Below are positions 1-64,000 of a DNA stretch of 64,000 nucleotides, piece by piece. Below the pieces are notes generated by a model, which saw only the letters and a list, made by a program, of their open reading frames with translations, searched no databases and had not been told where the DNA came from. A program made the position numbers and the translations under genes. Every line of letters starts with the position of its first letter. Positions within the stretch are counted from its first letter, which is position 1. Source of the DNA: Chrysophaeum taylorii (lineage: Eukaryota > Sar > Pelagophyceae > Pelagomonadales > Pelagomonadaceae). The DNA lies in NCBI GenBank assembly GCA_029834535.1, contig JAQMWT010000011.1, forward strand, positions 124,001 to 188,000. Reading direction: 5' to 3'.

Positions 1-480
1 GCCAGGCTGGGCCGGTAGTAGCCGGTCCAGGATCACAGAGCAAAAAATCACACAGTTGGGGTAGAAGCTTGGGAAAGTGCATGGATGGCGGACCGCCACT
101 GCGCGCGGTCTTGTGCGAGGTCGTGCCACGAGTTGAAGGGGATGTCGCATTTCCGGAGTGCCTTGGCGAGCGACCTCCCGTACGTCATCTGCGGAGCCCC
201 CGGTGGGCGCTTGGAGCGGACCCAAGACGAGAGCATCTTGCGAGGGAGTCGGGAGAAGGGCATGCGGGCGACGTGACCGGCCCAGCGGAGCTGGCGGCGC
301 GTGACGTAGACGTCGATGGACTCGATGCCGAGGCGCCGCCGCAGCACCTGTAAATCCCAACGCTGGCCCCAAACGGTTCCGTAAAATCGGTGGTACACGC
401 GATAATAACGCAGTTCCAAGCGAACATTGCAAGCAAGTAGGCGCGTGCGCGAGCACAGCAATTCTGGTGTGATACTATAA
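1..480 (-). mobile_element. LINE (non-LTR retrotransposon) 3' end, 5'-truncated
   Basis: The minus-strand reading frame that stops at about 48 ends with the typical C-terminal tail of LINE reverse-transcriptase proteins: a block RRQLRWAGHVARMP, then SRLPRKML, KRPPGAPQMTYGRS and WHDLAQDRAQWRSAI. Such tails follow the RT domain and carry no catalytic motif themselves; the RT core is absent here. The 3' UTR (47-1 on the minus strand) matches the sequence at 59,626-59,690, and in reduced form 48,765-48,830, both of which end in (TTAG)n. The element therefore continues to the left of the window and would end in the same microsatellite tail. Upstream (481-916) I see no conserved protein. The copy is dead. 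Confidence 0.75.
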
Positions 481-916
481 AAATCGACAATGCGCCGGAC
501 ATAGAATTGGTGATGCGGAAATGACGCAGGACCCAAGAAGTAATAGTAGCGCCCTTGCGTGCGTCCCTGTAGTGCAAATTGGCAGTCGACCCATAGATAC
601 ACGGCGGACTTGCTTGAGAATAAGAATGCTTCCAAAAATCTGAATGTAAATGCGACAACGCCAAGTCGTATGTGCGACGATGAGATTTCCCTAACTCATG
701 CAAAACATAGGGGATCTTCGGAAATTGAGCTCAAAGGTGGCTCGGGCTTGAGGACAGTATCCAAAGCCAGGACAATGCGAAATGAACTGCCATATAGCTC
801 ATTTCATCGCCGGATACCCACGTTGATCCTCCAGCGCCAGCAAAGTACACGACGACAAAGGTTTAGGTGATGGGTATCCAAACCAAGGAGGCATATGCTT
901 GGATAGCAGGTCCTTA
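481..916. other. No recognisable gene between LINE end and gag-like gene
   Basis: Short reading frames occur on both strands, but none shows a motif or a codon pattern like the neighbouring elements. It may be decayed retroelement sequence. Confidence 0.4.
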
Positions 917-2025
917 TCAGTCGCCTCCATCTCCATTTCTGGTGTTTTTTTTCACTTCTTCATCTGGAGGTGGTTCAGGAGGAGGTCTGTCACTTAAGAC
1001 ATCCTCCTCGACTTCATTCTCGTCAACAGCAGTCGTGAGAGTCGCACGACAAACGTCCTCAGTGGCTTCTAGCTGCATGTTGACACATGCTTCATGCGGC
1101 ATGATCTCGCCTTCCATCTTACGCTGCAACTGCATAAACCGCGCGTTAACCTCATCCTGGGTCTTGGTGATTGCCCGATGAGAGGCGAAAACGTGATACG
1201 AGTCATACTAGCAGACCCCTTCTTGATCTGAAGTAGCTCTTCTTCGTCACGAGGACGCGCTGAACCGGGGTCAGTATGATGCTGCGGGGTAGGCTCCGGT
1301 CGACTTCGCGGTGGCTGATCATCGGTCAGTGCCGATACAGTGTCATCTTCTTCGGGCGTAACACGCGTAGCATCCGGAGAGGTTGGCCGTGCCTCTCGAG
1401 CATGCGCCCGCGTGGATTCCTCCACCATTCGTCGAAGTCGATCGTTGTCGATCTGCTGCCGCTCCACTTCTGAGCGTTGTTGTTGCGCGTCGCGGCGGGT
1501 GCGCTGAATTTCACGTAGGACTTGCTCGATCTGCGACTGGCACATCTCGAATCGTTCGTTGATAGTCTGCAGAATCTCGGGGTCGATATCCACGCGAAAA
1601 TCTGTCGCTCTCGTATTTGCGGATGGTGGCCTAGGAGGTGCACTCTCCTCTGGTCCACGCATCGCCGTAAACGGTCCGGGTTCCGCTCGAGATGGCTCCG
1701 TAGTATTCATCGCACGTTCGTAGGGTCGTGCGTACGGGAACGTCGGCCCACCCGGTCTTGAAGTTGCGTCTGGCGCAACCGTAGCTCCCCCTTCGCCAGC
1801 GCGTGGATCTGGAAGGATGATCACGCTTGGGGGGTTTTCGAGGCTGTCCGATGACCTTGCCTCTCTTCTGATGCCGCTTTCCTCGGCTTCCGGCCGTGGA
1901 AAGGGCGTACTGAACAGTGTTCTTCCAATAGACGCAAATGGAGTCCCTGCACTGAATCGTTGCAGACGCTCCTGTGCGTCCCGAAACCACTGCGGTCGTT
2001 CTGTTGTCATTGGCCTCTCTGCCAT
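917..2025 (-). pseudogene. Gag-like coiled-coil protein of a retroelement, frameshifted
   Basis: An ATG at 2025 opens a frame of about 300 codons. It has a Pro/Ser/Glu-rich N-terminal half with many MRGPEES/TSRPGGP-type low-complexity stretches, then a charged coiled coil (residues about 150-215, rich in E, Q, R, with ERFEMCQSQIEQVLREIQRT). Near 1150-1190 the sense switches frame and continues as an acidic, Pro-rich tail to 917 (MQLQRKMEGEIMPHE then PPPEPPPDEE). A coiled coil with a disordered N-terminus fits a Ty3/gypsy-type Gag N-domain or a LINE ORF1, but I see no zinc knuckle or RRM. The AT/GC mix resembles the gypsy element at the right end more than the host genes. The assignment to a retroelement is inference. 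Confidence 0.45.
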
Positions 2026-2802
2026 GACCGCGCTTCGCCCGGATAATAGGATTAATCCGAACGCTCACAACTCGTTTGTTGCACTCTTTTTCGTCAGACG
2101 CCAATTGCCGGCAGCCGTCTGACTGCGCGCTGGTACCGGTGCGCTGGACTTACGGAAGTATTTGCCTTGCGCGTGAAGGACTATGGACGGCCTTCCCGGT
2201 GCTGTCGCTCGCCGTCAGGGAGGTGCTCTGCTTCGCGCGAGCTAGGTTAGGGCTTATGTTTGTTGCCAAAATGAGTCGTAGTGACTCCGCTCTCCGTTCG
2301 ATCCGAATCACGTAAAATGAACCCCGAGGCGGTACCCGTGATCCCCTGGATCTTCACCCACAAATGCGTCGGCTTCGCACTCGCTCGACCGTTACGAACC
2401 GACTCGCCGCCGAAAAACAGGAGATCGATAGTCCGGGAGTTCGATTCCCGTTTCTGAGACCACTGTAGTGGTTTCTCAGATACCCGCCCCTCTTGGCCAG
2501 GCCAGAGGCCTCAACAACTCTTTCTCCCAACCCGAACCGCGGGTGAAACCACCACACGCCCGATCTCAGCGTAAACACTCACGCCATCACGAAAATCGGA
2601 CAATAAAATGAGGGTAATAGCAAGAAGACAGCAAGAAAGCAATACAAATGCCTGGTACATTGGGTTCAGTGGAACTAGCGCAGGTGAGGATGTCAAGATG
2701 ACACCCCCCCCATAATTGCAAGGTCAGTACCAGAGCAACAATCAGGGTAAGTAAGGTGGCAGGCAGGCGAGTGGGGGGAATGGGCGTTACTGCCACAGCT
2801 GA
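2026..2802. other. Non-coding interval left of copia copy A
   Basis: No convincing gene. It contains a run of Helitron-unlike, AT-neutral sequence, a C8 tract near 2703 and the inverted repeat listed separately. A T-arm-like string (GTTCGATTCCCG near 2430) is present without any A-box partner. Confidence 0.4.
2453..2480. repeat. Imperfect inverted repeat (hairpin)
   Basis: TCTGAGACCACT is followed by GT and then AGTGGTTTCTCAGA. The arms pair over 12 positions with a two-base bulge. It could be a terminal stem of a small repeat or an RNA hairpin; no function can be assigned. Confidence 0.4.
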
Positions 2803-2897
2803 TGTGACACTGGAATGGGGCGTTATTCTAGCGATAAGGGAATGACGTAGGGATACTGGATACGTGGTGCAGGGGTAAGTGTCATAGCTTCCTCACA
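2803..2897 (-). repeat. 3' LTR of copia copy A (95 bp)
   Basis: On the minus strand it starts TGTGAGGAAGC and ends in a variant of the TG...CA terminus. It matches 7706-7798 closely across the block GATACGTGGTGCAGGGGTAA. Confidence 0.85.
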
Positions 2898-3281
2898 CAG
2901 GTCCTGGAAAAGAAAGAAAAGGAAAAAGGGGTAAGTGAGGTCCTCACACAGGTGCTGGAAAAGAAAGAAAAGGAGAAAGGGGTAAGTGAGACGCTCACAG
3001 GGGAGAAGCTTGAAGGAAGACGTCAGGAAAGGCATTGTGGCAGAAAGAAACAGGAGAGATCAGAGCGAAGTCACGAGGTGAGGTAACGAGCACGAAGCCG
3101 GAGGGAGGAAGGAGCTTCCGTACTGCGGGTGAAAATATCGCTAAGGTTGTCAAGGCGAGTAATGTGCTGGAGATCAATGATGTGGTTGCGATGATATTCG
3201 GCGGTGCTGTAAAAGCGAATATCAATATGGCGGGTGCGCCGCGTGAGACATTGGAGACGAACTTGGGTGACGGTGGTGCCA

Positions 3282-6200
3282 TTATCGACATACATTGGGA
3301 CTGTGTGAAGGGATGTCATTGGGACTGTGTGAAGGGATGTCAAAGTCATCAAAAAGTTTGAGAAGCCAAGAGAGCCCAGCAGTAGCGGCGTAAAGAGCGA
3401 GCAATTCAGCTTCAAAAGAAGAGCGGGCGAGGAGGTACTGCGAGCGGGAGCAGTAGGCTATCATAGAGCCAGCAAGGAGAAAACAAAAACCAGTAGTGGA
3501 GTGGCGGTCATCAGGGTCGTCGGTCCAGCTGGAGTCGGAATAACCACAGAGACGAAGGGTAGAATCGCGACCAAGAATAAGGGCAAGATCCTGAGAACCG
3601 TTGAGATAACGCAGAGTGTGGGATAAAGCGTGCCAGTGGGGTTTACCAGGATTGTGTGAAAAGCGCGTACACTGATTGACGGACCAAGTGATATCAGGGC
3701 GAGTCATAATGGAAATAAATAGGACACAGCCAACAATACGACGAAAAGGGATGCGCGCCATGAAGATGTGATCTGGAGAACCAGGAGCAGGACAATCAGC
3801 CGCAGAAAGATGAAGACCTTTGGGAGCGGGAGTCAGTTCGGGTTTACTGTTGATGAAGCGATGTTCGGTAAGGATTTCACGGATAGCATGGGATTGGTCA
3901 AGAGTGAGCGTGCGTCGAGGGCGGTCACGCGTAATGCGAAGACCAACGTAAGTGGTGAGATCAAGCTCGTTGACGTTAGTGAAGGTTCGGAAACGTAGGA
4001 AGAAGGCTTGGTAACGGCCAAGGCAATGACGAGGGTGCGCCACAAGAAGATCATCAACGACAAGAACGAGACGTAGGACAACGGTAGAATTAAGCACGAG
4101 CTGGTAATTGCAAGTGTCACCAGATCCGCGGACGAAGCCACAATCATTGACAAGGAAGCGTTCCAAATAAAGCCACCAATTACGACAAGCTTGTTTGCAA
4201 CCATACCAAGAGCGACGGAGTTTGTAAACGATCTTGGAACCATCGGTGGGTTGGCGAGGAGCAAAGCCTTCGGGTGGCCAGACATAGATGTCTTCGTCAA
4301 TGGGAGCTTGGATAAAAGCGGAGTTGACATCCAGCTTATGCAAATCCCAGTCATGAACAGCGACAAAGGTTAGAAAGACACGCATTGTGACGATGTTAGC
4401 AACCGGCGAGTAGGTGTCGTGATAATCAACGCCGTGAACCTGGGTGTAACCGCGGACAACGAGGCGAGCCTTGTGCGATTTGAAGCGGCCAGAGTCATAC
4501 TTCTTGCGGAGGATCCACTTGAGGGTACAAATGTTGCCAGAAAAAGTCGAAGGAACGCGAACAACATCCCAGCAACCAAGCTGACCGAGGGAATGATATT
4601 CTTTGGCGATAGCTTGCAACCAGCCAGGACGCTCAGGATTGGTCTGAGCTAAAGCTTCACGTAAATGGGTGGAAGTAACGGTTGACTCGTCAATGTATGA
4701 ATACTGAGAGGTTTCTTCGGAAGCAGAGTAATAAACATGTGCATGGGGATCTACAAGGGTGTTAGCTAGAGTAAGAAGGAAGACATAATGAACTAACAAA
4801 CGAAAGCTAGAATAAGAGACATACGAAGAGTGACAGGAGGAAACAGAAGCGACAGAGGAAACAGAATCGACATTGTGACAGGAGGAAACAGAATCGACAT
4901 TGCGTGGTGGACAAACGCCAGAATGAAAGTTCGTTGGTTGAGTGGTTTGTAATGCGCTTTGGTCGACTTTGCGCGGTCGGCCCCGTTTGGCTCGACGTAA
5001 TGGTGCACGTTTCGTATTGTCCGTTGACGGTTGTGGTATTGTTCCAGGGGTGATCAGTCCCGATAAGGCCGGCTCCTGAGCATCAAAAGCAGGAGACAAA
5101 GGAGCAACAGCGGAAGATAAACGAGGGTCATAATAAAATAAGTCAGGGAAACGAGAATCCACAAGAGGAGGAGGAAGGGGTTGAGAGGACAGAGACTTAC
5201 GCATAGCAAAATTTTCGTCAAAAACAACGTCAATCGAGGTGTGGATGACGGGACCAGTGGCGCGTTGAAGCAATATGCGATATCCAGGGCCGGCAGAGGG
5301 ATACCCAATGAAGATACCTGTTATAGCTTTGGTAGGCCATTTGTCGCCAGTAAGAATAGCAGCAGGACAGCCCCAAACACGAAGAAAATCGACACGGGGG
5401 AGAGTTTTATGTAGCATTTCATATGGCGTCATGTAACCAGGGTTAGAGGCGTTTGGCATGCGCTCAGAGATGAAGTCAGCCGTTTCCATGGCCCAACGCC
5501 AAAAATCAGGTGGACGGTGCGCATGCACCAAAAGAGTGCGAGTAATATCAGCAGTTGCGCGATGAGAGCGTTCCACAACACCAGAAAAAGCGTGCGCCTG
5601 TGAAGTTTTGGACTGAGCTGCAGGAGCACGTTTGAGAGCGATGTTGTTGCCCAGACAGAAGGTTTCGAATTGGCCCATAAGAGAGCGGTCACGATCCGTG
5701 TAGATGAGGGCAATGCGATATCCAAATGGGCGAACCACGGTAGACAGAAAAAGTTCGAGTTGACGAGCGTTCGTAAGTGCATCGTGTCGTGGAGCAAAGT
5801 AACGTGTGCGCCGGCGCGTATGATCATCGACAAACGTGAGGATCGCTCTGTCTTGATAAATGAAGGAAGGGACGCCTGCGAACATGAGATCGGCGTGGAT
5901 AATAAGATAGGGCGCAACGGCACGTGGACGAGACAAAGGCTCGGAGGAAGGAGGCGAAGTGGAAGCGGAAGCATGAGCTTTACGTTGGCCAACATGCGCA
6001 GCATGCATTTTACCTAGAGCAACTTGCTCAAGGGCATGATCCGAAAGAATCCGTTTGTCACCAAGGCCAGGAGAAATGAGGGTATGCGGGAACGCGACAT
6101 GGATACCATGAGGGGCGGAAAGAGTGGGTGGAGGAGAAGGAAGACCACGATTGTCAAGAGGACCAATGGAAGGGAACGTTAAGCGAGCAGTGCCAGAACC

Positions 6201-6527
6201 AGAAACAGAGCCAGTGCCGATAGCGGAAGTGATGGAGTGCTGTTGAGAATTGTCAAGGTCAGCGAAACCAGCAGAAAAATTGAAAAGAGTGACGTTTGCG
6301 CCGGTATCGTAGACGACGAGGCGAAGGTTGTTGCTGTGCAGGTAGTCGCGCTCACGAGCGGTGAGCAGAGCGGGAAGAGCATTGGTGGAGGAAAGAACTT
6401 GATGAATGGAGGGGGAGATAGAAAGAAGATGGTAATTGAAAGGCGGGTAGGTGGGTGCAGAAAGAGATGGGTCAGGAGGGGAGATGGCAGTGGAAGGTGG
6501 GACAGAGGGTGTGGTGGAGGGTGGCAA
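3282..6527 (-). CDS. Copia Pol polyprotein (protease-integrase-RT-RNase H), copy A
   Basis: An open frame of 1,081 codons. In order: aspartic protease with VVYDTGANVT (about residue 70-80); integrase core with the D,D,E residues visible in HADLMFAGVP, YTDRDRSLMG and GVVERSHRAT; RT with WILRKKYDSGRFK, RLVVRGYTQ, DVNSAFIQAPIDEDIYVWPPEGF and the active-site strand LVVDDLLVA, where the usual YxDD is VVDD; RNase H with GYSDSSWTDD and SSFEAELLALY. The HHCC zinc finger before the integrase core is incomplete (copy D keeps CPACALGKMH). A 24-bp direct duplication at 3295-3342 garbles the last residues (SHSPN repeated). Upstream gag is in another frame. Likely inactive because gag is broken. Confidence 0.85.
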   Translation of the reverse strand: MPPSTTPSVPPSTAISPPDPSLSAPTYPPFNYHLLSISPSIHQVLSSTNALPALLTARERDYLHSNNLRLVVYDTGANVTLFNFSAGFADLDNSQQHSITSAIGTGSVSGSGTARLTFPSIGPLDNRGLPSPPPTLSAPHGIHVAFPHTLISPGLGDKRILSDHALEQVALGKMHAAHVGQRKAHASASTSPPSSEPLSRPRAVAPYLIIHADLMFAGVPSFIYQDRAILTFVDDHTRRRTRYFAPRHDALTNARQLELFLSTVVRPFGYRIALIYTDRDRSLMGQFETFCLGNNIALKRAPAAQSKTSQAHAFSGVVERSHRATADITRTLLVHAHRPPDFWRWAMETADFISERMPNASNPGYMTPYEMLHKTLPRVDFLRVWGCPAAILTGDKWPTKAITGIFIGYPSAGPGYRILLQRATGPVIHTSIDVVFDENFAMRKSLSSQPLPPPLVDSRFPDLFYYDPRLSSAVAPLSPAFDAQEPALSGLITPGTIPQPSTDNTKRAPLRRAKRGRPRKVDQSALQTTQPTNFHSGVCPPRNVDSVSSCHNVDSVSSVASVSSCHSSYVSYSSFRLLVHYVFLLTLANTLVDPHAHVYYSASEETSQYSYIDESTVTSTHLREALAQTNPERPGWLQAIAKEYHSLGQLGCWDVVRVPSTFSGNICTLKWILRKKYDSGRFKSHKARLVVRGYTQVHGVDYHDTYSPVANIVTMRVFLTFVAVHDWDLHKLDVNSAFIQAPIDEDIYVWPPEGFAPRQPTDGSKIVYKLRRSWYGCKQACRNWWLYLERFLVNDCGFVRGSGDTCNYQLVLNSTVVLRLVLVVDDLLVAHPRHCLGRYQAFFLRFRTFTNVNELDLTTYVGLRITRDRPRRTLTLDQSHAIREILTEHRFINSKPELTPAPKGLHLSAADCPAPGSPDHIFMARIPFRRIVGCVLFISIMTRPDITWSVNQCTRFSHNPGKPHWHALSHTLRYLNGSQDLALILGRDSTLRLCGYSDSSWTDDPDDRHSTTGFCFLLAGSMIAYCSRSQYLLARSSFEAELLALYAATAGLSWLLKLFDDFDIPSHSPNDIPSHSPNVCR

Positions 6528-7595
6528 CGCAAGAAGCGGCGGAGAGGGTTGAGATAGAGTGGGATGGGGGCGGAAAGATAGTTTTGGTAGAATGGTGGAT
6601 GGGGCCGAGGTGGGTATTGGGGATTGAGTCGAGGTGGGTAGTGGGGATTGGACCGAGGTGGGTATTGAGGCCGAGGGCGAGGGCGGGCGGCGGCTTGGGA
6701 GAGCAAATAGCGCTGGCGCTTACGACAATCCTTCTGGTGATGGACAGGAATACCACAAAAGTGACAAAGGTCAGTAGGGCGCGGGCGCTTGCGATGGAAA
6801 GAACCACGGGAACGGAAAGATGGGCGAAAAGATGGGCGAGGGCTAGAACGTTGTTGGGAGCGCAAAGCATTGGGACGATGAAGGCATTTATCAGAAGGAT
6901 GGTTGGTACGACCGCAAAAGCTGCAACGTTCACGATGGCGGGGACTTTCACGGAACGTAGCATGGACAAGCGCAGACTTGGTCTGAAGATAATCGAAAAC
7001 CTTACTGTTGAGGCGATCAACGAAACCATCATATGTGCGCAGTTTAGGGTCAAGTGCAATGAGATCCTTAGACTAGATCGAGTCGGGGATTTTCTTTCGT
7101 CTGAAGCAATTGCAATGCAAGAGTGTCAGGGAAATCTTGATGATGCCGAGCAACTTGAACACCAGTGATGAACTAACTTGTTAAGAAAAGACTCAAGTTC
7201 ATCGATATTGTTGCATACCAAGGAATGCAAGGAAGCTATTGCAGACTGAGCGACACGATCCCCATGGCCCATGTAAATATCAGTAATGCGCTTGTAAAGC
7301 CGCGTGAAGTTCATATCGCGGTTTTCACGGATATCCGCACGATCAGTATCATGCATTGGAAGCGCCATGAACAGTGCAGAGTACCAACGTTGCTGCTTAA
7401 CGCCAAATTCTTCTTCAGAGCAGCCAGAGGCGGAAATGGTGGTCCAAGTTTCGTTGGTCAAGATAATGCGATCACCGGTGGAAATGATCATGTTTTCCAG
7501 GCGCCGGGTCCCTTGGTGAAAAAGATGTCGCTCACCGCTGAAGGCATCAAGTTTTTGCGAAAGCTTTTGCTATCTTTAATTTCGATCGAGGACAT
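6528..7595 (-). pseudogene. Copia gag of copy A with two CCHC zinc knuckles, frameshifted
   Basis: Starts at an ATG at 7595 (MSSIEIKDSK). The nucleocapsid part has two CX2CX4HX4C knuckles, CSFCGRTNHPSDKC (about 6,880-6,925) and CHFCGIPVHHQKDC (about 6,725-6,770). A Pro-rich linker with repeated RSNPHYPP-like units follows. At least two frame changes are needed to read it through (near 7,550 and 7,100), so it is a pseudogene. The same N-terminal block (LENMIISTGDRIIL, NFTRLYKRIT) is in copies B and C but deleted in D. Confidence 0.75.
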
Positions 7596-7705
7596 GCTAG
7601 ACGAGAACGAACCGAACACGTAGCAATAAACTGAAGCCGAGGAGGAGTCGCCACGAAGTCAAGCACAGGTTCGATCGGGACGAACGAACGCTGCACCTGC
7701 TGCCA

Positions 7706-7798
7706 TGTTACAACTGGAATGGGGCGTTAGACTAGCGACGATAAGGGAATGACGTCGGGATACTAGATACGTGGTGCAGGGGTAATAGCTTCCTCACA
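7706..7798 (-). repeat. 5' LTR of copia copy A (93 bp)
   Basis: On the minus strand it begins TGTGAGGAAGC and ends GTTGTAACA, immediately before the primer-binding site. Promoter elements must lie within about 90 bp, or transcription must start outside the LTR. Confidence 0.85.
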
Positions 7799-7987
7799 AT
7801 TATTGTAGCCGAATAATAATTATTCCGATCGAGTGGCCGTTATAAAATCTTGGCCGTTCAAAAATCTTATGGAAGAAGTGTTGAATAGAGCTGACGTGTC
7901 CAGGACCTGGGACGGAATTGAGCCGAATTTCTAGAGAGATTTTAGGTCGTGGGGTGGGCAGGTTGGGGAGTAATATGAAGGAGGGAT

Positions 7988-8482
7988 CTAACAAGCCGGG
8001 GGCTCGAGGAAGACCATGTCGGAAAGGAGCTCGAGGTAGTCGCAGGAGGCATCGACGGGCATCTTGGGGTCGTCGAGGAGGGGCATGATGGGCGTGACGG
8101 GAGTCGCGTCGTCGTGGACGCGGGTGTAGGTGTCGATGTCGCGGAGGGCGTCACCCAAGGAGCGCGCCCCGGGTTCGGGACGCCAGTGCTCGGGCGGGCA
8201 ATGGAGCCAGGGGCACCTTTTGGTAACCAGGTCGGGGGAACATCCGAGGTCGCTGCTGAGGCGTTGGCACATCTCGTCGCACGATCTTCCGCCGCCGCCG
8301 TCTGCTATCCACATGATACCAATCCAGTTCGCGTAGTTGTCGTCCTCGATGGACCACTTGTGGTCCCACTTTGGACCGTTGGTGGTCTCGAGGCGCGAAA
8401 ACAAATAGACCGGTTTCTTGTGCCGCCGGCGCGGCCTCGCAGTCTCAACGCTGAGCCGCCGCCACCGCCTTTGGTCCATCAT
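7988..8482 (-). CDS. Hypothetical Cys-containing protein, divergent from GT32 gene
   Basis: An ATG at 8482 opens 164 codons. The N-terminus is basic (RRWRRLSVETARPRRRHKK); the middle has aromatic- and Cys-rich stretches (WSIEDDNYANWIG, CDEMCQRLSSDLGC, CPWLHCPPEHW) of a type seen in folded secreted or redox domains, but I do not recognise the family. There is no signal peptide at this ATG, so an upstream exon is possible. Only 153 bp separate it from the start of the GT32 gene on the other strand, so the two may share a promoter. It is longer and less biased than the surrounding antisense frames. Confidence 0.5.
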   Translation of the reverse strand: MMDQRRWRRLSVETARPRRRHKKPVYLFSRLETTNGPKWDHKWSIEDDNYANWIGIMWIADGGGGRSCDEMCQRLSSDLGCSPDLVTKRCPWLHCPPEHWRPEPGARSLGDALRDIDTYTRVHDDATPVTPIMPLLDDPKMPVDASCDYLELLSDMVFLEPPAC

Positions 8483-8635
8483 TCCGCATTCAAACGGACC
8501 TCGATTTCGGGGAGTATTCCGGGGGAAAGAGACTCGGACTTCTTTTGGAAACCAACGGACACCGAATCCAAGGTGGGAAACGAACTACTTCTTCCTTCGG
8601 GGCAGTATCTTTATTTTCGATCTTCCGGCCAACCG

Positions 8636-9511
8636 ATGCTGGTGGCGTTGTTATTATTCAAGCTTGTTGTTGTTGTTGTTGTGCGCGTGGCGGCCGTGTG
8701 TCCCCGAGGCGCGCCGCCGGTCCGCGGGGTGTTTCCGCGGCAAGTGTTTTACACCGGAACCTTCGAGCCCGGTCTCTGGAACCGGACGCAGTGGCCGAGG
8801 GATTACACGTTCCATTTCTACAACAATTCGGACCTCGACGCGAGCACCCGCGAGCTCTCGCGCGACATCGAGGGCCTCTGGGAAGCCTATTCGGCACTCC
8901 GACCCTGGGCATTCAAAGCCGATCTCTGGCGATATGCGATTCTGTACTCGTGCGGCGGAATCTACGTCGACTCGAAGATGGTCTTGACGATGGACTTCGA
9001 CGCCTTCCTCGACATCGTCGAGCCTCTGCGTAAGGACGAGAAACTCCTCGTCACCTGCATCGACAGATGGGGCACGAGCCGCGACAGGTTCAAAAACATC
9101 ACGGCCATGTGGCAAGGCTTTTTGATCGCCGAATCGAGACAACCCGATCTCCTCCTCGCGCTTCGTTTCGCGATACAAAACGTCAGACGCCGACTCTACC
9201 CGGACGACGAGGGCGTCCTGGGGGCGCTCTACATCACCGGACCCACGGCGATGGCGCGCGCAATCCAGACGCAGCCCGACTGGAGACGTCGCGTCAAACT
9301 CCCGTGTCACTTTGGCAACCACGGCGGTCAGCTTCGCACCCTCGCTGGCTCCGGCAAAGTCATCATGACGCAAAGCAACAAGCTTCACTCTAAGCTCCGT
9401 GGCGGCGAGGCCCACTCCTACCCCAACCTCTACAGAACGAGGCAGGTCTACAACGACGACCCGCCCTGCTCCCAGTTCTGCTACCTCCTCAAACACAAAA
9501 AGCTACATTGA
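8636..9511 (+). CDS. Golgi-type glycosyltransferase, GT32-like (DXD sugar transferase)
   Basis: 291 residues from the ATG at 8636; this start was chosen because it gives an N-terminal membrane anchor (MLVALLLFKLVVVVVV) as in type II Golgi transferases, whereas the longer open frame upstream overlaps the divergent gene. The GT32 signature is clear: ALRPWAFKADLWRYAIL, then CGGIYVDSKMVL, where the catalytic metal-binding DXD appears as VDSK. Conserved downstream blocks include the FLIAESRQPDLLLALRF helix and GPTAMARAI, followed by a His/Asn-containing C-terminus. Family members add mannose or related sugars to lipids or N-/O-glycans. Position next to another glycosyltransferase suggests a shared glycan pathway. 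A single uninterrupted exon. Confidence 0.8.
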   Translation: MLVALLLFKLVVVVVVRVAAVCPRGAPPVRGVFPRQVFYTGTFEPGLWNRTQWPRDYTFHFYNNSDLDASTRELSRDIEGLWEAYSALRPWAFKADLWRYAILYSCGGIYVDSKMVLTMDFDAFLDIVEPLRKDEKLLVTCIDRWGTSRDRFKNITAMWQGFLIAESRQPDLLLALRFAIQNVRRRLYPDDEGVLGALYITGPTAMARAIQTQPDWRRRVKLPCHFGNHGGQLRTLAGSGKVIMTQSNKLHSKLRGGEAHSYPNLYRTRQVYNDDPPCSQFCYLLKHKKLH

Positions 9512-9861
9512 TTTCAAGACAACTGCCGCCCTTCAAGGCCTCACAGTGGGTCCCTACTTTGTTGTTGTTCTTGTTGTTGTTGTTGCGTATCCCGCCGCCT
9601 TCGCACCTTTCCGCCCGCTCCGTGGGAGGAGTAGTAGTAGGCTCGTTGTAAAGTCCTGAGCGTCGCAAACGACAAGGTTGATTGATTGACTTGACGTCGC
9701 GCGCCCCTGCCCCTGCTGCGAGGCGAGATGTAAGTAAGTAATCCCGAAATTTTGGCTGCTGCCCAACACTTTTTATTATCGCGTGGTCCCTAATAATGCA
9801 GTGCGACGGAAGGTGCGCCATCATCATCATCGCTAACCCCGCCGCCGCCCGAATAGGATTT

Positions 9862-11733
9862 ATGACGAGGAGATGGGCGTTGTTGTTAGTAGTGTTCGGG
9901 GTGGCAATCGAAGTGGATGTTGAAGTAGACGGCACGAAACGGCGGTTGAGCGCGAGCGTGGATGAGGATCCTGCGGAGGTCGCGGAGCGGTTCTGCGCGG
10001 TGAACGGCTTGAGAGCGTCTGTGGAGGGGCTTCCGTGTGGCGCCACTCTTGCCGAAGAGCTGATATTGAGGGGGCTGAGGCACGCGCTCCCGGCGGAGCC
10101 GAGACTGAGGAGGCTCAGGAATGGTGACTCCTTCGAGGTCGCAGATGCGCTCGGAAATGGATACCTCTACGTGCCAACCGACGAGATGTCTTTGAATTCT
10201 TGGATCGCGAACGCGAGCTTCGGCGGCGTCCACTTCGGCCAACGACGCGTGGTGAAGCGACTGGTCGCGTGGCCGGAGCCGAACGCCGCCGCACGGTGCG
10301 AGCTCGGTCGCGCGGCCGCGGCATTTTGCGTCGCACACCGGTGTCCGAACCGAGTCAGAACTGCGTCGGCGATCGCGACGTGTAGCGACGACGACGGCGG
10401 CGGCGACCGCGTTGTCGTGTCGATGAGCACGCTACCCGGCCGCGTCGCCCACGTCCGGACGCAGCTCGAGTATTTGCGCGCGCAAACGCACACGCCCGAC
10501 GCGATCTACGTGGCGCTCCCCGATTTTTCGACGCGCGAACGTCGAAGATACGTCGTGCCAGAGAATCTCGGGGCGACGGTGCTGCGCTCGCCCGTCGACT
10601 GGGGCCCCGCGACGAAGCTCATTCCAGTGCTCGAGGTTGAGACGGCCCCACGCACGATCATCATCACTGTCGACGACGACATAAACTACCCGCCGACGCT
10701 CGTTGAAGAGCTGGCGTTTGGCGCGAGCCGGCGCCCGTACGCGGCCGTCGGGTTCCGAGGCTACTTGCTGCCCCCCGAGGGGAACTACACGCACGACGCG
10801 CTCCAGTACGTCGACGCGGCGGATCTCGATGATGACAGGCGCGTCGACGTCCTCGGCGGCTTGGCTGGCATCGCGTATCGCTCGGGTTTCTTCGACGACT
10901 CGAGACTCAAAGACTACGCCGATTGGCCGGGCGGCGCCTTTTACGTCGACGACGACTGGATCTCCCTCGCGCTCGACGAAGCGGGCGTGCCGAGGATCGT
11001 GCTTCCAAGGGGACCCGCTCCCCTCGCCTTGAGGGACGACCCGCTGGTCGCCCCTCATCACTCGGTAGCCGCGCTCAACGCGCCGGCCCACGCCTTCCGC
11101 AACATCGCCTTTCAAGCCCAACTCCTCGCGACGGCGAGGTCCAGGGGCTTGTTCGCTGCGGTCCCGTGCCAATACCGAGCGGGTGGTGATGATGATGTTG
11201 ATCCAACGCTCGACGCGGTTTTCGCTTACTTGGAGCGAACGAAGCTATGCCGCGGCGCGCCGACGATTCCAAAGGTCGGCTGGCTAGAAAGAGGACCCGA
11301 ACTCGTGTTTGTACAAACCAACGCCTCGCCATCCACGACCGTACCCCTCGACGCCTTTCTCGCTCATCACGGCGGGACCCTCCACGCCACGACCACCACC
11401 GCGGCTGCCGCGGTCGAGGTTGAAGACGCGACGAGCATCCGCACGACCGTCCTCGCCGGCGATTCCGTCCGATTTCTCTGGAACCTTGCTCCGGTGGCAC
11501 GCGTCGATCTCCTTCGCCTTGGCACCACCACCACTTCCTCCTCCTCCGGTGATGACTGGCCGCTGATGAACCAATTGGCGGCAGCGCTCGGCTCCGGGCT
11601 CGTAAGACGAGGTCGCACCGTTCTGCTCGTCGACGCTGCCGCCCTTTCGGCCTTCTCCCTCTTCTTCTTCGGCACCCTCGGCTGCTTCGAGCTTGCGACC
11701 AGTCCGCAAACCTCGGCCTTGATTTGCCAGTAG
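9862..11733 (+). CDS. Secretory glycosyltransferase with DDD motif (GT-A fold)
   Basis: 623 residues from the ATG at 9862, chosen because it begins a signal peptide or anchor (MTRRWALLLVVFGVAIE). A later ATG-rich leader at 9796 would be an unlikely longer start. The catalytic region spans about residues 190-420: VVVSMSTLPGRVAHVRTQLEYL, DWGPATKLIPVLE, TIIITVDDDINYPPTLVEEL (the DDD metal site), GGLAGIAYRSGFF and DDDWISLALDEAG. This is the arrangement of an uncharacterised GT-A family common in algae and oomycetes. The last about 220 residues, after ALRDDPLVAPHHSVAALN, are low-complexity. Part of this C-terminus (from 11,110) has been copied to 13,308-13,915. The gene is convergent with the 11,832-12,323 gene, about 100 bp away. 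Confidence 0.7.
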   Translation: MTRRWALLLVVFGVAIEVDVEVDGTKRRLSASVDEDPAEVAERFCAVNGLRASVEGLPCGATLAEELILRGLRHALPAEPRLRRLRNGDSFEVADALGNGYLYVPTDEMSLNSWIANASFGGVHFGQRRVVKRLVAWPEPNAAARCELGRAAAAFCVAHRCPNRVRTASAIATCSDDDGGGDRVVVSMSTLPGRVAHVRTQLEYLRAQTHTPDAIYVALPDFSTRERRRYVVPENLGATVLRSPVDWGPATKLIPVLEVETAPRTIIITVDDDINYPPTLVEELAFGASRRPYAAVGFRGYLLPPEGNYTHDALQYVDAADLDDDRRVDVLGGLAGIAYRSGFFDDSRLKDYADWPGGAFYVDDDWISLALDEAGVPRIVLPRGPAPLALRDDPLVAPHHSVAALNAPAHAFRNIAFQAQLLATARSRGLFAAVPCQYRAGGDDDVDPTLDAVFAYLERTKLCRGAPTIPKVGWLERGPELVFVQTNASPSTTVPLDAFLAHHGGTLHATTTTAAAAVEVEDATSIRTTVLAGDSVRFLWNLAPVARVDLLRLGTTTTSSSSGDDWPLMNQLAAALGSGLVRRGRTVLLVDAAALSAFSLFFFGTLGCFELATSPQTSALICQ

Positions 11734-12374
11734 CTCCCTTTCCTCCCCTCGAGCATGAGTGACGAATCAATAGTGCGGCAGGAACACACGTTACTTTGTC
11801 TGTATAAATTACCTAACGACGCGAGCTGTCACTAAGCCGACGAAATTTCGGTGTGGTTGCTCTGGGAGTAGCTCGCTCGTGCCTGGGGCAAACGCGGCTT
11901 GCGCCGAATTTCCACCGCGCTGAAGATGGTGTTGATGGTGATGATAGCAACCAAGAACGAGAAGACATCAATCGCCTTGTCGGCCTTGGACTCGAAGGCG
12001 TCGATTGCCTTGTCGGCCTTGGACTCGAAGACATCAATCGCCTTGTCGGCCTTGGTGGAGAACACTCTTGTGAAGAGCGCGAGCCCACCAAAGGATCCCA
12101 AGATGGGAGGCAGCGCCTTGAGCCCCTCGATCGCACGCCCGAGTCTTCGCACCGCCTTTTCACACCACACTTGGTTGGGGCTGACACTCTCGCCAGGTGT
12201 ACCAGCTGGTGCAGCGCCGCTGCCCCCACGTAGGAGGAGGGTGTAGTCGTAACGTGGCGCCAGCGCGCTCACACGCAGCGCCGACACTGCCATCGCCACA
12301 AGCGCCGTTGGGAGTTTCGTCATCGTTCATCCATCGTTCGTTCCTGTTCTTGTTTTCAAATTGTTGGAGAATAC
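11110..12374. repeat. Segmental duplication, copy 1
   Basis: Nearly identical to 13,308-14,624 in the same orientation. It covers the C-terminal third of the glycosyltransferase and the whole convergent small gene with its upstream region. Copy 2 has an 8-bp loss at 13,448 and a 7-bp loss at 13,748 in the transferase part and about 99 bp extra in the repeat array of the small gene. Confidence 0.9.
11832..12323 (-). CDS. Secretory/plastid-targeted protein with 11-residue repeats, copy 1
   Basis: 163 residues starting MTKLPTALVAMAVSALRVSALAP. The signal peptide ends in VSALAP followed by an Arg, and then LLLRGG, which resembles the ASAFAP junction of bipartite plastid-targeting signals in algae with secondary plastids. 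After a conserved middle (WCEKAVRRLGRAIEGLKALP, FGGLALFTRVF) come three tandem copies of an 11-residue unit, ESKADKAIDVF or ESKADKAIDAF, an amphipathic hendecad, and a C-terminal hydrophobic segment (FLVAIITINTIF). I know no family. The hendecads suggest a membrane-surface helix or coiled coil. Plastid targeting is inference. A paralogue is at 14,014-14,604. Confidence 0.7.
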   Translation of the reverse strand: MTKLPTALVAMAVSALRVSALAPRYDYTLLLRGGSGAAPAGTPGESVSPNQVWCEKAVRRLGRAIEGLKALPPILGSFGGLALFTRVFSTKADKAIDVFESKADKAIDAFESKADKAIDVFSFLVAIITINTIFSAVEIRRKPRLPQARASYSQSNHTEISSA

Positions 12375-12449
12375 GAAGAGAAGTACGTAAGAAGGGGGGG
12401 GGTTAATAAGTAATACGTATCTTTGTATTCGACCGCGAGATCTGGTCTT

Positions 12450-13060
12450 GCCTGGGGGGGGGAGCAGGCGCGCACCATCTGTGGTCGACGCGTCTTCCAC
12501 ACCAATATCCACCCTGACTGCCCGATCTGCGAGTGTGGCGGACCCCATGTCAACGAGTTTCCGTGCATCCATGTTGCGGCTGTTTTCAACGAGTGCGCGG
12601 GCAAGACGCTGCAGGGGTGCGTCCCGCGCCTCGACACGACGGCCCTGATGAAGTCTCAGTACCTGGCGACCGGCCAGTTGCCTGTGCCGGATTTGGCTCG
12701 GTGGTCCCGGCCCGAGACGGCCCTTACCAAGCCGCTCACCGTCCCACGGCCTCGCGGAAGGCCCAACGCTGCCGTCAAGGGTGCTGCGAAGAGGATGAGA
12801 GCGGAGTCGAATCACCAACGGACGGTCACCAACGGACGGTCACCAACCTGGCCCTCTTCGAAGACAACGAAGACGCTAAGGAGGACGACAGCAGCGAGAG
12901 ATTCGTGGGCGACAACAGCGACGACAGCGACGACCTCGAGGAAAAAAAGGAGAGCGAAGAGGAACCCCACCGTCATCTTCGCCACGCAGCCGCTCGGGCA
13001 GCCCATGCCAGCGCTGAGGCTTTTCGCCAGCTCCCGGGTAACAACGCCGTTCTCTGAGCT
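12450..13060 (+). pseudogene. MULE transposase C-terminal fragment with SWIM zinc finger
   Basis: The frame contains CPICECGGPHVNEFPCIHVAAVF, a SWIM zinc finger (CxCx_nCxH) that is diagnostic of Mutator-like transposases, followed by the usual linker (LDTTALMKSQYLATGQLPVPDL) and an AT-hook-like PRPRGRPNAA stretch. The DDE core that precedes SWIM in intact MULEs is missing. A second frame carries an acidic tail (DNSDDSDDLEEKKESEEE), so the end is frameshifted. It lies exactly between the two copies of the segmental duplication and may have been involved in, or inserted after, that event. TIRs were not identified. Confidence 0.7.
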
Positions 13061-13307
13061 GGCTCCACTCGCCCCCCACCATCACCGTCATTTCAAAATC
13101 GGCAACTTGGACCTCACCAAAGCAGCTCGGGCCCTCCTACCTCCCTACGTGTCCCTTCCATATGTGTCGCACCCGGCGACTCCAGACAAGTCCGCACAAC
13201 GTCTTGTGACGTGATGTCGCCACCACGGTTGGAGAGAAGAGGATAAGATGGATGAGCGCGGGCACGCGCGCCGCAGCAGGCAACCGCGCCGCCTGCTGCG
13301 GCGCGCT

Positions 13308-13915
13308 TTCAAGCCGAACTCCTCGCAACGGCGAGGTCCAGGGGCTTGTTCGCTGCGGTCCCGTGCCGCTACCGAGCGGGTGGTGATGATGATGTTGATC
13401 CAACGCTCGACGCGGTTTTCGCTTACTTGGAGCAAACGAAGCTATGCGGCGACGATTCCAAAGGTCAGCTGGCTAGAAAGAGGACCCGAACTCGTGTTTG
13501 TACAAACCAACGCCTCGCCATCCACGACCGTACCCCTCGACGCCATTCTCGCTCATCACGGCGGGACCCTCCACGCCACGACCACCACCGCGGCTGCCGC
13601 GGTCGAGGTTGAAGACGCGACGAGCATCCGCACGACCGTCCTCGCCGGCGATTCCGTCCGATTTCTCTGGAACCTTGCTCCGGTGGTACGCGTCGATCTC
13701 CTTCGCCTTGGCATCACCACCACTTCCTCCTCCTCCGGTGATGACTGATGAACCAATTGGCGGCAGCGCTCGGCTCCGGGCTCGTAAGACGAGGTCGCAC
13801 CGTTCTGCTCGTCGACGCTGCCGCCCTTTCGGCCTTCTCCCTCTTCTTCTTCGGCACCCTCGGCTGCTTCGAGCTTGCGACCAGTCCGCAAACCTCGGCC
13901 TTGATTTGCCAGCAG
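13308..13915 (+). pseudogene. Duplicated C-terminal fragment of the DDD glycosyltransferase
   Basis: Matches 11,110-11,733. It lacks the catalytic part and any start, and the 8-bp and 7-bp deletions shift the frame, so it cannot give the parental C-terminus. Synonymous and non-synonymous changes are few, so the duplication looks recent. Confidence 0.85.
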
Positions 13916-14013
13916 CTCCCTTTCCTCCCCTCGAGCATGAGTGACGAATCAATAGTGCGGTAGGAACACACGTTACTTTGTCTGTATAAATTACCTAACG
14001 ACGTGAGCTGTCA

Positions 14014-14604
14014 CTAAGCCGACGAAATTTCGGTGTGGTTGCTCTGGGAGTAGCTCGCTCGTGCCTGGGGCAAACGTGGCTTGCGCCGAATTTCCACCGC
14101 GCTGAAGATGGTGTTGATGGTGATGATAGCAACCAAGAACGAGAAGACATCAATCGCCTTGTCGGCCTTGGACTCGAAGGCGTCGATTGCCTTGTCGGCC
14201 TTGGACTCGAAGACATCAATCGCCTTGTCGGCCTTGGACTCGAAGACATCAATCGCCTTGTCGGCCTTGGACTCGAAGGCGTCGATTGCCTTGTCGGCCT
14301 TGGACTCGAAGACATCAATCGCCTTGTCGGCCTTGGTGGAGAACACTCTTGTGAAGAGCGCGAGCCCACCAAAGGATCCCAAGATGGAAGGCAGCGCCTT
14401 GAGCCCCTCGATCGCACGCCCGAGTCTTCGCACCGCCTTTTTACACCACACTTGGTTGGGGCTGACACTCTCGCCAGGTGTACCAGCTGGTGCAGCGCCG
14501 CTGCCCCCACGTAGGAGGAGGGTGCAGTCGTAACGTGGCGCCAGCGCGCTCACACGCAGCGCCGACACTGCCATCGCCACAAGCGCCGTTGGGAGTTTCG
14601 TCAT
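14014..14604 (-). CDS. Secretory/plastid-targeted protein with 11-residue repeats, copy 2 (expanded)
   Basis: 196 residues, almost identical to the 163-residue paralogue at 11,832-12,323: same signal peptide, SALAP junction, RGG and C-terminal hydrophobic segment. The difference is the repeat array, with six 11-residue units (ESKADKAIDVF/AF) instead of three, i.e. exactly 99 extra bases in phase. The order V-A-V-V-A-V suggests that the three-unit block was duplicated as a whole. Both copies keep open frames in spite of 33-nt repeats that are prone to slippage. Function unknown. Confidence 0.7.
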   Translation of the reverse strand: MTKLPTALVAMAVSALRVSALAPRYDCTLLLRGGSGAAPAGTPGESVSPNQVWCKKAVRRLGRAIEGLKALPSILGSFGGLALFTRVFSTKADKAIDVFESKADKAIDAFESKADKAIDVFESKADKAIDVFESKADKAIDAFESKADKAIDVFSFLVAIITINTIFSAVEIRRKPRLPQARASYSQSNHTEISSA

Positions 14605-14639
14605 CGTCCCTGTTCTTGTTGGAGAAGCATATAAGAAGG

Positions 14640-15473
14640 CGGGCGGTTAAGTAACCAGGAGGTTCTTCGCGCAGCCAGCCACCCCCTTCCACCGAATGCA
14701 CAGGGAAAGTCTATAGACTAGAGACGGCTTCCAAGACTTCGTAAAGACTGATATGGTTCTAGACGAAATCGGTCCGTTGCGTGTTCTTTTTGAGTATGTG
14801 CGCCCAAAATTGTGGTCGAAAAAGCTTCCCGCAACTGAAGATCGTCATCCCACGTGTTCTGACGAAGCAAGCCCCCCAAAGTCGACCAAGGGCTATCGAA
14901 ACTCGATGGTCTTGCCCTCGAAACCCAGTGCCCCAAGACGTCTCTGCTGCCTAAAACTCGCTAATCGGGACATTTTCCAGGCCTCCAGGCACAGATCGAC
15001 GCCTTTTGTTGAGGCGTACTCGAAAGTGGCCAAACGGAGTTGCTGGGGCGGTCGATCTCCAGTTGCGGGGGGGAACCGGGTTTTCTCTCAAACGCGCTTG
15101 TAAGCAAAAATAAGCTCTAAGCCCCGGGTAAAGAACGGGTCAAACTAACTAACTAACTAACTATCTATAGGCCAAGCACCGTGCGTGGGGCGTAGATAAT
15201 CCAGCACTGCGGCGCGTGGGATCAGAAGTCACGGGGGCGAGAGATGAGGGGCGCGCAGAAGGCACCGTCCTCCATCGCAACCGTGCGGTTATCGATTAGG
15301 TTTACTCTACTTGGTTAGTTAAATACGTTTTGAGTAAAGTGATCGTAAAAGATAAGGCTAGAAATTACAGTCGGAGGCCGCGTAAAGTGAAGGTAAACGC
15401 GGTCCAAGCTGAAAACTTAATTTTGCCCTGCATCATTTCTATTCCAGTAGCAGCTTCGTGCAGGGACGGAGCA
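14640..15473. other. No supported gene; (CTAA)n microsatellite at 15,143-15,162
   Basis: Reading frames here (e.g. 14,753-15,103 plus) have no motif. The CTAA run is the complement of the TTAG tails of the LINE family, but the neighbouring sequence does not match the LINE 3' UTR. Confidence 0.4.
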
Positions 15474-16420
15474 CTACACAACGATATGATGAGCGAACTG
15501 GATTACTTTTAATGGATAATAGTCGTCTCTTTTGTCTTGTTCGCAAGGACTGATCTCGGACTTGAACTTGAACTTCTTGGCGATGCGGCCGTACGTGTCT
15601 CGAGCCCGCGTAATAACTTTCTTGTTCGTGCGCAGGGTCACCAGCATGTCCGGCTCCTCGTCACCGAGGAGGATGTGGCCCTCGGTCACGACGATTTTGG
15701 CAGCTGAGAGGATGCGCTCGCAGACGGTCTCAGCAGGCAGCGCGCCGATATTTCCCTTCGAGCCTCGTGCTATATCCCGCGGAAGGTAGCCATATTCCTG
15801 GTTGCTTTCGATTCGCGTGTTGAGCTTGCCGACGTTGAGCATCATCAGGTCCGAGAGCTAAGGGGATCCTGGAGGTGTTGGGAAAATCCGATTGGTCGTC
15901 AGGAAATTCCTTGAGCCATTCTATGCAGCGAGCGTACTGGAACCAGTACACGAAGGCGCGTTCGAACTCCATCTCGAAGTCCAGCATCGCCTCCTCCGAT
16001 TGGCCAGCTTGCTGCTGCTCCTCGGGCCAAGCAATGGCTTAACTTTGCCCTCCTTTCTTGGCGTGTTGTCGCCGTACTGGCTCCTAGGCACGAGGGCGCT
16101 GCCGTCCTCCTCCTCACCGTCGTTATTAGTACCACCCTCCATCTCATCCTCCGCGTTTTGGCAGCCGCCGGTGGGGGCGACTGCTCCGCGTCGTCCGGCC
16201 TGGCCGTCGCACGCAGGGTCTGTCATGCAGACATCGTCCAGAGGCTAGGCCCAGCAGCGTCGAACAATTTGATTTGCCGACTTGGGTGGCGTATCTGGTG
16301 TGGTAGTGTATAAAAATTTTTTACCATCGCTTTAGATAATGTCGGGTCTATTACACTAGTATGACGACGTCTAATCGGTGTTCTTAATTCTGGAGGATAA
16401 TTCCGAAGATTACCAACCGA
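15474..16420 (-). pseudogene. hAT transposase C-terminal remnant
   Basis: The frame 15,845-15,474 contains ALPAETVCERILSAAKIV, then GHILLGDEEPDMLVTLRTNK, the hAT C-terminal dimerisation signature (usually SSVPSERxFSxAG...L...vexlvflrxN). The preceding segment, in another frame (15,987-15,860), reads FVYWFQYARCIEWLKEFPDD, the Trp-containing block that stands just before it in hAT proteins, so one frame change has occurred. Further upstream (16,226-15,990) only an acidic low-complexity stretch is left. No TIR or 8-bp duplication was found. Inactive. Confidence 0.7.
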
Positions 16421-16437
16421 CACTCGGCGACTGGAGG

Positions 16438-16512
16438 TGTGAGGAAGCTATGACACTTACGCCTGCACCACGTCCCCATTATAGTTCTCTCATCCCCATT
16501 TCAGTTCTCACA
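16438..16512 (+). repeat. 5' LTR of copia copy B (75 bp, degenerate)
   Basis: Begins TGTGAGGAAGCTATGACACT and ends CTCACA directly before the primer-binding site. About 20 bp shorter than the other LTRs. Confidence 0.75.
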
Positions 16513-16616
16513 TGGTACCAGGTGCTCGTTCACGATCGAGCCTGTGCTTGACTTCGTGGCGACTCCTTCTCGGCTTCAGTTCATTGCTACGTGTTCCGTT
16601 CGTTGTCGTCTATCAT

Positions 16617-17290
16617 GTCCTCGATCGAAATTCAAGCTAGCAAGCTTTCGCACAAACTTGGTGCCTTCAGCGGTGAGCGACATTTTTTTTTTCCACCAAT
16701 GGACACGTCGTCGCGAACATGATCATCTCTACCGGCGATCACATTATCTCGACCAACGATCCTTGGATTAGCATCTCAGCATCTCGCTGCTCTGAATAAG
16801 ACTTTCGCGTCAAGCAACAACGTTGATATCCATGAAAACCGCGACATGAACTTCACGCGACTTTACAAGCGCATTACCGATGTCTACATGGGCCGTGGGG
16901 ATCGCGTAGCGAACTTCCTCAACAAGTTCATCATCGGAGTTCAAGTTGCTCGGCATTGTACCTGATCCGACGTACCCTCGAGTGTGTCCTCGCATTTGAC
17001 TACGTGCATCGTGCTTCAAGACTTACTGGCTTTGTTTTATCGTCTCGCGTTTCGTACCGATGAATGTGGTTGTACCCTTGAGAAGTTCAACAACAATCAA
17101 TTTAGATGGCATGCACAACCACTTCCGCCGCGCTATCCGCCGCGTCGTCAGCAACGACTTCAGACTCTTCCAACTGACCTACCCTAGACGCTCCCCTTTC
17201 CCAACAACCTGGCTCTACTCGATTCCGACGCACTACCCAATGTCCTTTTGGCGGCTGCAAGGATTACTTTAAGGGGGACTGCCGCAAGTT
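16617..17290 (+). pseudogene. Copia gag remnant, copy B
   Basis: Recognisable pieces in shifting frames: the ERHFF...IISTGDHIIS block, NFTRLYKRITDVYMGRGDRVANFLNKFI, a conserved FRTDECGCTLEKFNNNQF segment and a decayed single zinc knuckle near 17,250 (GCKDYFKGDCRKF). Not translatable. Confidence 0.65.
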
Positions 17291-17639
17291 CCAAAGTTCC
17301 TAGCTATTCCACGACAACGCGCTACCCACCATCGCCGTTCTTCTCAACAGCGCAACACTCCCAATGACTCCAACAACACCCAACAACACCAACCCACCAA
17401 AACCAACACCAGTAACACTACCTTTTCTGCTCCTATGCCTACTCCAACCTTGACTGATTCTAGTTCCACTCCGCCGCTTTTCTTAATACCACCATCTACT
17501 ACACCCCCTTCACCGCCTTAAACGGCCCCACCCAACGTCTCCCATCCACCTCCCGATACTCCATCTTATCATCTTTGCACCTTTCTGCCAATCAAGATAA
17601 TACCAAGTCAGCGTGTGTACCGCCGATTTTCTGACGCAA

Positions 17640-18970
17640 GCACATCAACAACCCCCTCCCACGTAAGCCCCTCGTTTTTGTGAAGGAAAAGTGTTTTTGT
17701 GGAAGCCCCTCGTTTTTGTTTTTAGCTCCCATTGCACAGGCGCCCTTCGTTCTGTATTTTCCGCTATTCGTTGCTCCACCCCTCGTTCTGTATTTTCCCC
17801 TCGTCGTTGCTCCTCTCCTCGTTCTGTCTTTTCACCTTGTCGTTGCTCCCCTCCTCGTTCTGTATTTCGCCTATTCGTTGATCCACTCCCCGTTGTACAT
17901 TTTCTGCTATTCGTTGATCCACTCCTCGTTGTGCTTGTCGGTTTTGGTAAAACCAGCGAATCACGTTCCATCGCGCATTTCACCCGCCACAACTAAGCTG
18001 TGCTTGTCAATTTTTCGCGTGCGCAACTTTCGTGCTTCATATGTGGTTGGATCGCTCATCTTCGGGATCCTGGACCGACGCTTCTTTGCTGTGTGATTCG
18101 GCTTCTTCATCTCCGGTATCAACGCAATGTTGTGGTTCTCCTTCGCGCACTATCGCCTTTCGCCGCTTTTCTGAACTTTAAAATTCGGTTTTGCTATCGA
18201 AGCGAATTCCGTGCTTCGTACCCGCGACGCTATCTGCAACGTTCTTACGTGTCACCACTGTTTTGCCAGTATCGCCAACTTCTACCGCAGTCTACTCGAG
18301 AATGACGAACAAAGATCGCCGCTCGCTCCTCAAAAGTTGGCCCATATGGCAACTTCGTTCTTGCGAATGCGAAAAAGGGCCACTTTCTTATCTGCCACAG
18401 CAGGCTGGCATACAGCAGCCTGGTCTACCCGTGTTCGTTCCTTACAACGCTGGCACGTCAGAAGTCTTTCACCATCGCGTACAGGACGCGGTCGTGCCCA
18501 TGGCAACTTGCTCGCGCCATAAGGATTACGCCTGTTTTTGATTCTGTCGACTCCGACCATCGTCATAACCTCGTCACCATGCAACATATCTGCCCAAAGG
18601 CAGCGTTCTCATCGGACGTCTGGTACACCGTCCTCATATATACCAGCCTGTGTTCCCGCTATCTTTGCCCCACTGCGATTCTCAGTGGCAACAGTCGCCC
18701 AACGCAAGTCTTCCCAGGCACCTTTGTCGCTATTGTTCTTCAGACCTCGATTTTTGCTGTCAGTTTTGCTTATCAGATTTCCTGCAATGTCAACCACCGA
18801 AGGAACTTCAACGTTGTTCCGACTTTCTCGAATCACGCTTCCAAGCCATCGTCTACTGCTGCCCCATTGTCACCTGTTCGCTGTTGCCCGATTGTCACCT
18901 GTTCTTCCGCTGTTGCCCCCTCGTCCCCTGTGTTTGCTGAGAATGCGCCGGTTTCACTGGGACTGATCAC
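17640..18970 (+). other. Unique internal segment of copia subfamily II (copy B)
   Basis: Closely related to 38,790-40,140 (minus) in copy C and absent from A and D. The 5' part is a tandem array of about 33-bp units (CTCGTTCTGTATTTTCC... with CTATTCGTTGCTCC). Downstream both copies keep stretches in one frame, such as WPIWQLRSCECE, QQAGIQQPGLPVF and VQDAVVPMATCSRH, which suggests it once encoded something. I do not recognise a family; it occupies the place of protease and integrase. Confidence 0.6.
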
Positions 18971-18978
18971 CCCATCAC

Positions 18979-20510
18979 GTGAACCGACCATTCTACGAGC
19001 TAATGAACTCCGAAGAACCAACAACCCCCAGAGAAAAGTGCACAACAAAGTCGAGCAAACCAGAGCCGACAAAACCAACGAGCCCAAAACCTCCTGAGGA
19101 AAGTGCAAAACAAAGTCGAGCCAAACAGAGCCGACCGCGCCAAGTCGACAAAAGCGCACATTATTCAGAAACAACTGGAGAAACAAGATTCAGTATCATT
19201 CCCTTCGATTCTGTGTCATCTTGTCATTCCCTGTACGTTAATTATGCTAGCTTTCGTTTGTTAGTTCATTATGTCTCCCTTCCCCTCTGTCTCGCCCACT
19301 CTTCCGAAGAAACGCCACACTATTCTTACATTGATGACGGCGCTATCACTTCCACTCATTTACGCGAAGCTCTAGCCCATTCAAATCCTGCACGTCGGTT
19401 ACAAGCCATTGCCAATGAATATCATTCCCTCGGTCAGCTCGGTTGCTGGGATGTTGTTCGCGTTCCTTCTACTTTTTTCTGGCAACATCTGCACTTTGAA
19501 GTGGGTCCTACGCAAGAAGTATGAATCTGGCCGCTTCAAATCGTACAAAGCTCGTCTCGTTGTCCGTGGTTACACCCAGGTTCACGGCATTGATTACCAC
19601 GACACGTACAGTCCTGTAGCCAACCTATACGCTTCTTTCTCACCTTCGTTGCCGTTCATGACTGGGATATGCATAAGTTAGATGTCAGCTCTGCTTTCAT
19701 ACAAGCCTCTGTCTGGCCACCCGAAGGCTATGCTCCCAGCCAACCCAAAGATACCTCCAAACTCATTTCCAAACTCTGTCGCTCTTGGTACGGTTGCAAG
19801 CAAGCTTGTCGCCACTGGTGGCTTTACTTAGAACGCTTCCTTGTCAATGATTGTAGCTTTGTCCGCGGATCTGGCGACGCTTGCAGCTACAAACTCATGC
19901 TTAAGTCTACTGTCGTTCTGCGCCTTGTTCTCGTCGTTGATGATCTTCTTGTGGCGCATCCCCGTTCTTGCATTGGCCATTACCAAGCTTTCCTTTTGCG
20001 TTTTCAAAGCATTCACACTTACGTTGGTCTTCGCATTGCGCGTGATCGAGCACATAAACCCGAATTGACTCCCGCTCCAAACGGTCTTCGTCTTTCTGCG
20101 GCTGACTGTCCTGCACACGGTTCCTCCGATCACCTTTTTTTTTATTGTCGGTTGTGTCTTGTTTATTTCTGTTATGACACGACTCTCCGCTACCTCCATG
20201 GTACTCAAGATATTGCCCTTGTTCTTGGTCGCGATTCTACCCTTCGCCTCTGTGATTATTCCGACTCCAGCTGGGCCGACAACCCCGATGATCGCCGCTC
20301 CACCACTGGCTACTGCTACTGCTGAACGTTCCTATGTATGTCGATAACCGCACCACCGTGACCCACTATCACCGCAACAAAATTATTGCTCCAGCATGTC
20401 CCGGTCTTGACAATCTTAGCGACATCTTCACCCGCAGTCCGGAAGCTCATCCCTTCCTTCGGCTTCGTGCTCGTTATCTCACGTCCCGTTTTACCATGCC
20501 ATCTCCGGTC
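18979..20510 (+). pseudogene. Copia RT-RNase H remnant, copy B
   Basis: Pieces in three frames: KARLVVRGYTQVHGIDYHDTY, LDVSSAFIQASVWPPEGYAP, RSWYGCKQACRHWWLYLERF, RLVLVVDDLLVAHPRS (VVDD as in copy A), LCDYSDSSWADNPDDRRST and the C-terminal HPFLRLRARYLTSRF. Internal deletions around 19,700 and 20,020-20,300 remove parts of the palm and RNase H. Confidence 0.75.
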
Positions 20511-20655
20511 GCATTATGCCACAATATTTCATGATATTGCCCCTCCTGACGTATTTTCACCTCTCCTGACGTATTTCCACCTCTTCGCTTCTCCTCTTTC
20601 TTACGGCACCTGGTACACTTACCTCTTTTTCCTTTTCTTTCTTTTCCAGCACCTG

Positions 20656-20744
20656 TGTGAGGAAGCTATGACACTTACCCCTGTACCACGCATCTAATAT
20701 CCCTACGTCATTCATTCCCTTATCGCTAGTGTAACGCCAGTTGT
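20656..20744 (+). repeat. 3' LTR of copia copy B
   Basis: Begins TGTGAGGAAGCTATGACACT and runs to about AACGCCAGTTGT, where the terminal CA is eroded. Preceded by the family's polypyrimidine/purine tract (CTTTTCTTTCTTTTCCAG). Confidence 0.75.
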
Positions 20745-20880
20745 CTGTCTTTAAATGTCGACTGCTAAGAGGGGGGGGTGTCTGTCTTTAAATGTCGACT
20801 GCTAAGAGGGGGGGGTGAGTGGGGAGCATGAAGGATGTGGGTGGGTTGTCTGTCTGTCACAAGAAAGAAAACATAACAAT
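20745..20880. repeat. Repeat flanking copia B, shared with the flank of copia C
   Basis: TTTAAATGTCGACTGCTAAG plus a G-run occurs twice in tandem, followed by GGGGAGCATGAAGGATGTGG and GTCTGTCTGTC. The reverse complement stands at 36,405-36,480, next to copy C. Confidence 0.8.
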
Positions 20881-20959
20881 GTCGGGACTTGAAACTCCTT
20901 AACGTTTATGCGCAGAGTTCGAGTTAGACCCAATGCCGGTGTAGCGTTAAGATTAACCT

Positions 20960-21640
20960 GAGATTCTTGCCCACGGTCAGATCCTCCTCAACATCGCCAT
21001 CACCTAATCAACCGCGGACTATAGCACGAACCATCTGGCATAACGCATTACTCGGCCGCGTCCTCACCTCCCTCCGCGAAGCCGGCATCCCCGCCTTGTC
21101 CGAGGTCTTCGGCATCTTTGCTGACGTCGTCGCCCCTGCTATCCGCTCCCGTCTCTACGGCCGATATCAAGGCAACCTCGCCCTGCGTCATGTCGTACCT
21201 GGCATCCTTCCCACCCTTTACCTGTCGTCCGGCGAAAAGACCATACCGAGTACCTCAATCACGCTCGAGACATCGACGCCACCATCAACTACACCCGGCT
21301 GGCTCTGTGGAACAGCGGCCACGCAGCTACGGCACGGTTGCTGGCCTCCTCTTTGATACCTTCGGCGAGGCTTTTTCTTGCGGCATTGCCACGAAGAACT
21401 CGCCAAAACCTGCGCCGTGCACTCGCAGCGCGGACATGGGTGGAAAGTGGCCGTGCCAACTTTGAGCACCGAGACGGCCCTAAAAAGTCGCCTTATGTAC
21501 CTTCCGCGAGCGGGGGATCCTCAGCGCCCTGGGCCGGGCTGTGCCCTCACCGCCCACGGCCAGCTCGCTGCCCCAGGCTGCCTGCCGCACCTGGGCCGCC
21601 CGCGCCCAGCAGGACGTCACGCTGAAGTCGTCGCCCGGCG
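20960..21640 (+). pseudogene. Unrecognised frameshifted coding remnant
   Basis: Three consecutive frame segments read like one protein: HNALLGRVLTSLREAGIPAL and LYGRYQGNLALRHVVPGILP; then EYLNHARDIDATINYTRLAL; then CHEELAKTCAVHSQRGHGWK and VPTLSTETALKSRL. The helix-rich first part and a Cys/His-containing later part could belong to a transposase or viral-like protein, but I do not recognise it. Two or more frame changes are needed. From 21,640 to 21,959 I see only a G-rich stretch and the likely promoter of the next gene. Confidence 0.35.
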
Positions 21641-21959
21641 GGACGACCTGCGGGCGGGGCGGGGCGGGGCCCCTCCTCTCTTCGCCTTCGCCGGCCCTCG
21701 AGGCACCACACTCGTCACCACAACCCTGCCCTCAAGAAAAGCCAATGGTGTGTTCGTCATTTGAACAAGCCCTCTTCGAACTCCAACAATTCTGGGAATG
21801 GTAGTGGGCATAGTTGAAGCTTCTTTGATTCGAGCGCAGGTACTATCATTTTGAAGTCATTTAAGGTTTGGAAGACATGCGGGGGATCAACGGTGTGGTG
21901 TTGTCCGTCAACGATTTGGTGGTATCTATTTCTCCAAAAAAGCCGGGCACCGCCTGGTG

Positions 21960-24900
21960 ATGGCGCGGTTCGCTTTGGTCGTCGTCGTCGTCCATCAAGT
22001 GATGATGCTGATTATTGGCGTGTTGCAGCAACGAGGACACGTGGTGGCAGCAGCATCATCCTGGGCTCGTCCTCGGCGGCGGCTCGAGGAGGAGGAGGAG
22101 GGGGGGGTCGTATGCCTCGACCTCGTGATGAGGGACGACTGGGGGGACGGGTGGAACGGCGCGCAGTACTGGTTCGCGAACGACGAAGGCATCGTGTTCG
22201 CGAGCGGCACGATGGACAACGGGGGCGAGCAAACGACGACGATTTGCTTCGAGGACGCGCCCGCGTGCTTCTCGACGGCGGTTGACTCGGGGGATTACCC
22301 GTCCGAAATCTCCTGGACGCTCGGCGACGTGCTGAGTGGTGGCGCGCCCGAACCGCGACGGGAGTTTTACGTTCTGGCGAACGGCGACGTCGTCGCGGGG
22401 TCGCCATGCACTCGCGCTCCGACCGCGAGTCCCGCGCCTACGGCGAGTCCCGCGCCGTCGCCAGCGCCCACGAGTCCCCGCGCGCTCCGGGACGCCTCGT
22501 GCGACTTTGAGTCGGTCGACATGTGCGGCTGGAAGACCGGGGGGGGGACATCATCATCATCATCTTATCTCTGGATTCGCTACGGCGGGCCGACCCCGTC
22601 GGTTTCGGGGCCGACGACGGCGTGGGGACATTACGCGTACATCGAGGGCTCGACCTTAAACATGCCGCACAAAGGCCCGTTCTTGTTGACAAGCCCCTTC
22701 TTCGACATCGACGAGGGGCTCGACGCTGCCTACATCCAGTTTTACTACCACATGTACGGCGGCGGCGAGCTGGCGGTCGAGTATTCGCTCGACGGAGCGT
22801 CGTGGATGCCGCAAGGCTGGAACGAGAGCGGCGACCAGGGACCTCGGTGGCAGTCGAGTGGCTTCCTCGAGATCCCCTCGACAACCCGGGCGGTTCGTTT
22901 CGTGGCGTACACCGGCGCCGATGCGACGAGCGATATCGCACTCGACAACGTAACGCTATCGCCGCTCTCGCCTACGTCTTCGCCCTCGCACACCCCTGCG
23001 CCAACCGCTTCCTGCTTCGAGCTCTTGATGACCGATTCGTACGGCGACGGGTGGCAGGGCGCCGAGTATGCGATCATCGCAGATGATGGTCGCGACGTGG
23101 TGCAGGAAGGAACGTTGAACGACGGCTACGCCGAAACTGACGTAATTTGCGTCGACGACGCTCCGACGTGCTTGACAATTCAGGTGAGCACGGGCAATTT
23201 CGACAGCGAGATTTCGTGGACGCTCGGTGGTGGCGTCGTGAGTGGCGGCGCGCCTCTCGTCTCGGGTCGGGAGTTTTATGTCCTACCGGGCGGCGAAATC
23301 GCGAACGGGTCTTGTACCTTCGCGCCGAGCGCGAGTCCGGAACCGTCCCTTTCTCCGACCCACACCGTCTCTCCCTCCTCCACCAGAGCGCCAACCCTCT
23401 TCGCCCCCTGCTTTGATTTTGTGATGAGGGACAATCACGGCGACGGCGGGTGGAACGGCGCCGAGTATCGGATCCTGAACGACACGCGCGTCGTCCGAAC
23501 CGGCACGATGGTCGGCTTTTTCGAGCAGATCGAAACAATATGCGTCGACCGCACGCCGGTGTGTTTGTCGATCGAGATCAGTTCGGGGACCTTCGATTCG
23601 CAAATCTCGTGGACGCTTGGCCAAACGCTGAGCGGCGGCGCGCCGGAGCCAGGTCTCGATTTCTACGTGCTTCCCGGAGGGAACGTCGTCGCGGCTCCTT
23701 GCGCTCTCGAGCCCTCGCCGGCGAGCGCGTCGCTTATGCCAGCCTTCGTCCCAACATCGATAATATCTACGTACGTGGGCTTGGCTCTCGCGGCTGCTGG
23801 GAGCCCGACGACGACGACGAGCAAGATCGAGGTCGCGAGTACCGTATTCGAATTCGAAGACGAAATATCGATTCTGGACAGAAACGTCGAAATCACGAGC
23901 GTTGGCGGCGGTAACGCAGTCTTCGATGGCGGATCGCGAACTCGCTTGTTCGTGCTAAGCAACGCGACGTTGCTCTTGTCGCGCATCGTGCTCGTTAACG
24001 GCAGTGCGTTTTCGGGTGGAGGCTGCGCGCTCGCGACCAAAGGCTCGCTCCTGCGTTTCGTCGACTCCGAGGCGACCGCGTGTCGGGCGAGCGCCGGCGG
24101 TGCATTCTATCTCGATGAGAGCTACCTCACGGCAACAAACTCCAGCTTATCCTCGAATACTGCAACCTCGGCACCTTACCAGTGTCTTTTTTTTTGCCCT
24201 TTCAAGCGCCATCGACTGATGATATGCTTCAGGATGGCGGGGTTACCTTTGTCACTTCCTCGAGCTCTACGAGTTTCGCTGGCTGCACGCTCGATTCGAA
24301 TTCAGCGGTATGAGACATCAAGATCCGCAGCGTCGAAGGGAATGTTTTGTTTTCATTTGATTTGATTTGATTTGATTTGATTTGTTTGTTTGTGGGGGTG
24401 GCGTCGCTTCGTCGAACTCTTTTTGATTTCCGCTCGCAGGTCGACGTGCGCCGCCAAACAGTGTTGTTAATAATAACCATTTGCTTCCTCCTACTACTAG
24501 GCCTTATTAGTGACACACTCTCTTCTTGTGTAGAAAGGTGGCTTTGCTTTGATCACGCTTTCGAGCGCGATGAGCCTGGTTGACTGCAATCTTACAAATC
24601 ACGTCTCCGTGCGCATACGCGGTGTCTCTTTGCTGTCGTATTGACGGGTTGATGTTGTTGTATGCTCCTCCCTCGCAGGGCGGGGTGCGCCAACCAGTGC
24701 CGCATATTCTAGAACTTTGAGCGCAGCCAATTTTCGTGTGCTGTTTGATTGTTTGTTTGCAGTGGGGAGGCGTATTTTTCGTGTCGCACTCGAGCTCGAT
24801 AAGCGTGGTAAGCAGCCTCTTCGCGAATAGCGTTGCCGTACGACAAATAAACAGCGTCCTCCCTCCCTCCCTCCCTCCCTCCCTCCCTCCTGGAAAATGT

Positions 24901-27900
24901 AAACTGTTGTCTCCAACGCGAGCGTCGCGTGCTCGAATGACAACACTCCCCGCAGGGCGCGGTGCGGCTGCCGGTGCCACGAACGTGTCATTTCCTCCTC
25001 CGCGCGAACGATGATGGTTCGCAAACGCTTTGTTTGTGTGCTGCCTGCAGCTTGATGGAGGCGTCGTGTTTCTGTACTACTGGAGTACGATGAGCGTCGA
25101 GAACTGCCTCTTCGTCTCGAACCAAGCGGTGCGACTGGGGGGTGTTTCCTTTGTCTGCCTTTCGCTACGTATCTCGGGTTCATCCTCCTGACGCGGTGCA
25201 CGTTTTGTGGTCATTCTCGCAGGGCAGAGTGCGCAAAGCAGCGTCGCGCGAACGATTGCGCATAGCAGTCACAGTCAACCAATCGTGTCTGCAGTGGGCT
25301 GGCATTGCGTACCTCGCTTACTTCTGCACGGTGACCATCGCGGGCAGCACGTTCGTAAATAATTCGGCCGTGCGACAATCAATTTCAGCAGCGTCCAAGG
25401 GTATTTATTTATTTATTTATTTATTTGATGCTTGGTTGTGACCCTTTTTGGTGACGTGACCTGTCTCTCGTACGTACGTACGTTGTCCCGTCGTCGGAGG
25501 GCTGCTGACAACACAGGTCCGAGTGCGCCAGACGGCGCCGCGAGCGACTTGATTTCTTTCTACGACGAAGAAAAATACTCGCGAGCTCCAGGTCGGCGGG
25601 ATAACTTACCTCTACGACTTTTGCGCGGTGGAGATCACGGACAGCAATCTCGAGGCAAACGCAGCCGTGCGCAAAGAAAGAAAAAAGCACTCGCCAATGG
25701 AATGACGACCCCCGCAGGACCGGGTGCGCCGGCCAGTGCTGGGGAGAACGCGTCGCCCAACTTGCGTTGTTCGCAGTGGGCTGGCATCGCGCTGTTGTGG
25801 AACGAGAGCGAGATGAGCGTCGAGAACAGCGTGCTCGCGTCGAACTCGGCCGTAAGACGATCGTTAAGCAGCGTTGAATGCCATCTTTCTCTGAGCGCTT
25901 TCTTTGATCTGTCGCTTCGTGGCTCGATGGCACTCGGAGTGATCATCGCGCGCGTGCTCTTCTTGTTCGCAGAACTTCGGGGGCGTCGCGTATTTGGCGA
26001 TGAATAGCGCGATGACGGTCTCGAACAGCGAGCTCAAGGAGAACTCCGCGGTAAGACGACGAGTCAGCGTCGTTCGTTTTCTTCTTTTGGTGTTGCCTCT
26101 TTAGTCGTCGCCCGCCCGATGTTTGTCAGCGTCGCGCGCGATCACGCGAACGTCGCAGGCGGACGTACGCCGACGGCCAGCGTCTCGCGAACAAGACGTC
26201 GATGTTTTGCAACGGTCGATCGATCTCGCGTGCTATCTTCTTCTTCTTCTTCTTCAGGATGGGGGTGTCTTTTATTTGGCAAGCACGAGCACGACGATCG
26301 TAGCGAATAGCACCCTCGAATCCAATTATCCGGTAGACGCGCGGCGTCTGACGACCACTCGTACTCTTCTATCGAAGGAAACATGCGGACGCGTCATAAT
26401 CTCTTTGTCTTTGCAGGCCTGGGTGCGCCATCCATCCATCCATCCATCCGGGACACCAAAATCTCTCGCGTTTCGCATTTGCTGTAGGAGGCTGGAGTTG
26501 CCTACGTATCGCACGCGAGCTCGCTGGCGCTCGACAACTGCACGCTCGAAGAAAATTCTGCTGACGTATGCGCGCACAGAGTCCGTCCGTCCGTCCGCCG
26601 ATAATGCCCGATAACGCGACCTTCGGCGGCATCATAGAGCTTGGGCGGGGCCTTGTTTCTCGAAACGAAGAGTACGTTAGTGCTCCGCGCGACGACGCTC
26701 GTCAACAACACGGCGCCCTTGTCCGGAGCCCTGCATTGCCAGGTACGAGAGTCTTCTTCTGCTCGCTTTGAGAGTGTTGCTTTTTTTTCTCCCAGACGTC
26801 GAGTACTATATACGCGGCATTCACGACCCTCGAACCGCCGTTTTCGACCGAGTTCAATTTGGCCGAAACATGCGTTTTGCGAGTCGCGCGGCGTCCTCTT
26901 ACTTGGGCACGCACTATATCACATCGCTCAGCAGGTTCTTCTATCTCGCGAACAACGATGGCTCGGCCGAAATGCAGAGCATCATGAGCGGTGCGATAAG
27001 CGACGCCGGGACGACCGACATGCGATACTGGACCTACCCCTGCGGGGCGGGTGCGTTGACGACAAAACCGATCAAAAACCGGTGCGCCCAGGCCAATACT
27101 CGTCAGATGGGCTCGAGCATGGGAACTCGAAGGAATACGTCGATGCCAACAACGTAACCATCGACGAGAACGACCCGACCTGCGACGCGGGTCTCGAACC
27201 GACTCGGCCGACGGCGTGTTCTGCGAGTTGCGTCCCCTGTAAGAACACGCGCCGCCAGTGTATTCATTCTTACACTCTCTAACTTCCTTCTCATACGCAG
27301 GTCCGAGCGGAAAGTACTCTGAAATCTCGCTCGATCGCTATTCTCTCGTGGGCGAGGGCTCTTGCGATGCCTGTATTACGACGCGGTTGCTCGCGCGTTG
27401 ACCGATACTCGAGCTCAGGTCCCGTCGGTCGATTTCTAGCCGACGATGGCATGGATGCGTCGCTCCACGACGAGGAGGCCGATTGCGAATTATGTGAGTT
27501 GTTCTTCCGCTAATTTCGATGCTCGCTCGCTCCGGTCCAGGTCCGCCGGGAAAGTTTGGCAACACGTCTGCCGCGAGCGAATGCATGCTCTGCCCGAATG
27601 GTGCGGCTTTGTTGGTGGACGACGACGGACAGACAGCCACGCGGCCGGCCCCTCCCTTCAGGAACATTCGCAGCCGAGTCGGGGAAGTTGTTTTGCTCGA
27701 CGGCAGAACCGGGATATTACGTCGCCGTTGCTGGTGCCAGCGAACAAATCAAGTGCGCGCCGGGCAAGTTCTCCGCGGGAGGGGCCGTCGAATGTGCAGA
27801 ATGTTGGTACCAGTTCGCATCGAAGAATGAATCATCGAATGAATTAGGCAACCTCGGCGAGTACCAGCCGTCGGATGGGCAAAGTTCTTGTCTGTTGGCG

Positions 27901-30669
27901 TCGCCCGGTTTCGTGGTCAAGAGCAGCGGGCTGACGAGCCAAATCGCATGTGCCACGACTTACAGCGTCCAAAGCTTGGCACGAAATACTGCCTGTTGTG
28001 TAGGCGAGCAGGGGACGTTTGCGGCCGGCTCCGCGAACACGGAATGCGCGCCGTAACCACCGTCGTCCTTATTAGAAAGACGGACCGACAAAAAATTGCG
28101 CAGGTGTTCGCTAGGCTCGTTCAACGACGAGGTGGGCCAATCTTCCTGCAGGTCTGAGCGCCGGTTTTTTTCTTTCTTCTTGGAAAGAAAAAGCTCAACT
28201 TAGGCGATGCCCGAGCCCGATGACAACTCGGCAGCCCGGTAGCCTGGTGTGCGATGCCTGCGAGGTGCGGTCGTCGTCGTCGTCGTCGTCGACGCTACGA
28301 ACGAAGAAAAAGAAGAAGAAGAAAACCCTGGGTTGTTGTAGGCATCGTTTTACTGGGACACGGTGCGGTTCGCCAATTTCGAGCGGCTAAACGGGACTCT
28401 GTGCGCGGAGTGCTGCGTGCGATGCGAGAGCGCGTGCCCCGAGGACGACGACGCGTGCCACCGGTGCGACGCGAAAGGAGGGGTCACCCTCGAAACATTT
28501 CCCGTCCACCGAGGGTTCTGGCGCGCCGCGTCGTCGTCGTCCAAGGTATACAAGTGCGAGCTCAGCGGCGCTTGCCTCGGCGGTACCGACGCGCGGACGA
28601 GAGCACGGTGTAGCCGCGGTCATCGCGGCGCTCTTTGCGGTGCGACGAGTCCCGACGATGATGGTTCATAATTAGCAGGCGCGTGTCGCCCGGGATTCGA
28701 GATGTCGCCGCTCCGAAAGAAATGCGCGAGTGCTTTTTTGGGTTTGACCAGCCCAACCCAACCCTACCCTTCTCTGTCAGGTGAAGTGCGGGCCGGCAGT
28801 CAAGGTCGTCGCGTCGACGGGCACGGTTATCGTCTTGTTGTTCTTCGCCACCGTTGTCTGCGGCGTCCTCGTCCGAAGGTACGGGCTGTCGGAGGCGTGT
28901 TGGGGAAACGTGGTCGACATTCTGACCGATCGATTCGACTGGCAGCGCAGCGACGAGGTCGTCGAGCAGCGGGGATTCGGGCGGGAACTGTGTCGATCCG
29001 TCATGACCAAGGTCAAGATCGTGGTTGCCTGTTGGCAGATTGCTTCGTCGACAGTCTGGACGATGCCGCACGTCCAGTTTCCTGACCCGTTCGAGGTCAT
29101 GCTCGCGACGGCCAACGCGTGCGTCTATCTCTAAATATGTCGAGATTGTCGTCGTCGTCGTCGTCGTCGTAGGCTCGGTCTCGGTTTTTTTGAAATCGGA
29201 TCGTTCGATTGCATTATCGAAATGTCGTATTTCTACAAGCTCGTGGTCGTGGTCGCTTTGGTCCCGTTCGCGTTCGCGCTCGCGATCGGCGTCGTCTACG
29301 CCGGCACCGTGGTGCGGCTCGAGCTGGGAAACCGCGAGGATCTCGAAACTCGTAAAGAACGGGCGACCTCGGCGGCGACGTACGCCGCGCTCTTGCTCTT
29401 CTACGTAGCCCTCCCGAGTTGCGCGTCTTACACGTTCACTTATTTCTCGTGCGCGCGGTACGACCGCGGCGTGGGTCGCGACGATCTCAAAGTTCTCATA
29501 GCATCGCCCGACATCAAGTGCACGAGCCCGGCCTACCGCGGATGGCGCTGGTTCGTCGCTTTGATGGTCGTCGCGTGGCCGATCGGCGTGCCGCTCTCGA
29601 TAGCCGTGCTCCTCTGGTCCTATCGCCACCGCCTCAATCCACCCGTGCGAGAATCATCGCTGACAGACGACGCAGAAGAAGAAAAGAAGGAGGACGACCT
29701 CGTTTCGCGTCCGTCCCGAGGCACCGAGATGATTCTCTTTCGCGACGAGCTTCGGCATCGGCTGTCGCTGATCCAAGCGCGGAAGATCGAAGCACGCGAG
29801 AAAGATAAACTCCTTCGGCGACTCGAGTTCATCTACGAGGAGTACGAACCTCGCGCCTGGGCGTTCCCAGTCTTCGAGATGATCAGACGAGTCTTCTTGT
29901 CCGCCGTGCTCACGATGTATATCATCTTAGTTTAGAGACGACGAAAAGACGACTTCTTCCTAGGCTTTACCCGGGCTCGATGAGCCAAGTCACCGTGGGC
30001 CTCCTCGGCGCCTTCGTCTCGTATCGCGTCTTTCTCTTCTACCAGCCATACATCAACGCGAACGACGACTTCATCAGCGAGCTCTCCCAGACGCGTGAGT
30101 GCTCGCGTTCGACTCTGTGGTTTAAAATGATATCCCCAGAGCTCGTCATCATCTACTTCGCGGCCTTGGTGGTCTTCACGAGCAAAGCCGCGGGAGAGCA
30201 GGAGGGTGTCTTCTCGAGCGACACCTTCGGCGCCCTCCTCGTCGTGATTTACGTGTCGTCGTTCGTCGTCGCTGTTTTCGCCGTCCTCCTCGAGTTTTAC
30301 GGTCGCACCAAAGTCAACACGGGGGCCGTCACGATCAAGTCTGCCTTCCACAGCGCTCACGAGGTCGCGAGGCAAAGATACACCCGTTTCGCCTCGTACT
30401 TTTCGTCCCAAGAATCCACCACTCTCGAGGACGACGACGACGACGACGACGTCGTCGTCGTCAGGAACGACGACCGCGCCGCCGCCGAAGACCACCGGCT
30501 AGAAGAACGCCAGCAGACGACAGCTTCTTCGTCTTCCAAGGACTCCGGCGACCACCCTCTCGAAGACGTCACGATTGAAATAACTCAGCCCCGCCGCCCG
30601 TCGTCGTCGTCGTCCTCGGATGCACCGCCAAAAAAGTGGGCCGAAGAGGAGAGCGACGACCAAACTTGA
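21960..30669 (+). CDS. Giant secreted/membrane protein: DGWNGAEY repeats, MAM, beta-helix, Cys-rich modules, polytopic C-terminus
   Basis: My splice model has 28 exons plus eight 6-nt microexons and reads about 2,070 codons without interruption. Exon 1 (21,960-24,170, 737 codons) gives a signal peptide (MARFALVVVVVHQVMM), three repeats starting at residues 52, 352 and 484 with the motif DGWNGA(E/Q)Y, a MAM-like domain (CDFESVDMCGW, from about 181), Ser/Thr/Pro linkers, and the first beta-helix coils (from about 636). Exons 2-12 encode more coils. Exons 13-24 encode Cys-rich modules of the CxxGx(Y/F) type. Exons 25-28 give about eight membrane segments and an acidic cytoplasmic tail. This architecture, seen in stramenopile genomes, resembles surface receptors or TRP-like channels; function unknown. 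The start is the ATG at 21,960. Exon 1/2, 13/14 and 24/25 junctions need GC-AG introns. Single-base errors cannot be excluded. Confidence 0.75.
24233..26742 (+). other. Beta-helix exon array with 6-nt microexons (part of 21,960-30,669)
   Basis: Coil exons, all phase 0: 24,233-24,307; 24,534-24,602; 24,763-24,837; 25,051-25,128; 25,295-25,369; 25,592-25,666; 25,777-25,851; 25,973-26,050; 26,258-26,332; 26,488-26,565; 26,638-26,742. Almost all are 75 or 78 nt and read (x)GGVxYL...SxxSxxNSxLxxNSA. Between most pairs stands AG, six bases starting with G, then GTGCG or GTACG: 24,440-24,445; 24,679-24,684; 24,955-24,960; 25,223-25,228; 25,517-25,522; 25,718-25,723; 26,159-26,164; 26,417-26,422. With the two extra residues per turn the coil length is mostly 27. 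At the two junctions without a microexon (25,852-25,972 and 26,566-26,637), the next exon itself carries the extra residues (NF, SL). The microexons are inferred from sequence only. Confidence 0.7.
26935..28725 (+). other. Cys-rich GCC2/GCC3-like module exons (part of 21,960-30,669)
   Basis: Exons 14-24: 26,935-27,050; 27,092-27,238; 27,301-27,372; 27,419-27,493; 27,541-27,600; 27,662-27,802; 27,848-28,052; 28,104-28,151; 28,204-28,264; 28,342-28,639; 28,679-28,725. Each module starts CxxGx(Y/F), e.g. CPSGKYS, CPVGRF, CPPGKFG, CNLGEYQPSDG, CSLGSFNDE, as in ephrin-receptor-like GCC2/GCC3 domains. Four introns split the first Cys codon (T|GT or T|GC, phase 1). Introns are 39-77 nt. The last large exon carries VHRGFWRA and SRGHRGALCGA, which in related algal proteins precedes the membrane part. 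Confidence 0.7.
28781..30669 (+). other. Polytopic membrane domain exons (part of 21,960-30,669)
   Basis: Exons 25-28: 28,781-29,118; 29,173-29,916; 29,964-30,094; 30,140-30,669. Hydrophobic segments include VIVLLFFATVVCGVLV, LVVVVALVPFAFALAIGV, YAALLLFYVALPSCASY, FVALMVVAWPIGVPLSIAVL, VGLLGAFVSYRVFLFY, LVIIYFAALVVF and FGALLVVIYVSSFVVAVFAV, with DCIIEMSYFYKL in the style of the TRP-like C-terminal domain of GCC2-containing protist proteins. The tail has a D-run and many acidic residues (30,430-30,669) and ends at TGA. The 45-nt intron 30,095-30,139 is a multiple of three without a stop, so its retention would not break the frame. Confidence 0.7.
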
Positions 30670-31960
30670 GGCCTGTGTGTCTCTAATACTATCATATAAG
30701 AGGGGTGTTTGTTTGGGATCATCCATATGACGACGAGGTAGTACGTACCCCTCCCTCGGACATCAGATCAATTTACCTCGAGATAGATCAACAGCAACGC
30801 GGTCTCGACGTGTCGATATGAGTCGATGATGTTCCCCGTCGCCGAATAAATAAATAATCAATCGATCAATGCGCCGGGCTAGAACGGAGAAGAGTTCGCC
30901 AGAACGTGACGAGACTACCACGTCAGAGAGGATAGGTCGCCGGAAAAAAAATCCGCGGGCCGCAGCGCATTCTCCGTCGTCGTCCACTCGCGCGCCCTCG
31001 ACGCGCAATGGGCCCATCGTCCGCTTTTCCACCTCCAATAAATAAATAAACAAATAAACTTCTGGTCCGCCGGTGCCCATTCCCGCTCGAGGTCTTTCGC
31101 CCGCGCGCGACACGCCCAACAAACCGCGGGCGCCGTGCCACGATACAGTTCTGCTTCTCCGACGGTCGGCCGCTTTGTTCGCGTGACCGCGCATCAGATC
31201 AGCACTCCCCCGTCCCATTCGTTGTTGTTGTTGTCCAGTGAGTGCGTGAACGCGCAGGCAGGCGGGGAGCAACAACCCAAAGCGTCGCTTTTTCTGCCGT
31301 GGCCTTTGCTGGATGTCTGTGCATTCTCCCCGAGAGAGAGGTCTGCGCCGCAGCGCTCACTCTAGCGGGTCTTACCCGGCATCGCGAAGCCGCGGCGGCC
31401 GTCCACCACACTCAGCGGCGCGCTCAAGTGATGTGCCGCCCGCGATATAAATCGGAACCATTCGTCTAAAAATCGAGTCGCTGACGCCGCGGCCATCGCT
31501 GGCTGCCGCCACCACTCGTGCGCCCGCGAGCGCTCGAACCCGTCGCAGCCGCGTCTCGCGTGGCTGCGTCGCCTGGCACGTCTTCTCTCGGACAGCGGTC
31601 GCTTTCGATGCCGCCGTGTCTTTGTGATGTGGCCCGAGCGACGGCCGTGATAGTTTCCAGAGAGCATCTTCTCTTAGCTCGCAACGTCTTCGGGGTCATC
31701 CGCGATCTACGAGATTTCCATCACTTAATCACCCACCTCGGAACGCCCGTGCATTCGCGACATCCTAGATCAAGGAGCTCCGCGACGATTGTTGGCGCGT
31801 GCAACACGACCGTTCGTGCCTTGAACACCCTGCTTGCTTGTGACGAGGTGTTTTGGTACGCGAACCTCAATCTTCGGAGACCGCCGCCGCCGCCGCTTTG
31901 ACCTCGCGCGGGGGGGGTGCGACAGGATATTATCGTCGACTATTTTGCGGGCTTTGGTGG
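30670..31960. other. Intergenic; no supported gene
   Basis: Several antiparallel frames exist (30,763-31,275 minus, 31,518-31,901 plus) but show only Arg/Ser-rich composition. A TATAAA-like GATATAAATCGG stands at about 31,443. The plus frame 31,640-31,890 (RNVFGVIRDLRDFHHLI, LLACDEVFWYANLNL) could be a 5' exon of the next gene. Confidence 0.35.
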
Positions 31961-31974
31961 CCGCGCTATGATCT

Positions 31975-32661
31975 CCTCGATGATGATGGTTTTCTTCTTC
32001 TTCTCCTCATCGAGGCGGCTCCCGCGGCCAACAACCAATTCGACTGCGCTTCGCATGCTGCGGCTCCGAATCCGGCGACCTCGCTCGGGCGCGCCGTAGT
32101 ACTTTGCGTCGCCGACGCGTCCCGTGCGCCGGCTCTCACCAACTCGAGATCACTGACCACCGCATCGAGATACCGTTCCTACCCTGGAATCGCTGCCCTC
32201 TCGGTTTTTGCCCTCCTAACTCCGCCGAAGGCAAAGACGAGCACGGCGGCGAATTCATCTCCATTCTCGCGCCCAGCACTTTTCTTCCCGCGCAACGCCG
32301 AGGCGCGTTTGAACACTTCAACAACATTGAGGCCGTACGCGTCGCGCGACTACTGGTATACTACTACGTCGTCGTCGGCGTCGCTCCGTCGTCGTCGGCG
32401 TCGCTCATCGCGCTGGTCAAACACAAACACCCCGCTGCCTGCCGGCGCGAGTCGCAGTTCGCTAAACATCTCGTGCGCGATCAACGTCGAGCGTCGTAAG
32501 CGCTCGGTCCCACGCGCCTGCCTCCTCCCATTGGTGTCGCGGAGCAGTATCCCGACGACCATCTCGACAAAATCATCAATGCCGAGCTCACTCTTTGGCA
32601 TTTCGCGTTCACTCAGCATTGGCCGACATCGTTTTGGGCCGTGCCCCCTTTGACGGACTGA
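31975..32661 (+). CDS. Probable multi-exon gene of unknown function
   Basis: The last exon clearly codes: EQYPDDHLDKIINAELTLWH and FTQHWPTSFWAVPPL, with stop at 32,659-32,661. In the same frame upstream, ITDHRIEIPFLPWNRCPLGF, EHGGEFISILAPSTFLPAQR and GAFEHFNNIEAVRVARLLVY look like folded protein, while an in-frame TAA at about 32,499 and (TCG)n sequence at 32,365-32,450 must lie in introns. A hydrophobic leader (GFLLLLLIEAAPAANN) is in another frame at 31,990. I could not fix the splice sites or recognise a family. Upstream of TrmO by about 230 bp, same strand. Confidence 0.4.
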
Positions 32662-32894
32662 CTGACTGTCAGGAACATGGCCAGTCTCTCCGCCTTATAA
32701 CAGCTCGGCGACCGGTGACGACGACATCTTCGCGCAGACCGCGTTCGCTCGCCGACGGGCCTCATCAGAGCGACTCGTTGTTGTTGTTGTTGTTGGCACC
32801 GCGTCTCCGTGCTGCTGCTGCTGCTGCTGCGATACCCTCTGGCTGGAAATGAATGAGTGGAAAAAAAGAAAACAAACCCTCCTCGTGAAGAAGA

Positions 32895-33821
32895 ATGGTG
32901 GTGCGTGTTGCTTGGGTGGCTGGCGCGTCGTCGGGCTTGTGCTTGTGCTTGTGGGCGTGGCGGCGTCGCGTCCTGCAGATGGTCGAGGAGGAGCGGAGGC
33001 TGCGGCTCGAGGAGCGGCGCGGGAGGACGCGGGCGGAGATCGCCCTGCGGAACTTTAAGAAGAGCGAGCGAAGCGGTTTCCTCCCGGTCGCGAAGATTGG
33101 TGTTTTGAGGACGCCGTTCGTCAAACGCGCCGGGACCCCGCGGCAGGGCGGGGTGTGTCCGACGTCGCGGGGCGTGGTGGAGCTGGAGGCGCCGGTGACG
33201 GCGTCGTCTCTCGAGGGTTTGGAGGGGTTTTCGTTCGTTTGGGTTGTTTTCGAGTTTCACGCGAGCACGGAATCGCGGCGGGTGGCGAGCAAGGTGTCGC
33301 CCCCGCGGGGGTATGGGAAGAAGGTCGGGTGGGTCGCGACGAGGTCGCCGCACCGCGCGAATCCTTTAGGGTTGTCTTTGGTGCGATTGGATCGAGTCGA
33401 CTCTCGTCGGTTGCGATTGGAGGTTTCGGGCGTCGACGCGTGCGACGGCACGCCAGTTTTGGACGTCAAGCCCTGGGTTCCCTGGGATGCGCCGTTCGAA
33501 ACGCCGCGCGTGCCGGAGTGGGTCTCGCGGCAGGATTCGCTCCGCGAGACGTCGTGGTCGCCCGAAGCGGCGTCGCAGCTCGAGGAGTTGGCGGCGCTGG
33601 CGACGCACTACGAGGGCGATGTTGAGGGCGCTCGGCGGGCCATCGGCGAGCTTTTGGTCCAGGATCCCCGGAACAACCGCGCGCGGAACTCGCGCGCCAC
33701 CGCGGCGTACCGCATCGAGTTCGGCGGGTTGGAGGTGGAGTTTTCGATTCGAGAGGACGTCGCGACCGTGCTCGCGGTGAGGCCCGCGCCCCTCGACCAG
33801 GACAGACTAAAATTATTATGA
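32895..33821 (+). CDS. TRMO: tRNA (N6-threonylcarbamoyladenosine-37-N6)-methyltransferase, TrmO/TsaA family
   Basis: 308 residues from the ATG at 32,895. The TsaA/TrmO fold is evident: FLPVAKIGVLRTPFVKRAGTPRQGG, LEGLEGFSFVWVVFEFH, GWVATRSPHRANPLGLSLVRL and CDGTPVLDVKPWVPWDAP, i.e. the conserved PRQ, RSPxRxNPxGLSLVRL and DGTPVLDxKPY blocks that bind SAM and t6A. The enzyme adds a methyl group to t6A at position 37 of tRNAs reading ACY codons. Residues 6-23 form a hydrophobic anchor followed by a charged helix (VEEERRLRLEERRGRTRAE), unusual for bacterial TrmO. The C-terminal region contains the TsaA-associated LLVQDPRNNRAR and YRIEFGGLEVEF. Its stop lies inside the last codons of the convergent TcdA gene. 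One exon. Confidence 0.93.
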   Translation: MVVRVAWVAGASSGLCLCLWAWRRRVLQMVEEERRLRLEERRGRTRAEIALRNFKKSERSGFLPVAKIGVLRTPFVKRAGTPRQGGVCPTSRGVVELEAPVTASSLEGLEGFSFVWVVFEFHASTESRRVASKVSPPRGYGKKVGWVATRSPHRANPLGLSLVRLDRVDSRRLRLEVSGVDACDGTPVLDVKPWVPWDAPFETPRVPEWVSRQDSLRETSWSPEAASQLEELAALATHYEGDVEGARRAIGELLVQDPRNNRARNSRATAAYRIEFGGLEVEFSIREDVATVLAVRPAPLDQDRLKLL

Positions 33822-35390
33822 TTTTTTTTTTAAGGGGTCGAACCAGGGACCGCCGGCCGCGTCGCGCATCTGGGCGATGCGGGCGTCGACCAGGGCAGCC
33901 TGGCGCGGGCCGCCCAGAGCGGCGGCTGCGGCGCGGAAGAGGTCCGCTCGCTCGGGCGCGGGGTTGGCGTCGGCGAGGTCGTCGAGGGCCGCGTCGAGGG
34001 CGTCGGCGAGATGGGGGGCGAGGAGGATGAGCTCGTCCGCGAGGACCATCGGCGCGTCGGGGCCTTTCGGGCGCCTCCCAAACCCCCTCCGCGAACCCCA
34101 CCACCGCGCCAAACTCAGCGGCTTCCGCTCTATCTTGGCTCTCGTGACCGCACATCTGCCGCGCCAGACCTCGGCGCACACGTACTCGAGTTCCTCGTGG
34201 AGCGCGTCGAGCCATTCGCACTTTTCGGGCGGTGTTTTGGGACCCAACTCCCGGCGCGCTTCGCGCTTCTTGAGGCGCGCGAGCATCCGCTCCTTGAGCT
34301 TTTTCGAGAGGGGTTCGCGCGGCGCGGGCGAGACGGGCGCGCCAGCGAGTCCACAGAGCGACACCGCGGCCATCGCCTGGCCCATGAGCGCGGGGCTCGC
34401 CCCAAGCACCGGGAGGACGCGAACCCGGAAGTGGTCGACGTCCACCGCGCCGTAGTTCCTCGCGCCTCGTTCGATTTGCTCGTCGGTCAACGGCAGCAAA
34501 GAGCACCGCGGTCGGTCGTACGAGTAGACGCACTGGATGTGGTCCGAATCGACGACGTCCCGCAGCTTCCACCGGAGCTTCGAGGCGAGGGGGTCGTGGA
34601 CCGCGTCCGCGAGGGGCGCGACGCGGAGCCTCGTCGGGTCCGCCTTGGCGCCAGCTCCGAGCGCCGACAGAACCCTCAACCCTCTCGCCGCGCACGCCCG
34701 GAGCAGAGCGGCTTTCGTATCGATGTCGTCGATGCAGTCGAGCACCAAGTCGAGGGGCCCCTCGAGCAGATCGTCGGCGGTGTCGGCGGTGAACATGACG
34801 GGTCGCGCGTCGACCGACACGAAAGGCGCCGCGTCGATCAGCGCGGCCTCGACGGTCGCCGTCTTCAGAGTTCCAACGTCCCGCAGCCCCGCGACGGCGT
34901 GCCGGTTCAGCGACGACAGCGACACGTGGTCAAAATCCACAACTCGCAGAGACCTCACGCCCGCCCGGCCCAGCATCATCGCCGCGTGAGACCCGACGCC
35001 GCCGAGCCCGACGACGCACGCCCTCGACCCGCGGACCCTCGCGTGGCCCTCGGCCCCAAAAAACGCCTCGTGCCGCGACAGCATTTCGCACACCATCTCG
35101 GCCGGCAGCGACGCCCGCGGCGGCACCACCTGGGAGCCGTTGTGTTGTTGTCGTAGCAGTTTGCTGCGTTCGGCGTGGGCGGCCTCGCGCAGCGCGCGGA
35201 GCAAGCGCAGCCACCACCACGACGTCACCGACGGCTTCCCGAACCGCTCGCGGTACACCCGCGCTCTCACGGCCACGAATATCTTCTGCCGCACCACCTC
35301 GTAGCACACCACGCTCACGACGGCCGCGCTCGCGGCGATCACCACCTCGCGATTATTAATACCCATTTTAGGGTTATTTTTACCTCTCAT
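33816..35390 (-). CDS. tcdA: tRNA threonylcarbamoyladenosine dehydratase (TcdA/Tcd1-2 type)
   Basis: 524 residues from the ATG at 35,390. E1-like adenylating fold: ACVVGLGGVGSHAAMMLGRAG (nucleotide loop), VVDFDHVSLSSLNRHAV, DVGTLKT, LDLVLDCIDDIDTKAALL, SALGAGAKADPTRLRV, and VYSYDRPRC. The protein converts t6A37 of tRNA to its cyclic form with ATP. Two features match the yeast Tcd proteins of the mitochondrial outer membrane: an N-terminal hydrophobic segment (VVIAASAAVVSVVCYEVV) and a C-terminal extension with WLDALHEELEYVCAEVWRGR and PLSLARWW. The 3' end overlaps TrmO by six bases. A Helitron-like 3' end stops three bases before the ATG, so the mobile element forms the 5' leader or promoter. 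Confidence 0.92.
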   Translation of the reverse strand: MRGKNNPKMGINNREVVIAASAAVVSVVCYEVVRQKIFVAVRARVYRERFGKPSVTSWWWLRLLRALREAAHAERSKLLRQQHNGSQVVPPRASLPAEMVCEMLSRHEAFFGAEGHARVRGSRACVVGLGGVGSHAAMMLGRAGVRSLRVVDFDHVSLSSLNRHAVAGLRDVGTLKTATVEAALIDAAPFVSVDARPVMFTADTADDLLEGPLDLVLDCIDDIDTKAALLRACAARGLRVLSALGAGAKADPTRLRVAPLADAVHDPLASKLRWKLRDVVDSDHIQCVYSYDRPRCSLLPLTDEQIERGARNYGAVDVDHFRVRVLPVLGASPALMGQAMAAVSLCGLAGAPVSPAPREPLSKKLKERMLARLKKREARRELGPKTPPEKCEWLDALHEELEYVCAEVWRGRCAVTRAKIERKPLSLARWWGSRRGFGRRPKGPDAPMVLADELILLAPHLADALDAALDDLADANPAPERADLFRAAAAALGGPRQAALVDARIAQMRDAAGGPWFDPLKKKS

Positions 35391-35393
35391 TAT

Positions 35394-36397
35394 TTAGTAA
35401 GTTCACCTAGTCCCAGTCTCTAACCCTAGTACGTTCAGGTCTGGTCCCAGTAAGTTCACCTGGTCCCAGTTAGTTCACTTAGTCCCAATCTCTATCCCGG
35501 CGTAAACCCACTCGTGCTCACACCCACTCACCCCACTCTCCTTTGAGCTCGTCGCTCTCACCTCCGCTAATCCAAGCTGCTTTGATCCGCACGCGCCGCC
35601 AACCTTTGAGTTTGAGTTGTCAATAAACTCCAGTAAGCTCACCTGGTTCCAGTAAGTTCACCTGGTCACTCAGTTCACCTAGTCCCAATGTCTAGACTCA
35701 GTAAGTAAGTTCACCTGGTCCCAGTTATAGTTCACCTACAGTGCGCGTGTAGACGCCGGGAGGGGGCTTATCGGTATTGCGCAGCACGTGTGGGGTAGGG
35801 TGGAGTCGTCGACCCAGATGAGTATATCTCCTCGGGGGGGTTGCCGATCGACAGAGAGCCACGTAGAGCTGGACGTGACAGAAGACGGGCTTGTGGGCGA
35901 GAGGACGCCGACCTCGCGGGGCGTCTGGCCCTGGCTCTTGTTGATCGTTTGGCGTCGGCGGGCCTTAAGGGATACAGGTTGGAGGAGCCTCGGTGACAAC
36001 GACACGATCCATCACGTATCTGGTACCGTTGCAGTGGCCGTGCGACGGGTCGAGGTTGCGAAGACTTTAAGCTCGCGCTCTCAAAGTCAGCATGCCGTTG
36101 GTTGTCAGGGAGTTGAAAACTCGACTGTTAAGAGCGAGGCGTCGTCTTCCGACCCAACCTAGTCGGCCGAAAAGAACTCCGACGCCTCGTCTCCGGGAAA
36201 AAAAGGCTGCGGTCACGCGCGCGCTGTCAGCATCGACAACATCGTTTCGACGGGGCGTGAGAATGGCGCGCTGGCTAAAAGAGCCGCCGCGGGTCGTGGA
36301 AACAGTCTGCGAGGTCGCCGCAGACGGCTTGGAGGATCAATGTCTGGCTCGCGGGCCTACATGATCCTTACCCTAAATCGTGGGACAAACAAACACA
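35394..36397 (-). mobile_element. Helitron-like unit, copy 3 (inverted), with helicase C-terminal fragment
   Basis: The minus strand matches the units at 50,484-51,491 and 51,507-52,503. It contains the end of a PIF1/Helitron helicase: INKSQGQTPREVGVL and a decayed LYVALSR block, then VDDSTLPHTCC. The non-coding 3' part holds many copies of GGTGAACTTACTGGGACCAG-like units. The 3' terminus reads GGTGAACTTACTAA (CTRR-type end) and is followed by ATA and then the TcdA ATG. The 5' part is lost at about 36,397. Confidence 0.7.
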
Positions 36398-36404
36398 TCC
36401 CTCA

Positions 36405-36485
36405 TACCCACAAACCCACCCACATCCTTCATGCTCCCCACACACACCCCCCTCTTAGCAGTCGACATTTACAGACAAAAAACAA
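36405..36485. repeat. Repeat flanking copia C (same as 20,745-20,880, inverted)
   Basis: Contains CCCACATCCTTCATGCTCCC and CTCTTAGCAGTCGACATTTA. The last five bases, AACAA, are the left target-site duplicate of copy C. Confidence 0.8.
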
Positions 36486-36581
36486 TGTTACGAATGGAAT
36501 GAGGCGTTAGACTAGCGATAAGAGAAAGACGTATGGATACTGGATACGTGGTGCAGGGGTAAGTGTCATAGCTTCCTCACA
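36486..36581 (-). repeat. 3' LTR of copia copy C
   Basis: 96 bp, TGTGAGGAAGC...CGTAACA on the minus strand. Differs from the 5' LTR by three substitutions. Confidence 0.88.
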
Positions 36582-36758
36582 CATGTGCTGGAAAAGAAAG
36601 AAAAGGAAAAGGGGTAAGTGAGGTCCACACACGGGTGCTGGAAAAAGAAAGAAAAGGAAAAAAGGGGTAAGTGAGACGCTCACAGAGGAGAAGCTTTGAG
36701 GAAGACGTCATAGAGGCATTGTGGCAAGAAAGAAAAACAACAGAGATCAGGGCGAAGA

Positions 36759-38489
36759 TCACGAAGTGAGGTAAAGAGCACGAAGCCGGAGGAAGGAAGG
36801 AGCTTCCGTACTGCGGGTGAAAATATCGCTAAGAGTGTCAAGACGAGTAATGTGTTGGAGATTAATGATGTGGTTGCGATGATATTCGGCGGTGCTGTAA
36901 AAGCAAATGTCGAGATGGCGGGTGCGCCGTGTGAGACATTGGAGACGGACTTGGGTGACGGTGGTGCTATTATCGACATACATTGGGACGGTGTGACGAG
37001 GGAGATCAAAGTCATCAAAAAGTTTGAGAAGCCAAGAGAGCTCAGCAGTAGCGGCGTAAAGAGCGAGCAATTCAGCTTCAAAAGAAGAGCGAGCACGTAA
37101 GTACTGCGAGCGGGAGCAGTAGGCGATCATAGAGCCAGCAAGGAGAAAACAAAGAAACAGTTGTGGAGTGGCGGTCATCAGGGTCGTCGGCCCGGCTGGA
37201 GTCGGAATAACCACAGAGACGAAGGGTAGAATCGCGACCAAGAACAAGGGCAAGATCGTGAGAGCCATTGAGATAACGCAGAGTGGGAGATAAAGCGTGC
37301 CAAGCGTGCCAGTGGGGTTTACCAGGATTGTGGGAAAAACGCGCACACTGATTGACGGACCAAGTGATATCAGGGCGAGTCATGATGGAGATAAATAGGA
37401 CACAGCCAACAAGACGACGAAAAAAAAGGGATGCGTGCCATGAAGACGTGAGCAGGGGAGCCAGGTGCAGGAGAAGCAGCCGCAGAAAGAGGAAGAAGCA
37501 TTGGGAGCGGGAGTGAGTTCGGGTATACTGTTGATGAAGCGATGTTCGGTAAGGATTTCACGGATAGCATGGGATTGGTCAAGAGTGAGGGTTCTCCGAG
37601 GGCGATCACGCGTAATGCGAAGACCAACGTAAGAGGTGAGATCAAGTTCATTGACGTCAGTGAAAGCGCGGAAACGGAGGAAAAAGGCTTGGTAATGGCC
37701 AATGCAATGACGAGGGTGCGCCACAAGAAGATCATCAACGACGAGAACAAGGCGCGGAACGACAGTAGACTTAAGCATGGGTGTGTAGCTGCAAGTGTCA
37801 CCAGATCCGCGGACGAAGCCACAGTCATTGACGAGAAAGCGTGCCAAATAAAGCCACCAATTACGACAAGCTTGTTTGCAACCATACCAAGAGCGACGGA
37901 GCGTGTAAATGATTTTGGAACCATCGGTGGGTTGGCGAGGAGCATAGCCTTCGGGTGGCCAGACATAGATGTCTTCGTCAATGAGAGCTTGGATAAAAGC
38001 GGAGTTGACATCCAACTTATGCAAATCCCAGTCATGAACAGCAACGCCAGACAGGGGCTTGTATGAAAGCAGAGATGACATCTACAGGACGGCACGTGTC
38101 GTGGTAAGCAATGCCGTGAACCTGCGTGTAACCGCGGACAACGAGGCGGGCCTTGTACGATTTGAAGCGGCCAGAGTCATACTTCTTGCGGAGGATCCAC
38201 TTGAGGGTACAAATGTTGCCAGAAACATCATCATCATCGAAGGAAGGCGAATAACATCCCAGCAACCAAGCTGACCAAGAGAGCTGTATTCTTTAGCGAT
38301 GGCTTGCAACCAGCCAGGACGCTCAGGATTGGTCGGAGCTAAAGCTTCACGTAAATGGGTGGAAGTAATAGTAGTTTCGTCAAGGTAATACTGAGAGATT
38401 TCTTCGGAAGCAGAGTAATAAACGTGTGCATGGGGATCAACAAGGGTGTTAGCTAAACAAAGGGGAAGGAAGACATAATGAACTAACAA
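36759..38489 (-). pseudogene. Copia RT-RNase H, copy C (frameshifted)
   Basis: Three adjoining frames (38,489-38,082; 38,081-37,380; 37,346-36,759) read GCWDVIRLP, ICTLKWILRKKYDSGRFK, LDVNSAFIQALIDEDIYVW, LVLVVDDLLVAHPRH, CGYSDSSRADDPDD and SSFEAELLALY. The block around 38,100-38,060 has lost RT sequence after SPVA/CRPVD. RNase H is frameshifted near 37,160. Confidence 0.8.
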
Positions 38490-38789
38490 ACGAAAGCTAA
38501 CAGAGAGTTACAAGAGGAAACAGAAGCGACAGAGGAAACAGAATCAACATCGTGACAGGATGAAACAGAATCGACATTGCGTTGTTGACAAACGCCAGTA
38601 TGAAAGTTTGTTTGTTGTTGTAATGCGCTTTGGTCGACTTTGCGCGGTCGGCTCCGTTTGGCGCGACTTTGTTTTGCACTTTCTGTTGTTTTCTCTCTTT
38701 GGTGCTCTTTTGCACTTTCTGTTGTTTTCTCTCGAGCTCGTAGAATGGTCGGTTCACGTGATGGGGTGATCAGTCCCAGTGAAACCGGC

Positions 38790-40140
38790 GCATTCTCATC
38801 AAACACAGGGGCAAGGGGGCAACACAAGGGGGCAACAGCGGAAGAACAGCGGAAGAACAGGTGACAATCGGGCAACAGCAGGAACAGGTGACAATGGGGC
38901 AACAATAGACGAGAGCTTGGAAGCGTGATTCGAGAAAGTCAGAACAACGTTGAAGTGCCTTCGGTGGTTGACATTGCAGGAAATCGGGTAAGTGAAACTG
39001 TCAGCAAAATCGAGGTCTGAAGAACAATAGCGACAAAAGTGCCTGGGATGACGTGCGTTAGACGATTGTTGCCACTGAGGATCGCAGCGGGGCAAAGATA
39101 GCGGAAACACAGGCTGGTACATATGATGGCGGTGTACCAGACGTCTGATGAGAACGTTGCCTTTGGGCAGATATGTTGTATGGTGACCAGGTTATGACGA
39201 TGGTCGGAGGCGACTGAAGCAAAAACAGGCGTAAACAGGGTTGATGCGAACGTTGGGTGTTTGGTTGTTGTGGCGCGAGCAAGTTGCCATGGGCACGACC
39301 GCGTCCTGTACGCGAAGATGGAAGACTTCGGACGCGCCAGCGGTGTAAGGAACGAACACAGGTAGACCAGGCTGCTGTATGCCAGCCTGCTGTGACAGAT
39401 AAGAAAGTGGCCCGTTTTCGCATTCGCAAGAACGAAGTTGCCATATGGGCCAACGTTGGAGGAGCAAGCGGCGAGCTTCGTTCGTCATACTCGAATAGAC
39501 TGCGGTAGAAGTTGGCGACAGTGGCAAAACAGTTGTGGCACGTAAGAACGTTGCAGATAGCTTGCAGATAGCGTCGCAGTGGCACGTAAGAACATTGCAG
39601 ATAGCGTCGCGGGTGCTGAGCACGGAATTCACGTCGATAGCAAAACCGAATTTTAAAGGTCAGAAAAGCGGCGAAAAAGTACGTGAAGGAGAACCACAAA
39701 TCACACAGCAAAGAAGCGTCTGTCCAGGATCCCGAAGATGAGCGATCCAACCACATAGGAAGCACGAAAACTGCGCACGCGAAAAATTGACAGGCACAGC
39801 TTAGTTGTGGCAGGTGAAATGCGCGATGGAACGTGATTCGCTGGTTTTACCAAAACCGACAAGCACAACGAGGAGTGGATCAACGAATAGCTGAAAATGC
39901 ACAACGGGGAGTGGAGCAACGAATAGGCGAAATACAGAACGAGGAGGGGAGCAACGACGAGGTGAAAAGACAGAACGAGGAGAGGAGCAACGACGAGGGA
40001 AAATACAGAACGAGGGGTGGAGCAACGAATAGCGGAAAATACAGAACGAGGCGCCTGTGCAATGGGAGCTAAAAACAAAAACGAGGGGCTTCCGTGGGAT
40101 GGGGTTGTTGATGTGCTTGCATCAGACATTCGGCGGTACA
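38790..40140 (-). other. Unique internal segment of copia subfamily II (copy C)
   Basis: Homologous to 17,640-18,970 of copy B. Contains the tandem CGAGGAGTGGAGCAACGA-like units at about 39,870-40,080 and the shared frame with WPIWQLRSCECE, QQAGIQQPGLPVF, VQDAVVPMATCSRH. A 36-bp stretch (GATAGCGTCGC...GCACGTAAGAAC) is duplicated at 39,540-39,610. No recognised family. Confidence 0.6.
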
Positions 40141-41262
40141 CACGCTGACTTGGAATTATCTTGATTGGCAGAAAGGTGCAAAGATGATAAGATAGAGAAT
40201 CGGGAAGTGTATGTGAGACGGTGGGTGTGGCCGTTTAAGGCGGTGAAGGGGGGTGTAATAGGTGGTGGTATTAAGAAAAGCGGCGGAGTGGAACTAGAAT
40301 CAGTCAAGGTGGGAGTAGGCATAGGAGCAGAAAAGGTAGTGTTAGTGGTGGTGGGTTTGGGTTGGTGTTGTTGGGTGTTTTTGGAGTCATTGGAAGTGTT
40401 GCGCTGTTGAGAAGAACGGCGATGGTGGTTAGGGCGTTGTCGTTGAATAGCTAGGAACTTTGAAACTTGCGGCAGTCCCCCTTGAAGTGATCCTTGCAGC
40501 CGCCAAAAGGACATCGGGTAGTGCGTCGGAATCGAGTAGAGCCAGGTTGTTGGGAAAGGGGAGAGTCTAGGGTAGGTCAGTTGAAAGAGTCTGAAGTCGT
40601 GGCTGACGACGCGGCGGATAGCGCGGCGGAAGTGGTTGTGCATGCCATCGAAATTGGTTGTTGTTGAACTTCTCAAGGGTACAACCACATTCATCGGTAC
40701 GAAACGCGAGACGATAAAACAAAGCCAGTAAGGCTTGAAGCACGATGCACGTAGTCAAATGCGAGGACACACTCGAGGGTGCGTCGGATCAGGTACAATG
40801 CCGAGCAACTTGAACTCCGGTGATAGGTAAAATGCCGAGCAACTTGAACGCCGGTGATAGGTACAATGCCGAGCAACTTGTATACTCCGATGATGAACTT
40901 GTTGAGGAAGTTCGCTACGCGATCCCCACGGCCCATGTAGACATCGGTAATGCGCTTGTAAAGCCGCGTGAAGTTCATATCACGGTTTTCACGGATATCC
41001 GCACGATCAGTATCATGCATTGGTAGCGCCATGAAGAGTGCACTGTACCAGCGTTGCTGCTTGAGACCAAATTCTTCTTCAGAGCAGCCAGAGTCGGAAA
41101 TGCTAGTCCAAATGTCAGTGGTCAAGATAATGCGATCACCGGTGGAAATGATCATGTTTTCCAGGCGCCGGGTCCATTGGTGAAAAAGATGTCGCTCACC
41201 ACTGAGGGCATCGAGTTTTGCGAAAGCTTGCTATCCTTAATTTCGATCGAGGACATGATAAA
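40141..41262 (-). pseudogene. Copia gag, copy C
   Basis: ATG at about 41,260 (MSSIEIKDSKL). Conserved blocks LENMIISTGDRIIL, NFTRLYKRITDVYMG, FRTDECGCTLEKF and a Pro/Thr-rich C-terminus. Frame changes and a triplicated 37-bp stretch (GATAGGTACAATGCCGAGCA variants, 40,795-40,880) break it. Confidence 0.7.
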
Positions 41263-41364
41263 CGATAACGAACCGAACACGTAGCAATGAACTGAAGCCG
41301 AGGAGGAGTCGCCGTTATCCGTGAAGTCAAGCAGTCGTTCGACCGCCGACGACACCTGGTACCA

Positions 41365-41460
41365 TGTTACGAATGGAATGAGGCGTGAGACTAGCGATAA
41401 GAGAAAGACGTATGGATACTGGATACGTGGTGTAGGGGTAAGTGTCATAGCTTCCTTACA
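41365..41460 (-). repeat. 5' LTR of copia copy C
   Basis: 96 bp, begins TGTAAGGAAGC (G to A change at the terminus region) and ends CGTAACA before the primer-binding site. Confidence 0.88.
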
Positions 41461-41545
41461 AACAAACAAACAAACAAACAAACAAACAAACAAACAAACA
41501 AACAAACAAACAGACAGACTAACATCTGTCGATTAGTAGTAAGGA
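41461..41545 (-). repeat. (AAAC)n microsatellite and Helitron-like 5' terminus
   Basis: About 13 AAAC units, then CAGACAGACTAACATCTGTC GATTAGTAGTAAGGA. On the minus strand this is TCCTTACTACTAATCGACAG, the 5' end of the units at 50,484 and 51,507, whose next bases are also GTTT/GTCT repeats. So the microsatellite appears to be an expanded part of that element. Confidence 0.65.
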
Positions 41546-41560
41546 TTTTTTTTTTTTAGG

Positions 41561-41561
41561 C

Positions 41562-41629
<68 letters not shown>

Positions 41630-41662
41630 AGTCTGTCTGTCTGTCTGTCTGTCTATCTGTCT
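41561..41662. repeat. (CTGT)n microsatellite
   Basis: About 25 units with two interruptions (CAGT, CTAT). Lies between copia C and D. Confidence 0.9.
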
Positions 41663-41677
41663 CAAAAAGAAGAATCT

Positions 41678-41773
41678 TGTTGCGAATGGAATGAGGCGTT
41701 AGACTAGCGATAAGGGAAAGACGCATGGATACTGGATACGTGGTGCAGGCGTAAGTGTCATAGCTTCCTCACA
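41678..41773 (-). repeat. 3' LTR of copia copy D
   Basis: 96 bp, ends CGCAACA on the minus strand instead of CGTAACA. Confidence 0.85.
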
Positions 41774-41950
41774 CAGGTGCTGGAAAAGAAAGAAAAGGAA
41801 AAAGGGGTAAGTGAGGTCTTCACACAGGTGCTGGAAAGAGAAAGAAAAGGAAAAAGGGGTAAGTGAGACGCTCACAGAGGAGAAGCTTTGAGGAAGACGT
41901 CATAGAGGCAGTGTGGCAAGAAAGAAAAACAACAGAGATCAGGGCGAAGA

Positions 41951-43669
41951 TCACGAAGTGAGGTAAAGAGCACGAAGCCGGAGGAAGGAAGGAGCTTCCG
42001 TACTGCGGATGAAAATGTCGCTAAGATTGTGAAGGCGGGGTATGTGTTTGAGATCAATGATGTGGTTGCGCTGATATTCGGCGGTACTGTAAAAGCGAAT
42101 GTCAATATGGCGGGTGCGCCGTGTGAGACACTGGAGACGGACTTGGGTGACGGTGGTGCTATTATCAACATACATTGGGACCGTGTGACGAGGGAGATCA
42201 AAGTCATCAAAAATTTTGAGAAGCCAAGAGAGCTCAGCAGTAGCAGCGTAAAGAGCGAGCAATTCAGCTTCAAAAGAAGAGCGGGCAAGTAAGTACTGCG
42301 AGCGGGCGCAGTAGGCTATCATAGAGCCAGCAAGGAGAAAACAAAAACCAGTTGTAGAGTGGCGGTCATCAGGGTCGTCGGCCCAGCTGGAGTCGGAATA
42401 ACCACAGAGATGAAGGGTAGAATCGCGACCGAGAACAAGGGCAAGATCGTGAGAGCCATTGAGATAACGCAGAGTGGGAGATAAAGCGTGCCAAGCGTGC
42501 CAGTGGGGTTTACCAGGATTGTGGGGAAAACGCGCACACTGATTGACGGACCAAGTGATATCAGGGCGAGTCATGATGGAGATGAAGAGGACACAGCCAA
42601 CAATACGGCGAAAGGGGATGCGTGCCATGAAAATGTGATCTGGAGAACCAGGAGTAGGACAATCAGCCGCAGAAAGATGAAGACCTTTGGGAGCGGGAGT
42701 GAGTTCGGGTTTACTGTTGATGAAGCGATGTTCGGTAAGGATTTCACGGATAGCATGGGATTGGTCAAGAGTGAGGGTTCTCCTAGGGCGATCACGCGTA
42801 ATGCGAAGACCAACATAAGAGGTGAGATCAAGTTCATTGACGTCAGTGAAAGCGCGGAAACGGAGGAAAAAGGCTTGGTAATGGCTAATGCAATGACGAG
42901 GGTGCGCCACAAGAAGATCATCAACGACCAAAACGAGACGTAGCACGACGGTAGAATTGAGCACGAGCTTGTAGTGGCAAGTGTCACCAGATCCGCGGAC
43001 GAAGCCACAATCATTGAGAAGGAAGCGTTCCAAATAAAGCCACCAATTGCGACAAGCTTGTTTGCAACCATACCAAGAGCGACGGAGTTTGTAAACGATC
43101 TTGGAACCATCGGTGGGTTGGCGAGGAGCATAGCCTTCGGGTGGCCAGACATAGATGTCTTCGTCAATGGGAGCTTGAATAAAAGCGGGGCTGACATCGA
43201 ACTTGTGCAAATCCCAGTCATGAACAGCGACAAAGGTTAGAAAGACACGTATCGTGACGATGATAGCAACCGGTGAGTAGGTGTCATGATAATCAATGCC
43301 GTGAACCTGGGTGTAACCGCGGACGACGAGGCGAGCCTTGTACGATTTGAAGCGGCCAGAGTCATACGTCTCGCGGAGGATCCACTTGAGGGTACAAATG
43401 TTGCCAGAAAAAGTCGAAGGAAGGCGAACCACATCCCAGCAACCAAGCTGACCAAGAGAGCTGTATTCATTAGCGATGGCTTGCAACCAGCCAGGACGCT
43501 CAGGATTGGTCGGAGCTAAAGCTTCACGTAAGTGGGTGGAAGTAATAGTAGTTTCGTCAAGGTCTGAATACTGAGACATTTCTTCGGAAGCAGAGTAATA
43601 AACGTGTGCATGGGGATCAACAAGGGTGTTAGCTAAACAAAGGGGAAGGAAGACATAATGAACTAACAA
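41951..43669 (-). CDS. Copia RT-RNase H ORF, copy D
   Basis: A 572-codon open frame: GCWDVVRLPS, ICTLKWILRETYDSGRFK, RLVVRGYTQVHGIDY, FDVSPAFIQAPIDEDIYVW, RSWYGCKQACRNWW, RLVLVVDDLLVAHPRH (VVDD), TRPDITWSVNQCARF, CGYSDSSWADDPDDRHST, SSFEAELLALYAATAELSWL, MYVDNSTTVTQV. Apart from the VVDD variant all copia RT and RNase H blocks are present. Confidence 0.8.
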   Translation of the reverse strand: MLVHYVFLPLCLANTLVDPHAHVYYSASEEMSQYSDLDETTITSTHLREALAPTNPERPGWLQAIANEYSSLGQLGCWDVVRLPSTFSGNICTLKWILRETYDSGRFKSYKARLVVRGYTQVHGIDYHDTYSPVAIIVTIRVFLTFVAVHDWDLHKFDVSPAFIQAPIDEDIYVWPPEGYAPRQPTDGSKIVYKLRRSWYGCKQACRNWWLYLERFLLNDCGFVRGSGDTCHYKLVLNSTVVLRLVLVVDDLLVAHPRHCISHYQAFFLRFRAFTDVNELDLTSYVGLRITRDRPRRTLTLDQSHAIREILTEHRFINSKPELTPAPKGLHLSAADCPTPGSPDHIFMARIPFRRIVGCVLFISIMTRPDITWSVNQCARFPHNPGKPHWHAWHALSPTLRYLNGSHDLALVLGRDSTLHLCGYSDSSWADDPDDRHSTTGFCFLLAGSMIAYCARSQYLLARSSFEAELLALYAATAELSWLLKIFDDFDLPRHTVPMYVDNSTTVTQVRLQCLTRRTRHIDIRFYSTAEYQRNHIIDLKHIPRLHNLSDIFIRSTEAPSFLRLRALYLTS

Positions 43670-44934
43670 ACGAAAGCTAACAGAAGAGACATATAAAGAG
43701 TTACAGGAGGAAACAGAAGCGACAGAGGAAACAGAATCAACATCGTGACAGGAGGAAACAGAATCGCCCGTAAAAAAGTTTTTGTTGGTTGTTGTAACGC
43801 GCGTTGGTCGACTTTGCGCGGTTGGCCCCGTCTGGCGCGACGTAATGGTGCACGTTTCGTATTGTCCGGTGACAGTGTATTCAGTGACGGTTGAGTTGTT
43901 TCAGGGGTGATCAGTCCCGATAAGGCCGGCTCCGGAGCATCAAAAACAGAAGACATGGGGGCCACGGCGGAAGATAAACGAGGGTCGTAATAAAATAAGT
44001 CAGGAAAACGAGAATCCACTAGAGGCGGAGGAAGGGGTTGAGAGGACAGTGACTTACGCAGAGCGAAATTTTCGTCAAAAACAACATCAATCGAGGTGTG
44101 GATGACAGGAGCTGTGGGGCGTTGAAGCAATATGCGATATCCAGGGCCTGCAGAGGGATACCCAATGAAGATGCCGGTTATAGCTTTGGTAGGCCATTTG
44201 TTGCCAGTAAGAATTGCAGCGGGACAGCCCCAAACACGAAGAAAATCGACACGAGGGAGAGTTTCATGTAGCATTTCATATGGCGTCATATATCCAGGAT
44301 TAGAGGCATTTGGCATACGCTCGGAGATGAAGCCAGCCGCTTCCATGGCCCAACGCCAAAAATCAGGTGGACGGTGCGCATGTACCAAAAGAGTGCGAGT
44401 AATATCAGCGGTTGCGCGATGAGAGCGTTCCACAACACCGGAAAAAGCGTGCGCCTGTGAAGTTTTTTGGACTGAGCTGCAGGAGCGCGTTTAAGCGCAA
44501 TGTTGTTGCCCAGACAGAAGGTTTCGAATTGGCCCATAAGAGAGCGGTCACGATCGGTGTAGATGAGGGCAATGCGATATCCGAATGGGCGAACCACGGT
44601 AGACAGAAAAAGTTCGAGTTGACGAGCGTTCGTAAGGGCATCGTGTCGTGGAGCAAAGTAAGGCGTGCGGCGGCGCGTATGATCATCGACAAACGTGAGG
44701 ATCGCGCGATCTTGATATATGAAGGATGGGACGCCGGCAAACATGAGATCGGCGTGGATAATAAAAAAGGTAGGGCGCAACGGCACGTGGACGAGACAAA
44801 GGCTCGGAGGAAGGAGGCGAAGTGGAAGCGGAAGCATGAGCTTTACGTTGGCCAACATGCGCAGCATGCATTTTACCGAGAGCACAAGCAGGACAAAACC
44901 CATAACCCCGAGGTCGTTCGATCGAAACGAACAC
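43663..44934 (-). pseudogene. Copia integrase, copy D (frameshifted)
   Basis: Starts with the zinc-finger end CPACALGKMHAAHVGQRKAH, then HADLMFAGVP, YTDRDRSLMG, and after a one-base insertion near 44,465 (run of T) the continuation VERSHRATADITRTLLVHA. The GKGY-like C-terminal block (GIFIGYPSAGPGYRILL) follows. D, D and E are all present, in two frames. Confidence 0.75.
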
Positions 44935-44943
44935 CTGCTACCA

Positions 44944-45048
44944 TGTTAGGAATGGAATGAGGCGTTAGACTAGCGATAAGAGAAAGAGACGTATGGAGAT
45001 ACTGGATACGTGGTGGTGCAGGGGTAAGTAAGTCATAGCATCCTCACA
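44944..45048 (-). repeat. 5' LTR of copia copy D
   Basis: 105 bp; ends CCTAACA before the primer-binding site. Its right edge lies about 95 bp before the start codon of the 5-phosphatase gene. Confidence 0.85.
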
Positions 45049-45143
45049 AAAAACTGGAGGAAAAATGTGAGTTGTGTGGTTCGACCCCGGCAGGTTAGGG
45101 TTATTTTAATCGTAAGAAGAAAAAATTCCAACAAACAGCAACA

Positions 45144-46668
45144 ATGGAAGAGCCTCATTATTATTATCCAGCGCTGCGACGAGACGTGGACTATTGGGGA
45201 AAGGGTCCCCACCAGCGGCGGATCCACCACTCGCGGCTCGTCGCGGAGGACGGAGAGGGACGGTGCACGTCGCGGGTAAGGGATCTTAGGAGCGTCATGA
45301 CGCGACCCGAGGGCTCGTCGCTGCGGGTGATGTCGACGACCTTCAACGTCGGGAACCGACGAGTGAACGATGCGGAGATGTCCAAGTGGCTCGCCAAGTG
45401 CGAGCACTGCGACGTCGTGGCCGTCGCGCTCCAGGAAGCGAATTATCTCTCGAGTTCGCAGAAGCGAGGCTTGGCGGTGATCGCGGGGTGCACCGTCGCG
45501 GGGCTCGCGGGACCGTTTGGAATTGGCGCGGGGCTCGCCCTCGGGACCACGACGGCGGGCGCCATGGTGGTGCACTCGCACGTCATGCCAAAGATCCGCC
45601 GCGCAATCCATAAACGAAATCCACGAATACCCGACGTCGAACGAGCTCGTTCGCCGTTGCTCTCCGACAGCGACGACGAGGCGCCGCAGAAAGGGAGCGA
45701 GGGCACGCCGATGCTGAGCCTCGCGATCGCTGCGGCGATCGACCGCCAGCTGTTCCCGCGGGGCTTCGAGAGAGCACAGTTTGTGGAATACGGCCAGATG
45801 AGACTCGTAGTGTATAGTCGGGGCGCCGCGGCCGAGAGGCGAAGCGCCAAGCACGGCATGGGCATGGCCTTCAACAAGGGCGGGCTCGCGGCGCGGGTTG
45901 CGATTTCGCGCCACGACCGGACCTTTGATCTGGTCTTTCTGGCAGCCCATCTGCCCGCCCACGAGGGCAAAAAAGATGAGCGGACGATGGCTTTGACGGA
46001 GATTTTCGTTAACCTCCAGTCCGTCTCGAGGGATGCCGACGTCACATTTCTGATGGGAGATCTTAACTACAGGCTCGATAATTCTATGCTCGACCACGCG
46101 ACCGCCTGCGCCCTGATCGACGCGCAAAAGTACGACACGCTCCACGACCGCGACGAGCTGGTCTCCGAGCTCGTGGGCCGCGACCCGGCGACCGTGCTTC
46201 GCGGCTTCGCGACACCGTCCTGCGACTTCGCCCCCACCTTCAAGTTGGTCCGCAAGCTCTCGTACCCAAAGTACTCCGAAAAGCGACTGCCAGCCTGGTG
46301 CGACCGCGTCCTCTTCAAGACTAAGTCCCACGTCGGCTTGGATTTGGAGGACTACTCCGCCGCCTTTTGCGTCTCGACTTCGGACCACAAACCCGTTACC
46401 CTCGTCGCGACCCTCCACAAGCACCCTCCCCCGGCGGTGCCCCCCCGTTTTCCCCCGCCCCCCGACCTCCTCACGGGCGAACCCCCCCGGCGCCAAAGGG
46501 CGGTCTCCGCTAAAATCGTCAGCCCCCCCTTTGTCGAAGCGCCGAAACCCCCCCCGCCGCCGCCGAAGCGCCCGCGCGCCGCCTTCCGCCTCAGCACCCC
46601 CCGGATGATCGCCGCCAACCGCGGCGGCTCGGCCCCCCCGGCCCTCGTCGTCGGAAGCGCCCTCCACG

Positions 46669-46711
<43 letters not shown>

Positions 46712-46730
46712 CTACCCGTATAGCAGCTAA
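45144..46730 (+). CDS. Inositol-polyphosphate 5-phosphatase (IPPc catalytic domain)
   Basis: 528 residues from the ATG at 45,144. All IPPc blocks are present in order: STTFNVGNR (about 65), VAVALQEAN (Mg-binding Glu, about 95), GMAFNKGGLAARVAI, VFLAAHLPAHEGK, TFLMGDLNYRLD, CDFAPTFKL, KRLPAWCDRVLF and STSDHKPVTL. This is an exonuclease-endonuclease-phosphatase fold that removes the 5-phosphate from phosphoinositides or soluble inositol phosphates. An insertion of about 75 residues after ALQEAN (hydrophobic AGLAGPFGIGAGLALGTTTA, then an Arg/Ser/Asp linker) could be membrane-associated. The C-terminus is Pro-rich and ends in a run of 13-15 Asp. Single exon. Convergent with the DUF1995 gene, only 9 bp apart. 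Confidence 0.9.
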
Positions 46731-46739
46731 TACTCTCGC

Positions 46740-47585
46740 CTAGTATGTTGTCTTTGTCGTTCTTTCTCCCCCTCCAAGCGCGGCCATCGCATCCTCGGCG
46801 GTGGGCGGGCGCTTCCCGGTCCACAGGGGCCCACTGCGCTTGGGGGCGAAGAGGGCGTTTTTCAGCGTGCCGACCAGGCCACCGTTTGACGATTCGTCGA
46901 GAGCGAGCGCCCAATCGCCCGGAAAGACGCGGTACGCGACCAGCTGATCGAAGAGCTCGTGATCGACTCCTCGGGGCGGCGGCGACAGCGAAAAGGCGGC
47001 CGTGAACTGCTCCCCCAGATTCCCCTCGGCGGTCGGGAACGCCGTAAGTCGAGGGAGCCTCGAATTCAGAAGAACCAACGCCGTATCTCGGCCGAGTTTT
47101 CTGTCGGCTTCAGACACCGCGGCCCGCGCCGACGCGCTCAGCGCGCCTACGACCAGCACAACGTCGCGCCGTTCCGGGAGACCTAGAGAAGGGCACCACT
47201 CGACCGTCTCCGCCACTCCAAACCCCTTCTTCGACGCCTTCTTTTTTTTCTTTCCCGGCAGCCGCGTACCTTCTTTCGCACGCTTGGCGGCAACCGGGTC
47301 CACGAACACCACCGCTGTCGTGACATCCGCGGGGAACAGCTTTTCGACAAACGCGGCGAGCGCAACGTCTCCGCGTCTCACCCGATCAGCTTCGCTCGAC
47401 GCATCTGAAGGAGGAGTCTTCTCGTCGCGCAGGGCTATCACTGCGCCAGGCGGCACTTCCACGCTCAGTCGCGACTGCCGGCTCCGCAGAGCAGCCTGCA
47501 TCCCATCGCGAATCCCGTTCGCGGCCTCCTTCATCGTCAACGCCCGAGCGGCGCCGACGAAGATGATGAGGAAACGCTTACCCAT
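46740..47585 (-). CDS. DUF1995 (LPA3-like) protein, predicted plastid
   Basis: 281 residues from the ATG at 47,585; the frame is open further upstream but without an ATG. N-terminus MGKRFLIIFVGAARALT is a signal peptide, as needed for plastid import in algae with secondary plastids. Body matches the DUF1995 pattern: EAANGIRDGMQAALRSRQSRLSVEVPPG, VEKLFPADVTTAVVFVDPVAAKRA, a Lys-rich loop, DVVLVVGALSASARAAV, ALVLLNSRLP, and a C-terminal YRVFPGDWALAL block. In plants LPA3-type DUF1995 proteins help photosystem II assembly. That role here is inference. Confidence 0.7.
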   Translation of the reverse strand: MGKRFLIIFVGAARALTMKEAANGIRDGMQAALRSRQSRLSVEVPPGAVIALRDEKTPPSDASSEADRVRRGDVALAAFVEKLFPADVTTAVVFVDPVAAKRAKEGTRLPGKKKKKASKKGFGVAETVEWCPSLGLPERRDVVLVVGALSASARAAVSEADRKLGRDTALVLLNSRLPRLTAFPTAEGNLGEQFTAAFSLSPPPRGVDHELFDQLVAYRVFPGDWALALDESSNGGLVGTLKNALFAPKRSGPLWTGKRPPTAEDAMAALGGGERTTKTTY

Positions 47586-48284
47586 TTGTTTTGTTCGTGC
47601 CTCACAGAAGGGTTGTGTGTGGAGTATATACACCTACGCGACCAAAAAGGCGAAGACGGCAACCTGCAGCAGAGCCGCAGCCTAGCCCCCGCCGGTCCGA
47701 GGCTGTTGCATATGATGACACGCTCGCTGCAGGGGATTGACGAGCGAGCGAGCGAGCGAGCGAGCGAGCGAGCTCTCGGTGCGACGCGTTTTTAGATCCG
47801 AAACTCGGCTCTCTCTGGTGGCTTGATCCATTTGGAAGACTTGCCTCGAGCACTCCATTGGGCCACGCAAAAAAAAAAGTCGGGAAACCTTTGCAAGACA
47901 GGTGCTCTCGCTTGGAGTGAGTGAGTGAGTGAGTGAGTGAGTGGTGCACGCCTGGAACCAGGCGACTCGTTTGAAAACTAAAATTACCCTTCTTCGAAGA
48001 TGAAGTGCGCGATCACGCTGCTCGACCTATGTCGCTTTTGGCGTTTTCCGATTCGCCCCTCCTTCCCGCTCGCTTGGTTCGAGCACGAGAGCGCACCAGA
48101 GTTATGTTCATGACCGCTCCCGGCTTTGGGAGAGACCCTGCCTCTTCGCAGGAGGGTAAAGACGAGTGGAGTGCGCCCATCATCAAGTTGCGCGATCGAG
48201 ATGCGGGCTGGTCGAGAGAGACAACACGCCTTAGTGGCTGGAGACAGACAGACCGACCGACCGACGGACCGACGTAGGGTTGCT
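47586..48284. other. Intergenic with microsatellites (GAGC)n and (GTGA)n
   Basis: (GAGC/GCGA)n at about 47,739-47,772 and (GTGA)n at about 47,918-47,943. A later exon of the 48,626 minus gene may lie at 48,010-48,200 but could not be fixed. Confidence 0.4.
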
Positions 48285-48626
48285 TCAAGAAATATGGACG
48301 CTGTCGTCGTCGTCCGAGTCTATACCTTTGAAGAAGGCGGCCTCGATATGGTCGCCTGCGGTGAGCTGCTCCGCGCGCGTGAAAGGAGTGTCGCTCTTCT
48401 TGTAGAATATGTCGCGCGACATGAGGGTCTCGCGAGAGAGCATTCCAGGCGCCGTTCTTTCCTCTGGTTCGCGATGGCAACAACACGACCAACTCGGCGA
48501 AATAAAGGGCACGACCATGTCGAAGGTGACGACGGGACTTTCCGGTGGACTCAGCGTCTCCGAGGGGGCGATAAAGCTGTCGACCGTCAACCGCTCCAGC
48601 GTCACGCTGCGTTCGAAAGTTGCCAT
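48285..48626 (-). CDS. Hypothetical protein, probably first exon of a longer gene
   Basis: ATG at 48,626; the sequence SVTLERLTVDSFIAPSETLS, VVTFDMVVPFISPSW and TPFTRAEQLTAGDHIEAAFF looks like a folded protein. A good donor AAAG|GTATAGACTCGG at 48,326/48,325 is followed by the same CAGCGTCC motif as in introns of the giant gene, so the frame after FFK (to 48,285) is probably intron. No family recognised. Confidence 0.4.
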   Translation of the reverse strand: MATFERSVTLERLTVDSFIAPSETLSPPESPVVTFDMVVPFISPSWSCCCHREPEERTAPGMLSRETLMSRDIFYKKSDTPFTRAEQLTAGDHIEAAFFKGIDSDDDDSVHIS

Positions 48627-48695
48627 AGCAACGGCTGAGGGTTAACTAACTCTAACTATGGAAAGTCCGTTTATTTTGTGAGTAGTAGACCGACC

Positions 48696-48755
48696 TGACC
48701 TTTCGGCGCTCCTCGTGACCTTTCGGCGCTCCTCGTGACCTTTCGGCGCTCCTCG
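48696..48755. repeat. Three tandem 20-bp repeats
   Basis: TGACCTTTCGGCGCTCCTCG three times without mismatch, just upstream of a LINE 3' tail. Confidence 0.95.
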
Positions 48756-48854
48756 TCTACAGGCCCGTGATTCCGGACCGGCTCCTGTCGGTCCGGCCTG
48801 GCTCCCATGCTCGGGAGAGGTCTGAAGTTAGTTAGTTAGTTAGTTAGTTAGTTA
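48756..48854 (+). mobile_element. LINE 3' tail with (TTAG)n
   Basis: GACCGGCTCCTGTCGGTCCG GCCTGGCTCCCATG and CGGGAGAGGTCTGAAG correspond to the tails at 59,650-59,704 and 47-1 (minus), ending in about six TTAG units. Only the last about 100 bp of the element are present. The TTAG run overlaps the 3' end of the methyltransferase gene on the other strand. Confidence 0.75.
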
Positions 48855-49564
48855 GGTAGTAGCAAGGGGTCTCCGAGGACGAGCTCGTAGAGGGGAAGGT
48901 TGTTGGTGCGATACTTAGCCTCGAAGGCCGAAAGAGGATCCCCCGTCGGGGGAAGCGAGGCGACGGCCGCGTCGCGGCTGAGGAGGCGACGGAGATTGTG
49001 GAGGGCGCGGGGCACGGTAGCTTCCTCGAGGTCCTTGACGCGATGGACGGCCTCATAAAACTCGTCGAGGTAGGTGCGCCACGACGCGCGAATAGTTATC
49101 CCGTCGCCGGCGGCGGCGAGGAGCCATGGAAAAGCCGGATGTGCGTACCATCTTCTCTTGAGGTGTTCGTTTTTTGGATAGGGATTCGGATAAAGTATGC
49201 ACGTATGTCTCACGGGAACTTGACTTTCAGACAGAAGCTTCCAAAAATCCCCGAGTTCAGCCCGCACCAATGCCCCGTTTTCGGGGGGTGGTGCCTTGGC
49301 GAGTCTCGCTTCCGACCGATCGACGCCAATGACGAAGGCGTCCGGATACATACGAGCGAGTTTACTGGTCGACTTGCCTGTCCCACACCCAGCGTCGACG
49401 ATGCACGGCCGATCAATACGATTTACGATTTTTTCGAACGCGACACGCGTGTGCCTGGCGATGGGCTTCTGGCACGCGTGTGTGAAGTGCTTCACGGCGG
49501 CTATCGCAGCGCTCTCCCTAGGTGCGCGTTCCTGGATGTGGTACATCATCGCGACCAACAGCAT
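48848..49564 (-). CDS. TrmB-like SAM-dependent methyltransferase
   Basis: About 238 residues from the ATG at 49,564 (the frame is open further upstream without ATG, so a 5' exon is possible). IVDAGCGTGKSTSKLARMYP and VIGVDRSEARL form the SAM-binding motifs; LYPNPYPKNEHLKRRWYAHP corresponds to the PDPWxKxxHxKRR block of tRNA (guanine-N7)-methyltransferases and their close relatives that carry YPNPYPK. It may methylate tRNA or a related substrate. The last codons (CCT AAC TAA) and the stop are made of the (TTAG)n tail of a LINE inserted on the other strand, so the original C-terminus has been replaced or trimmed. Confidence 0.7.
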   Translation of the reverse strand: MLLVAMMYHIQERAPRESAAIAAVKHFTHACQKPIARHTRVAFEKIVNRIDRPCIVDAGCGTGKSTSKLARMYPDAFVIGVDRSEARLAKAPPPENGALVRAELGDFWKLLSESQVPVRHTCILYPNPYPKNEHLKRRWYAHPAFPWLLAAAGDGITIRASWRTYLDEFYEAVHRVKDLEEATVPRALHNLRRLLSRDAAVASLPPTGDPLSAFEAKYRTNNLPLYELVLGDPLLLPN

Positions 49565-50483
49565 CACTCTTAGTAACCCTTTGCTAACCTTTTTGAGTTT
49601 ACTCCTCCTAGTGCCTCGCAACGCACGGTCGTCCACCCCACAATCGCAGCAGCATCTCCTGATGATGATGATGATGACAATGGCGCCGTTCCAATCCCCA
49701 TCAATACCGCGCCTGCGCAACCGCGTCGGTGGTGAAGCCGTTTGCGTCCCCAATTGCAATAATAAATAAATGCAGTCCTGCCCTTGGAGCCAACATCATC
49801 ATCCAACGCGCGCGATTACCCTTGGTCGCAACACCACATCAATAGCGACGTGATTTCCACGGGACATCTCGAAGCGGCGTCCGCGCTGACGCGGCCGGAG
49901 CGACTCGCCAGGCTTCTGTCCACTATTCCGCGGCGCGCTGCCAAAATCGAGAGTCGGACGCAACCGAGCGAGGCTGCGCTTTCCTTCCGACAGATTCCGG
50001 ATCGGCGCGCCGTCTTTTTCTGCTCTCGGGACACAACAAACCCGATCTCCCTTGCGTGAGCACCTGAGGAGTGGGCGAGCCGTCCCTCGCCGGCGAGGTC
50101 GAAGACCTCGCCGGTCTCGTTGGAAAGCAGGCCAACAACCTATAACGCAATCGATCGACTCCCGCGGGCGCGCGCTGTCTCATCAATCAAGGTCCACACG
50201 GCCATCGAACAACAACAACAACTAAATACTCGTGCAAACCGCCGCCGCAGTCCCGCACTCGATAATACGCTCGCCACCACCATTTGTTGACACCCCCATG
50301 CTGGCCTTCTTCCTAGCGGCGTAGTAGCAATGGGATCCCTGTGTAGATCGTCCAACTGCGTCTCCGGGCGGGTGTCGAGAAGAAGGCATTGTTGTTGTGT
50401 TGTCGTGTTGGTATGAAAACTCTGGCGGCGCGACGTATTCGCACCGTCGACCACAAAAAATGCTGTCCTCTGCACTCTTATTA
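49565..50483. other. Intergenic; no supported gene
   Basis: A plus frame at 49,784-50,059 (HHINSDVISTGHLEAASALT) has no motif. The perfect hairpin at 50,090-50,114 is listed separately. Confidence 0.35.
50090..50114. repeat. Perfect 11-bp hairpin
   Basis: CCGGCGAGGTC, loop GAA, GACCTCGCCGG. Eleven uninterrupted GC-rich pairs; could act at the RNA level or be the end of a small element. Confidence 0.6.
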
Positions 50484-51491
50484 TCCTAACTACTAATCGA
50501 CAGATGTTTGTCTGTCTGTCTGTTTGTTTGTCTGTTTGTCCCTCGATTTAGGGTAAGGATCAGGTAGGCGCGAGAGTAAGGATCAGGTAGGCGCGAGAGC
50601 CAGACAGTGATCCTCCAAGCCGTCTACGGCGACCTCGCAGACTATTTCCACGACCCGCGGCGGCTCTTTTAGCCAGCGCGCCATTCTCACGCCCCGTCGA
50701 AACAATGTTGTCGATGCTGACAACGCGCGCATGACCGCGGCCTTTTTTTCCCGGAGACGAGGCGTCGGAGTTCTTTTCGGCTGACTAGGCTGGGTCGGAA
50801 GACGACGCCTCGCTCTTTATAGTCGAGTTTTCAACTCCCTGACAACCAACGGCATGCTGACTTTGATCGCGAGGTTAAAGTCTTCGCAACCTCGACCCGT
50901 CGCACGGCCACTGCAACGGTACCAGATACATGATCGATCGTGTCGTTGTCACCGAGGCTCCTCCAACCTGTATCCCGTAAGGCCCGCCTACGCCAAGCGA
51001 TCAACAAGAGCCAGGGCCAGACGCCCCGCGAGGTCGGCGTCCTCTTGCCCAAGCCCGTCTTCTGTCACGTCCAGCTCTACGTGGCTCTCTGTCGATCGGC
51101 AACCCCGAGGATTTGCTCTTCTGGGTCGACGACTCCACCCTACCCCACACGTGCTGCGCAATACCGATAAGCCCCCTCACGGCGTCTACACGCGCACTGT
51201 AGGTGAACTTACTGGGACCAGGTGAACTTACTGGGGTTAGAGATTGGGACTAGGTGAGCTGAGTGCCCAGGTGAACTAACTGGGACCAGGTGAACTAACT
51301 GGGACCAGGTGAACTTGGTGCGGTGTTTAGAGTAAACTCAAGGGTTGGCGGCGCGTGCGGATCAAAGCAGCTTGGATTGGCGGGGGTGAGAGCGACGAGC
51401 TCAAAGGAGAGTGGGGTGAGTGGGTGTGAGCACGAGTGGGTTTACGCCGAACTTACTGGGGTAAGAGATTGGGAGTAGGTGAACTTACTGG
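50484..51491 (+). mobile_element. Helitron-like unit, copy 1
   Basis: Begins TCCTAACTACTAATCGACAG after an A/T flank (Helitron 5' ends are TC...TACTA) and ends GGTGAACTTACTGG (CTRR type). Encodes remnants of the C-terminal part of a PIF1/Helitron helicase: ILTPRRNDVVDADNARMTA (near 50,685), LNSLTTNGML, NKSQGQTPREVGVLLPKPVF, VQLYVALCRSA (near 51,000-51,090). No Rep domain. The last 310 bp are built of imperfect GGTGAACTNACTGGGACCAG repeats. Confidence 0.7.
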
Positions 51492-51506
51492 CCTCCACTT
51501 GTTGGA

Positions 51507-52503
51507 TCCTAACTACTAATCGACAGATGTTTGTTTGTCTGGTTGTCTGTCCCTCGATTTAGGGTAAGGATCAGGTAGGCGCGAGAGTAAGGATCAGGTA
51601 GGCGCGAGAGCCAGACAGTGACCCTCCAAGCCGTCTACGGCGACCTCGCAGACTATTTCCACGAGCCGCGGCGGCTCTTTCGGCGCGCCATTCTCACGCC
51701 CCGTCGAAACGATGTTGTCGATGCTGACAACGCGCGCATGACCGCGGCCTTTTTTTCCCGAAGACGAGGCGTCGGAGTTCTTTTCGGCCGACTAGGTTGG
51801 GTCGGAAGCCGACGCCTCGCTCTTTACAGTCGAGTTTTGAACTCCCTGACAACCAACGGCATGTTGACTTTGATCGCGAGCTTAAAGTCTTCGCAACCTC
51901 GACCCGTCTCGCACGGCCACTGCAACGGTACCAGATACATGATCGATCGTGTCGTTGTCACCGAGGCTCCTCCAACCTGTATCCCTTAAGGCCCGCCTAC
52001 GCCAAACGATCAACAAGAGCCAGGACCAGACGCCCCGCGAGGTCGGCGTCCTCTTGCCCACAAGCCCGTCTTCTGCCACGTCCAGCTCTACGTGGCTCTC
52101 TGTCGATCGGCATCCCCGAGGATATACTCATCTGGGTCGACGACTCCACCCTACCCCACACGTGCTGCGCAATACCGATAAGCCCCCTTTCCGGCGTCTA
52201 CACGCGCACTGTAGGTGAACTTACTGGGACCAGGTGTACTTACTGGGGTTTGAGATTGGGACTAGGTGAGCTGAGTGCCCAGGTGAACAAACTGGGACCA
52301 GGTGAACTAACTGGGACCAGGTGAATTTACTGGGGTGTTTAGAGTAAACTCAAGGGTTGGCGGCGCGTGCGGATCAAAGCAGCTTGGATTGGCGGGGGTG
52401 AGAGCGACGAGCTCAAAGGAGAGTGGGGTGAGTGGGTGTGAGCACGAGTGGGTTTGCGCCGAACTTACTGGGGTTAGAGATTGGGACTAGGTGAACTTAC
52501 TGG
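51507..52503 (+). mobile_element. Helitron-like unit, copy 2 (tandem)
   Basis: Starts TCCTAACTACTAATCGACAG, ends GGTGAACTTACTGG, and is 1,023 bp downstream of copy 1 with close similarity, including CCTSCACTTGT after each end. Contains the same helicase C-terminus in three frames (RRAILTPRRNDVVDADNARM, INKSQDQTPREVGVLLP, QLYVALC-like). Ends 30 bp before the ATG of the aminotransferase. Confidence 0.7.
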
Positions 52504-52533
52504 CCTGCACTTGTACACACATTAAAAGGAAGG

Positions 52534-53637
52534 ATGAAGCCGGGCGAGATGTGGCGACGCATCAACGCCCTCGGCGCCGTGCCCGGTCGCGTGTCGATGG
52601 GGCAAGGGTACCCAGACTTTTTGGGGTCGGAAGTGGCGCGGCGGGCCGCCGCGGAGGCGTTGAAGGAGGCTGCGCTGAACCAGTATTCGGCACCGCGCGG
52701 GTTACCTCAACTGCGCGAAGCTGTCGCGTCTTGGCATTCGCGGCGGTACGGATCAAAGCAGACCGCGGAGGACGTGGTCGTGACAGCGGGAGGTCAGGAG
52801 GCTCTGGTGTGCGCGATCCGCGCTGGTATCGAGGCGAGCGGTCGCAGCGGCGGCGTCGTAGTGATGGAACCATTTTACCCGTTTCTCGGCGGCGTCGTAG
52901 TGATGGAACCATTTTACCCGTTTCTCGGCGGCGCCGTGTCGCGCGCCGGCGGAATCGCGATGCCGATGCGCCTCGAGGCCCCCGAGTTCAGGATACGCGG
53001 GGGTTTTCCAGACGCGGGGGTGGTGGTAGTGAACACGCCGCACAATCCAACCGGGTCGTATTTTTGACAAAGTCGAACTTCTCGATATTCCCGAGAACGC
53101 GTTTGTGGTTGCCGACGAAGTGTACGAAGGCACCGCAAAACACCGGCGCGTCGCGTCGGTGGTGGATCCGCAGCGCGTCATCACCGTCGGCTCGGCGGGG
53201 AAACTCCTGTCGCTCACGGGGTGGCGCGTCGGCTGGATCGTCGCGTCGAACCGGGAGCTCGCCGACCGCGCGGCCGCGGCGCACCTCGATCTAACGTACG
53301 CGGCGCCGACCCCGCTCCAGGCGGGGGTCGCAAGGGCCCTCGACGAGGATGATCTGGGGGGCGTTGGCGCGCTCTTTAAGCAGAACTACGAAAAGCTCGA
53401 GGCAGCGCTCCCGTCATCCTTAAAAGCTCGCGGCGGACCCCGCGGCTACTTCCTGGTCGCCGAGATCATCGACGGCACGGACGACCTCACCTTCGTGGAG
53501 AGGCTTGCCGAATCGACCGGGGTCGTTGCCGCGCCCCTCCGGGTTTTCTATGCCGACCCGCCACCCACAAACCTCGTCCGGTTTACAAATCAGCACACCA
53601 CGTCGACGCCGCGCGTCGGCGCCTCCTAGACTCATGA
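52534..53637 (+). CDS. PLP-dependent class I/II aminotransferase (KAT/methionine aminotransferase-like), two frameshifts
   Basis: ATG at 52,534. Fold-type I blocks: SMGQGYPDF, NQYSAPRGLPQLREAV, VVVTAGGQEALVCAI, NTPHNPTG, FVVADEVYEG, TVGSAGKLLSLTGWRVGW (PLP-Lys in SAGK), YFLVAEI. Such enzymes transaminate kynurenine, methionine, cysteine conjugates or related amino acids. Two one-base shifts are needed: at 53,058 (GGG after NPT) and near 53,588 (AAA after LVRF), after which VDAARRRLLDS gives the normal end with stop at 53,635-53,637. A direct 39-bp duplication (52,850-52,928) repeats VVVMEPFYPFLGG. Both shifts sit at homopolymers and may be errors. Stop codons abut those of the convergent gene. 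Confidence 0.75.
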
Positions 53638-54470
53638 ATGAATGACATCCACCGTCGGCGGGGTCTTGAGGACGAGGAGGTAGACGACGGGGACAAAGGA
53701 TACGGTCGCGAGAAGAAAAGAGCTCCGGAAAGTCGTGGGGCTTGGGTCGGAGGCGGGTCGGGACGAACGCCACAAACACCGCGGTGGTGGTGGTGGTGGT
53801 GTAGCAGGTGCTGTCGATCAACGCGTACCTACCTCCTTCGGCGAGAAAAAAGCGGTGGAATTGCTGGCGTCGCCACGTCGCCGGCGCCAGCAGGGGTACA
53901 CCAATATCATTCATTATTCCCGCGGCCAAGAAGTCGCTCTGCGACGAAAACTGTGGAGCCGTTTGACTGACGCAGAAGCGTGCCCTTTCTCTCTCCGCGA
54001 GTGAAGTGAAGTGAAGTGAAACCGGGGGGCCACGAGCGTCGGCCGCGACCGCATCATAAAGTTCGTACTAACCCAGAATAGGAACCACGCCTGAATGAAA
54101 AAAATGCGCGACGAGAAACGTCGGCGCGTCCAGCTACTCACGGACTCCGTTCGCGGCGGCCTCGACGAGGTAGAGCGACCGCGATTCGATGGTTTCTTGC
54201 ATTTCCTTCAAACGTACGGACGCATCGCTCCGAGTCAACAACGTCTCTGCCTTGCGATCCTGACGACTCTGTTCTTTCCGAAGAGAACGCCACCACCTTC
54301 GTAGAATTAATTTTCCGACGCTGCGTGTTGCAAACCTCCCGTTGGAAGCGTAAAGGCGCGCGGAGACTATCATCCTGGTCGTAGGTGTATCCACCGAGAG
54401 AGACCCTACGCGTCGCGGCCATCCAGATGTTCTCAGGAGGGACCACCAACCCAATGATAGAAGCTGTCTG
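53632..54470 (-). CDS. Multi-exon membrane protein of unknown family
   Basis: Read on the minus strand. Upstream: RRVSLGGYTYDQDDSLRAPL and LKEMQETIESRSLYLVEAAA in different frames (introns not fixed), then AWFLFWVSTNFMMRSRPTL, an intron of about 110 nt, DFLAAGIMNDIGVPLLAPAT, WRRQQFHRFFLAEGGRYALI, FVAFVPTRLRPKPHDFPELF, and, after a one-base shift in a T4 run, FLLATVSFVPVVYLLVLKTP ending at TGA (53,634-53,632). At least three hydrophobic helices. The family is not recognised. Overlaps or abuts the end of the aminotransferase gene. Confidence 0.5.
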
Positions 54471-54585
54471 TCGTCTGGATTTACTAGCCTTTATTATTGC
54501 TTTCGTGCCCAACAAGGGAAGGGAAGCAAATGGCCCAGAAGAGAAGGGACCTAAAGACAAAAAAAAACACCCGGCTCGCTCTATG

Positions 54586-55332
54586 TTAGGGCTTGTTTGT
54601 TTCTTTTTTCCGTCGCCACCAGAAGGTACGCTTCTTCTTCTTCTTCTTGGTGGGGGTTTTCTCCTCCTCCTTCGCCGCAGCTTCTGCGACGGTCGGCGCT
54701 TCTGCCGAATCGGGATCCCCCCGGGATGGTTGTAGCGTCGTCGAGGCTTTGAGAAAAGCGGCTGCTGCCCGGCCAACTCGAACAGAAGAGTCGGAGGCTC
54801 CTGGACGCGGCACGGAGAGTCTCGAGGCAATCCTAATAGAGTCGACGTAGGCCTCGTCGCAGGTCTCGACGAAGGAAGCTGTGGTGACGACGCCGCCGAC
54901 CGAAAATGCGTCGACGACCCGGAGGAGATAGTCGCGGCGGAGCTCGGGGAGGCAGTCGGCGAGGACGTCGGCGAAAACATCGCTCGGGAGACTCGGGCCA
55001 AGTCTGTCAGCGATCGTGGACCTGCGTCGCACGACCAAGGGCGCAATCGTGGATGGGTCGGCCTCGACGCAGCCGTGGATAGCCGCTCGCAGTTGCGCTG
55101 TCATCGCGGCGAGCTTGGCGTCGTCTGCGTGGAAATTGTGGACGACTTCCCACTTGAGGGCTTGGAATCTCTCGTCGGTCGTCTTTAGCATCTCGTCCTT
55201 GAGGGCCACCATCGCCGCCAGCAGCTCGACCTTGGAACTCAGTTTCTGGGAGACCTGCCTCTCGCGCCGCAGCTCGGTCCTGAGGGCTTGGATCTCGTGC
55301 TCCTGCTGCTGCTGCTGCTTGTTGTGCTTCAT
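54586..55332 (-). CDS. Coiled-coil protein with Lys-rich tail, unknown family
   Basis: 248 residues from the ATG at 55,332. Residues 1-70 form a Gln-rich coiled coil (QQQQQEHEIQALRTELRRER, KLSSKVELLAAMVALKDEML). The middle part (VRRRSTIADRLGPSLPSDVF, ADCLPELRRDYLLRVVDAFS) looks globular and helical. The tail is Ala/Glu-rich and ends KKKKKKRTFWWRRKK. No known domain. Upstream, (ATTC)n at 55,332-55,355 and (GAAC)n at 55,388-55,410 lie in the short region shared with the divergent gene at 55,447, so the two may be co-regulated. Confidence 0.6.
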   Translation of the reverse strand: MKHNKQQQQQEHEIQALRTELRRERQVSQKLSSKVELLAAMVALKDEMLKTTDERFQALKWEVVHNFHADDAKLAAMTAQLRAAIHGCVEADPSTIAPLVVRRRSTIADRLGPSLPSDVFADVLADCLPELRRDYLLRVVDAFSVGGVVTTASFVETCDEAYVDSIRIASRLSVPRPGASDSSVRVGRAAAAFLKASTTLQPSRGDPDSAEAPTVAEAAAKEEEKTPTKKKKKKRTFWWRRKKETNKP

Positions 55333-55446
55333 GAATGAATGAATGAATGAATGAATATACGAACGAAATAAATAAATAAAAAAAAAACCGTTCGTTCGTT
55401 CGTTCGTTAGGATACACTCACTCCTATACTTCCGGATTCGTTAGTT

Positions 55447-56163
55447 ATGCGGCCGTCGAGGCCATCGTCGGCGCCGAGCCGGCGGCGGCCTCCCCAGAGC
55501 CTTGCGAACCGCGACGCGCAGTCCCCGGAGCGCCGGGCCGACGAGATTTGCGAGTTGAAGCGGGAGCTCAATGTTTTGAGCGCCGAGCTCCGGCGTTCTC
55601 TGGCGACAAACACTCGGCTCGAGGAGCAAAATAGTCTCCAAGCGCGCCAGATCCACAAGTTGTTGCGGAGCGGCGATGACGGCGGGATTCGGCGGCACCA
55701 CGAGCGCGGCCTCATCGTCAAGAGGTTGCGCGAGCAGCTCCAAGGGGTGAGAGATGCGGTGCGCGAGAGGGACGACGTGATACGCGCTCTGCGCCGGTCG
55801 CACCGGAACTGCGTTATGGTCGAATTGGAAGCCGCCAAAGAAGAGTACTTTGCCGAGATCACGAGGCTCAGGAGAGCCCTCGAACAGCAGCAGCAGCCAC
55901 CGGCGGTGGTGCCGAAATCTGGCGACGACGACGCGCTGCGGCTGCTGTACAGAGAAGCGAGATCCAAGGCGATCGAGAGCGTGGCGGAGGCTTATCTCCC
56001 TCTCGACGACGACGACGACGACGACGACGACGGCGGCTACCGGCCCCGTAGTCGCACGAAAAACGACGCCGCCCGGCGCATCTGGCGGTGGTGGTGGCGG
56101 CGGTCCCGACAACAACAACAAGAACAAGAAGAAAAGAAGATTAATTTATGGAGGAAGTATTAG
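55447..56163 (+). CDS. Coiled-coil protein, possibly IQCE-like (ciliary)
   Basis: 238 residues from the ATG at 55,447. Long coiled coil from about 30 to 145: EICELKRELNVLSAELRRSL, ATNTRLEEQNSLQARQIHKL, ERGLIVKRLREQLQGVRDAV, RERDDVIRALRRSHRN, ELEAAKEEYFAEITRLRRAL. The last blocks recall the IQ-motif protein IQCE and related flagellar proteins, but no IQ motif is seen and the similarity is from memory. The C-terminal third is an Asp run followed by basic Arg/Trp/Gln-rich sequence. Ends 8 bp before the stop of the convergent HECT gene. Confidence 0.55.
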   Translation: MRPSRPSSAPSRRRPPQSLANRDAQSPERRADEICELKRELNVLSAELRRSLATNTRLEEQNSLQARQIHKLLRSGDDGGIRRHHERGLIVKRLREQLQGVRDAVRERDDVIRALRRSHRNCVMVELEAAKEEYFAEITRLRRALEQQQQPPAVVPKSGDDDALRLLYREARSKAIESVAEAYLPLDDDDDDDDDGGYRPRSRTKNDAARRIWRWWWRRSRQQQQEQEEKKINLWRKY

Positions 56164-56171
56164 TAATGGCG

Positions 56172-57992
56172 CTAGCGGAGGCCGAAGCCCTCGTAGGATT
56201 CTTTGATGGCGATGAGAAGCTTGGCGCGCGTTTTTTCGAGGTTTTTGTAGTCCGGGAGGACGAGGTGGTGGAAGCAGGTGTGGGAGGAGGGGAGGTGGTC
56301 GGTGGCGCCGACCCTGGATATGACAAATCTGGAAGCGGCGAGGCCGTTTATCGGGGCGCGGTCCGAGCCGGTGACGAACTTGAGGAGTTTAAGTTTTAGG
56401 GGGTGTTCGAGCTCGTCGACGACGGTCCAGAAATCGTTGACGGTTTGGGAGTCGTCGTCGTAGCCGTCCTCGTATACCGCGGCCGAGCGCCAGGCCGCAA
56501 AATCCAGGGTTTTGGAGCCTCGTACCAAGAGCTCGAGGTCGGCGGGGGTGAGGAGCTTCCAGACGTTGCCGCCGACGACGCGCTCGAAGCCCTTCCTAAA
56601 CGCGAGGAAGGGCCGGCCTCCGCTGAGGTACCACTCGACGTATTTGGACACGAACTCCTCCGCGTTTTCCGGCGAGACTCGTCGGGAGGTTCCGTTGTCG
56701 CCGAGGGGAACAGTGACCGAGCCAAAGGAGGCTTCGAAGGACATTTCGGTCGCGTCGAAAAAGGCCCGGTCCGCGGTCCGGATCGTATCCAAAGATTTCG
56801 CGACCGCGGGAGACGCGTCGCGCAGGTCTTCTAGGTCTACGGGCTTGTCGAGGAGTTTTTTCCAGAGCGGGAGAGGGAAAGGAGCATCCACGAGTATCGA
56901 GTTGTGGATTGCGATGCCGAGCAAAATTCCCGCGAGCTCGAACTCGTCGTCTCGGTCGGAAGACCTCGAAAACCACAACCCGCCTTCTTCCTCCACAAAA
57001 TTGCCGCGGGAGGGCGAAAAAAGAGACTTGGTCGCGAGCTGGAGGAACTCGTTCGCAACCCCGCCCTCGTCGACGCCCTCTTCCCCCCGAAACGCGACCT
57101 TCAACTGTTTCCTCAATTCCGAATCGTCGGCTCGGACGATCTTCGAGAGAGAGTCCGAGAGGAGTTTATCGCGCGAGACCGCGACCACGAAAAACGGCTG
57201 GGCGAGGGAGTTGATGGCCGCGCCATACATGGCCCGCCGCGACTCGGCACGCAGAAATCTGGCCTTGCTCGCGGCGTCGAGGAGGTACGGAAACGACAGC
57301 AGCGACGAACCCGGCGCCGACGGGCTCCACGTCCGATACGTCTGCGAGACGAGGTGCTCGTCGTCGGCGAGGCGGTCGTTCAGCAGCTCGTTCGTGGTCC
57401 GGCAGATTCCCCGGAGCTCGGCATCGACCGACCCGAGCGCGTCGAGAGCGCGAGCGCAATGCAGTAATTCCGAATGTTCGGCTCCCGTCGCCACCAACAC
57501 CGCCATATGATCCTGCACCAACTCGCCCCACCGCCTTCTCGTCGGAATGGCGCGCGCGAACCGCCCGAACGCCTCCCGTGCCTCGGCCATCGCCGCGCCC
57601 AGCGCCACGAGCGTCGATCGCAGCAGGACGGGTCGCGTCGCGATTTCCGGATGTTCCAGAAGCACGCACCACGCCAACGCAGCGTTCGCGTCGCCCTGCC
57701 GCGCCGACAGCTCGGAGCACAACGCGTCCAACGCGTTAGACAGCACGTTCTCCAACTTTACATCCCGCAGCAACCGTTCGAACGTCTTGCGAGGCGAAGC
57801 ATTCCGATGTGTCGACAGCTTTCGTTTGTTCGAGAACGCCGCCGTCACCGCCTCCACCGACGAAAACGTCTCCCACACCCGCGCGCTCGACCATTCCTCC
57901 TCGTTCATCTCCAACAACGCCTCGGCGGCGGCCTCGTTCGGCGACAACCCCCCGGCCACCTTGGCCTCGAAGACTTCACGGAAACGATTCAT
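56172..57992 (-). CDS. HECT-domain E3 ubiquitin ligase
   Basis: 606 residues from the ATG at 57,992 (a GTG four codons upstream is not used). The C-terminal about 350 residues are a full HECT domain: VAFRGEEGVDEGGVANEFLQ, FELAGILLGIAIHNSILVDA, FPLPLWKKLLDKPVDLEDL, FVSKYVEWYL, FRKGFERVV, LLTPADLELLVRGSKTLDF, LLKFVTGSDRAPINGL and the catalytic SSHTCFHHLVLPDY (Cys about 575) before the terminal YEGFGLR. It forms a thioester with ubiquitin and transfers it to substrates. The N-terminal half is helical and unclassified; length and layout recall HECTD2/UBE3A-like ligases. No intron seen. Confidence 0.92.
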   Translation of the reverse strand: MNRFREVFEAKVAGGLSPNEAAAEALLEMNEEEWSSARVWETFSSVEAVTAAFSNKRKLSTHRNASPRKTFERLLRDVKLENVLSNALDALCSELSARQGDANAALAWCVLLEHPEIATRPVLLRSTLVALGAAMAEAREAFGRFARAIPTRRRWGELVQDHMAVLVATGAEHSELLHCARALDALGSVDAELRGICRTTNELLNDRLADDEHLVSQTYRTWSPSAPGSSLLSFPYLLDAASKARFLRAESRRAMYGAAINSLAQPFFVVAVSRDKLLSDSLSKIVRADDSELRKQLKVAFRGEEGVDEGGVANEFLQLATKSLFSPSRGNFVEEEGGLWFSRSSDRDDEFELAGILLGIAIHNSILVDAPFPLPLWKKLLDKPVDLEDLRDASPAVAKSLDTIRTADRAFFDATEMSFEASFGSVTVPLGDNGTSRRVSPENAEEFVSKYVEWYLSGGRPFLAFRKGFERVVGGNVWKLLTPADLELLVRGSKTLDFAAWRSAAVYEDGYDDDSQTVNDFWTVVDELEHPLKLKLLKFVTGSDRAPINGLAASRFVISRVGATDHLPSSHTCFHHLVLPDYKNLEKTRAKLLIAIKESYEGFGLR

Positions 57993-58133
57993 CTTTTGTC
58001 TCACGAGACTCTACACTAGACGTTTTTTGTGTGGTGGTGTGGACACTTTCTACAAGCAAAACGGATAATTTTATATTTTTTAATTTTTAAAATAGATTTT
58101 GTGTTCGTATTGGTAGCTGCGACGACGACTTCA

Positions 58134-58205
58134 GGGGAACTAGCTCAGGGGCAGAGCGATCGCTTCGCATGCGATAGGTCAGGAGTTCGAATCTCCTGTT
58201 CTCCA
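58134..58205 (+). tRNA. tRNA-Ala, anticodon CGC
   Basis: 72 nt without intron. Acceptor GGGGAAC pairs with GTTCTCC (one G-T), D-arm GCTC...GAGC, anticodon stem ATCGC/GCGAT with loop TTCGCAT (anticodon CGC at 58,166-58,168), T-arm AGGAG/CTCCT with loop TTCGAAT, discriminator A. A-box TAGCTCAGGGG and B-box AGTTCGAATCTC are present. CCA is not encoded. It reads GCG, a frequent Ala codon in this GC-rich genome. Confidence 0.95.
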
Positions 58206-58209
58206 GTAT

Positions 58210-58652
58210 TTTCGTAGATGTGGCGTGTTTTTGCAGTTGCTTTCTTTGTTCTGGATCATCGTGAGTAGGCCACGCCCACGTCTGATCACTAGCAAGTTAC
58301 GACGTGGCAAGAAATCAGTGACGACGGGAGTCGTGCTTTTGGGCCGATATGAATGTCAGCGTCGTCGTCTAATGGGACACCACGAGGATTGTCATGCCAG
58401 CCTGCCCCGGAGTTTTCGATCGATGGCACATGCACCAACGGCGGCCGCCGCCTCGCGCTCCCGTAGAAGCAACGCTTGTTCTGGCGAAGCCGCTTCTATG
58501 GGATCGCCGAAATTATCGCACCGAAAAACAAGGTGGCTCGCATCGCAAGCATCGGCGCCGATCCGTACGTTCTTTTGCAGACACAGCAATCCCTGCAACG
58601 AGTGCAGGCGGCCAGTAGTCGCGCGTAGCGCTGGCGCCTTCTCGGCGCGCGC
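58210..58652. other. No supported gene
   Basis: A minus-strand frame at 58,598-58,392 (FRCDNFGDPIEAASPEQALL) looks somewhat protein-like but has neither start nor splice sites that I can support. Confidence 0.35.
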
Positions 58653-59195
58653 TTAGGAGCGACGAGCCTCCGCGAGCTGGCGCTTGGCCTCCGCCGCCTC
58701 AGGGCGGGAAGCCTCCTGGGATTTGCTTTACAGCCTGGCCGCATCGTGGCCGTTCAATGGCGACCCGGATCTTGGAGATGTTTTTCTTGCGAATCTCCTC
58801 GATGCCCACGCTGCTGACGGAGTTGATGCGGTCCGTGGGGGGGCTCCAGAACCTGCCCAAGATACTCGATACCCTCGAAGTGCTTTCTCCTAAACCATCT
58901 CCTCGCAGTTCACCGCGGCCAACGAGCTGCCACCACGAAACCCATTCCTTCAACTCGGGGTGATTTGACAAGCACTTCTTCGCTCCGACGCCTTTCTCCG
59001 ACAGTTTTTTTAGGGAATCCGCGAAAACCTGCTGTTGCTTCCGCTTCTTCGCAGCAACGGCATCCGCTGTCACCTTGTCGAAGGAGCGCTTCTTCTTGGG
59101 TGCTTCCTTCGCCGCCTGGCGCCTCGCCTGCGCCGACTTGGGCTTGGCGCCAGGCTTTTCGATGTCACAATAGTAGGTGGCCGCCAAAAAACCAC
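58653..59195 (-). CDS. Lys-rich nuclear-type protein of unknown family (5' end not fixed)
   Basis: The main exon (from about 59,195 to 58,765) reads EKPGAKPKSAQARRQAAKEA, KKKRSFDKVTADAVAAKKRK, FADSLKKLSEKGVGAKKCLS, NHPELKEWVSWW, then SSILGRFWSPPTDRINSVSS and EEIRKKNISKIR. A 49-nt intron (58,764-58,716, GTCGCC...CCCAG, phase 0) leads to EASRPEAAEAKRQLAEARRS and TAA (58,655-58,653). The open frame extends to 59,433 without ATG, so the first exon is missing. Basic clusters suggest a nuclear or nucleolar protein. Confidence 0.5.
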
Positions 59196-59574
59196 GCGTC
59201 GCTGTTTTGTGCTCACGAGAGAAGCAAGCGCAGGTTTTGGTATCGCGTACGTTTTGGTATCGGGCCTCCTCTAGCAGGATAACGATTTCGAGTGTCGTCG
59301 GACAGACAAAAGTAAGGAGTAATATGCGTGTTGACCGCGCGCGTTCCTGGTTATTTTCCCAGCTTTTCTCCTTCCCGAGAAAAACACGGCCGTTTTCTTG
59401 ACGAGCAAAACGTGGCAAATCTAGTGAAGGCACGCACCCTGAAATCGTGAAGTAAACTCAATCGCCACTTCAGCGAAATGTGTACAAAGCTCCCAGTTCC
59501 GTCCGTTGAGGACGACATCTCTCCCTCACCTTTTTCAGCCATTTTCGCAAGAGCTATTTGTCCTCTGCATTGTG

Positions 59575-59703
59575 CTCTCAACCGGTCCGCCATCAACGCC
59601 TTTTCATCCCTCGCCTCTCTACCCCAGCTGTGTGATTTTGCTCTGTGATCCTAGACTGGCTCCTGCCGGTCCAGCCTGGCTCCCATGCCCGGGAGAGGTC
59701 CGG

Positions 59704-59772
<69 letters not shown>
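59575..59772 (+). mobile_element. LINE 3' end with (TTAG)17 tail
   Basis: CGGTCCGCCATCAACGCC and CCCCAGCTGTGTGATTTTGC correspond to the end of the LINE ORF and 3' UTR at 100-1 (minus). It continues GGTCCAGCCTGGCTCCCATG, GGGAGAGGTCCGGAG and about 17 TTAG units (59,704-59,772). Heavily 5'-truncated (less than 200 bp left). Confidence 0.8.
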
Positions 59773-60141
59773 TTGCGCTCTCAACCTCAGTATGGCGGCA
59801 CAGAAAAACCTTCCCGACCCCCGGGTGACAAAGGGGGTACTCACCGACTCGTCCTAGACCTCACTGAACGAGGAAATCACGGACTCGGGGTCGGATATGC
59901 TCGCCACACACCTTGCTCACGCTCACCAAGCCTCTCAACAAGATGGAGAGATGGTATATGATAGCAAGAATGCTACAAGAATATAGCAAGAATGCTTCTC
60001 GCAAAAGAGAGGTATGATGTCACTAAGAAGATAGGGAAAGGTGTCCCGTTGAACGGGTATCAGCCTCGAGAGAGAGAGGGTAAGCCTTAGCGATCAGGAG
60101 TTGCCGCCACAGGACTCCCCTGGTGAGAACACGAGCTGCCC
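59773..60141. other. Probable 3' non-coding part of the gypsy element
   Basis: No gene. A polypurine-like tract (AAGATAGGGAAAGG, 60,029-60,042) lies downstream of integrase in element orientation; an LTR cannot be recognised because its partner is outside the window. Confidence 0.35.
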
Positions 60142-62040
60142 TCAGCGAGTCCGGCGAGAAGCACGAGCCTTGGCTGAATGAGCGTCTCGGGAACGAATCT
60201 TCTTGTAGACACGTTCAACGACAGGTTCAGGAACGCGTCCACCACGCAAAGTGAACTTAGGAATCAACACATCGATCTCATGCGGGGCGAAGTCGGTGAC
60301 ACAAGGAGTGGTACTGTTGTTGACCTTGGTCTTGTCGGTGAAACTGCGACCGTCCACGTCCTTGTATTCCGGCTTAAGCTTGCGAGTAGAGAGATGTGAA
60401 GTAGGCTTGTAATAAGAAACCTTGTCATGGGTACCGAGATCAGCATAGAAATGCAGAGCGACTCGATCATTCACAAAATCATAGGATTCATAAACTTCAG
60501 CGACGTAAATCTTCTTTCGCCAATCGGACCGTTTATTATCCAGAATCCGAAAGACAACGAACTTACCATGCTTGTAATCATCCCGAAAGGTCTCCTTGGG
60601 CTTGGGCACAGCTCGATCGACCACTGGAGAAACCATCACAGGGGTGATCTGGCTAACATGAACACAACGGCGTTCGGGAGGAGAATCAAGAGACTCAGTC
60701 CTGTAAGTTACCGGGGACAAAATATCGAATGGACCGCGCCATTCCGGTCGAAGCTTGTTCTGAAGAAAAGGGATGTAGAGCAGAACATGTGAACCTTCTT
60801 CATCCTCCACATCAACATGGTCCGCATTATAGGCGAGACGTTGTTTACGAAGAGCCTTCTCACGAGCTTCGTTCACCGTAGCGGTATAGAACTTCAGCCT
60901 CTCGCGAGTCTCTGCCACAACATCGGAGCGAGTTTTCGGCAGGCGGCGGACATCAAGATCCATGATCGTGTAATCGGTTGGCAATAAAGGCTGCCGGTTA
61001 AGACGAAGCATGAAAGGTGAGATCTGAGTCCCCGGAATAAATTTGCGATTGTAACAGAAAGCAATGTACTCCGCGAATTCGGGCCATTCCGTGATCTTGC
61101 GGTTTTGAAGGCACGCACGGAGGAAAGCCTTGATAAAGCGGTTGACCCTTTCCGCAGGATTAGCCTGAGCATGATACGGAATCGTGGTACTATACCGAAC
61201 ATTGAAAAGATGACAAAACTCTTCCATCAACTTGTTGACGAACTCTTTCCCATTGTCGGTACGAATCCTCTGAGGTAGATAACCTTTGAGTAATATATTC
61301 GCGACAAAAGACTCGAGGATTGACTCAGCAGTCTTATGGTGTAGTACGTCAAGAATCAAGAAATGAGAAAATGGATCAAAAAACACGATGAGATATGTCT
61401 CGGGACCAGCACTGGGCAAAGGTCCAAACAAATCCATACAAAGGACGACACAATCACCATCATACACCGGTTGCTGAAGCAGACCTGCTCTCTTTGGTTC
61501 AGGCGTACGAGCTTTCTTGCACACTATGCAACCAGCAATGTAAGCACCCACCTCATTAGACATGTGGGGCCACCAAAAACGTTCAAGTATCGACTGCACT
61601 GTACTTTGACGACCCATATGGCCACCATTGAGAGGTGTGTCATAGTACAATCGGATGATGCGCGTCCGTGAAGTTCGGGGTGCGACTATCATCGGGTGCA
61701 AGTCGGGTGCGGCACGGTAGAGAACTCCTTTCACCACTTGATAGCGATAATTGGCTCCGTACCGACGAAGAGAATGGCCCTGAGCCATGCGATAACGAAT
61801 GTCCTCGCAAGTAGCATCAGTGATCTGCTCTTTGGCTATCTCTTCCAAAGTCAAATTATCCGGAATCTTGTCGACGTACTCTTGGTAATCATCGGCATCA
61901 CGGAAAATACTAGGCTGGGTCTGCGGTCGTTGCTTCTGACGTTGTTTCGTAGCATGAGACGTGACCAATTGCATCGGATCATCGAGGTCTTCTTTCTGTT
62001 CCTCCACAGGCAACTCAGTCGTAACAAACGACAGAATGAC
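60142..62040 (-). CDS. Gypsy integrase
   Basis: Open frame of about 630 codons. Zinc finger remnants: YYDTPLNGGHMGRQSTVQSI (H..H) and YIAGCIVCKKAR (C..C), a full HHCC. Core: VVLCMDLFGPLP (D), RIRTDNGKEFVNKLMEEF (D), YHAQANPAERVNRFIKAFL (E). The C-terminal part has LRPEWRGPFDILSPVTYRTE (GPY/F-like) and an additional about 150 residues with HKGKFVVFRIL-like sequence and DKVSYYKPTSH, not a recognised chromodomain. Enters from the RNase H frame through a one-base shift. Confidence 0.88.
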   Translation of the reverse strand, partial: VILSFVTTELPVEEQKEDLDDPMQLVTSHATKQRQKQRPQTQPSIFRDADDYQEYVDKIPDNLTLEEIAKEQITDATCEDIRYRMAQGHSLRRYGANYRYQVVKGVLYRAAPDLHPMIVAPRTSRTRIIRLYYDTPLNGGHMGRQSTVQSILERFWWPHMSNEVGAYIAGCIVCKKARTPEPKRAGLLQQPVYDGDCVVLCMDLFGPLPSAGPETYLIVFFDPFSHFLILDVLHHKTAESILESFVANILLKGYLPQRIRTDNGKEFVNKLMEEFCHLFNVRYSTTIPYHAQANPAERVNRFIKAFLRACLQNRKITEWPEFAEYIAFCYNRKFIPGTQISPFMLRLNRQPLLPTDYTIMDLDVRRLPKTRSDVVAETRERLKFYTATVNEAREKALRKQRLAYNADHVDVEDEEGSHVLLYIPFLQNKLRPEWRGPFDILSPVTYRTESLDSPPERRCVHVSQITPVMVSPVVDRAVPKPKETFRDDYKHGKFVVFRILDNKRSDWRKKIYVAEVYESYDFVNDRVALHFYADLGTHDKVSYYKPTSHLSTRKLKPEYKDVDGRSFTDKTKVNNSTTPCVTDFAPHEIDVLIPKFTLRGGRVPEPVVERVYKKIRSRDAHSAKARASRRTR

Positions 62041-62045
62041 ATGGC

Positions 62046-63011
62046 ACCCAGGTAAAGGTACTCTAGATACGCGTGGTTCAAGGGCTCACCAAACTCGTCC
62101 GTCTCGATGACATGATCTATAGGATTGCGAGAGAGACAGTCAGGGATGCTCATTCCCGGCGACTTCCCTGGCTTGTAACCCAATTCAGGATCAAAATTGG
62201 CGAGCCGTATCGCCCATCGAGTCAACTGCCCAGACGAGTGCTTCGCCTTTCGTAAAAACGTCAAGTTGCGATGATCTGTTTCAAGGATCGTCTTGTGACC
62301 TTCAATATAAGAGCGGGAATGCTCAAGAGAAAGAATAACTGCCAGTAGCTCTAGCCGGCGAGGCTCATAGTTCCGCATCTCTTTCGGCACAGCTCGGCTC
62401 CAATACTCAATTACTCGTTCCTCTCGTGTCACCTTGCCGGTTTCGTCCTTGATTTCTACGAGCTGAAAAAGATACGCACCCAGACCATCCTTGGAAGCAT
62501 CCGAGCGGATCTGAAAAGGAAGATCGTAGTCAGGATGATAAACTCCACGAGAATCCACCAAAGCTTCGATGATCGTGTCCCATGCCTTTTGGCACTCAGG
62601 CGTCCACTCAAACTTAACGCCTTCAAGACACAATCGCCTAAGCGGCTCCACAATCTTCGAATAATTCTTCACATATCGGCGGCAATAGTTGCTCATACCA
62701 ATGAAAGATCGAATCTGGGTCTTCGGGGACGTATTGGGCAACGTACCGGGAATCGGCATCTGCTGCAACGCTTCTAACGTCTTGGGATTCGGCTTCAAGC
62801 CTTCCGGAGTCGAAATATGTCCCAGAAACTCGATTTCATCCTTGAGGAGGTGGAACTTCGAAGTTCGTCCACTATATCCTCGCTGTGCTAAATGGCACAA
62901 TACTTCAATCAAAACTTGTAAATGTCGATGGAGTTCATCCGATCCCATCATAATATCGTCGACAAATGCGACCAAGTCCTTATACATCCATGTGGACAAA
63001 TCGCTAGCCAT
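62046..63011 (-). CDS. Gypsy RT (thumb) and RNase H
   Basis: Begins right after the in-frame TAG: KDLVAFVDDIMMGSDELHRH contains the catalytic FVDD (Y to F in YxDD), then FLGHISTPEGLKPNPKTLEA, GMSNYCRRYVKNYSKIVEPL and RNase H with IRSDASKDGLGAYLFQ, RRLELLAVILSLEHSRSYIE, TDHRNLTFLRK, PDCLSRNP. All RNase H acidic residues appear present. Confidence 0.85.
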
Positions 63012-63998
63012 CTACTTACAAAAGAGAGCTCCTGCTGTTTTTACTCCTAGAGGCAAGCGCAAGAAACTATGGGCTCCAAGTGGACTAACCATCGTAACAG
63101 CGTCCTGAGCAGCGGCGTCCAAACGTAAATTATGATGACCCCATCGAATATCAATGCACGTCCGCCAACGGCGCATGGCAAGAAAAGCCAAAGCATCATC
63201 TTGACGAATATTCGGCCAACTGTCATTGACCAGCTGATCGTTGAGCTGACGCAAGTTAACTGCAGCACGAAAAGCATTCGACGTCCCGGCCTCGGCTCCC
63301 TTCTTGGGCAGCATCAGTACAGGGAATCCCCACGGAGAGTTCGCCGGTCGGATGACTCCATCGCGACACCACTCAGTGATCTGCTTTCTGAGACACACGA
63401 GCTTTGCTGGCATCAACCTATAAGGCGTCATCTTGATCGGTCGTGGGTTTGCGTCTATAAAGCGTAGAGAAACCGGTGGCGAGTCCACGGGTCTCATAAT
63501 CGGATTAAAGAAAGCCCACGCGTATTGCACGCAATGGCTCAGCATCATCTTCGCATCATCATCCAGATGCGGGTTGTCGGGAATTCCTAGATCTCGAACA
63601 GCCTTTTCAACTTCTTCCTTCGTCGGAATTACGACTTTCATCGCATCATTGTCCTTGACGTGCTCGGGAATCTGCGGTAACGGTACACCGTCCGCATCGC
63701 GCGGCGCATCCTTCCATGGCACATCGAACTTTTCTTCGTATTTGAACCTCGCCTCAGGGTGGCTCTTATTGATCTTTTCACCTTTGACGCGCACATTCGG
63801 CTCGCTCCTTACTTTCGGCTCCTGTTCAGGTTCAGGATCCGGCGGAACGTCCACTTTTGATTGTCGTTGTCGGGGGGGGGGGTGCAGAAAAAGCATGAGC
63901 CGTCCCCAGCGCATCTGTTGGAAGCGGAAGCATAGGAACTTCTGGTGGTTCCCATTTAGTGGGATCCTGGAGATCATCCTTTGACACCCACTTAACAA
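63012..63998 (-). CDS. Gypsy RT (fingers and palm), ends at in-frame TAG
   Basis: N-terminal acidic/Pro region, then SPPVSLRFIDANPRPIKMTP, CRDGVIRPANSPWGFPVLML, RAAVNLRQLNDQLVND, FLAMRRWRTCIDIRWGHHNL (motif A with D), PLGAHSFLRLPLGVKTAGAL. The TAG replaces one residue between ALFCK and MASDLS. A G10 run near 63,877 may hide another indel upstream, since the protease is not visible in this frame. Confidence 0.8.
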   Translation of the reverse strand: MLSGCQRMISRIPLNGNHQKFLCFRFQQMRWGRLMLFLHPPPRQRQSKVDVPPDPEPEQEPKVRSEPNVRVKGEKINKSHPEARFKYEEKFDVPWKDAPRDADGVPLPQIPEHVKDNDAMKVVIPTKEEVEKAVRDLGIPDNPHLDDDAKMMLSHCVQYAWAFFNPIMRPVDSPPVSLRFIDANPRPIKMTPYRLMPAKLVCLRKQITEWCRDGVIRPANSPWGFPVLMLPKKGAEAGTSNAFRAAVNLRQLNDQLVNDSWPNIRQDDALAFLAMRRWRTCIDIRWGHHNLRLDAAAQDAVTMVSPLGAHSFLRLPLGVKTAGALFCK

Positions 63999-64000
63999 GA

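Follow-up and report, generated by a model that had tools for sequence, protein, structure and literature searches.

Six-base segments set between two short introns recur along genes for probable beta-helix proteins, and they are very probably genuine 6-nt coding microexons, usually included and arranged in unit-duplicated arrays. The gene described here lies in the window, the whole 64-kb stretch of DNA that was analysed, and its layout is common to six paralogs in the same 70.8-Mb genome. The host is a single-celled alga and may be a pelagophyte: rbcL, with one match in the genome, on contig C697, is 93% identical to that of Pelagococcus subviridis, the only eukaryote with a name among the 120 listed of 8,000 hits, while hits without a name reach 97%; the contig could, however, be a contaminant. 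Where the preliminary description had noticed eight hexamers in one gene, the present census extends to 36 hexamers in seven genes. In the proposed scheme, the repeat unit would run from a coil exon of about 72–81 nt through intron A, the 6-nt microexon and intron B, would have been copied in tandem within the gene, and would be present in at least seven related genes. Each microexon would add two turn residues between the N-x-A motif of one coil and the GG of the next strand. That the hexamers are spliced in, and that inclusion is the rule, is what the sequences suggest.

The window gene (W11) has the following parts.

21957..24170, + strand: first coding stretch, MAM domain and terminal uninterrupted beta-helix coils (ORF; start codon provisional)
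24233..24307, + strand: coil exon E1, 75 nt, DGGV...NSA
24308..24439, + strand: intron A1 (gtatga...ctcgcag)
24440..24445, + strand: candidate microexon m1, GTCGAC (V D)
24446..24533, + strand: intron B1 (gtgcgc...tgtag)
24534..24608, + strand: coil exon E2, 75 nt
24679..24684, + strand: candidate microexon m2, GGCGGG (G G)
24763..24837, + strand: coil exon E3, 75 nt
24956..24961, + strand: candidate microexon m3, GGCGCG (G A)
25051..25128, + strand: coil exon E4, 78 nt
25223..25228, + strand: candidate microexon m4, GGCAGA (G R)
25295..25369, + strand: coil exon E5, 75 nt
25517..25522, + strand: candidate microexon m5, GTCCGA (V R)
25592..25666, + strand: coil exon E6, 75 nt
25718..25723, + strand: candidate microexon m6, GACCGG (D R)
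25777..25851, + strand: coil exon E7, 75 nt
25852..25972, + strand: single intron without a separate hexamer, as if intron B were missing
25973..26050, + strand: coil exon E8, 78 nt, starts NFGGV
26159..26164, + strand: candidate microexon m8, GCGGAC (A D)
26258..26332, + strand: coil exon E9, 75 nt
26417..26422, + strand: candidate microexon m9, GCCTGG (A W)
26488..26565, + strand: coil exon E10, 78 nt, ends NSAD
26566..26637, + strand: single intron, final gap of the array
26638..26742, + strand: coil exon E11, the last, 105 nt
26743..30669 (approximate), + strand: remainder of the gene, short exons and then a hydrophobic region (ORFs)

Coordinates, lengths and frames of the eleven phase-0 coil exons were re-derived and agree with the preliminary description, as do the sequences and positions of the eight hexamers, each preceded by CAG and followed by GTGCG or GTACG. 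The coil exons measure 75 nt (n=7), 78 nt (n=3) or, for the last, 105 nt, all multiples of 3. Joined with the hexamers they give a frame of 304 codons with no stop, in which 48 of the 912 nt belong to hexamers and 864 nt to coil exons. Upstream, the first coding stretch has a Pfam MAM match (E 8.5e-13) and appears to end at a GC donor (...NTATS, then gcacct), by comparison with gcaagc, the homologous donor in paralog P309. Downstream, the short 3′ exons give a cysteine-rich Ephrin_rec_like match (E 2.4e-4, 21.2 bits against a cut-off of 23.1), the 3′ part is colinear by eye with paralog L062, and the hydrophobic region is probably multi-spanning. The array proteins appear to be large and are probably located at the cell surface.

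Across the seven genes, 46 coil-to-coil gaps were listed. The coil exons were curated by hand from translations, after a rule-based pass that caught most, missed some and gave one false exon. Some gaps with unsettled exon boundaries do not enter the 46: in the window gene the one preceding E1, in P542, P670a and P670b the first split gap of each, and in P684 the gap that follows its last listed exon. Four gaps among the 46 have inexact boundaries, namely the first of P684 and the last of P309, of P670a and of P670b; all four count as lacking a hexamer. Under a loose rule (AG-G5-G(T/C), exactly six bases, no stop codon, at least 40 bases on one side and 35 on the other), 36 of the 46 gaps contain a six-base candidate with a short intron to either side, among them eight in the window gene, ten in P542, nine in P309 and five in P548. 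All 36 hexamers and their adjoining exons are in phase 0, and coil exons across the arrays measure about 72–81 nt. Intron A spans 43–149 nt (median 105) and intron B 41–98 nt (median 77), while the whole hexamer-containing gaps span 104–249 nt and the ten one-intron gaps 47–162 nt.

With a strict donor, GT[AG][ACT]G, and no condition on the first base, a spacing of k=6 is found in 26/46 gaps; no other value of k between 0 and 30 occurs in more than three, and 200 shuffles give a mean of 0.375 and a maximum of 2 at k=6. A 3′ splice signal directly before the hexamer and a 5′ splice signal directly after it thus accompany each other in 36/46 gaps by the loose and 26/46 by the strict definition; the strict donor is absent in 10 of the 36 hexamers, five of which have a GC donor. 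The first base is G in 26/26 strict-donor hexamers, which is the clean count, since G as first base was a condition of the loose-rule collection and makes G-first figures there partly circular. The seven genes are not independent, because each paralog was found through the array family, and recent copies are present in P542 and in P670a/b. The close pair P670a and P670b differs at 11/225 bases in three coil exons and at 7/349 in gaps; these three exons give no sign of purifying selection, with 8 nonsynonymous and 2 synonymous codon changes.

The PMP-like right-handed beta-helix is defined by repeats with the motifs N-x-A and GG[AILV] and a period of about 25–30. Both motifs occur in the array proteins, the period in uninterrupted relatives is mostly 26–27, and one unit probably corresponds to one coil of this fold. 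Pfam gives matches to Chlam_PMP (18.3 bits, cut-off 20.6) and NosD (24.6 bits, cut-off 23.6). A search of solved-structure sequences with the array protein gave no match at E 0.1, and a profile of the 13 relatives from outside the genome, compared with solved structures, found one chain, 7w5z_U2, labelled ‘Transmembrane protein, putative’. Outside this genome, the 304-aa joined array used as query has 13 protein matches, 23–34% identical, under a length rule that left out full-length relatives.

Uninterrupted relatives provide a measure of how the split coils should be joined. Their spacing from N-x-A to GG is 2–4 residues in 159/165 links; the split genes reach this range in 33/36 links with the hexamer and in 6/36 without it (p 0.20 and p 6e-24, respectively, against the relatives, for links that are not independent and a motif pattern slightly looser for split genes). 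Even with hexamers included, 3/36 links fall outside the range. In P309, three coil exons are one codon short (ending N-S, N-M and N-S) and all three hexamers there begin with an Ala codon, which restores N-x-A (p 0.012, noticed after the fact). The commonest GG-to-GG periods in uninterrupted relatives are 27 (74 cases) and 26 (60 cases). The preliminary description had given 26 for the uninterrupted coils of exon 1. Its proposal that six-nucleotide microexons form the coil turn gains support from the restored spacing, from the constant length across paralogs, from extra codons that belong to an adjacent exon where several gaps have one intron, and from a motif, CAGYGYC, at a fixed distance into the following intron.

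Each gap could instead hold one long intron of 104–249 nt, the hexamer being a conserved internal element or relic and the coil exons being joined directly. The hexamer sites are indeed flanked by intron-like sequence, a 25-residue coil is possible (15/222 uninterrupted GG-to-GG periods), and the one-intron gaps, at up to 162 nt, extend into the size range of whole gaps. Direct joining, however, gives a spacing of 1 in 20/36 links and of 0 in 6, compared with 1/165 and 4/165 in the relatives; splice signals stand on both sides of the hexamer in 36 gaps, introns A and B are each sized like single introns, and several one-intron gaps carry the fused codons, all of which makes this reading very unlikely. 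Still less credible is a recursive-splicing (ratchet) exon, in which the hexamer would be joined first and later excised along with the intron's second half, so that the mRNA would retain none of it. The proximity of 3′ and 5′ sites resembles that at ratchet points (PMC6224609), but the start of such an exon must read as a donor, and only 5 of the 36 hexamers begin with GT while 31 begin otherwise; moreover, the coil spacing stays wrong.

The gaps with a single intron bear directly on the coding microexon. The preliminary description had noted two gaps of the window gene without a microexon and placed the extra residues in the following exon. This is so between E7 and E8, where the two additional codons (N F) form the start of E8, but between E10 and E11 the residues are split over both exons (D before the intron, SL after it), and GCTGAC at the end of E10 looks like a hexamer merged into that exon. 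Similarly, exons 11 and 12 of P542 end in GCTTAC and GCTAAC, followed by an intron with a B-type motif, and hexamer 10 of the same gene is GCCTAC. If transcripts confirm the microexons, intron loss or gain may be read directly from the series, since it contains gaps with one flanking intron only.

The motif CAGYGYC, which played no part in choosing the hexamers, occurs with at most one mismatch in 30/36 B introns, 27 times at position +10 or +11 (in 300 shuffles the mean was 5.7 and the maximum 13). A similar element is found in 26/36 A introns at variable positions (shuffles: mean 4.1, maximum 11), and CAGYGYC is thus not purely a mark of the microexon; common descent can explain part of the signal. 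The combined pattern CAGG-N5-GTGCG-N5-CAGYGCC has nine exact matches in 70.8 Mb, all in the array family. Allowing one mismatch raises the number to 21, of which 16 belong to the family; the reversed control gives 10.

On the + strand of the window, CAG-N6-GT[AG]CG has eight matches, all within 24437–26427; other spacings from 1 to 24 on that strand give 0–5 matches in the window and at most three within the array. A scan for AG-N6-donor-intron-AG-xGG on both strands of 90 sequences (89 loci plus the window, many overlapping; 350,161 bases) yields 27 distinct cases, 25 in the seven genes and two chance-like; with other microexon lengths from 3 to 15, the same sequences yield 4–12 distinct cases per length. 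Counted over the whole genome, the bare pattern CAGN6GTGCGCC shows no enrichment (246 matches versus 491 for the reversed control), and the hexamer signal therefore belongs to the array gene family. A microexon or introner signature as a general property of the genome was rejected on this count and on that of the extended pattern GTGCGN{3,16}CAGCGTCG (160 versus 118 reversed). Further arrays may exist elsewhere in the genome, where a protein search with a coil consensus of our own making listed 13 matches (open frames viewed).

Duplication of the units is directly visible in P542, as tandem copies of whole exon-intron-hexamer-intron units of about 280 bp. Tandem arrays there have periods of 278 and 280 bp, and adjacent units (3 with 4, 6 with 7) resemble each other in the exon and in both introns (0.87–0.97). 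Duplication of the exon-microexon-exon unit, one of two origins considered in the preliminary description, can thus be read from the DNA of this paralog. An origin in which both introns of each unit are recent and transposon-born, each repeat having received its own insertions at a fixed target site, appears improbable. Introners are reported in Aureococcus and discussed, by intron length, for Pelagomonas (PMC9860276, PMC9481584), and A and B introns both carry GT(A/G)CG and CAGYGYC near the 5′ end. Against this, whole units co-duplicate in P542, the genome shows hardly any enrichment of the extended 5′ pattern, and the whole array with its introns, used as a genome DNA query in a non-exhaustive search, matched only itself.

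For the coding microexons favoured here, splicing would most likely proceed by intron definition. Each of the two introns is short and in most cases brings its own good 3′ and 5′ sites, so that recognition across the 6-nt exon would not be required; CAGYGYC, 10–11 nt into intron B, may help the 5′ site of that intron. A more tentative idea, to which we give a low probability, is that the hexamer is defined by CAGYGYC, as a dedicated element, and by a G that must follow the 3′ site, with inclusion or skipping turn by turn. A related possibility, about as doubtful and additional to the best explanation, is that the microexons are real and the array serves mainly for alternative splicing, in which hexamers and coil exons would be skipped or included to give many variants of a surface solenoid. 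Schistosome micro-exon genes are described in such terms (PMC4350168), and the elements beside the hexamers are symmetric (0-0), so that any skip keeps the frame; the spacing statistics argue instead for inclusion as the fit state at almost all links. If such a splicing-encoded solenoid were true, turn geometry and coil number of a surface protein could be tuned by alternative splicing and unit copy number.

Should transcripts confirm the microexons, with up to ten 6-nt exons per gene (P542), the seven genes would form a natural replicate series on how the spliceosome handles exons too small for exon definition. They would also show protein repeats and gene architecture co-evolving by duplication of exon-intron-microexon-intron units. 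Standard gene callers would be expected to miss this structure.

Several known systems offer points of comparison. In collagen and LRR genes, one repeat per exon is found, exon boundaries follow the repeat and growth occurs by exon duplication; the array genes have two exons per repeat instead of one, and one of the two is 6 nt long. Exon lengths vary in schistosome micro-exon genes, whereas the array microexons have one fixed length, alternate with one-coil exons and occupy one fixed position of the repeat. The account of those genes describes a coding region made mostly of very small symmetric exons that allow variation by alternative splicing (PMC4350168). The array genes, too, have many tiny symmetric exons each (8 in the window gene, 10 in P542, 9 in P309 and 5 in P548), but most of the array coding length lies in coil exons and not in tiny ones, and the host is an alga and not a schistosome. 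Aphid bicycle genes, likewise a family with unusually many small internal exons, are not known to have a single fixed exon length or a tie to a solenoid repeat. Their internal exons are described as many and small, with more than 100 microexons in the megacycle gene, and as almost all in phase 2, in contrast to phase 0 in the arrays (PMC9168663). Plant microexons of 1–15 nt are presented as conserved tiny coding exons often missed by annotation, conserved singly and with at most two clusters named in one family (PMC8831610), compared with eight to ten copies in array genes. Introners of Aureococcus, a possibly related alga, are described as introns gained from mobile elements, one family adding 12 nt to the transcript on insertion (PMC9860276); for the array intron motif, in contrast, no genome-wide spread was found, and what is added is an exon of its own, with an intron on each side. 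Genes with many tiny exons are thus already known, and the array represents a new and unusually regular variant.

The window gene W11 opens with a long first coding exon that encodes a MAM domain (E 8.5e-13) together with uninterrupted β-helix coils. The coils that follow are divided among short exons separated, in many cases, by hexamers, i.e. candidate 6-nt microexons. Re-reading of the sequence confirmed the coordinates and letters assigned to both in the preliminary description:

24,233–26,742, + strand, coil exons E1–E11, with lengths of 75, 78 or (last exon) 105 nt, every one divisible by three.

Eight gaps between these exons contain CAG, six bases and then GTGCG or GTACG, and the pattern CAG-N6-GT[AG]CG has eight matches on the + strand of the entire window, all within the W11 coil array. 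The array scores just below the Chlam_PMP cut-off and just above that of NosD. On its 3′ side lie short exons that give an ephrin-receptor-like match, though a weak one (E 2.4e-4, just short of the cut-off), and hydrophobic open frames resembling membrane spans. Because the gene combines a MAM domain, coils, the ephrin-receptor-like match and hydrophobic frames, its product is likely a large surface protein.

W11 is not isolated in its genome (70.8 Mb, 697 contigs). A protein search returned 59 coil matches, many inside long open frames, and searches with conserved flanks led to six close paralogs with coils split as in W11. A rule-based pass caught most coil exons and the remainder were added by eye. 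Across the seven genes, 46 gaps separate one listed exon from the next, with some gaps at array ends lying outside this list. A six-base candidate flanked by splice signals occurs in 36 of the 46 gaps.

Hexamers per split-coil gene, as gaps with a hexamer out of gaps listed
W11 (window gene): 8 of 10
P548 (contig C548): 5 of 6
P684 (contig C684): 2 of 3
P309 (contig C309): 9 of 11
P670a (contig C670): 1 of 2
P670b (contig C670): 1 of 2
P542 (contig C542): 10 of 12

Under the loose rule AG-N6-G[TC], 12 gaps hold more than one candidate, and the one retained follows [CT]AG and starts with G; the first gap of P684, which offers a poor candidate only, is scored as lacking a hexamer. The 36 hexamers represent 28 distinct sequences, none containing a stop codon. 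When the donor is restricted to GT[AG][ACT]G and the first base is left free, a length of six is found in 26 of the 46 gaps, while every other length between 0 and 30 is found in at most three; 200 dinucleotide-keeping shuffles give a mean of 0.375 and a maximum of 2 for length six. All 26 of these strict-donor hexamers start with G, a base that makes up 25% of the gaps. Genome-wide, CAGN6GTGCGCC shows no excess (246 occurrences versus 491 in the reversed control), and the hexamer feature therefore belongs to the W11 gene family.

Whether the hexamers are translated can be judged from the spacing, in residues, between the conserved coil motifs N-x-A and the next GG. The reference consists of 32 open frames, each 120 codons or longer (uninterrupted relatives and exon 1 of the window gene), with repeats in the same context counted once. 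Among its 165 spacings, 3 occurs in 89, 2 in 60 and 4 in 10, the rarer values being 0 (four cases), 1 (one) and 6 (one). In the split genes, read with a slightly looser pattern (A, V, S or P at the third place; GG or AG), inclusion of the hexamers gives, for 36 links, spacings of 3 in 22, 2 in 6, 4 in 5, 0 in 2 and 7 in 1. Omission gives, for the same number, 1 in 20, 0 in 6, 2 in 5, 5 in 2 and 3 in 1, with no match in 2. For the range 2–4, inclusion versus natural spacing yields p 0.20 and omission versus natural spacing p 6e-24, values that exaggerate the contrast since the tests take related links as independent. The direction is plain: at the level of genomic sequence, inclusion is indistinguishable from natural coil spacing in this range and omission departs from it strongly. 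In P309, three coil exons are one codon short and lack the Ala of N-x-A, and the hexamers that follow them (GCCGCC, GCCGGG and GCAGCT) each restore it; the chance of this is ∼0.012, for a pattern noticed post hoc.

The introns on either side of the hexamers are short. Those preceding them (A introns) measure 43–149 nt (median 105) and those following them (B introns) 41–98 nt (median 77); gaps with a single intron, of which there are ten, span 47–162 nt. Of the 36 B introns, 30 contain CAGYGYC with at most one mismatch, 27 of them at intron position 10 or 11 (300 shuffles: mean 5.7, maximum 13); 26 of the 36 A introns contain it, at positions varying from 6 to 22 (shuffles: mean 4.1, maximum 11). 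Past about position 19, B introns of different genes have a mean identity of 0.24–0.27 (509 pairs), no better than random. Exact matches to the composite CAGG-N5-GTGCG-N5-CAGYGCC number nine genome-wide, each in W11, P542 or P548; tolerating one mismatch raises this to 21, of which 16 fall within the family, against 10 in the reversed control. The B-intron element may be a splicing element or a remnant of common ancestry. GC replaces GT at the start of 5 of the 36 B introns. W11 also has two GC-AG introns that are likely used, at 24171–24232 (gcacct after NTATS) and 26879–26934 (gcgagt after ETCVL, read by eye against the paralogous locus L062), and paralogs likely use such introns as well (gcaagc in P309, gcaaga in P542). 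In the most likely mechanism, A and B would each be recognised as an intron and removed in either order, so that the message retains six bases encoding two residues of the turn; efficient removal would presumably be favoured by a G following the 3′ sites and by the element 10–11 nt into intron B.

Ten of the 46 gaps have no separate hexamer. Exons 11 and 12 of P542 end in ...AAT ATT GCT TAC and ...AAT ATT GCT AAC, directly followed by introns with the B-type motif, and hexamer 10 of the same gene, upstream of a B intron, is GCCTAC. Here the hexamer appears to be fused to the upstream exon, with intron A absent. These two introns are the only ones among the ten one-intron gaps with the strict motif; similar-looking ends are seen in W11 at E10 (GCTGAC) and in P548 at its last split exon (GCAAAT), but the introns there lack it. 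At W11 E8, it is the downstream exon that carries the two codons (AACTTC), and intron B is missing. The earlier proposal that the following exon supplies the extra residues at both W11 gaps without a microexon holds for E8; in the E10–E11 gap these residues are split over both exons (D | SL). The same downstream fusion is likely in P670a and P670b but hinges on where their last exon begins, which is listed as starting after ACT.

Duplication of an exon–microexon–exon unit, also suggested initially, is borne out in P542, where tandem arrays with periods of 278 and 280 bp are detected. Its neighbouring units 3 and 4 share identities of 0.87 in both the exon and intron A and of 0.97 in intron B, and units 6 and 7 share 0.94 in all three, the remaining neighbours being more mixed. 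Because neighbours agree in exon, intron A and intron B, the duplicated unit, as read from these alignments, comprises both introns and the hexamer. Tandem-array detection found no such array in P309. The units of W11 are old, with exons 0.43–0.59 alike and introns mostly lower. P670a and P670b (C670:197101-198900 and 258901-260700, 62 kb apart) differ at 11 of 225 positions in three coil exons and at 7 of 349 in the gaps; the codon changes in their coil exons, 8 nonsynonymous and 2 synonymous, are tiny counts, and the coils are possibly diversifying or relaxed. Two further loci, L088 (C531:256401-258500) and L089 (C9:430801-432600), have the downstream domain of W11 with uninterrupted coils; they may have arisen as retrocopies or may represent an ancestral state with few introns.

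Other repeats are found elsewhere in the window. A 51–53-bp tandem repeat of near-identical consensus occurs at 2890–2990, 36574–36675 and 41767–41880, probably as parts of one dispersed element. Two 36/71-bp tandem arrays (17747–17930 and 39867–40051), whose consensus units look mutually reverse-complementary, probably represent one element present twice in opposite orientations. An open frame at 19669–20325 resembles a copia-type reverse transcriptase. In the genome, contig pairs C10/C297 and C133/C140 give matches at similar offsets with equal or nearly equal scores, a pattern that separate assembly of two haplotypes in some regions would produce. Contig C697 carries an rbcL with 93% identity to the Pelagococcus subviridis gene, which would indicate a pelagophyte provided that this contig is part of the genome.

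Among the titles and abstract openings listed for open-access papers on microexons in algae, protists and solenoids, no comparable microexon array was found, which is weak evidence of absence. Introners are known in Aureococcus (PMC9860276) and discussed for Pelagomonas (PMC9481584), plant microexons measure 1–15 nt (PMC8831610), and the schistosome MEGs (PMC4350168) and aphid bicycle genes (PMC9168663) are families whose members contain many very small exons.
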